From NCBI GenBank assembly GCA_019120595.1, contig DWUV01000063.1:1-35186 (forward strand): 35,186 bases of DNA. Reading direction: 5' to 3'. Shown here piece after piece: positions 1 to 35,186 of this stretch. Both the position numbers and the translations under genes were made by a program. A model generated the notes under the pieces. The model had not been told where the DNA came from. It searched no databases and saw only the letters and a program-made list of their open reading frames with translations. The first letter of the stretch is position 1, and every line of letters starts with the position of its first letter. This DNA is from Candidatus Mediterraneibacter tabaqchaliae. Its GTDB lineage: Bacteria > Bacillota > Clostridia > Lachnospirales > Lachnospiraceae.

Positions 1-357
1 GGACGCGCCCACCCCGACAAACGCCATCATGACCCCGCTGATCAGGGCAAGCGTTATCGCTGTATGTACGGCTTCTGACATTTCTTTCTCCCGCCCTGCC
101 GCGAAATATCTTGCCGCAAGGACGTTCGCTCCCAGTGAGATGCCGATAAACAGATTCGTAAATATATTGATCAGCGCTGTGGTAGACCCTACGGCAGCCA
201 GTGCCTGGCTTCCGCTGAACCGGCCGACAACAATGATATCCACGGCGTTGAACATCAGCTGGAGGATACTCGATACCATCAGCGGCAGAGAAAACGAGAT
301 CAGCTTATCCATGATCGATCCGCTGCACATGTCTATTTCATATTTATTTGTCTTCAA
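1..357 (-). CDS. MATE family efflux transporter, N-terminal part; gene runs off the left edge of the window
   Basis: Minus-strand reading from a TTG start (355-357) gives MKTNKYEIDMCSGSIMDKLISFSLPLMVSSILQLMFNAVDIIVVGRFSGSQALAAVGSTTALINIFTNLFIGISLGANVLAARYFAAG..., typical of MATE N-termini. GGAG lies upstream. Not in the ORF track because it is edge-truncated. Confidence 0.9.
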   Translation of the reverse strand, partial: MKTNKYEIDMCSGSIMDKLISFSLPLMVSSILQLMFNAVDIIVVGRFSGSQALAAVGSTTALINIFTNLFIGISLGANVLAARYFAAGREKEMSEAVHTAITLALISGVMMAFVGVGAS

Positions 358-402
358 TTTCTGTCCATCTCCTTAGGTCTGGTAACTTTTTCTGCATTGC
401 AT

Positions 403-431
403 ATCTTACTGCTATCTTCTGATTTGGTCAA
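403..431 (-). promoter_or_regulatory. Putative sigma-A promoter for the MATE gene: TTGACC-N17-TAAGAT
   Basis: Minus strand -35 at 426-431 and -10 at 403-408 with 17 bp spacing, upstream of the MATE start. Confidence 0.5.
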
Positions 432-448
432 TAAAAAAACAATTTATC

Positions 449-499
449 TTGACTTTTTGGGTCTTTCGTATTATTGTATTGTTCAATTAATACAATAAT
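449..499 (+). promoter_or_regulatory. Putative promoter (TTGACT-N17-TATTGT) of the ABC export operon, overlapped by a perfect 11-bp inverted repeat (candidate operator)
   Basis: -35 at 449-454, -10 at 472-477. ATTATTGTATT (470-480), 8-nt spacer, AATACAATAAT (489-499). Confidence 0.6.
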
Positions 500-523
500 A
501 TTGTTTATGATAGGAGATATTTT

Positions 524-1255
524 ATGGAACCACTGATCAGAGTCGAGGATATACATAAGATCTATAACCCCGGCGAAAACGAGGTGCGTGCCCTGGACGG
601 AGTCTCTCTTGAGATCCGGCGGGGCGAATTCGCGGCGATCGTCGGACATTCCGGCTCCGGAAAGTCCACGCTTATGAACATGCTTGGCTGCCTGGATACC
701 CCCACGTCCGGTCACTACTATCTGGACGGAAGAGACGTTTCCCGCCTGTCGGATAATGAACTGTCAGATATCCGCAATCAGAAGATCGGGTTTATCTTCC
801 AGGGATTTAACCTGATCCCCAGCCTGGATGCAGTCGGCAATGTGGAGCTCCCCCTCATCTACCGGGGGATGGGCAGGCAGAGGCGGAGACGGACCGCAGT
901 CCGGGCGCTGGAACGGGTCGGTCTGGGGAAGCGGCTCCGCCATAAGCCCGGCGAGCTCTCCGGCGGACAGCAGCAGAGAGTCGCCGTGGCAAGAGCGATC
1001 GCAGCGCAGCCGCCAGTCATTCTCGCTGACGAGCCTACAGGAAATCTGGACAGCCGCTCCACTGCGGATATCATGGATATTTTAAAAGAGCTCCACAGGA
1101 GCGGCCGCACGGTGATCGTGATCACGCATGACGACGACATCGCCCGGCAGGCGGACCGTGTCATAAGGATCCTGGACGGCCGAGTGGAGGCAGATTATAA
1201 GAATAAAGCTTTATCCGATCCGGGAAATAAGAAAGAAAAAATGGAGGATTCCTGA
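524..1255 (+). CDS. ABC transporter ATP-binding protein (MacB/LolD-like)
   Basis: Walker A GHSGSGKST, signature LSGGQQQRVAVARA, Walker B VILADEPTGNLD; RBS TAGGAGAT. Confidence 0.95.
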   Translation: MEPLIRVEDIHKIYNPGENEVRALDGVSLEIRRGEFAAIVGHSGSGKSTLMNMLGCLDTPTSGHYYLDGRDVSRLSDNELSDIRNQKIGFIFQGFNLIPSLDAVGNVELPLIYRGMGRQRRRRTAVRALERVGLGKRLRHKPGELSGGQQQRVAVARAIAAQPPVILADEPTGNLDSRSTADIMDILKELHRSGRTVIVITHDDDIARQADRVIRILDGRVEADYKNKALSDPGNKKEKMEDS

Positions 1256-1256
1256 T

Positions 1257-2942
1257 ATGTTTTCCAATAAGAAAAATACTCATCTCAAAGAAAGTGCGTC
1301 AGCAGCACATGATCCGCTGAATACAACGGATGCCGGCAGTACGTCCGGCGCAGTATCCGCAAAGAAAAAACTGCCCGCATGGGTCATCTTCCCTGTCCTG
1401 GCGGCTGTCCTTCTCCTGGCATGGTTCCTTTCTCTTTTTGCAGGAGGAAAGACGGAGGACTCTGTGGGGACTCCGCTCAATGTGGTAAAAGCTGAGAAAG
1501 GTACAGTAAAGGAAGTATACAATTCCAGCGGTACGGTCGAGAGCGAGAATACAAAGACCTACTACTCTCCTGTCACAGCTCCCATCAAAGAATGCAGGGC
1601 AGTCGTCGGCCAGACAGTAAAAGCGGGAGATCTGCTCGTGACGTTTGACACAACCGATCTGGAGCGGAACAACCGGCAGGCGCAGCTTACACTCCAGTCC
1701 AGCCTCAATAATTCCATCGCCGCAAGGGCTCAGAACGCCAAAACTGTTGACGCGGCAAATGCAGCGTCCGCGCAGGCAGCGGCACAGGCGAACGCACTTG
1801 CAGACGAAGTGAATGCCCTTGTATCCCAGGTCGATTCCGCCTATGCCCAGTATCAGGCGAATCAGCAGGCAGCGGCACAGCAGGCCGCTCAGAACGCCCC
1901 GAAGGTCCAAGCTCTCCAGGCGCAGATCACATCTTATAATGAAGCCATAGCTTCAGCAGATGCAGTGATCTCATCCTATGAGAGAGGTTATACCGGACGG
2001 CAGGTAGAGATCAATGAAGCGCTTGCGGCAGAAGATCCGGATCCGGTCCAGGAACAGATCATAAAAGATACAGAGGATTATAGCGCTGCATTACAGTCAA
2101 AGTCTGACACAGAAGCACTCCTCGCCCAGGCGCAGGATTCTCTGGACGCACTCGGCGTTCCCCCGGCTGATGACGCGGGTTATGCTGATCTCCTGGCTCA
2201 GTATGAGGCAAAATATGCCGAATGGCAGGCAGCATACCAGGCTGCCGGTGCTGTGATCCCTGAGACAGGGATGAGTTCCGCTGAACTCAATAACCTGGAT
2301 ATCAGCGACAATCTGGCGGAGCTTGCCGCCTTAATCCCGGAGGAACTTCTGGCAAAAGGAAAAGAAGGCATGAAAGCAGACATGAACGGTGTCATCGCAT
2401 CGGTTGACATCCTTCAGTCTAACAGCGCGGCACAGGGAGCTGCCCTCTTTACCATCGCAGGTACAGACAGCGTCCGTGTGAAGATCGAGGTTTCCCCTGA
2501 TGATTATGATAAGATGAAGCCCGGCTGCGAGGTAACAGTAACGCTTGCAGACCATACATACAAAGGAACGCTTGACGGAGTTGACAAGATCGCTGTCCCC
2601 AACGCAAAGGGAGTCCCTGTCATCGGCGCCCGCATCCACATCGAGGACCCGGATGAAAACATCTGCATCGGCGCTACCGCGAAGATCAAGATGACAGTTG
2701 CTGAGGCAGAAAATGTGGTCGTCATCCCAACTGAGGCAGTCAATGCCTCAACTGACGGTGACTTTGTCTATGTGATCGAAAACGGTATCGTTAAAGAAAA
2801 ACCGGTCACCCTCGGGATCTCCTCTTCCACAGAGACAGAGATCAGGGAAGGACTTGACGTGGGAGACATCGTCATCAATGATTTCAACGCGGATATCAAG
2901 CCGGGCATGAAGGCTTCCGCAAAGGAAGCAGCGGCGGAATAA
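1257..2942 (+). CDS. Efflux RND/HlyD-type periplasmic adaptor-like subunit with long Ala/Gln-rich coiled coil
   Basis: N-terminal TM, lipoyl-like halves, coiled-coil insertion, C-terminal VVVIPTEAV / V..GLDVGDIVI adaptor motifs; lies between the ABC ATPase and permease genes. Confidence 0.9.
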   Translation: MFSNKKNTHLKESASAAHDPLNTTDAGSTSGAVSAKKKLPAWVIFPVLAAVLLLAWFLSLFAGGKTEDSVGTPLNVVKAEKGTVKEVYNSSGTVESENTKTYYSPVTAPIKECRAVVGQTVKAGDLLVTFDTTDLERNNRQAQLTLQSSLNNSIAARAQNAKTVDAANAASAQAAAQANALADEVNALVSQVDSAYAQYQANQQAAAQQAAQNAPKVQALQAQITSYNEAIASADAVISSYERGYTGRQVEINEALAAEDPDPVQEQIIKDTEDYSAALQSKSDTEALLAQAQDSLDALGVPPADDAGYADLLAQYEAKYAEWQAAYQAAGAVIPETGMSSAELNNLDISDNLAELAALIPEELLAKGKEGMKADMNGVIASVDILQSNSAAQGAALFTIAGTDSVRVKIEVSPDDYDKMKPGCEVTVTLADHTYKGTLDGVDKIAVPNAKGVPVIGARIHIEDPDENICIGATAKIKMTVAEAENVVVIPTEAVNASTDGDFVYVIENGIVKEKPVTLGISSSTETEIREGLDVGDIVINDFNADIKPGMKASAKEAAAE

Positions 2943-2962
2943 CCAGCCGGGAGGAAAGATAG

Positions 2963-4201
2963 ATGGGACAATTTCTTGAATATATCAAAATGGCGCTGGA
3001 TAATATCCGCTCCAATAAGGGCCGTTCCTTCCTGACCATGCTTGGGATCATCATCGGCATTTCTTCTGTTGTGACCATTGTTTCCATAGGAAATGGTCTG
3101 AAAAGCGATGTGGTAGACGCGGCGAACGAGCAGACGAACACCGTGACTGTCCAGGCAAACACAGAGGAAGTGACTGACACACAGATCATTACAGGGGACG
3201 ACATCTCTTATCTGGAAACAGCTATGGGTGATTCGATCGAGAGCATAACTGCATCTTCCATGTACGCGGGGAAATGCACGACCCGCAAAGGGACTTTTGA
3301 CGCCTATGTGACAATGACTACTCCGGATTATGAGCACGCCCAGTACACATCTCCTCTTGTAAAAGGCGCGTATTTTACAGACATGGATCTGGCCGGCGGG
3401 AACCCGGTCTGTGTCATTGACGAGCTGACTGCTCTCTATCTGTTCGGAAATACGAACGTCGTGGGTATGAGCTTTGAACTTGCCATTGACAGCGGCATCG
3501 AAGAGATCATGATCACGGGGATCCGGGAGACATCCGATGATATGCTGGAAGTGGAACAGACGTATCAGGCAATGGGACTGGGTGAGACGATCTCCATTGA
3601 AGTGCCTTACACGCTGGCTGAGTCTTTCGGGACTCCCATTGAAGGGTTTTCTTCGGTATCGATCACCGCCCGGGACACAGAGTCAGCGGGCCGCGTGGCA
3701 TCATCCGCTGTAAAGCTCTTAAACTCCCGGCATCAGGATCTGGGCGACAATCCTTTCATGCAGCAGAAACCGATGAACCTGTCAGATATGCTGGGCGCAG
3801 TCATGGACGGGGTGACAGCCTTTGTGGCGCTCGTGGCAGCCATCTCTCTCATCGTGGGCGGCATCGGCGTCATGAACATCATGCTCGTCTCCGTGACAGA
3901 GCGGACCCGGGAGATCGGTATCCGCAAAGCCCTGGGCGCCAGGACCGGATCCATTATCGCCCAGTTTCTCTGTGAGTCCGCCATTATCTCCGGCATGGGC
4001 GGAGTCATAGGAATCCTGCTCGGCGGAGGTCTCACGGCACTGATCAGTGTGCTTGAGATCGGCGGGATCCACGCTTCCCTTTCTCTCCCGGCAGTGATCA
4101 TCGCGACTCTCTTCTCCTGCGGAGTGGGGATCGTCTTCGGTATCTATCCCGCGCGGAAAGCCGCGCGCCTGAGTCCGATCGAAGCACTGCGGCGCATATA
4201 A
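2963..4201 (+). CDS. ABC transporter permease, MacB/FtsX family
   Basis: N-terminal [37 protein letters not shown]-terminal [27 protein letters not shown] and [18 protein letters not shown]. Confidence 0.95.
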
Positions 4202-4221
4202 ACGAGCCGCTGCTTATAGAT

Positions 4222-4241
4222 TTCAGCCGACTGCGGCTGAA
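4222..4241 (+). other. Intercistronic stem-loop, perfect 8-bp stem (TTCAGCCG-actg-CGGCTGAA)
   Basis: Direct inspection; no U-tract follows, so probably a processing/stability hairpin or weak attenuator. Confidence 0.5.
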
Positions 4242-4277
4242 CCAATATTATCATTTAATTTATGAGGAGGAATCATA

Positions 4278-4655
4278 ATGAAAAGAAAAAGCAAACTTCT
4301 GAATGTCGTATCCATTATCATCATCGTACTCAGTGCACTCGGGCTTCTGGGCACACTTGCGCTGATCGCCATGTCCGGCATGCTGGAGCCTTATCTCGAA
4401 GCCTATGGGGTCGCCCCGCTGTCAGCAGGCGACTATGCATTTTCATTAGTCCTGACCGTCATCGAGCTTGCAGCCGGGATCATGGGCGTGATGTACCGCT
4501 CTAAAAAATCCGTCCTGATCATCGGTGTTATCTACTGTGTCGGCGTCCTGGCAAATATCATCATATCCACAGTCACGGTCGGGTTTCTGTTCACCTATGT
4601 GTTCGGCCTGATCCTCCCGATCCTCTATATGTGGGGATGGTATCTGTCTGAGTAG
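4278..4655 (+). CDS. Small multi-pass membrane protein, unknown function
   Basis: 125 aa, about four hydrophobic segments; GAGGAGG RBS just upstream; co-oriented with the ABC operon. Confidence 0.75.
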   Translation: MKRKSKLLNVVSIIIIVLSALGLLGTLALIAMSGMLEPYLEAYGVAPLSAGDYAFSLVLTVIELAAGIMGVMYRSKKSVLIIGVIYCVGVLANIIISTVTVGFLFTYVFGLILPILYMWGWYLSE

Positions 4656-4702
4656 AACAGGGAGCTGTTTTTTATTTTGTGTCCTTTTTACAGGATAAAT
4701 TT

Positions 4703-4746
4703 CAGGGGCAGGCATGACTCATGAGAATCATACCTACCCCTGTTTT
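4703..4746 (+). terminator. Putative terminator at end of the ABC operon
   Basis: CAGGGGcAGG ... CCTaCCCCTG hairpin followed by TTTT. Confidence 0.6.
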
Positions 4747-4751
4747 GGACT

Positions 4752-5336
4752 TCAGCCCTTCCCATACCTTTCTGCAAACTCCCTTTTGATCTCGTCAAAG
4801 CACCTGGTTTCCAACGGTCTGTCCGGATGGGAAGAAATGCATTTCTCAAGCCATACTATGTCATACCAGCGACTGAATTTATATCCGCATTTGTGGAATC
4901 TTCCTGCCGCGTGATATCCCATATGTTCATGGAACTGCACACTGTTTCTTGTCAGATATTCGTCTTCCGGGTCAGGGTACGCGACACAGGCATTCAGATT
5001 GATCACATTCTGAAGTGTCAGAGCATACTCCAGCGCCGTATAAAGTTCTCTTCCGATCCCCTGTTCTCTGACATCTTTTGCTATGTAGATCGTCGTTTCC
5101 ACCGACCAGTCGTAAGCTCTCCGCTCCTTAAACGGACCTGCATATGCGTATCCTGCGATCCTGCCGTCTCTTTCAGATACAAGATAAGGATACCTTCTCA
5201 AAATTTTCTGAATGCGCCCCCTGAAATCTTTTATTGAAGGAACTTCGTATTCAAATGTAATGGCAGTCCTCTCCACATAATAAGCATATATATCAAGTAA
5301 TTCTCCTGAATCACTCTCTTCGGCGATGCGGATCAT
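4752..5336 (-). CDS. GNAT family N-acetyltransferase (phosphinothricin acetyltransferase-like)
   Basis: MIRIAEESDSGELLDIYAYYVERTAITFEYEVPS, GYAYAGPFKERRAYDWSVETTIYIAKDVREQGIGRELY, LGYHAAGRFHKCGYKFSRWYDIVWLEK; AGGAGG RBS. Confidence 0.92.
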   Translation of the reverse strand: MIRIAEESDSGELLDIYAYYVERTAITFEYEVPSIKDFRGRIQKILRRYPYLVSERDGRIAGYAYAGPFKERRAYDWSVETTIYIAKDVREQGIGRELYTALEYALTLQNVINLNACVAYPDPEDEYLTRNSVQFHEHMGYHAAGRFHKCGYKFSRWYDIVWLEKCISSHPDRPLETRCFDEIKREFAERYGKG

Positions 5337-5404
5337 TTTTAAGCCTCCTGTTCCTCAAAATGTCCGGTGTTGCTCTTCGACATAGTATGATAGACCCTGA
5401 ATTG

Positions 5405-5433
5405 AGTATAATCGTTTTTTTATTAGCTGTAAA
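5405..5433 (-). promoter_or_regulatory. Putative promoter for the GNAT gene: TTTACA-N17-TATACT
   Basis: -35 at 5428-5433, -10 at 5405-5410 (minus strand), 17 bp spacing. Confidence 0.65.
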
Positions 5434-5489
5434 TATATTAATTCCCTCCGCAGTATGGACACGTTCCTGTTTCCCACCGTAATTCCGGT

Positions 5490-5540
5490 ATAAAAGAGAG
5501 AGTACAATTACCAATTCTAGTAATTGCAGTCTCTCTTATA
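5490..5540 (-). terminator. Hairpin terminator after the sigma/anti-sigma operon
   Basis: ATAAAAGAGAGAgtaCAATTAC-loop-GTAATTGcagTCTCTCTTAT; immediately follows the stop at 5549 on the minus strand. Confidence 0.75.
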
Positions 5541-5548
5541 AATTATCA

Positions 5549-6334
5549 CTATTTGATAAATACTTTACCTTCTTTTAGAGATATAGCGTCAGAGCTTGAA
5601 TTCAATAGACAAATGTAATATTCTCCGGCTTTTTCTGCGGTTAATTCAAAGGTTTGATTTAAGCCAGTCTGTACATTTCCTTCCAATAATACGCCGTCAC
5701 GGATATAAAAATAGTGGATTGACTGGCCTTTTTCCCGATGAAGCTCTGATTCGTATTCCTGTGCCTGAAAAACTAATGTTTCTCCCTTGTCTAATTTCCA
5801 TCCTGAACCATCTTCCTGCACAAAAATAACCAGGTCATTATTGTTAAATATAATTTCCGGTGTGATAGACTGTCCGGAATCACCGGATACAGCAAATTCA
5901 GTAATACTGTTTGGAATAATGACTACGTTATTATAAGATTTAATTAATCCTGTTGTATCCCAAATTCCTGTTGAATTAGTCTCGAACTTAATCTCTTCAT
6001 CAGCACCTATTTTTTGGACCGTCATCTCGGACGCTTTTCCAACCAAATCCCGGTTGCTGTCATCGATCAATGCCGCGCCATTGTTGCGGGCAACGGTAAT
6101 TACAGAAGCCAATACAGTCAATACAGTAAGTGCCGCCGCCAACAAAACGCCTTTAAAGGTAAAATGCCTTTTTCTCACGCTTTTTTGTTTGTGGATCATA
6201 TCTGTTACATCTTTGCAGGTTTTGTCTGAAGAAAACATTTCCTCAATTTCATCATTAAAGATATCATTTTCATCCAATATTTCAAAAGCAGCATCCGAAA
6301 TATTATCAAACATGTCGTTATACGTAATTTTCAT
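5549..6334 (-). CDS. Putative anti-sigma factor, single-pass membrane protein with extracytoplasmic domain
   Basis: Short N-terminal cytoplasmic part, one TM (GVLLAAALTVLTVLASVITVA), long C-terminal domain; start overlaps the end of the adjacent sigma gene. Confidence 0.75.
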   Translation of the reverse strand: MKITYNDMFDNISDAAFEILDENDIFNDEIEEMFSSDKTCKDVTDMIHKQKSVRKRHFTFKGVLLAAALTVLTVLASVITVARNNGAALIDDSNRDLVGKASEMTVQKIGADEEIKFETNSTGIWDTTGLIKSYNNVVIIPNSITEFAVSGDSGQSITPEIIFNNNDLVIFVQEDGSGWKLDKGETLVFQAQEYESELHREKGQSIHYFYIRDGVLLEGNVQTGLNQTFELTAEKAGEYYICLLNSSSDAISLKEGKVFIK

Positions 6335-6881
6335 AATGATTCCCTCCTTCTTCTAAAAATTTTTTCATCTTTTCTCTGGAGCGTTTCAGTTTACTTTTTA
6401 CTGTAGATACGGGGATACTTGTTATGCGAGAAATATCTGATATTTTCTCATTTTCGAAATAGAACAGAACCAATATTAGCTGTTCTTCTTTACTCAGGCT
6501 CCTGATAGCATCTTTTAGCAGCAGTCTTAATTCGATCTGGTTGAAATTATCGGAAATCTCTCCAATCACTTCATCATTTATCTGATAGTCTGCTTTATGT
6601 TTTTTCTTTTCGTTTATAGCTGTATTCCTTGCTAATGTACCTAAATAACCTTTTATTGTGGTGCTTTTCGCTGGATCGATTTTATCAGCCTTTTGCCACA
6701 AGGTGAAAAAAACCTGATTAACAATACCTTGAAGGTCAACTTTATGCGAGTAACTGCCTAAGATGCTATAAACAATTTTTGCCACATAGGAGTTATATTC
6801 CGAAATAATGATTGCCAATGCTGATTCATCACCTTTTCGGATCCGGCTGATCAGTTCAGTCTCGTTATAACAATTACTCAA
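6318..6881 (-). CDS. RNA polymerase sigma factor, sigma-70/ECF family
   Basis: Region 2-like VNQVFFTLWQKADKIDP..KGYLGTLARNTAINEKKK; region 4-like LSKEEQLILVLFYFENEKISDISRITSIPVSTVKSKLKRSREKMK; TTG start with GGAGG. Confidence 0.92.
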   Translation of the reverse strand: MSNCYNETELISRIRKGDESALAIIISEYNSYVAKIVYSILGSYSHKVDLQGIVNQVFFTLWQKADKIDPAKSTTIKGYLGTLARNTAINEKKKHKADYQINDEVIGEISDNFNQIELRLLLKDAIRSLSKEEQLILVLFYFENEKISDISRITSIPVSTVKSKLKRSREKMKKFLEEGGNHYENYV

Positions 6882-7096
6882 GTGACTTCACCTCCATTTC
6901 CCATCTCTTTACTATATATACAAAGATCAGAAATAAAAAGTTGCATCGATGGTCCTCTGACATAAGAAAACATTGAAAATGCGATAAACTCAATGCTTTT
7001 GAGCACGAGCAAGCGTTGGTGTTTTGAAACTAAAAACAAATTGACTTTTATACAGTCTTTATGATACGCTATCCGTATGAAAGTTGGTGATTTTTT

Positions 7097-7687
7097 TTGA
7101 AGCAAAACATGATTGAAAAATTGCTTGCGGAAAACAATGGTATTTTGAAAACGGCTGATGTTGTCGCCGCTGGCATTTCCAAAGAAACATTTTACAAATA
7201 TGCAAAAAGTGCTGGGCTTGAAAAGGCTGCGCATGGGATTTACCTTTTGCCCTCTGCATGGGCTGATGAAATGTATTTGCTGCAAGCCCAAATCCCCAAA
7301 GCGATATACTCTCACGAAACCGCGCTGTACTTGCACGATCTCGCGGAAATGGAGCCAATGCCGCTTACGGTAACTGTACCCGCCAAATATAACAGCCTGA
7401 CACTTGCAGAAAAAGGTGTGAAGATTGTTTATGTAAAAAAGGAGTGGCACGCGCTGGGCGTTCGTCAAATGTCCTCTCCTGCCGGACATTCGATTGCCGT
7501 TTACGATATGGAGCGTACCATTTGCGATATAATCCGCAAACGGGCTGATATGGATATTTCTGCTTTCAATTATGCGATAGTGGAGTTTATGAAGCGAAAA
7601 GATAAAAACCTCAACCGCCTTATGGAGTATGCAAAGACCATGCGGCTTGAAAAGAAAATCCGGGAAACAATGGAGGTACTATTCTAA
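7097..7687 (+). CDS. AbiEi-like antitoxin / transcriptional regulator (type IV TA system), apparently full length
   Basis: AENNGILKTADVVAAGISKETFYKYAKSAGLEKAAHGIYLLPSAWADEMYLLQAQIPKAIYSHETALYLHDLAE...VYDMERTICDIIRKR. TTG start, or ATG about 12 nt downstream. Confidence 0.9.
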   Translation: MKQNMIEKLLAENNGILKTADVVAAGISKETFYKYAKSAGLEKAAHGIYLLPSAWADEMYLLQAQIPKAIYSHETALYLHDLAEMEPMPLTVTVPAKYNSLTLAEKGVKIVYVKKEWHALGVRQMSSPAGHSIAVYDMERTICDIIRKRADMDISAFNYAIVEFMKRKDKNLNRLMEYAKTMRLEKKIRETMEVLF

Positions 7688-8022
7688 TGATTAAAACATC
7701 AAGACAGCTAAAAGATTCAATTCGCAACATATCAACGGGGGACGTGGTAACACCTGTCGAGATTACGTATCAGTACAAGCTAATGTTTGAGCAGCGGTAT
7801 ATTTCATTGTGGGCATACACCCTCGAAACGGTGCTTGCAGAAAAAATCGAAACGGTATTGACGCGGACAATCTTTAATACCCGTCTGCGGGATTTTTATG
7901 ACTTATATATCCTGCAACACGCAGGAATGGAAATTGACACAAAAACGCTTGCCGCCGCGCTTGTGGCAACCTGCCACAAGCGGGACAGCGAAAAGGTATT
8001 GCCGCTGCATTTCATAAAATAA
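7687..8022 (+). pseudogene. AbiEii-like nucleotidyltransferase toxin, internally deleted and probably C-terminally truncated
   Basis: MIKTSRQLKDSIRN matches the family N-terminus but is joined directly to ISTGDVVTPVEITYQYKLMFEQ..WAYTLETVLAEKIETVLTRTIFNTRLRDFYDLYIL, a C-terminal-half motif. The catalytic segment expected between them is absent. Confidence 0.8.
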
Positions 8023-8034
8023 GGAGGATTTTGT

Positions 8035-8105
8035 ATGGGCTATTTAGCGACAACGGGCGCATATCTTATAATCGCTTTGGCAATCAGTTTTATTGTTCTT
8101 CCCCT
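8035..8105 (+). pseudogene. Fragment of a membrane protein gene, cut off near the 3' end of the convergent flavoprotein gene
   Basis: AAGGAGG RBS then ATG: MGYLATTGAYLIIALAISFIVLPLQIQ, after which the frame reads antisense through the flavoprotein gene. End is approximate. Confidence 0.5.
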
Positions 8106-8116
8106 GCAAATACAGA

Positions 8117-9334
8117 TTACCGGGCAGCCGCTTCCCCAGCCACATGTCCGCTGGCCCACGCCCACTGGAGATTATACCCCCCGCACATTCCGTCTACGTC
8201 CAGGATCTCTCCGGCAAAATACAGTCCGGGCACGTATCTGGATTCCAGTGTCTCAGGATCCACCTCCGCGGTATCGATCCCGCCGCAGCACACCTGCGCC
8301 TGCTCATAGGAGTTCGTCGCCTTTACCGGGACTTCAAAGCGCTTGATCAGTTGTACGAGCCTGCCGATCTCATTCTCTGTCAAAGCCCCCGCATTCTGCT
8401 CTCGCGGGATGCGGGAGAGCTTGATCCACAGGTCGGACAGTTTTTTGTGAAAGAGGCCGATCAGGAACATATCCGCGGATTTCTCAGGGCGTATCTTTGC
8501 CCTGGCACTCAGGAATGCCCTGGTCTGTTCTTCTGTAAAGTCCGGCATAAAGTCCAGCACAGCCGTCACTTCTTTTTTCTCGTACAGGAGCTTTGCAGCA
8601 TACCGGCTCACCTGGAATACAGGGATCCCTGAGATCCCGTAATCCGTGAGCTGAATCTCGCCTGTATCCGTCGCGATGCACTCTCCCTCAGACCAGACAG
8701 AGACACTGCCGTTTGCCCGCACGCCTGCGACCGCTTTAAAGAAACTCCCTTCACACCGGAGCTGGACCAGTGCGGGAAGTACCGGGATCAGCCTGTGTCC
8801 CAGACGCTTGGCAAGGTCATAGCCTGATCCGTCGGATCCGGTTGCAGGCGCCGCCCTGGATCCGGTACAGAGGATCACACGGTCCGCGCGGATATTTTCA
8901 CGATCTGAGCGGATCGTAAAGCCCTTTTTCCCGGGAAGGATCTCCCGGATATCAACTCCTGTCCGGATTTCCACATGCAGACGCTCCAGTTCCATCCGGA
9001 ACGCGTCAAGCACTGCGGAGGCCTGGTCGGAATTGGGATAGAGATATCCGTTCCGGTTTTTTGAGTAGATCCCAAGCTGAAGGAAAAAAGAGATCGCTTT
9101 CTGAGCGTCAAATTTTTCGATGATCCCCCACGGGAACAAAGGGTCTTCCGAGTGATAGCACAGCGGTTCCTGATGTGTATTTGTAAAATTGCATCTTCCG
9201 TTTCCTGTGGACAGGATCTTCTTCCCGATCCGGTCTTTGTGTTCCAGGATGATAACGCGGGCTCCTTCTGATGCCGCTGTCACAGCAGCCATCATCCCTG
9301 ACGCACCCCCGCCGATCACTGCGACTGTTCTCAT
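8117..9334 (-). CDS. NAD(P)/FAD-dependent oxidoreductase, HI0933/YhiN family (BaiN-like)
   Basis: MRTVAVIGGGASGMMAAVTAA, GNGRCNFTNT, C-terminal YFAGEILDVDGMCGGYNLQWAWASGHVAG. Start reassigned from 9349 to the ATG at 9334, preceded by GGAGGG. Confidence 0.94.
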   Translation of the reverse strand: MRTVAVIGGGASGMMAAVTAASEGARVIILEHKDRIGKKILSTGNGRCNFTNTHQEPLCYHSEDPLFPWGIIEKFDAQKAISFFLQLGIYSKNRNGYLYPNSDQASAVLDAFRMELERLHVEIRTGVDIREILPGKKGFTIRSDRENIRADRVILCTGSRAAPATGSDGSGYDLAKRLGHRLIPVLPALVQLRCEGSFFKAVAGVRANGSVSVWSEGECIATDTGEIQLTDYGISGIPVFQVSRYAAKLLYEKKEVTAVLDFMPDFTEEQTRAFLSARAKIRPEKSADMFLIGLFHKKLSDLWIKLSRIPREQNAGALTENEIGRLVQLIKRFEVPVKATNSYEQAQVCCGGIDTAEVDPETLESRYVPGLYFAGEILDVDGMCGGYNLQWAWASGHVAGEAAAR

Positions 9335-9393
9335 CTCTCTTCCCTCCATCGCTTTTCAATGTCGCTTTACTGCCTGTCCTGCCATAAGCCTGC

Positions 9394-10704
9394 TTATAAA
9401 AGTCCGCGTATCCTGTCCATTGAGACCACTCCTGCGTCGATCATGCTCTGCAGGGATTTCAGTATCCCCAGCTTCGCATGCGTCCATGTAAGTCCGCCCT
9501 GAAAATACACGGCATACGGCGGTTTGATCGGTCCGTCCGCGGACAGCTCGATAGATGATCCCTGGACAAAGGATCCGGCTGCCATGATCACATCGCTGTC
9601 ATAGCCGGGCATTGCCCACGGCTCAGGGGACACATAGCTGTCCACAGGGGCAGCCGCCTGGATTCCCTTACAGAAAGAGATCACGCCCTCCGGCGATCCC
9701 AGTGTCACTGCCTGGATGATGTCATGGCGGGACTCTTTTCCGTCCGGCACCACCGGATAGCCCAGCTTCTCATAGATATTTGCCGCGAACACCGCTCCTT
9801 TGAGCGCGCCGCACACCACAGTCGGGGCGAGGAAAAATCCCTGGTAAAAGGACTGCATTACTCCAAGGGATGCGCCCACCTCCTTCCCGAGTCCGGGGGA
9901 AGTAAGCCTGTACGCGCAGTTCTCGATCAGCTCTTCTTTTCCCGCGATGTAACCGCCGATCGGGGCAAGCCCGCCGCCCGGATTCTTGATCAGGGATCCC
10001 ACGATCATGTCCGCACCCACGTCGCTGGGTTCGATCCGTTCCACAAACTCTCCGTAGCAGTTATCTACCATGCAGATCACATCCGGGCGTCTCTCCTTGA
10101 TAAATGCGATCAATTCCCCGATCTGTTCTACGGAATAGCTGGGACGGGTCTGATATCCCTTGGAGCGCTGGATGGTCACAAGTTTTGTCTTCTCATTTAA
10201 CGCTGCCTCGATCGCAGGATAATCGAAATATCCGTCTTCCAGAAGCTCCACCTGCCGGTAAGTGATCCCGTACTCGGCAAGGGAACCTTTGGACGGCCGG
10301 ATGCCGATCACTTCCTCCAAAGTATCATACGGTTTTCCCACCGGGGAGAGGAGCTCGTCCCCGGGACGCAGGTTTGCCGCAAGGGCAAGAGCCAGCGCGT
10401 GTGTGCCGCAGGTGATCTGCGGGCGGACAAGTGCTGCTTCTGTGTGGAAGGCTGAGGCATAGACCTGTTCCAGCGTATCCCTTCCCTGGTCATTGTACCC
10501 GTATCCGCTGACATAGTGAAAGCAGCCTTCGCTCACCCGGTTCTCCTGCATTGCATGGATGATCTTGAGCTGGTTATATTCTGCTGTCTCGTCAAATCCG
10601 CGGAAGCGCTCCTTTAGGCTCTCTTCCGTCTTCTGCCCGTACTTCCAGACTTCTTCGGAAATGCCGAGCTTCTGGTACATAGATTGTGATTCTGTCTGGT
10701 TCAT
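9394..10704 (-). CDS. Methionine gamma-lyase family / aluminum resistance-type PLP-dependent protein (YnbB-like)
   Basis: GYGYNDQGRDTLEQVYASAFHTEAALVRPQITCGTHALALALAANLRPGDELL; MIVGSLIKNPGGGLAPIGGYIAGK (PLP lysine region). Confidence 0.92.
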   Translation of the reverse strand: MNQTESQSMYQKLGISEEVWKYGQKTEESLKERFRGFDETAEYNQLKIIHAMQENRVSEGCFHYVSGYGYNDQGRDTLEQVYASAFHTEAALVRPQITCGTHALALALAANLRPGDELLSPVGKPYDTLEEVIGIRPSKGSLAEYGITYRQVELLEDGYFDYPAIEAALNEKTKLVTIQRSKGYQTRPSYSVEQIGELIAFIKERRPDVICMVDNCYGEFVERIEPSDVGADMIVGSLIKNPGGGLAPIGGYIAGKEELIENCAYRLTSPGLGKEVGASLGVMQSFYQGFFLAPTVVCGALKGAVFAANIYEKLGYPVVPDGKESRHDIIQAVTLGSPEGVISFCKGIQAAAPVDSYVSPEPWAMPGYDSDVIMAAGSFVQGSSIELSADGPIKPPYAVYFQGGLTWTHAKLGILKSLQSMIDAGVVSMDRIRGLL

Positions 10705-11648
10705 TTTATTATCCCTCTGTTCTTCAGTTCTTTTCTCATAAAATCTACGACGGCGTCGTCAGACTGCCCGATGACAGACTTATCCGCCCATATGACGTCC
10801 CGCTCCCGCTTAAACCAGGTGAGCTGACGCTTTGCGAAATGGCGGGTGTCTCTTTTGATGATGCGCACCGCCTCCTCCAGCGTGCATTCCCCGTCAAGAT
10901 AAGCGTAAAGTTCCTTGTAGCCAAGCCCCTGCATGGCAGTGGACTCTCTCTTCACTCCGCGCTCCTTCAGATACCGCACTTCTTCGAGAAGCCCTTCTTC
11001 CATCATCTTATCCACTCTCCTGTCGATCCGCTCATACAGCCGGCTCCTCTCGTCCGTCAGGACAAAGTAAGCGAAATCATAAGGCGAGCTCTTTTCCCGC
11101 TCCGCCTCATTATGTTCGGAGATCTTTCCGCCGGTCTGATGGTGGAATTCCAGGGCCCGGATCATGCGCTTGATATTGTGGGGGTGGATTTCTTCCGCTG
11201 CTTTCGGATCCGCTTCCCTCAGCATGGCGTGGAGATATTCCCCGCCCTTTTCTTCCGCTGTTTTTTCCAGAGAGCGGCGGTATGATGTATCTCCGTCATT
11301 CTCCGTAAAATCAATATCATATAGGAGCGCCTGGATATAAAATCCGGTCCCCCCTGCCACAAGAGGGATCTTCCCTTTCGCATAGATCTCCTCCGCAGCC
11401 GCTTTTGCCATCTGCTGGAAGCGTACCACATTAAACTCTTCCTCCGGTTCCAGCACATCGATCAGATAGTGGGGCACTCCCTCCATCTCTTCCTGCCGGA
11501 TCTTTGCCGAGCCGATATCCATATGGCGGTATACCTGCATGGAATCCGCGGAGATGATCTCCGCGCCAATGGCCTTTGCCAGGCGTATGGACGCCGCTGT
11601 CTTGCCGACGGCGGTAGGGCCTGCAAGTATGATCAGTGGTCTTTTCAT
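10701..11648 (-). CDS. miaA: tRNA dimethylallyltransferase
   Basis: LIILAGPTAVGKTAASIRLAKAIGAEIISADSMQVYRHMDIGSAK; VPHYLIDVLEP; GGTGFYIQALLYDIDF. Confidence 0.97.
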   Translation of the reverse strand: MKRPLIILAGPTAVGKTAASIRLAKAIGAEIISADSMQVYRHMDIGSAKIRQEEMEGVPHYLIDVLEPEEEFNVVRFQQMAKAAAEEIYAKGKIPLVAGGTGFYIQALLYDIDFTENDGDTSYRRSLEKTAEEKGGEYLHAMLREADPKAAEEIHPHNIKRMIRALEFHHQTGGKISEHNEAEREKSSPYDFAYFVLTDERSRLYERIDRRVDKMMEEGLLEEVRYLKERGVKRESTAMQGLGYKELYAYLDGECTLEEAVRIIKRDTRHFAKRQLTWFKRERDVIWADKSVIGQSDDAVVDFMRKELKNRGIIK

Positions 11649-13735
11649 TATACGATCCTCTTAAATTTCTTTTCCAGTTCTTTTTTTGTCATTGCAATGA
11701 TAGTCGGCCTGCCATGGGGACAGTGGTACGGATTGTCCAGGGTGAGCAGCTCCCCGATCAGAGCGTCAACCTCCTGGGCGGAAAGCCTGTTGTTTCCTTT
11801 CACAGCGGCTTTGCAGGACATGGACGCTACTTTCTCGTCGATCAGGTCCGGCGTCATGGACGTATTCAGCCCGTCCGACAGGTCATCGATCATCTCCATC
11901 AGCAGTTCTTTTTTCGCGATGCCGAACAGATTGTCCGGCACTGCGCGCACTGCATACTCTTCAGAGCCAAAGGGCTCGATCTCAAATCCGATCCGCGTGA
12001 ACCGGTCCATATGTTCCTCCAGAAGCCTTGCCTCCTGCATGGAGAGCGTCAATATGATCGGCGGACTCAAATACTGAGCTGTAAACGCTCTTGTCCTCAT
12101 CCCTTTGAGCGTGCGCTCATAAAGCACCCTCTCATGGGCTGCATGCTGGTCTATAATGTACAGGCTGTCCTGAAACTGCACGAGCCAGTATGTGTCAAAT
12201 ACCTGTCCGATCAGCTTGTATTCCGCGCGGACATCCCGCTTCAGGAAATTCTCCTCAAAAAGATCGAGCTGCTGCGGTTTCTGAGGCGCCTCAGATGGTG
12301 CTTCCTCTTCGGGAGCCGGGTTTTCCTCTGGTTTTATCTTTGCCGGGCAGGCTTCCTGATGTACTGTCTCTTCCTTCTCCGGCGCCTGAACGTCTCCCGG
12401 TGTCCGGACTTTCTCCGCGCCGTATCTTACTGTCTCCCGGATCCTGTCCGCCTGTGTTTCCGGGCGGTAGATCTGGTTTCTGTCAGCCACCTCCGCGGAG
12501 GACATCCTCTCATGGTAGGCAGTGACCCTCTCCCTCATCTTCCGGATAAAGTAATCCTCATCATGCACCTCTTCCTGCGACGGAGGCTGTACCACTTCCG
12601 TCCCGGCATCTCCGGGCTTTATCTCCGCAGCCGTATTCCTCGGGCGCAGCAGGAAGGGGCTCTCTTTCTGTCCCGTCCTTCCCGGTACAGCCTTCCCGGA
12701 TCCTTCCGCCTGTACCGGTTCCGGCACTTCCGCTCTCTGGATCAGCTCCGGCTCCAGCAGCCTGCGGTGCACGCCCTCAAAGACCGTGTTGTACACGTCC
12801 TGCTGTCTCTGGAAGCGCAGTTCCATCTTGGTGGGATGGACATTGACGTCGATCGTCTCCCCGTCCACATGGAAATGGAGGACTGCAAAAGGAAATTTAT
12901 GCTGCATGGTAAAGTCTTTGTATGCATCCTCCAGAGATTTTGAGATCATAGGACTTTTTACGTACCTGCCGTTCACAAAGAAATTTTCAAAGTTCCTGTT
13001 TCCTCTCGTGATGACCGGTTTCCCGAGGTAGCCCGTGATCCTCAGACCCGATTTTTCATAATCAATCTCCAGCAGATTGGCCGCGATATCACGCCCGTAT
13101 ATGTTATAGATCACGTCTTTTAATTTTCCGTTTCCCGAAGTCCTTAGCTTCTCCTGGTTATTGTTTTTAAAGAGAAACGCCACTTCCGGATGGGACAGAG
13201 CCAGGTGCATAAGCAGGTCCTGGACATGCCCTGCTTCTGTCATGGGCGTCTTTAAGAACTTCCGCCTTGCAGGCACATTGTAAAAGAGTTGATGCACAAG
13301 GAACGTCGTACCGTCAGGCGCGCCGGTTTCCTCTAAAGAGACTTCCTTTCCGCCCTCGATCACATATCTTGTCCCGAATTCGCAGTCCCCGGTCTTTGTG
13401 ATCAGCTCTGTGCGCGTCACTGCCGCGATACTCGAGAGCGCCTCGCCGCGGAAGCCCAGAGAACTGATGTGCATCAGGTCTTCCACGCTGCGGATCTTAC
13501 TTGTAGAATGGCGCAGGAAAGCGCTCCTCACCTCATCGTGGGGGATCCCGCAGCCGTTGTCTGTCACACGGATAAAGTCAATACCGCCGTCCCGGATCTC
13601 CACTGTCACGGAATCCGCCCCGGCGTCGATGGCATTTTCCACCAGTTCTTTTACAATAGAAGCCGGGCGCTCGATCACTTCGCCCGCCGCGATCTTATCG
13701 ATCGTCACCTGATCCAATACCTGAATGTGGGGCAT
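11648..13735 (-). CDS. mutL: DNA mismatch repair endonuclease MutL
   Basis: IQVLDQVTIDKIAAGEVIERPASIVKELVENAIDAGA; GFRGEALSSIAAV; C-terminal DQHAAHERVLYE and CPHGRPTII. Confidence 0.98.
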   Translation of the reverse strand: MPHIQVLDQVTIDKIAAGEVIERPASIVKELVENAIDAGADSVTVEIRDGGIDFIRVTDNGCGIPHDEVRSAFLRHSTSKIRSVEDLMHISSLGFRGEALSSIAAVTRTELITKTGDCEFGTRYVIEGGKEVSLEETGAPDGTTFLVHQLFYNVPARRKFLKTPMTEAGHVQDLLMHLALSHPEVAFLFKNNNQEKLRTSGNGKLKDVIYNIYGRDIAANLLEIDYEKSGLRITGYLGKPVITRGNRNFENFFVNGRYVKSPMISKSLEDAYKDFTMQHKFPFAVLHFHVDGETIDVNVHPTKMELRFQRQQDVYNTVFEGVHRRLLEPELIQRAEVPEPVQAEGSGKAVPGRTGQKESPFLLRPRNTAAEIKPGDAGTEVVQPPSQEEVHDEDYFIRKMRERVTAYHERMSSAEVADRNQIYRPETQADRIRETVRYGAEKVRTPGDVQAPEKEETVHQEACPAKIKPEENPAPEEEAPSEAPQKPQQLDLFEENFLKRDVRAEYKLIGQVFDTYWLVQFQDSLYIIDQHAAHERVLYERTLKGMRTRAFTAQYLSPPIILTLSMQEARLLEEHMDRFTRIGFEIEPFGSEEYAVRAVPDNLFGIAKKELLMEMIDDLSDGLNTSMTPDLIDEKVASMSCKAAVKGNNRLSAQEVDALIGELLTLDNPYHCPHGRPTIIAMTKKELEKKFKRIV

Positions 13736-13751
13736 CTCAATCTCCTCTCTT

Positions 13752-16403
13752 TTACCATCTGTTCTTCAGCTTATTCTGAAGTCTGTATATCGTATTCAGC
13801 GCGTCGATGGGCGTCATATTGCCTACGTCAAGGTTTTTCAGCTCCTCGAGGACATCGTCGTCCTTCACGGTATCAAAGAGCGACATCTGCGCAATGTCCA
13901 CTTCATCGTATTTCTTCACTTTTGGCCGCTTCTTTTCGCTGCGCTCCCTGACCGCGATCTCGCTGACCTTTGCGGTCACATCCTCATCACTTAATTCCTC
14001 AACGATCTCTTTCGCGCGCTCGATCACCAGGTCCGGCACTCCTGCCAGCTTTGCCACCTGGATGCCGTAGCTTTTGTCCGCGCCGCCTTTTACGATCTTG
14101 CGCAGGAATACGATGTCATCGCCTTTTTCCTTGACTGCGATACAGTAATTGTTGACATTGCTGATCTTGCCCTCCAGCTCGGTCAGCTCATGGTAATGGG
14201 TCGCGAAAAGGGTCTTCGCCCCGAGCAGGCGGCTGTCGCTGATGTATTCCACTACAGCCCATGCGATAGAAAGTCCGTCGAACGTACTCGTCCCTCTTCC
14301 GATCTCATCCAGGATCAGAAGGCTCTTTGAGGTCGCATTCCTTAAGATGTTCGCCACTTCCGTCATCTCTACCATAAAGGTACTCTGGCCGGATGCCAGG
14401 TCGTCTGACGCGCCTACCCTCGTGAAGATCCGGTCAGACAGACCGATGTTCGCACTTTTCGCCGGCACGAAGGAACCGATCTGCGCCATTAAAGCGATCA
14501 GTGCAGTTTGGCGCATATACGTGGATTTTCCGGCCATGTTCGGTCCGGTGATGATAGAGATCCGGTGTTTTTTATCATCCAGATACGTATCATTTGCGAT
14601 AAACATATCATTGGGGATCATCCGCTCTACCACCGGATGCCGCCCGTCTTTAATATCAATGATCCCTTTCTCATTGATCTTCGGGCGGGTATAATTATTC
14701 CGCTCCGCCACAACGGCAAGGGAGGCAAACGCGTCCAGGGCTGCCACTGCCTTCGCGGTCTTCTGGATCCGCTCGATCTCCCCGGCAATGGTGTCCCTGA
14801 CCTGGCTGTAGATCTCATATTCCAGCGCATAGAGCTTATCTTCCGCGCCCAGGATCATATCCTCCAGCTCTTTTAACTCCGGGGTGATGTAACGCTCGGC
14901 GTTGGCCAGTGTCTGCTTGCGCGTATAGTAGTCCGGCACCATGTCCTTATAGGAATTGGTGACTTCCAGATAATATCCGAACACTTTGTTGTATTTGATG
15001 CGGAGATTCTTGATCCCTGTCTTTTCCCTCTCATCGTTTTCCAGCTTCGCCAGCCATTCCTTGCCGTCTGACTTCGCCCGGCGGAGCTTGTCCACTTCTT
15101 CATTGTAGCCGTCCCGGATGATATTGCCCTCTTTCATGGCTATGGGCGGTTCCTCGCGGATCGCGTCTTTTACCAGTGTGCAGAGATCTTCCAGCGGATC
15201 CATGTCGTCGTGGATATTTTTCAGAAGCTCTGACTGCATTTCTTCCAGGATATAACGGATATGCGGGAGCATTTCTAGGGAGCTGCGGAACGCGGTCAGG
15301 TCTCTCGGATTTGCGGTCCCGTATGCGATCCTTGTGATCAGCCTCTCCAGGTCATAGACCGGGGAGAGGTACTCGCGGATCTCCTCCCGGGAGATGGCGC
15401 TGTCCTTCAGCTCTGCCACAGCATCCAGCCGTTTCTCGATCTCCTTTTTGTCGATCAGAGGCTGCTCCACATATTTTCGCAGCGTCCTTGCCCCCATGGC
15501 GGTCTTTGTCTTATCCAGCACCCAGAGAAGGGAGCCCCTCTTCTGCTTCTCGCGCAGCGTCTCGCACAGCTCCAGGTTCCGCCTTGTAGAGCTGTCCAGC
15601 ATCATGTATTTTCCTGCGGCGTAAGGGGTGATGTGCGTCAGGTTGGACAGGGAGTTTTTCTGCGTCTCCAGAAGATACTGAAGGAGCGCCCCTGCGCTGA
15701 TGATCCCGCAGTCATAATCCGCCAGCCCCAGCCCTGCAAAGGATGTTACCTGAAAGTGCTCCAGGAGTTTCTGGCGGCACACATCATCGTCAAAGTACCA
15801 GGAATCCAGGGAATAGATCGTGATCCCCAGCCTGTCCTTCATCCCGTCCAGGTCCATGCCGCTCATATAAAAGGCTTCATTACATATGATCTCCGACGGG
15901 GAGAAACGGTAGATCTCATCCATGAGCTTCGCGCTGTCCGGGATCTCTGTCACAAAATAATCCCCTGTGGTGATATCAGATACAGACACTCCGTAGCGGT
16001 CCGCAATATAGACGATGCACATGATATAATTGTTCCTCGTCTCATCCAGCGCCTGGGTATCCAGGTTCGTTCCCGGCGTGACAATGCGCACCACATCACG
16101 CTTTACGATCCCTTTTGCCGTCTTCGGGTCTTCCACCTGCTCGCAGATCGCCACTTTGTAACCTTTTGACACCAGTTTGTTCAGATAACTTTCCACAGCA
16201 TGATAAGGGACACCGCACATGGGTGCCCTCTCTTCCTGCCCGCAGTTCTTGCCGGTCAGCGTGATCTCCAGTTCCCTCGACGCGGTCAGCGCATCGTCAA
16301 AGAACATCTCGTAAAAATCTCCTAATCTATAAAAGAGGATGCAGTCCTGGTACTGAGCTTTCGTCTCCATGTACTGCTTCATCATTGGTGTTAATTCTGC
16401 CAC
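13752..16403 (-). CDS. mutS: DNA mismatch repair protein MutS
   Basis: AELTPMMKQYMETKAQYQDCILFYRLGDFYEMFFDDA; ITGPNMAGKSTYMRQTALIALMAQIGSFVPA; DEIGRGTSTFDGLSIAWAVVEY. Start reassigned from 16640 to GTG 16401-16403 preceded by AAAGGAG. Confidence 0.96.
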   Translation of the reverse strand: MAELTPMMKQYMETKAQYQDCILFYRLGDFYEMFFDDALTASRELEITLTGKNCGQEERAPMCGVPYHAVESYLNKLVSKGYKVAICEQVEDPKTAKGIVKRDVVRIVTPGTNLDTQALDETRNNYIMCIVYIADRYGVSVSDITTGDYFVTEIPDSAKLMDEIYRFSPSEIICNEAFYMSGMDLDGMKDRLGITIYSLDSWYFDDDVCRQKLLEHFQVTSFAGLGLADYDCGIISAGALLQYLLETQKNSLSNLTHITPYAAGKYMMLDSSTRRNLELCETLREKQKRGSLLWVLDKTKTAMGARTLRKYVEQPLIDKKEIEKRLDAVAELKDSAISREEIREYLSPVYDLERLITRIAYGTANPRDLTAFRSSLEMLPHIRYILEEMQSELLKNIHDDMDPLEDLCTLVKDAIREEPPIAMKEGNIIRDGYNEEVDKLRRAKSDGKEWLAKLENDEREKTGIKNLRIKYNKVFGYYLEVTNSYKDMVPDYYTRKQTLANAERYITPELKELEDMILGAEDKLYALEYEIYSQVRDTIAGEIERIQKTAKAVAALDAFASLAVVAERNNYTRPKINEKGIIDIKDGRHPVVERMIPNDMFIANDTYLDDKKHRISIITGPNMAGKSTYMRQTALIALMAQIGSFVPAKSANIGLSDRIFTRVGASDDLASGQSTFMVEMTEVANILRNATSKSLLILDEIGRGTSTFDGLSIAWAVVEYISDSRLLGAKTLFATHYHELTELEGKISNVNNYCIAVKEKGDDIVFLRKIVKGGADKSYGIQVAKLAGVPDLVIERAKEIVEELSDEDVTAKVSEIAVRERSEKKRPKVKKYDEVDIAQMSLFDTVKDDDVLEELKNLDVGNMTPIDALNTIYRLQNKLKNRW

Positions 16404-16426
16404 GTTTGTACTCCTTTGCTGTATGC

Positions 16427-16463
16427 GCGCACATTTGCTTCCGGATCCGGACCGCATGTGCGC
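16427..16463 (-). other. mutS leader inverted repeat/hairpin
   Basis: Perfect 8-bp arms GCGCACAT (16427-16434) and ATGTGCGC (16456-16463) with palindromic CCGGATCCGG in the loop, about a dozen nt upstream of the mutS RBS. Confidence 0.6.
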
Positions 16464-16485
16464 AGGTAAAAATTTCTGCGGATGT

Positions 16486-16514
16486 ATTATAGCATTTTTG
16501 AGAAATCTGTTCAA
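16486..16514 (-). promoter_or_regulatory. Putative mutS promoter: TTGAAC-N17-TATAAT
   Basis: -35 at 16509-16514, -10 at 16486-16491 (minus strand), 17 bp spacing. Confidence 0.7.
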
Positions 16515-16644
16515 CCGAAAAGGGTGAAAGGAAAGGGTGCAAAGTATGGCGGACCATATTAAATAAATCTCAATAAAATATACATAGAATTTTCGGAGGA
16601 TCCGTGTTACATTGGTGATATCACATAAACAGGAGGACATTATA

Positions 16645-17634
16645 ATGATCCAATTTCCGACATTCCCGCCTCACATGAAGCAGGCGGCAGACAGGCAGAA
16701 GGGACAGAACTGGTTTATAGAACTTCTGATATTTTTTCTCGTTTACATGATCTCATCTATGGCGGCAAGCATCATCGTGATCATAGGAGGCGTGGCTGCG
16801 GTCCTGGCTGACAGCAGCATCCTGAAACAGTTTGCCGGCGGAGATCTGCGGCAGGCTGAAACACTGATGAACGCACTCCTGGATTCAGATCCCATTATGA
16901 TCGTCACGCTGTTCGCCAATGCAGCCATGATCCTTATCACGGTGCTTTTCTGTATTTTTCTCCAGAAGCGGACCGCAGCATCCATGGGATTTGTGCGCAA
17001 AAAGGCCTTCACCCAGTATCTTGCAGGCGCAGGGACCGGTCTTCTGCTCTTCTGCGGAGCGGTCCTCATCAATGTCCTGACAGGATCCATGACCATCGAC
17101 GGGATCTCTTCCGGATTCTCGCCGGTCCTCTTCCTGCTGTTCCTGCTCGGGTTCGGCGTCCAGGGGATGGGGGAGGAAGTGCTCTGCCGGGGATATTTTA
17201 TGGTGTCCCTGGGGCGGAGGTACCGGGCAGCCGCGGCAGTTTTCCTGAATTCCGCCGTGTTCTCTCTGCTCCACATTTTTAATCCCGGGATCTCCCTGCT
17301 GGCGATCGTCAATCTTCTGCTGGCGGGTGTGGTATTCTCTCTGTATTTCCTGAGGACAGGCAATATCTGGGGAGCGGGCGCCATGCATACGGTATGGAAT
17401 TTTGTCCAGGGGAATGTATTCGGCATGGAGGTGAGCGGCCTTGAGATATCCTGCTCTCTTTTCTCCTCCACCTCTGATCCGTCCCGTTCACTCTGGAACG
17501 GCGGTTCTTTCGGAGCCGAGGGAGGGCTTTCCGTGACCATCGTGCTGACCATCGCGATCCTGGTCATGCTCTTTACAGCACGTGGAAATGCGGCAGTTTC
17601 TCCCCGTACAGAAAATGCAGGAGATAACTGCTGA
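16645..17634 (+). CDS. CPBP family intramembrane metalloprotease
   Basis: Hydrophobic protein with EEVLCRGYFMVSLGRR and later histidine motifs (SLLHIFNPG, GAMHTVWNF). Start reassigned from 16612 to ATG 16645 after AGGAGG. Confidence 0.9.
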   Translation: MIQFPTFPPHMKQAADRQKGQNWFIELLIFFLVYMISSMAASIIVIIGGVAAVLADSSILKQFAGGDLRQAETLMNALLDSDPIMIVTLFANAAMILITVLFCIFLQKRTAASMGFVRKKAFTQYLAGAGTGLLLFCGAVLINVLTGSMTIDGISSGFSPVLFLLFLLGFGVQGMGEEVLCRGYFMVSLGRRYRAAAAVFLNSAVFSLLHIFNPGISLLAIVNLLLAGVVFSLYFLRTGNIWGAGAMHTVWNFVQGNVFGMEVSGLEISCSLFSSTSDPSRSLWNGGSFGAEGGLSVTIVLTIAILVMLFTARGNAAVSPRTENAGDNC

Positions 17635-18010
17635 GAAAGATGCCGAGCACGCACAGGCCGGAAAAGATGACGGCAAAAGGCAGGCAGATCTGCCCCATCA
17701 GCTGAAAGGGCTGGTCCGTGTAATCCCACACTGCCCAGCCCATTATTTTATTTACAAAGATCCCGGTGATAAACTCGCACGCTGTGACAAAGATCACGCA
17801 CCAGCCCACCTGCTTCCAGAGCGGCGCGTCCCACCCGGTCCACATCCCCTGCTGGGCGAAAAAAATAAGGCAGAGCCCGCCGAGCAGGAACATGGACCAG
17901 TGGGAAAATCCCCGGAATATCACTTCAAATGTATAATACAGGGTCCCGCCGAGCGTTCCCAGAAATAAGTATTCACTCAGTCGCTTCACAGTAAGTATCC
18001 TCTTTTTCAT
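17573..18010 (-). CDS. Putative membrane protein, ABC transporter permease-like (PF06541-type)
   Basis: MKKRILTVKRLSEYLFLGTLGGTLYYTFEVIFRGFSHWSMFLLGGLCLIFF...FITGIFVNKIMGWAVWDYTDQPFQLMGQICLPF. Start reassigned to ATG 18010 with GGAG 10 nt upstream. Confidence 0.8.
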   Translation of the reverse strand: MKKRILTVKRLSEYLFLGTLGGTLYYTFEVIFRGFSHWSMFLLGGLCLIFFAQQGMWTGWDAPLWKQVGWCVIFVTACEFITGIFVNKIMGWAVWDYTDQPFQLMGQICLPFAVIFSGLCVLGIFLSSYLLHFLYGEKLPHFHVL

Positions 18011-18098
18011 TTTCTCTGTACTCCATTCTCCGCAAGAGCGGAAAATGGTCCCATACATAGTCTGGACATCCCGGCATGATTTTATAAGTGGAAATCTC

Positions 18099-19427
18099 TT
18101 ACGTTTCTTCGCGGAACCGTCTGATCTCGGCAAGCCGTTCCGCTGTTTTCTTTTCCTCCCCTTCCATAGTCGGATGGTAATAGGTTCTGTCTTTCAGTCC
18201 ATCCGGCATGCACTGCATATGAGTCAGCTTTTCCTCTGTGTCATGTGCGTATTCATAGCCTTTCCCATATCCCAGCTCTTTCATCAGCCCGGTGGGCGCG
18301 TTCCTGATCTGCATGGGCACTGGCTCTGCGTTCCGCTCCCTGACGTCCCGCTTACATTCCTCGCACGCTCTGTACAGGGCGTTTGACTTGGGCGCCATAG
18401 ACAGATACACCACCGCGTGGGTCAGATGGACGTCGCATTCCGGCATGCCCAGGAAATGGCACGCCTGATAAGCTGCCACGGCGACCTGCAGCGCCCGGCT
18501 GTCCGCCATGCCTACGTCCTCGCTGGCGAACCGGATCAGCCTGCGCGCGATATACAGCGGGTTTTCCCCGCCTTCCAGCATACGCATCATCCAGTAGACC
18601 GCCGCGTCAGGGTCACTGTTCCGCATGGATTTGTGGAGTGCGGAGATCAGATTATAGTGTTCTTCCCCAGTCTTATCATATAGAAGAGATTTCCTGCTGA
18701 TACACTGGGACAGCCCTTCCGTTGTCACTGTGATCCCTTCCGCGCTGATCTCTCCGTTTAACACTGCCATTTCCAGTGTGTTCAGCGCGGTCCTGGCGTC
18801 TCCGTTGGCGAACGCTGCGATGGCTTTTATATGGTCCTCAGATATCGTTACGTTTTGATCTCCGAATCCTTTTGGATCTTTCAGCGCATTTTCAATCAGG
18901 CGGACCAGGTCCTTTTCCTCCAGCGCCTTCAGCACAAACACCCGGCAGCGGGATAAGAGCGCTGCATTGATCTCAAAAGACGGGTTCTCCGTGGTCGCCC
19001 CGATCAGGATGATGCTTCCCTTCTCCACATACGGGAGGAAGGCGTCCTGCTGTGCCTTATTAAAGCGGTGGATCTCATCCACAAAGAGCACGGTGCGCAG
19101 GCCCACTCTCCGGCTCTGTTCCGCCCGGTCCATGACCGCGCGGATCTCCTTGATGCCGCTGGTCACGGCGCTGAAGTTGATGAACTCTGACTTCGTCCTC
19201 CCCGCAATGATGCTGGCAAGAGTGGTCTTTCCCACACCGGGCGGTCCCCAGAAGATCATGGACGAGATCTGGTCCCGTTCGATGAGCTGCCTGAGCATTT
19301 TCCCCGGTCCCAGCAGGTGCTCCTGCCCCACAAATCCTTCCAGTGTGTCCGGGCGCAGCCTGCTCGCCAGAGGCGTCATCGCCCTGTTATTTCCAAATAA
19401 TGTCATCTGCTCCATATCAAACTTCAC
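18099..19427 (-). CDS. rarA: Replication-associated recombination protein A (MgsA/RarA, AAA+ ATPase)
   Basis: PLASRLRPDTLEGFVGQEHLLGPGKMLRQLIERDQISSMIFWGPPGVGKTTLASIIAG; DEIHRFNKAQQDAFLPYVEKG; GATTENPSFEINAALLSRCRVF. GTG start as listed, or an ATG at about 19415. Confidence 0.96.
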   Translation of the reverse strand: MKFDMEQMTLFGNNRAMTPLASRLRPDTLEGFVGQEHLLGPGKMLRQLIERDQISSMIFWGPPGVGKTTLASIIAGRTKSEFINFSAVTSGIKEIRAVMDRAEQSRRVGLRTVLFVDEIHRFNKAQQDAFLPYVEKGSIILIGATTENPSFEINAALLSRCRVFVLKALEEKDLVRLIENALKDPKGFGDQNVTISEDHIKAIAAFANGDARTALNTLEMAVLNGEISAEGITVTTEGLSQCISRKSLLYDKTGEEHYNLISALHKSMRNSDPDAAVYWMMRMLEGGENPLYIARRLIRFASEDVGMADSRALQVAVAAYQACHFLGMPECDVHLTHAVVYLSMAPKSNALYRACEECKRDVRERNAEPVPMQIRNAPTGLMKELGYGKGYEYAHDTEEKLTHMQCMPDGLKDRTYYHPTMEGEEKKTAERLAEIRRFREET

Positions 19428-19504
19428 TTCTTTCCCATTGGTATGACTGAATCTTGTTGTGACTGTATCCGGTTTTGAACGATATCCGCTTTCTGACAGC
19501 CCCC

Positions 19505-20125
19505 TTATCTCATCAGCAGCCTGATCAGTATCAGGATGGCAGCAAATAGAAAGATTATTTTCCCAAACAGCTCTCCGCCCATGTGGAATTCCTCAAATTC
19601 CCTGGGCATGTTGAAGATATCCGGGTCTCTCCTGTGCTCTTTCAGCTGAAAGTCCTCTATGTAATGTTTCCAACCGCTCCTGTCCGTATAGACGCTGACC
19701 CGGTCAGAGGCAAGATACCGGTGGACAGGTATCCGGTAGCCCTGGCTCTGGATCGTACTTGCCGCTCCGGTCGCAGGGTCATACATTTCCACCTGAAGGA
19801 AATAATATCTGCGGTACCTGAGCGTATGATGCTCACCCGTCGTATAGGGCACATCCTGCCTTGCGATGCCTGTGATCCGTCCCTGGGACACATCGCCCAG
19901 CGCCACTGCTTCCGCTCTCTGGCGACGGTAAAACAGCGCCCTTCTCACATTATTGACCGCAGTGTACGGCATGAGCAGACCCGCCGCAAGAAAGACAAGC
20001 AGAAACGGATCAAAGCCTGCCGCCGCGATACTTCGGATCAGGACCGAGTACCACACGGCCGTAAATACAATTGCAGGTATCACCCCACTGATCTCTTCTT
20101 CCGCCGGTCTGATCTTTCTCTTCAT
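19505..20125 (-). CDS. Hypothetical membrane-associated protein (DUF3592-like architecture)
   Basis: Two N-terminal hydrophobic segments, central soluble domain (QGRITGIARQDVPYTTGEHHTLRYRRYYFLQVEMYDPATG), C-terminal TM. Confidence 0.7.
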   Translation of the reverse strand: MKRKIRPAEEEISGVIPAIVFTAVWYSVLIRSIAAAGFDPFLLVFLAAGLLMPYTAVNNVRRALFYRRQRAEAVALGDVSQGRITGIARQDVPYTTGEHHTLRYRRYYFLQVEMYDPATGAASTIQSQGYRIPVHRYLASDRVSVYTDRSGWKHYIEDFQLKEHRRDPDIFNMPREFEEFHMGGELFGKIIFLFAAILILIRLLMR

Positions 20126-20286
20126 CTCAGTATCCTCCCACGTTCTTTCACATAATCCCCGTTCATATTATTTACAGGTTCTAAAAAACGATTTTTTGTA
20201 ATGATGTTTTTACAGGTACATTATAACAGATTCTCTTCGACAGATATAGAGAATAAATCCCTTCGTCCGGTGTCGTTCCTTTTACG

Positions 20287-20337
20287 AAAGAGAGACAGCT
20301 GCACTTATCCGTACTCAGTGCTGCTGTCTCTCTTTTA
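20287..20337 (-). terminator. Terminator hairpin downstream of pnp (potentially bidirectional)
   Basis: AAAGAGAGACAGCTGCAC ... GTGCTGCTGTCTCTCTTT, 17 of 18 paired, with T/A tracts. Confidence 0.8.
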
Positions 20338-20415
20338 AACTCTCTTTATCTTTGATCGGATCTCCGCAGGATGAATGTCCCTGTCACCGCTGTCCCGGCA
20401 ACAGTTTCTCCTCTT

Positions 20416-22503
20416 TTACTCAGCTACATCGCGGATGCTGAAGCTGAACCTGCCCATCTTATCCTTGCCCAGGCATACAGCCTTCACTACATCGCCCAGC
20501 TTGAGCACATCCTCGACCTTGTCCACTCTCTTCTTCGCGATCTTGGAGATGTGTACCAGACCTTCCTTGCCCGGAGCGAACTCAAGGAATGCGCCGAAGT
20601 CTTTGATGCTTACGACCTTTCCTTCGAATACCTGTCCCGCCTCAAAATCTGTCACGATCGTATGGATCAGCTTGGCTGCCTTATCCATGCCTTCTTTCTC
20701 TGTGCCGCAGATGGATACGGAACCGTCATCCTCGATATCGATCTTCACGCCGGTCATATCGATGATCGCGTTGATCGTCTTTCCTCTCTGTCCGACTACA
20801 TCGCCGATCTTCTGCGGATCGATCTGCATCTGGATGATCTTCGGAGCGTACGGTCCGACTTCCGGCCTCGGCTCTGCGATCGCCTTGTTCATAACCTCAT
20901 CGATAATGTAGGTCCTTGCCTTCTTCGTCGCAGCGATCGCTTCCTCGATGATCGGTCTTGTCAGTCCGTGGATCTTGATATCCATCTGGATCGCTGTGAT
21001 CCCTTTATGTGTACCTGCGACCTTGAAGTCCATATCTCCGAAGAAATCTTCCAGTCCCTGGATATCCGTGAGTACCAGGTAATCATCATCTGTATCCCCT
21101 GTCACCAGACCTGCGGAGATACCGGCCACCGCGGATCTGATCGGCACGCCCGCTGTCATAAGGGACATACTGGACGCGCACACACTTGCCTGGGAAGTAG
21201 ATCCGTTGGACTCAAATGTCTCAGAGACCGTGCGGATCGCATACGGGAACTCCGCCTCGCTCGGAAGTACCGGAAGAAGCGCTCTCTCGGCAAGCGCCCC
21301 GTGTCCGATCTCTCGGCGTCCCGGTCCTCTCGACGGCTTTGTCTCGCCTACGGAGTAGGACGGGAAATTATAGTGGTGCATATATCTCTTTGACGTCTCT
21401 GCCTCATCCAGCCCGTCCAGTCTCTGTGCCTCGGACAGCGGAGCAAGTGTGGTCACAGTGCAGATCTGTGTCTGCCCTCTCGTAAACATGGCGGATCCGT
21501 GTACTCTCGGGATCAGGTCCACCTCCGCCGCAAGCGGGCGGATCTCGTCAATGGCACGTCCGTCCGGGCGCTTGTGGTCTTTTAAGATCATCTTTCTCAC
21601 GGTCTTTTTCTGATACTGGTAAACAGCCTCGCCCAGAACTTCCAGCCATTCTTCTTTGTCTGCGAATGCCTCTTCCAGTTTTTCCGTGATCTGGCGGATA
21701 TTCTCTTCCCTTGTCTGCTTGTCATCCGTGAAGACCGCCTCTTCCATTTCTTCCGGCGGGACGATTTCTTTGATGGCATCGAACAGCTCCTGCGGTACTG
21801 CGCAGCTCTTATAGCTGTGCTTCGGCTTTCCGCATTCCGCGACAATGGTGTCAAAGAATGCGATCACTTTCTGGTTCAGCTCATGAGCCGCAAAGATCGC
21901 CTCGATCATCTTGTCCTCAGGAACTTCATTTGCTCCCGCTTCGATCATGATGACTTTTTCCTTTGTGGAAGCCACGGTCAGCGCCAGGTCAGATACCTCT
22001 CTCTGAGCCGCTGTCGGGTTAAAGACGAACTCTCCGTCTACCAGGCCTACCTGGGTCGTGGAGATCGGTCCGTCAAACGGGATGTCGGAAATACTTGTGG
22101 CGATGGAAGCGCCAAGCATCGCTGTCAGCTCGGGGCTGCAGTCCTGCTCCACGGACATGACCAGGTTTTCCAGAGTCACGTCGTTTCTGTAATCTTTCGG
22201 GAAAAGAGGGCGCATCGGGCGGTCGATGACACGGTCCGTCAGGATCGCGTTCTCAGAAGCCTTTCCCTCTCTTTTATTGAAGCCGCCCGGGATCTTTCCT
22301 ACCGCATAAAGTCTCTCATTGTACTCAACGCTTAACGGGAAGAAATCGATCCCGTCTCTTGGTTTCTCTGATGCCGTCGCAGTACAGAGCACCGTCGTCT
22401 CTCCATAGTGCATGAGCACAGCGCCGTTCGCCTGCTTTGCCACTCTGCCAACATCGACGCGCAGCGTCCTGCCGGCGAGTTCCATTTCATACTTTTTGTA
22501 CAT
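20416..22503 (-). CDS. pnp: Polyribonucleotide nucleotidyltransferase (PNPase)
   Basis: LRVDVGRVAKQANGAVLMHYGETTVLCTATAS; GRREIGHGALAERAL; C-terminal KH (IGDVVGQRGKTINAI) and S1 domains. Confidence 0.98.
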   Translation of the reverse strand: MYKKYEMELAGRTLRVDVGRVAKQANGAVLMHYGETTVLCTATASEKPRDGIDFFPLSVEYNERLYAVGKIPGGFNKREGKASENAILTDRVIDRPMRPLFPKDYRNDVTLENLVMSVEQDCSPELTAMLGASIATSISDIPFDGPISTTQVGLVDGEFVFNPTAAQREVSDLALTVASTKEKVIMIEAGANEVPEDKMIEAIFAAHELNQKVIAFFDTIVAECGKPKHSYKSCAVPQELFDAIKEIVPPEEMEEAVFTDDKQTREENIRQITEKLEEAFADKEEWLEVLGEAVYQYQKKTVRKMILKDHKRPDGRAIDEIRPLAAEVDLIPRVHGSAMFTRGQTQICTVTTLAPLSEAQRLDGLDEAETSKRYMHHYNFPSYSVGETKPSRGPGRREIGHGALAERALLPVLPSEAEFPYAIRTVSETFESNGSTSQASVCASSMSLMTAGVPIRSAVAGISAGLVTGDTDDDYLVLTDIQGLEDFFGDMDFKVAGTHKGITAIQMDIKIHGLTRPIIEEAIAATKKARTYIIDEVMNKAIAEPRPEVGPYAPKIIQMQIDPQKIGDVVGQRGKTINAIIDMTGVKIDIEDDGSVSICGTEKEGMDKAAKLIHTIVTDFEAGQVFEGKVVSIKDFGAFLEFAPGKEGLVHISKIAKKRVDKVEDVLKLGDVVKAVCLGKDKMGRFSFSIRDVAE

Positions 22504-22534
22504 GTTGTTCTCCTTTATTTACTCGTTTTCTTTC

Positions 22535-22625
22535 GCGGACAGATGTCACCGAAACTACTGAAAAAAACATCAGCCCGGATGCTGATATGCTTTTCAGTGG
22601 TCTCGGGTACTCTTAAGCCGTCCGC
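22535..22625 (-). ncRNA. Structured pnp 5' leader: long nested hairpin
   Basis: Stem 1: 22535-22540/22620-22625 (GCGGAC/GTCCGC). Stem 2: 22550-22564/22591-22605 (CGAAACtACTGAAAA/TTTTCAGTgGTCTCG). Stem 3: 22569-22574/22581-22586 (ATCAGC/GCTGAT). Confidence 0.65.
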
Positions 22626-22635
22626 AATCTTATAT

Positions 22636-22664
22636 ATTATAGCATATGCCTTTTTGTTAGGCAA
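22636..22664 (-). promoter_or_regulatory. Putative pnp promoter: TTGCCT-N17-TATAAT
   Basis: -35 at 22659-22664, -10 at 22636-22641 on the minus strand, 17 bp spacing. Confidence 0.65.
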
Positions 22665-22667
22665 TAA

Positions 22668-22760
22668 AAAAGAACTGCCGTTAAAATTTTTCGAATGGCG
22701 CGGGCCGGTCCGGTGGTCTTCCCCCGGCAGCCCGGCGCCATCCCTGCTTCTAACGGCAGT
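22668..22760 (-). terminator. Large branched/elongated terminator after the sugar-acid operon
   Basis: Outer stem ACTGCCGTTA (22674-22683)/TAACGGCAGT (22751-22760); inner GC-rich stem GGCGCGGGC/GCCCGGCGCC; T-rich run on the minus strand past the stem. Confidence 0.75.
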
Positions 22761-22835
22761 CCCATATTTTTATCCGATATCCGGTCTGGTATTTCCCCGG
22801 AAATTTTCTGTGCCGTCCTTTCGACGGACACGCTG

Positions 22836-24329
22836 CTACAGGCAGGATGCAAAAGCAGCCAGCGCGCCTTTCTCCCGGATCAGCTTCAGATTATCGGCTG
22901 TAAGTGTTTCGAATCCTTCGATCCGCGTCAGGTCCTGTCCCCACATCTGCTCATCCGTCATCACTGCATGGACCAGATCTTCGGCGGAGTCCTTTCTGTG
23001 ATCCCAGTAAAACTCCAGTACCCAGCGGTCATCCGAGCACACATAGGTGTTTCCCTTCGCCCGGCGGCAGACCAGGCCTTTGTCGTTTAACTCCTGGATG
23101 TCATTTGTGTAAAATGCGATATACGCCGCAAAGCTCATGGCCAGGCAGGACGGGATCTTCCCTTCCAGCCCGATGTAGTCCAGCAGGCTGGGCAGATTCC
23201 TTGCCCGCCACTTGGAAGTCGAGTTCAGGGAGATGCTCATCAGCTCGTGATCCACGAACGGGTTGTTGAAGCGGTCCTGCACCGCGCCGGCAAATTCCAT
23301 CAGATCCTTCTTGTCCAGCGGAAGTGTGGGGATGATCTCCTCGTAGAGCATCTGGTTCATGAACCCGCGGACCGTATCGTCCGCCATGCAGTCGCGGACG
23401 ATATCAAAGCCGCCCAGATAAGCTCCCAGGACAAATCCCGTGTGTGCGCCGTTTAAGATCCTTACCTTTCTCTTCTTGTAAGGAGTCACATCCGGCACGA
23501 CGATGCAGTTTACCCCTGCCTTTTTAAAGGGCAGCTTTTCCTCGAGCCACTGCGGGCCTTCGATATTCCATACGCCGAACACTTCGCCCACGTCGAGAAG
23601 CTGATCCCTGTATCCGTTCTCCGACTCCAGCTTCCCCGCCTCCTCAGCGTCTTTGATCCGGCCGGGAACGATGCGGTCCACCAGAGTAGAGCAGAATGTG
23701 CAGTCTTCGGAGACATATTTCCGGAAGTCCTCTTCCAGTCCCCACTGGCTGATGTACTGCTCCACGCACTTTAACAGTTCTTTTCCGTTGTTGTCGATGA
23801 GCTCGCAGGAAAGGATCACAAGCCCGCTTTTGCCCGCTTTATACCTTGCGTACAGCACCTGCGTCAGTTTCCCGGGGAAGGAACTGCACGGCTCATCTTC
23901 CATCCGGCACTCCGGGTCATAGACGATCCCAGCCTCCGTTGTATTGGATACAATGTACTCCAGATCGTCGGATACTGCCAGCTCCATCATCGCGTCGAAT
24001 CCTTCTTTTTCATACGGATTGACACAGCGGGAAACAGAAGAAATCACGCGCTTTCTGTCCACTTTTTCCCCGTTTTCCCTGCCGCGCAGATAGAGGGTGT
24101 AGAGTCCTTCCTGGGCATTGATCATATCGGTCAGTCCCTGGGGGATCGGCTGCACGAGCACGCACTTTCCGTTCCATCCCGCCTTTTCGTTGGCTACGTC
24201 AAACCAGTAGTCAACAAACGCGCGCAGGAAATTTCCTTCGCCGAACTGCATCACCTTCTCCGGCGCCGACTCTAAAACATACCCCTCGTAACCGGATTTC
24301 TTAAGCACCTCATAATTTAAAAGCTCCAT
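22836..24329 (-). CDS. Tagaturonate reductase / altronate oxidoreductase family (mannitol dehydrogenase superfamily, UxaB-like)
   Basis: VMQFGEGNFLRAFVDYWFDVANEK; YIVSNTTEAGIVYDPECRMEDEPCSSFPGKLTQVLYARYKA; VRILNGAHTGFVLGAYLGG. Confidence 0.9.
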   Translation of the reverse strand: MELLNYEVLKKSGYEGYVLESAPEKVMQFGEGNFLRAFVDYWFDVANEKAGWNGKCVLVQPIPQGLTDMINAQEGLYTLYLRGRENGEKVDRKRVISSVSRCVNPYEKEGFDAMMELAVSDDLEYIVSNTTEAGIVYDPECRMEDEPCSSFPGKLTQVLYARYKAGKSGLVILSCELIDNNGKELLKCVEQYISQWGLEEDFRKYVSEDCTFCSTLVDRIVPGRIKDAEEAGKLESENGYRDQLLDVGEVFGVWNIEGPQWLEEKLPFKKAGVNCIVVPDVTPYKKRKVRILNGAHTGFVLGAYLGGFDIVRDCMADDTVRGFMNQMLYEEIIPTLPLDKKDLMEFAGAVQDRFNNPFVDHELMSISLNSTSKWRARNLPSLLDYIGLEGKIPSCLAMSFAAYIAFYTNDIQELNDKGLVCRRAKGNTYVCSDDRWVLEFYWDHRKDSAEDLVHAVMTDEQMWGQDLTRIEGFETLTADNLKLIREKGALAAFASCL

Positions 24330-24379
24330 TGTTCTTTCACCTTTCTTCTGTCAAATCCTCATATCAAAACCTTCTCTGG

Positions 24380-25435
24380 TCAAAACTCGGAAAAATCCAG
24401 GACGACTTTCAGCATTTCCGCCCCGTTTTTATCAAACTCGGCAAACGCTTCTGCAGCCTTGTCCGCAGGATACATGTTTGTGATCACCCTGCCCAGGTCC
24501 GCCCTTCCTGCATTGACCAGATCGATCAGCTCGACGAAATCCTTCTTTAAGGCATTGCGGCTCCCGAATACATTCAGCTCTTTCTTCTGGATCAGCGTAA
24601 AATTAAAGTCCAGGTTCTTCTTGCCCACGCCGATCAGCACGACTTTGCCGCCGAAGGCCGCGGCGTCGATGCAGTTCTGGAATGTAGACGGCAGGCCCAC
24701 CGCCTCGATGCACACGTCAAAACCGTAGGCATTTGCATTGCCGCGGATATCGATCTGTCCGGTGATGTCTGCCACCGCTTTTTCCAGCGCCTCAGGGGAC
24801 TCATTCAGGATCATGCCGTCAAATCCGAAATTGTCCATGGCATAGCGCAGCTTCTTTTCCGCTACATCGCACATATAGACTTCTCCGCCCAGTGCCTTTG
24901 CAGCGCATCCCGCCAGCACGCCGATGGTGCCCGCTCCGATGACAAGGACTTTGTCGCCTTTTTTGATCCCGGCTCTCTGCACGCCGTGATAGCTGATGCA
25001 GAACGGCTCTATGGCTGCCAGCAGCTTCGGATCCAGTCCTTTGCCGTCATAGATCCGCTCCAGCGGCATCGTGATGTATTCGCAGAAAGCGCCGTCCCTC
25101 TGGCATCCCATGGTCTGATTGTCCATGCACGCATTGACGATCCCTCTCTCGCAGCTGTAGCAGCTGCCGCAGTTAAAGTAGGGGTTGCAGGTAACGATCA
25201 TCCCCTCTTTCAGTCCGTACTCATTCTCATCGACTTCTACGATCTCCGCGCTGAACTCATGTCCCGGGATGCGTGGATAGTCAAAATATGCAAATGTCCC
25301 CCTGTAGGATCCCAGGTCGCTCCCGCAGATCCCCCCGTAGAGGATCTTTAAAAGAGCTTCCCCCGGTTTCCTTACCGGTTTTTCGATCTCCCGGATCTCC
25401 ACGTGTCCGGGTTCTGTGATATAGATTGCTTTCAC
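24380..25435 (-). CDS. Zinc-dependent MDR alcohol/polyol dehydrogenase (L-idonate/L-galactonate/galactitol-phosphate dehydrogenase-like)
   Basis: KILYGGICGSDLGSYRGTFAYFDYPRIPGHEFSAEIVEV; NPYFNCGSCYSCERGIVNAC; VLVIGAGTIGVLAGCAAKALG. Confidence 0.9.
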   Translation of the reverse strand: MKAIYITEPGHVEIREIEKPVRKPGEALLKILYGGICGSDLGSYRGTFAYFDYPRIPGHEFSAEIVEVDENEYGLKEGMIVTCNPYFNCGSCYSCERGIVNACMDNQTMGCQRDGAFCEYITMPLERIYDGKGLDPKLLAAIEPFCISYHGVQRAGIKKGDKVLVIGAGTIGVLAGCAAKALGGEVYMCDVAEKKLRYAMDNFGFDGMILNESPEALEKAVADITGQIDIRGNANAYGFDVCIEAVGLPSTFQNCIDAAAFGGKVVLIGVGKKNLDFNFTLIQKKELNVFGSRNALKKDFVELIDLVNAGRADLGRVITNMYPADKAAEAFAEFDKNGAEMLKVVLDFSEF

Positions 25436-25486
25436 GGTTCTTCCTCCTGTCTTTTATGATCTGTTTTCTTTTTCAGCCGTTTAGAC

Positions 25487-26692
25487 TCAGCGGTCTGCGT
25501 CGATATATTTTTCGTTCCAGATGACCGCGGTCTTCATGGGCGCGCTCTTGGAATAGATCTTATTTTCATAAGCCCCGATGGGATCTTCGGCAAACTCGCC
25601 TTTATCAATGAGCTCTACGATCTCGTCATAGCAGCTCTTCTCAAGGATGCGGATCGCCTCCTCCATATGGTCCTGGCGGAAATTAATGGAGCCGAAGATC
25701 ACCTGGTTCTTAAAGCCGAAGGGCATGGTGTCAAAGGAGACCACCGGGCCTAAGGAGAAGGAATTGTAGATCCCGTTGCATCCCAGCACGCCGTACTGAA
25801 ACGCGATCTCCTGCTCGATCCCCGCGCCGCTGGATCCGATGAACACGGTAGCCGTGCCGCCCAGCTTATCCGTGATCGCTTTCGCCAGCTCTTCTTTTGT
25901 GTCAAAATTGCTCTTTACATAATCTGCCTTTGCCTGCTTCAGGGCAAACGAAACCTTCGGGCTGTCCTCATCGCTCCTCGCCACAAAGACGATCTTTGCC
26001 TCCGGATATTTCTGCCGGATCAGGTCTCCGATGAACATCCCCGTGGTGCCAAGGCCGAAGACGCATACCCTCTGGAATGTCTCTTTTCTCGCGATCTCAC
26101 GCGCCTCTGTCTCCGAGCATTTGTACTGCGCCATCTTTACCCGGAAGTTGTGCGCCTCGCCAAGATCTTCCATGCGCTCTCTCTGGAAGATCATGCAGGC
26201 ATAGGGATCGCTGAACACCAGTTTTTTTGCCAGGGAAAGGGCGATCTTTCCGTCCTTTACATACCCGTCCGGGATCTTCAGGAGCATGTCAGGATTGTAA
26301 TAATCCATATCCGAGAACAGGCCGTCCGCCTGGTCGCATCCGTACTCAAAATAATCCTCTTCCTCCGTATACCGGGTAGGGTCATAGCTGTTCCCCCCGC
26401 GGATCAGGACAATGGCAAAGCGGTTCTCCGACGGCACCCATACCACGCCTTCGTGTCCGTTGATCAGGCGGTCACATCCCGGCGGGAATTTGGCATTTAA
26501 CTCCCCTTTGCGTCCCATCTCCATCAGAGTATGGTCTGTCCCGCAGAATCCGACCAGTACGCTCTCCGCCAGGATCCCTTCCTTCTCTTCCTCTCCTCTG
26601 AGCCTTCTCCTCGGGATATTGTGGATCTCCACATCCCCGTATACAAGAGGCCTGTCTTCACTGTTCTGAAAATATGTACCTTTTACGATCAT
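25487..26692 (-). CDS. MDR family dehydrogenase resembling glucose/aldose 1-dehydrogenase
   Basis: ESVLVGFCGTDHTLMEMGRKGELNAKFPPGCDRLINGHEGVVWV; VCVFGLGTTGMFIGDLIRQKYPEAKIVFVARSDED; INFRQDHMEEAIRIL. Confidence 0.8.
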   Translation of the reverse strand: MIVKGTYFQNSEDRPLVYGDVEIHNIPRRRLRGEEEKEGILAESVLVGFCGTDHTLMEMGRKGELNAKFPPGCDRLINGHEGVVWVPSENRFAIVLIRGGNSYDPTRYTEEEDYFEYGCDQADGLFSDMDYYNPDMLLKIPDGYVKDGKIALSLAKKLVFSDPYACMIFQRERMEDLGEAHNFRVKMAQYKCSETEAREIARKETFQRVCVFGLGTTGMFIGDLIRQKYPEAKIVFVARSDEDSPKVSFALKQAKADYVKSNFDTKEELAKAITDKLGGTATVFIGSSGAGIEQEIAFQYGVLGCNGIYNSFSLGPVVSFDTMPFGFKNQVIFGSINFRQDHMEEAIRILEKSCYDEIVELIDKGEFAEDPIGAYENKIYSKSAPMKTAVIWNEKYIDADR

Positions 26693-26722
26693 ATTAAATC
26701 CTCCTAATAGTTAATTGCCGGG

Positions 26723-27601
26723 TCATTCCACCATGTTGATCATCTTATCCGGGACTGCCAGTTTCGGGAATCCGTAAAACTTCTCCGCGTTTTCACCCAG
26801 GAATTTTCTCTTTTCCTCGTCTGACAGCTCTGTTGTCTTCTCCACGAAATCCTTGCTCATGTCATAAGTGATCGCTGTCATTGTCCTCGGGTAGTCGCTG
26901 CCCCACATCAGTTTGTCTATGCCGCAGATATCGATGGCAGTGCGGATCGCCCTCACCGCTGACGGATACGGATAGAACTCCCTGTGAAAGAGCCATGTGA
27001 TGCCGCCGCTCTCGATATAGACATTTTTATGCTTTGCAAGAGCGATCTGCTTCTCCCAGCCGTCCACTGTGACCATGCCGAAATGTCCCACCGCGATGCG
27101 CAGGTCCGGGTGTCTTCCGATCAGCTCCTCCAAGGCGTCTGTCTGCAGATCCCCGTCCGCCATGTCAATGGCAACGAATTTTCCCAGACGCTCCGCCTGT
27201 GCGAAGACTTCCTCGTGGGCAAGAAGATCTTGATTATCCAGCCTGCCCCCGCAGATCTTTACGCCGTCAAACCGGGACATCCATTCGTCCGCGATCGGTT
27301 TCTCCTCATACAGACAGGTGATCCGCATCCGGTCCGGGTATTTCTCCTTACACTCCAGAAGATAACTGTCCTGACTGCCGTCTATATATTCCTGTGTGAT
27401 CACACAGCCGCTGACCCGCGCGTAATCCATATTTGCCATCAGCATTTCCACGGTATTGCGGCCGTCAAGCATATAGGGCGGCATCATCTGTCTCAGTTCG
27501 CCGCCGAAATCGCTCCTCCCGCCGGTAAGCGGGATCACCGGTTTTCCGTTCACACGGCCTGCCTGAGGGTTCCATAAGTGTGCATGTGCATCAATGATCA
27601 T
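26723..27601 (-). CDS. Amidohydrolase_2 (PF04909-type) family protein, candidate sugar lactonase
   Basis: MIIDAHAHLWNPQAG (HxH), IAVGHFGMV, DKLMWGSDYPRTMT. Start reassigned to ATG 27601 preceded by AGGAGGAG. Confidence 0.85.
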   Translation of the reverse strand: MIIDAHAHLWNPQAGRVNGKPVIPLTGGRSDFGGELRQMMPPYMLDGRNTVEMLMANMDYARVSGCVITQEYIDGSQDSYLLECKEKYPDRMRITCLYEEKPIADEWMSRFDGVKICGGRLDNQDLLAHEEVFAQAERLGKFVAIDMADGDLQTDALEELIGRHPDLRIAVGHFGMVTVDGWEKQIALAKHKNVYIESGGITWLFHREFYPYPSAVRAIRTAIDICGIDKLMWGSDYPRTMTAITYDMSKDFVEKTTELSDEEKRKFLGENAEKFYGFPKLAVPDKMINMVE

Positions 27602-27645
27602 ATAACTCCTCCTTCTGACCATATTTTTCTCTCAATCTTGCTTTC

Positions 27646-27674
27646 ATTATATCTCCTGTGGTACGATGAAGATA
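27646..27674 (-). promoter_or_regulatory. Putative activator-dependent promoter of the sugar-acid operon (consensus -10 TATAAT, poor -35 TATCTT)
   Basis: Minus-strand -10 at 27646-27651; the hexamer 17 bp upstream is non-consensus. Divergent from an AraC-type gene. Confidence 0.45.
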
Positions 27675-27739
27675 CATCAAAATCAGACAATTACGGTATA
27701 TCCGTGTCCGATAAGCGTACTTTGAGAGGAGCATCTTCT

Positions 27740-28609
27740 ATGAAAAATGACAATCTGAACATTACCTTCTCAATAGGGAAATATATGATCACGATCCTGA
27801 AATTTACTTATGAATGCCAGACCTGGAATACCCCGTCCCATTCCCACAGCTCCAACAGCTATGAGCTCCACTATATCCCCCAGGGAAAGGGGACATTGAT
27901 CAGCAGCCAGAAGTCCTACGCCCTGTATCCCAATGTCCTGTATACGACCGGTCCCCATATCGAGCACCAGCAGTATCCGGACCCTTCTGATCCAACCTAT
28001 GAATACTGCATTTATCTGAGGATCGAGGAGCCCCATGCAAAGCAGCGCAGAAAAAATCTGGACCGGGAAACTATCATGGATATGTTTTTAAACTACCCGT
28101 TCTGGTACGGAACTGACCACGCGGAACTCCCGGTCACTCTGGAACAGATCCGGCAGGAGATCTTTGATCCAAGGCCGGGCGGAGCACTGATGCTCGAAGC
28201 GCTGTTTATCCAGTTCATGGTCAAGGTCCTGCGCAACTATAAACCTGCATCCAAAGCCGCGATCACATCGATCCCGATCCCCCTGATCAAAGCCTATATC
28301 CTGATCGAGGACAGTTTCCTTTTAGAATATGACACGATCACGCTTGAAGAGCTGTCACGGAGACTGGGCTTGAGCACCCGTCAGACCAGCAGGGTCTTAT
28401 TTGACAGATACGGGCAGAATTTCACTCAGAAGCGGACCGAAGCGAGGATGGCGGCAGCGGCGACCTTTTTAAAAGAGGGCAGGCTCTCCGTCTCCGAGAT
28501 CGCGTCCAGGCTGGGCTACTCCTGTCCGAACCATTTTCACGCAGCGTTCAAAAAGTATTATCAAATGACTGCCACGGAATATAAGAACCGGTATCTGGAC
28601 AGACCGTGA
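27740..28609 (+). CDS. AraC family transcriptional regulator (cupin-like N-terminus, HTH C-terminus)
   Basis: HSHSSNSYELHYIPQGKGTLI; LSRRLGLSTRQTSRVLFDRYGQNFTQKRTEARMAAAATFLKEGRLSVSEIASRLGYSCPNHFHAAFKKYYQMTATEYKNRY. Start reassigned from 27578 to ATG 27740 with AGAGGA RBS. Confidence 0.92.
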   Translation: MKNDNLNITFSIGKYMITILKFTYECQTWNTPSHSHSSNSYELHYIPQGKGTLISSQKSYALYPNVLYTTGPHIEHQQYPDPSDPTYEYCIYLRIEEPHAKQRRKNLDRETIMDMFLNYPFWYGTDHAELPVTLEQIRQEIFDPRPGGALMLEALFIQFMVKVLRNYKPASKAAITSIPIPLIKAYILIEDSFLLEYDTITLEELSRRLGLSTRQTSRVLFDRYGQNFTQKRTEARMAAAATFLKEGRLSVSEIASRLGYSCPNHFHAAFKKYYQMTATEYKNRYLDRP

Positions 28610-28649
28610 AAGCGGTGTTCCGCGACAGGCCATAGATCAAAAAACATCA

Positions 28650-28697
28650 AAAAAAGCGCCGGCTGCATGGAAATCCATTTGCCGCCGGCGCTTTTTT
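28650..28697. terminator. Bidirectional terminator between the AraC gene and rpsO
   Basis: AAAAAAGCGCCGGC (28650-28663) / GCCGGCGCTTTTTT (28684-28697), perfect 14-bp stem. Confidence 0.9.
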
Positions 28698-28723
28698 CAT
28701 CCTGTTCCTTACCCGATCCCGGA

Positions 28724-28990
28724 TTATTTTCTAAGTCCGAGTCTCTCGATCAGGGAACGATATCTCTCGATATCTACTTTCTTAAGGTATGCAAGAAGTC
28801 CTCTTCTCTGACCTACCATCTTAAGAAGTCCTCTTCTTGAGTGGTGATCCTTCGGGTTAGCCTTGAAGTGCTCTGTGAGCTCATTGATCCTTGCTGTCAG
28901 GATCGCTACCTGTACCTCCGGTGAACCTGTGTCACCCTCGCTTCTTCCATACTCTTTGATGATTGCCTGTTTCTTGTCTTTTGCGATCAT
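28724..28990 (-). CDS. rpsO: 30S ribosomal protein S15
   Basis: [82 protein letters not shown]. Confidence 0.98.
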
Positions 28991-29028
28991 GCTTTGTCTC
29001 CTCCTTAAATATACTCTGGTAACCGCCT

Positions 29029-29090
29029 GGCATTAAGCGATGGCTGGAGTCTTCCGATCACCGAACGCCGGCTGATTGTGTAACCTCAGC
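29029..29090 (-). promoter_or_regulatory. Structured rpsO leader, candidate S15 autoregulatory RNA
   Basis: Stem GCTGA/TCAGC (29071-29075/29086-29090) and stem GGCATT/AACGCC (29029-29034/29064-29069, one G-U) between the promoter and the rpsO RBS. Confidence 0.5.
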
Positions 29091-29091
29091 T

Positions 29092-29120
29092 AGTATAGCA
29101 CAGCACACTGTGGTTGTAAA
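29092..29120 (-). promoter_or_regulatory. Putative rpsO promoter: TTTACA-N17-TATACT
   Basis: Minus strand -35 at 29115-29120, -10 at 29092-29097, 17 bp spacing. Confidence 0.7.
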
Positions 29121-29154
29121 GAAAATTTTCAATGACTGTATGCCAGTCTGTATG

Positions 29155-30060
29155 TCAGTTTTTTAAGCTTCGATCTTTAAAGAAATCGATCCCGTACTGC
29201 ATGTCCTTCATGACCTGCTCTTTCAGCTCTTCCACAGAGCCGAATTTCACCTCCGGGCGTTCAAACCCGCAGAACCGGACCGTCACTTCTTTGCCGTAGG
29301 CATCTCCCTCATATCCGTAGACATAGACTTCAAAAAGCCGCCTGCGCTCATCCGTGACCGTGGGCTTGACCCCGGCGTTTCCCACGCCGTTGTACCACTC
29401 TCCGTCGATCTTCACCCGGCAGGCATAGACTCCGTACCTGGGGAGGATCTTCTGCGCTTCCGGCTCCACATTCATCGTCGGGAATCCCAGCGTCCGCCCG
29501 AGCTGTTTCCCGTGGCGGACAGGCCCGGTGAGTTCATAAGGGTAGCCCAGGAGCCGCTCCGCGAGCCGGACGTCCCCCTGCGCGAGGGCATCCCGGATAT
29601 AGGTGCTGCTGATGATCATATCCCCGTACCGCTCCTTTTCCACCACATCCACGGTATAGCCATATTGAGGGGCATATCGTTCCAGCATCTCCACGCTCCC
29701 GCGCTTATTGTGCCCGAAAGCAAAGTCCCTGCCCACGACGATATGGGCCGCGTTTAATCCCGCGCACAGGATGTCCCGGATAAAGTCTTCCGCCTCCATA
29801 TTCCTGAGCGTCTCTGTAAACGGACAGTCGATCAGGCAGTCGATCTTCCCCTCCAGATGCTCCCTGCGCTCCCGGTTCGTCATGATCGCATCCCTGTGCA
29901 TGTCAAAAGCGCAGAGCACACTGTCGCATTCATCGGAGGCATAGTCCCTTATTTTATCCACCAGTTTCTGATGCCCCCTGTGGAGTCCGTCAAACTTCCC
30001 TATGGTTACTGCCGTCTTTTTTGTCCCGTGATAATTTTCTATTCCTGTAATATAATCCAT
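29155..30060 (-). CDS. ribF: Bifunctional riboflavin kinase / FAD synthetase
   Basis: AVTIGKFDGLHRGHQKLV; FGHNKRGSVEML; ISSTYIRDALAQGDV; GRTLGFPTMNVEP; GVYACRVKIDGEWYNGVGNAGVKPT. Confidence 0.97.
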   Translation of the reverse strand: MDYITGIENYHGTKKTAVTIGKFDGLHRGHQKLVDKIRDYASDECDSVLCAFDMHRDAIMTNRERREHLEGKIDCLIDCPFTETLRNMEAEDFIRDILCAGLNAAHIVVGRDFAFGHNKRGSVEMLERYAPQYGYTVDVVEKERYGDMIISSTYIRDALAQGDVRLAERLLGYPYELTGPVRHGKQLGRTLGFPTMNVEPEAQKILPRYGVYACRVKIDGEWYNGVGNAGVKPTVTDERRRLFEVYVYGYEGDAYGKEVTVRFCGFERPEVKFGSVEELKEQVMKDMQYGIDFFKDRSLKN

Positions 30061-30067
30061 GCCTGCC

Positions 30068-31060
30068 TCATCTGTCCTTTTTCTCTGTTTTGCCTGCGCT
30101 CAGTCCATCGGGATCAAGGAACATTTTTTCCAGCCGGAACTGCCCCCGTTTTCCCTCGTACCGATAGATGCCAATGAACCGTTCCCGGCTGTCATATACG
30201 CGGAATCTTTCCCCGTCTGCCGGTCCCGCGGCACAGCTTTTCTGTTCCGGGGCTCCGGCAGGTTCCGCTCCGCCCGGCTGCCGTATGACATGTTTCAGAC
30301 AGAAAGGATTTCCGTTATATCCGAGAGAGACTGCCCCGTCCTTTAAAACCACCTGCCTCAATTCAGGAAATACACTGTCCAGGGGAAGGAGGATCTGTGA
30401 CAGGTTCCCATTCTTTGCGTGGTCCTCCACGTCTGCCAGCCGCAGGCTCTCTTCCAGGCGGAATCTTCCCACGCGTGTGCGGAGCAGTGACTCCATGCAT
30501 CCTCCCACGCCCAGCTTCTCTCCGATATCATGGCAGAGCGTGCGGATATAAGTTCCTTTGGAGCAGTCCACTTCCATGCGCACACGCGGGAGAAAGACTT
30601 CCTTCACCCGGATGTCATGGATGAGGACTTTCCTGCTCCTACGCTCTACGGTCTTTCCTTCCCTTGCCAGTTCATAGAGCTTTTTCCCGCCCACTTTCAG
30701 TGCGGAATACATGGGCGGGATCTGGTCGTATTCCCCGATAAAACTCCGGATACATCCCAGCACATCCTCCTCTGTGACACCCGCTGTCTGCCGTTCGGCC
30801 AGGACAGCGCCCGAGATGTCCTGAGTGTCTGTCGTCTTCCCGAGGAGCAGGACCGTCTCGTAAGTCTTGTCCTTATCCGTGAGCAGGTCGCAGACCTTTG
30901 TCGCCCTGCCCAGACAGACAGGAAGCACCCCCTCCGCATCGGGATCGAGGGTGCCTGTATGTCCGATCTTCTTCTGTCCCACGATGCCCCTCAGGCGGGC
31001 GACAACATCGTGGGAAGTCCATCCTTTTTCTTTATAAATATTCAGAATCCCGTTGATCAT
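30068..31060 (-). CDS. truB: tRNA pseudouridine(55) synthase
   Basis: GILNIYKEKGWTSHDVVARLRGIVGQKKIGHTGTLDPDAEGVLPVCLGRATKV; SKGTYIRTLCHDIGEKLGVGGCMESLLRTRVG. Confidence 0.97.
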   Translation of the reverse strand: MINGILNIYKEKGWTSHDVVARLRGIVGQKKIGHTGTLDPDAEGVLPVCLGRATKVCDLLTDKDKTYETVLLLGKTTDTQDISGAVLAERQTAGVTEEDVLGCIRSFIGEYDQIPPMYSALKVGGKKLYELAREGKTVERRSRKVLIHDIRVKEVFLPRVRMEVDCSKGTYIRTLCHDIGEKLGVGGCMESLLRTRVGRFRLEESLRLADVEDHAKNGNLSQILLPLDSVFPELRQVVLKDGAVSLGYNGNPFCLKHVIRQPGGAEPAGAPEQKSCAAGPADGERFRVYDSRERFIGIYRYEGKRGQFRLEKMFLDPDGLSAGKTEKKDR

Positions 31061-31083
31061 TCTCTTCTCATCCTGTCACTTCT

Positions 31084-32085
31084 CTATTCCTGCGGTGATC
31101 CGCTGCCGCTGTGGTCGAGCTGCAGCGCGATCCTGGCTGTGATATTGTTGATCACATCGTGGCTGGAGCCGCTCATCGTGACTCCTGCCGCGCGCACATG
31201 CCCGCCGCCGCCGAAATGCTTCGCGATCACGCTGACATCCACCGCGCCCTTTGAGCGCAGGCTGACCTTGAACTTCTGGGGCTCGATCTCATGGAGAAAG
31301 ATCGCCACTTCTACCCCTTTCGTCTGGCGCAGCTGGCTTACGATCCCCTCCAGGTCAGCGGGCTGTGCCTGGAAGAACCGCATGGACCGCTGGCGGATCA
31401 CAGAGACAATGCAGCGCTTATCCATGATAAGCATGCTCTCCAGGAGCGCGCGCCCCAGGATCTGGTTCTGGATGTACGTTTTCTCATAGTATGTCTTCTC
31501 AATGATCTCACTGCCGTTGATGCCTTTGCGCATCAGCTCCGCCGCGATCTCCATAGTCTCCGGGGAGGTGCAGGAATACTGGAACACGCCGGTATCGTGC
31601 ACGATTCCCATGTAGAGTGCTTCCGCCACTGCTTTGCTGATCTTTTCTTTCTCAGTCAGCCGAAAGATCAGCTCTGATGTAGAACTGGAGTCAGGGACAA
31701 TATAATTATAGTCTGCAAACGCATCATTGCTGATATGATGGTCAATGCACAGTGTCTCAGCGGCAGCCTCAAATAACGGCTCCGAAAAGCCCAGGCGCTT
31801 TGCGTCCCCGCAGTCCAGGCAGATAAAAAGATCATACGGCCCCGTCCCGTCAGGGATCTGCGTCTTCACTTCGTCCGTCCCGCTGATCATACGGTATGCC
31901 TCCGGCACATCTTCCAGATAGACATCCGTATGGATGTGCGGGAACTGTTCTTTCAGATAGAGATACAGACCCATACAGGATCCGACACAGTCGCCGTCCG
32001 GGCGGACATGCCCGCCCAGTGCGACGCTGCGCTTGTCTTTTAAGATATCTTCTAATACAATCGTCATATCAATCTTCAGCTCCAT
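31084..32085 (-). CDS. nrnA: DHH/DHHA1 family phosphoesterase (NrnA-like oligoribonuclease/pAp phosphatase)
   Basis: SVALGGHVRPDGDCVGSCMGLYLYLK; CIDHHISNDAFADYNYIVPDSSSTSELIF; C-terminal FGGGGHVRAAG. Confidence 0.93.
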   Translation of the reverse strand: MELKIDMTIVLEDILKDKRSVALGGHVRPDGDCVGSCMGLYLYLKEQFPHIHTDVYLEDVPEAYRMISGTDEVKTQIPDGTGPYDLFICLDCGDAKRLGFSEPLFEAAAETLCIDHHISNDAFADYNYIVPDSSSTSELIFRLTEKEKISKAVAEALYMGIVHDTGVFQYSCTSPETMEIAAELMRKGINGSEIIEKTYYEKTYIQNQILGRALLESMLIMDKRCIVSVIRQRSMRFFQAQPADLEGIVSQLRQTKGVEVAIFLHEIEPQKFKVSLRSKGAVDVSVIAKHFGGGGHVRAAGVTMSGSSHDVINNITARIALQLDHSGSGSPQE

Positions 32086-32443
32086 TCTCTGAATTCCCTG
32101 TCACTTCATCGATCTTTCTGCTGATATTCACTCCATATTCAATGGACTGGTCCAGGATAAAACGGATCTCCGGGGTGTTGCGCATATTGACCGTACGCGC
32201 CAGCTCGCGGCGGATATACCCCTCCGCGCTTTGGAGCCCTTTCAATGTATCCTGCTGTGCCTTCTCATCTCCCAGGACACTGATATATGCCTTACATGTC
32301 TTTAAATCCGGAGCCACTTCGACAGCAACCACGGACGTCATCGGCGCCACCCTGGGGTCTTTGATCCCTCCGCGCAGGATATTGCTCAGCTCTCTCTGGA
32401 CCTCAGCATTTACTCGTGTGTTTTTGATACTGTTTTTTCTCAT
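32069..32443 (-). CDS. rbfA: 30S ribosome-binding factor A
   Basis: NTRVNAEVQRELSNILRGGIKDPRVAPMTSVVAVEVAPDLKTCKAYISVLG; RNTPEIRFILDQSIEYGVNIS. Start placed at the internal ATG (MRKNSIKNTR). Confidence 0.95.
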   Translation of the reverse strand: MRKNSIKNTRVNAEVQRELSNILRGGIKDPRVAPMTSVVAVEVAPDLKTCKAYISVLGDEKAQQDTLKGLQSAEGYIRRELARTVNMRNTPEIRFILDQSIEYGVNISRKIDEVTGNSENGAED

Positions 32444-32469
32444 TGCTGCTCCTTCTCTCTGCAACAGGC

Positions 32470-35186
32470 TTATTTTCTCTCAGTCTCGACCATCTTGTAA
32501 GCCTCGACCTCATCGCCTTCTTTGATGTCATTATAATTCTCAAATACAAAACCGCACTCGTATCCGGCCCTTACTTCCTTCACATCGTCCTTGAATCTCT
32601 TCAGGGATGCCAGCGGTCCGTCGAATACGACGATACCGTCGCGGATCAGGCGGACAGAACAGTTCCTCTCGAAGATACCGTCCTTTACATAAGCGCCTGC
32701 GATCGTTCCCACGCCGGACGCCTTGAATGTCTGGCGTACTTCCGCGTGTCCCAGCACCTTCTCCTCGAAGACAGGGTCGAGCATGCCCTTCATAGCTGCC
32801 TCCACATCCTCGATGGCATTGTAGATGACTCTGTAAAGCCTCAGGTCCACGCCTTCTCTGTCCGCGATGTCCTTTGCAGTCGCATCCGGGCGGACATTGA
32901 ATCCGATGATGATGGCATTGGAAGCGGACGCCAGGATCACATCGGATTCATTGATCGCGCCCACGCCCCCGTGGATCACCTTAACAACGACTTCATCGTT
33001 TGACAACTTTAAGAGGCTCTGCTTGAGCGCCTCCACAGAGCCCTGTACGTCTGCTTTTACGACGATATTGAGCTCTTTTAAGTTGCCTTCCTGGATCTGG
33101 CTGAACAGATCGTCAAGGGACATCCTGGACTTCGTCTCATCCAGGAGCTTCACCTTATTCTGCGCGATAAAGGTCTCCGCGAAGTTTCTCGCTTCCTTCT
33201 CTGAATCGCATCCCACAAACACCTCGCCGGCATTCGGCACATCATTCAGACCGAGGATCTCTACCGGCTGGGACGGGCCTGCCTCTTTGACACGCCTTCC
33301 CTTGTCATCCATCATCGCGCGGACACGTCCGTGCGCGCTTCCCGCCGCAATAGCGTCTCCTACATGGAGCGTTCCCTTCTGTACGAGCACGGTCGCCACA
33401 GAACCTTTGCCCTTATCCAGCTCTGCCTCGATCACAAGACCTCTTGCCGCGCGGTTCGGGTTTGCCTTAAGCTCCATCACTTCCGCTGTCAGAAGGATCA
33501 TCTCAAGCAGATCCGGGATCCCTTCTTTTGTGTGCGCGGACACGGGGACAAAGATCGTGCTTCCGCCCCAGTCTTCCGGGATCAGCTCATACTCTGTCAG
33601 CTCCTGTTTCACGCGCTCGATATTCGCGCTGGGCTTATCGATCTTGTTGATCGCTACGATGATCTCGACCCCTGCCGCTTTCGCGTGGTTGATCGCCTCC
33701 ACGGTCTGCGGCATCACGCCGTCGTCCGCAGCGACTACGAGGATCGCGATATCCGTGGAGTTTGCCCCGCGCATACGCATCGCGGTGAACGCCTCGTGTC
33801 CCGGCGTATCCAGGAAAGTGATCTTTTCTCCGTTGACTTCCACCACATAAGCGCCGATATGCTGAGTGATGCCGCCTGCCTCACGGTTAGTTACGTTGGA
33901 GTGGCGGATCGCATCCAGGAGAGAGGTCTTGCCGTGGTCGACATGGCCCATGACACAGACGACCGGAGGACGTTTCACCATAGTGCTTTCATCTTCCTCA
34001 TCCTCTTTTAAGAGCTCTTCGATCACATCCACGACTTCCTCTTTCTCACAGAGTACCTCAAATTCCATTGCGATCTCCTCTGCTGTGTCAAAGTCGATCT
34101 CCTGGTTTACTGTCACGACTTTTCCCTGCATAAAGAGCTTCTTCACGATCACGGACGGCACGACCTTCATCTTATCCGCAAGCTCTTTGATCGTCAGGAC
34201 TTCCGGGATCACGATCTGTTTGATCTTCTCCTCTTTCTTCTCCTCCTGCTTCTGCTGCGGCTTCTTCGCCTCTGCCACCTGTTTCTGTTTCCTGCCCTTC
34301 TTGCCTTTGCCGTCGAACGCCTCGTCTCTGTATTCTTTCTTCCTGTTGTCGCGCTCTTTATCTTTTGCCTTATTTCTCTGGCTCTTCTGCTGCTCTACCA
34401 TCGGTGCGCCCACATCGTCCCTGCGGGAATCCCTGCGGTCGCCGCGCGGTCCGGATCCGTTCGGCCTCTGGTCCCGGCCGCCTCTTTCACCTCTGTCCCC
34501 TCTGTCAGAGCGCCCTCTTCCATCGCCGAAAGAGCGGCCTCCCTGGGGCCTGTCAGAGCGTCCCGGCCTGTCGGAGCGTGCTGTCCGGTCTCCTGACGAA
34601 CGGCCTTCTCCCGCAGTCCTTCCCTGTCCCGCGCGTTCCGAACGGACAGGACGGTCTCCGGCCGGTCTGTCTGCGCGTGCCGGACGGTCTCCCTGCGGTC
34701 TGTCTGTCCGCGCCGGGCGGTCTCCGACCGGTCTGCCCTCGCCGGACGGGCGTGTGCCCTGAGCCGGACGCTCCGCACGTACCGGACGGTCTCCTGACAG
34801 CCTGCTCTCTCCCGCCGGACGCTCCTCTCCTGCCGGGCGCGCACCGGCAGCCGGACGTGTCCCGCTCTGCACTGCTCTCTCCGGGCGTACCGGACGCTCT
34901 CCTGCCGGACGTCCCTCGCCCGCGGGACGCGCTCCCTGTGCCGGACGTGTTCCCGGCTGTCCCGGGCGGACTCCCTGTGCCGGACGGTTCCCCGGCTGTC
35001 CCGGGCGTGCTCCCTGCGCCGGACGGCTGCCCGGCTGTCCCTGACGCGCAGGATGCTGCTGTGCCGGACGGCTGCCCTGGATACGGCGGCTGTCACGGGA
35101 ATTCTGGGGACGGATGACAAAGGCCAGATTTTTCTTCTTCGGCGCCGCCTCCTTTGCATCAGCAGACTCTGCTTTCACACTGTCTG
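32470..35186 (-). CDS. infB: Translation initiation factor IF-2, 5' end beyond the window
   Basis: [67 protein letters not shown]; long R/G/P/Q/D-rich low-complexity N-terminal region. Confidence 0.98.

Follow-up and report, generated by a model that had tools for sequence, protein, structure and literature searches.

The window, by which we mean the whole 35,186-nucleotide stretch of Candidatus Mediterraneibacter tabaqchaliae DNA that was analysed, carries an AbiE operon in which an open abiEi antitoxin gene lies upstream of, and is coupled to, a remnant of the abiEii toxin gene, the AbiEi stop and the AbiEii start sharing a TAATG overlap at 7685-7689. The following features were assigned.

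5362-8115, no strand: island holding an ECF sigma gene and a neighbouring ORF, then the AbiE remnant
7033-7071 (within a few bases), plus strand: AbiE promoter/operator, from an alignment of 15 upstream regions and arm scoring
7097-7687, plus strand: AbiEi antitoxin/autorepressor, open, 196 aa (PADLOC AbiEi PDLC02225, E 1.5e-67, residues 2-195)
7687-8022, plus strand: AbiEii remnant, from the PF08843 match, alignment, and DNA alignment to relatives
7727-7730, plus strand: first deletion junction, ACAT, 369 bp (123 codons) missing, from DNA alignment to relatives
8004-8005, plus strand: second deletion junction, 140 bp missing, out of frame, from DNA alignment to relatives
8035-8115, plus strand: 5′ part of a gene that trails abiEii in some relatives (MGYLATTGAYLI...), from DNA alignment
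Elsewhere in the same genome, G000:C190:5900-7050 (L155 5900-7050), minus strand: second AbiE locus, from a family search with AbiEi

The island, whose ECF sigma gene was assigned by Pfam, is flanked by a GNAT gene (4752-5336) and an HI0933-family gene (8117-9349), and on either side of it the contig is colinear with two other genomes (G043, 96-98%; G038, 91-96%). At the same site G038 has about 20 bp only, and G043 has 170 bp of the end of the sigma gene plus about 140 bp, without AbiE. The interval between the GNAT and HI0933-family genes is a variable site. The gene that begins at 8035, which gave no Pfam match and has its counterpart in ORF 1620-2054 of L024 (MGYLAALGAYWV...), is cut at the island edge and reads on into chromosomal DNA. 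In another relative (L025) an AbiE of this type sits after a MobA/VirD2-like relaxase gene, which fits a mobile origin. The 80 bp at 6949-7029, upstream of AbiEi, have one 90%-identical counterpart each in G031 and G053, the one in G053 lying no more than about 1 kb from a further AbiE locus, which is frameshifted; tested as a repeat, the stretch proved to be single-copy in its own genome.

AbiEi begins with TTG at 7097 or ATG at 7109, matches PF17194 just over the cut-off (E 5.9e-6) and PF13338 just under it, and shares 92-94% identity with its open counterparts in L023 and L027. Its upstream region contains an inverted repeat in which the arms CTTTTATACAG and CCGTATGAAAG, separated by a 17-bp spacer and complementary at 9/11 positions, overlap a -35 box (TTGACT) and a -10 box (TACGCT) that stand 18 bp apart; an arm match this good at this spacing was seen at a fraction of 0.00025 of random window positions. 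Most relatives have CTTT(C/T)ATACGG and CCGTATGAAAG at the same 17-bp distance over their -35 and -10 boxes, with 10-11/11 arm positions matching, and in L024 and L048 the arms have another spelling and still match each other. AbiEi of Streptococcus agalactiae binds a comparable inverted-repeat operator (PMC3985639, PMC7319586). The -10 box of the window appears to have been weakened, reading TACGCT as against TATAAT, TATACT or TATGAT in most relatives, and AbiEi, if still made, would repress its own weakened promoter.

The remnant encodes 111 aa, in which residues 1-13 of a full-length AbiEii are joined to about 137-229 and followed by LHFIK, an out-of-frame tail. It was matched by PF08843 (AbiEii, DUF1814; E 2.6e-14, profile positions 105-191 of 238) and by the PADLOC AbiEii profile (E 3e-34), and both matches begin only at remnant residue 14. 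The earlier note had described an AbiEii without its nucleotidyltransferase core beside an intact AbiEi, a description borne out by these profile matches and by the full-length relatives. The nearest full-length relative found belongs to the same genus (G019:C71, also fetched as L003, L014 and L027) and is 93% identical in DNA over 7021-7743 and 92% over 7727-8004. In the remnant MIKTSRQLKDSIR and ISTGD are contiguous; from the ATG to the Ile codon of ISTGD there are 42 nt in the window and 411 nt in L019, L023, L024, L025 and L027, so 369 bp, or 123 codons, are missing in frame. Alignment to full-length AbiEii, the check that the earlier note had suggested, thus placed the in-frame junction at 7727-7730, inside the range of 7726-7733 given there, and the measured gap of 123 codons agrees with the roughly 120 residues by which the two motifs had been said to be normally separated.

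In L027 the ends of the segment missing from the window, ACATGGCAAAGGGGGAC and ACATATCAACGGGGGAC, form a 17-bp imperfect repeat with 14/17 matches, and the joint of the window falls in the ACAT common to both copies. On sequence grounds this is a typical short-repeat deletion, which would fit replication slippage or RecA-independent recombination, and the repeat supports the proposal that recombination took out the toxic core and left an AbiEi repressor/antitoxin plus a toxin stub. A second loss, of 140 bp, is identical in size against L021, L023, L024, L027 and L046, has 1-nt identity at its joint and removes about 47 C-terminal residues; because it shifts the frame, the remnant ends in LHFIK and a stop at 8020. 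The early stop that had been noticed before (EKVLPLHFIK*) is real, and its cause, the second deletion at 8004/8005, is new to the present analysis.

The residues absent from the window were placed on a structure prediction of the intact relative L023 (pLDDT 90, pTM 0.88), whose nearest solved folds are MenT3/TglT and JHP933, and correspond to the nucleotidyltransferase sheet and three C-terminal helices. The first deletion spans residues of about 14-136, that is the helices and strands bearing motifs I and II, and the second, of about 230-276, takes the three helices at the C-terminus. Motif I (hG[G/S]; G52, G53) and motif II (DhD; D69, D71) of L023, as well as its R65 column, fall in the gap of the remnant, and the deleted core holds 20 of the 39 positions that are invariant in the alignment of intact sequences. 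The stub keeps motif III (K...R; K53, R60) and motif IV (+DxxD; RDFYD at 68-72), and structure prediction for the stub itself gave low confidence (mean pLDDT 66, pTM 0.53). Mutation of motif I, II, III or IV abolishes the toxicity of S. agalactiae AbiEii (Dy et al. 2014, PMC3985639), and because mutants of any one motif are non-toxic, no harm is expected from the stub. The suggestion of a disarmed toxin is well supported at the sequence level, where both the toxin core and the C-terminus are deleted. A functional toxin-antitoxin pair requires a working toxin, which this operon would appear to lack.

Breakage of abiEii recurs among relatives of this operon. AbiEii was broken in at least 7 of 15 distinct close loci (window counted; AbiEi at least about 68% identical, with L021 and L022 taken as one, and L051, an AbiEi relative on the opposite strand without a matching AbiEii, excluded), and the lesions were all different: the 3′ end is replaced in L019, L020 has an early stop, L027 a 1-nt deletion, L028 a 5′ deletion that leaves about 150 codons, L046 frameshifts and L048 internal deletions. 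That each relative carries a different lesion indicates that decay recurs. Of the loci with a broken AbiEii, only L020 has a broken AbiEi as well, with a 1-nt deletion near its start; in the others AbiEi is open. Across 397 genomes of the family, short frames were found for 10/96 AbiEii versus 5/149 AbiEi (Fisher p 0.03), as counted from frame lengths in the search output at E-value cut-offs set by the analyst. The window junction itself was absent from every other fetched locus, a degenerate junction pattern scanned against viral contigs gave two unrelated matches, and among phage and plasmid proteins no relative of AbiEii reaching 60% identity was found. Same-genus AbiEii genes with other internal lesions occur at G019:C56 (L018/L086), where AbiEi is open over 200 codons, and at G053:C99 (L006/L091).

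The second AbiE locus of this genome has an open AbiEi of 216 aa that is 34% identical to the AbiEi of the window. Downstream of its stop an AbiEii of a different subfamily begins (MADIASSVLARLKNKAVESGRSYQLCLQLF...) but lacks its middle part; 538 bp are absent relative to the open gene of G055, and the alignments overlap by 5 nt at the joint. The two AbiE loci found in this genome have thus lost the toxin core independently. Full-length AbiEii was sought elsewhere in the genome, as the earlier note had advised, and none was found, a PF08843 search returning the window remnant only; since the draft is 84% complete, an intact AbiE could still lie elsewhere in the genome.

Taken with the deletions, these observations suggest that the locus is very probably a decaying AbiE operon (type IV toxin-antitoxin) that was acquired horizontally, in which the stub is a decaying pseudogene; the stub is called a pseudogene because its junction is unshared by relatives, its codons show no measurable constraint and its predicted fold is poor. 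Changes found in the window only comprise 3 synonymous and 5 non-synonymous in what remains of AbiEii (the junction codon accounts for one of the 5) and 4 synonymous and 6 non-synonymous in AbiEi; neither set departs from the neutral expectation (p 0.21 for the stub, junction codon excluded, and p 0.15 for AbiEi), and the counts are too small to show either the presence or the absence of selection. The retained AbiEii codons would thus be under no measurable constraint, judged on few changes. Such a stub would be non-toxic and functionless, and AbiEi would persist mostly because loss of the toxin first is survivable and loss of the antitoxin first is not. Counted against decay are the in-frame first deletion, the open frame of 111 codons and the retention of motifs III and IV, none of which pure decay needs.

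AbiEi might also neutralise AbiEii delivered by a related incoming element, and in an anti-addiction module selection would keep AbiEi for this purpose, the toxin having been lost because it cost more than it gave. The open AbiEi, the conserved operator and a pairwise AbiEi dN/dS to relatives of 0.12-0.25 are consistent with such a module, as are the presence in the same genus of long-open-frame AbiEii 58-60% identical to the stub (G043, G021, G007, G033) and the repeated finding of an open antitoxin with a dead toxin at the second locus. It nevertheless appears unlikely to be the explanation. The -10 box has decayed. Among four relatives, the AbiEi differences private to one sequence number 20 non-synonymous and 17 synonymous where the toxin is broken (three sequences) versus 3 and 14 in L023, whose toxin is intact (p 0.017, in a small sample confounded by branch length), a contrast that could reflect a loosening of constraint on AbiEi after toxin death. 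The weak -10 box and the many recent amino-acid changes in AbiEi are mild evidence against its being kept by strong selection. A broader version, in which this lineage turned AbiE operons of different subfamilies into antitoxin-only loci whose products stand ready against any AbiE element that comes in, is decidedly doubtful.

It is very improbable that the assembler skipped the missing segments and that the deletions are artefacts. There is a repeat at the first junction, and the genome is a draft of 236 contigs with 84% completeness. However, the second deletion has 1-nt identity only at its joint, and a kindred lesion, measured against G055, lies on another contig. A 17-bp repeat with 14/17 matches is also shorter and less exact than assembler collapse would be expected to need.

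The possibility of a functional small protein, with the stub acting for example as a corepressor or as a dominant-negative partner made from the C-terminal lobe, draws on the in-frame first deletion, the preserved TAATG coupling and the retained motifs III and IV, and we regard it as hardly credible. The new small partner protein that had been suggested earlier is contradicted by the second, out-of-frame deletion and its frameshifted tail, by a junction found at no other fetched locus and by the poor predicted fold; in addition, coexpression of S. agalactiae AbiEii does not raise repression by AbiEi (PMC7319586). Least credible of all is a family of naturally short AbiEii of the same architecture, which the earlier note had named as what would speak against a deletion: the PADLOC AbiEii model PDLC02320 is only 147 positions long and the 5′-deleted abiEii of L028 has about 150 codons, but the short frames of L028, L048, L018 and L006 arise from different lesions, the window junction is in none of them and, among the fetched loci, in the window only, and most AbiEii frames of the family are 270-340 codons long.

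The decaying operon retains the layout of the AbiE system of S. agalactiae (PMC3985639), in which abiEi is likewise followed by abiEii in one operon with overlapping start and stop codons, AbiEii is a DUF1814 protein and an inverted-repeat operator with 11-bp arms lies over the promoter. It differs in that AbiEii of the window is without motifs I and II and the C-terminal helices, in its operator spacer (17 bp, versus 27 in S. agalactiae) and in its weakened -10 box. An intact AbiEi beside a truncated AbiEii has been described in AbiE of S. thermophilus 90730 (PMC11514479), where the toxin has lost its C-terminal lobe but still has the catalytic residues, whereas in the window the core has gone and motifs III-IV are kept. 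A literature search returned no report of the present locus, and one on orphan antitoxins returned nothing. This is an ordinary kind of gene decay, a little more notable for the second AbiE pair decayed alike, and it offers a clean example of the death of a type IV toxin-antitoxin operon, with the toxin going first, by short-repeat deletion, and the antitoxin last. The relatives with intact and with independently broken toxins provide material for a bench test of the protection that a leftover AbiEi may give, and in annotation pipelines that score AbiEi together with an AbiEii match of any kind, dead systems may be tallied as phage defence. In structural comparisons, the intact relative folds like MenT3/TglT (Rv1045; Foldseek E 2e-8), and the profile of the relatives matches chain B of PDB 9hlo ('AbiGII') with E 2e-70, the stub matching only over chain residues 134-223.
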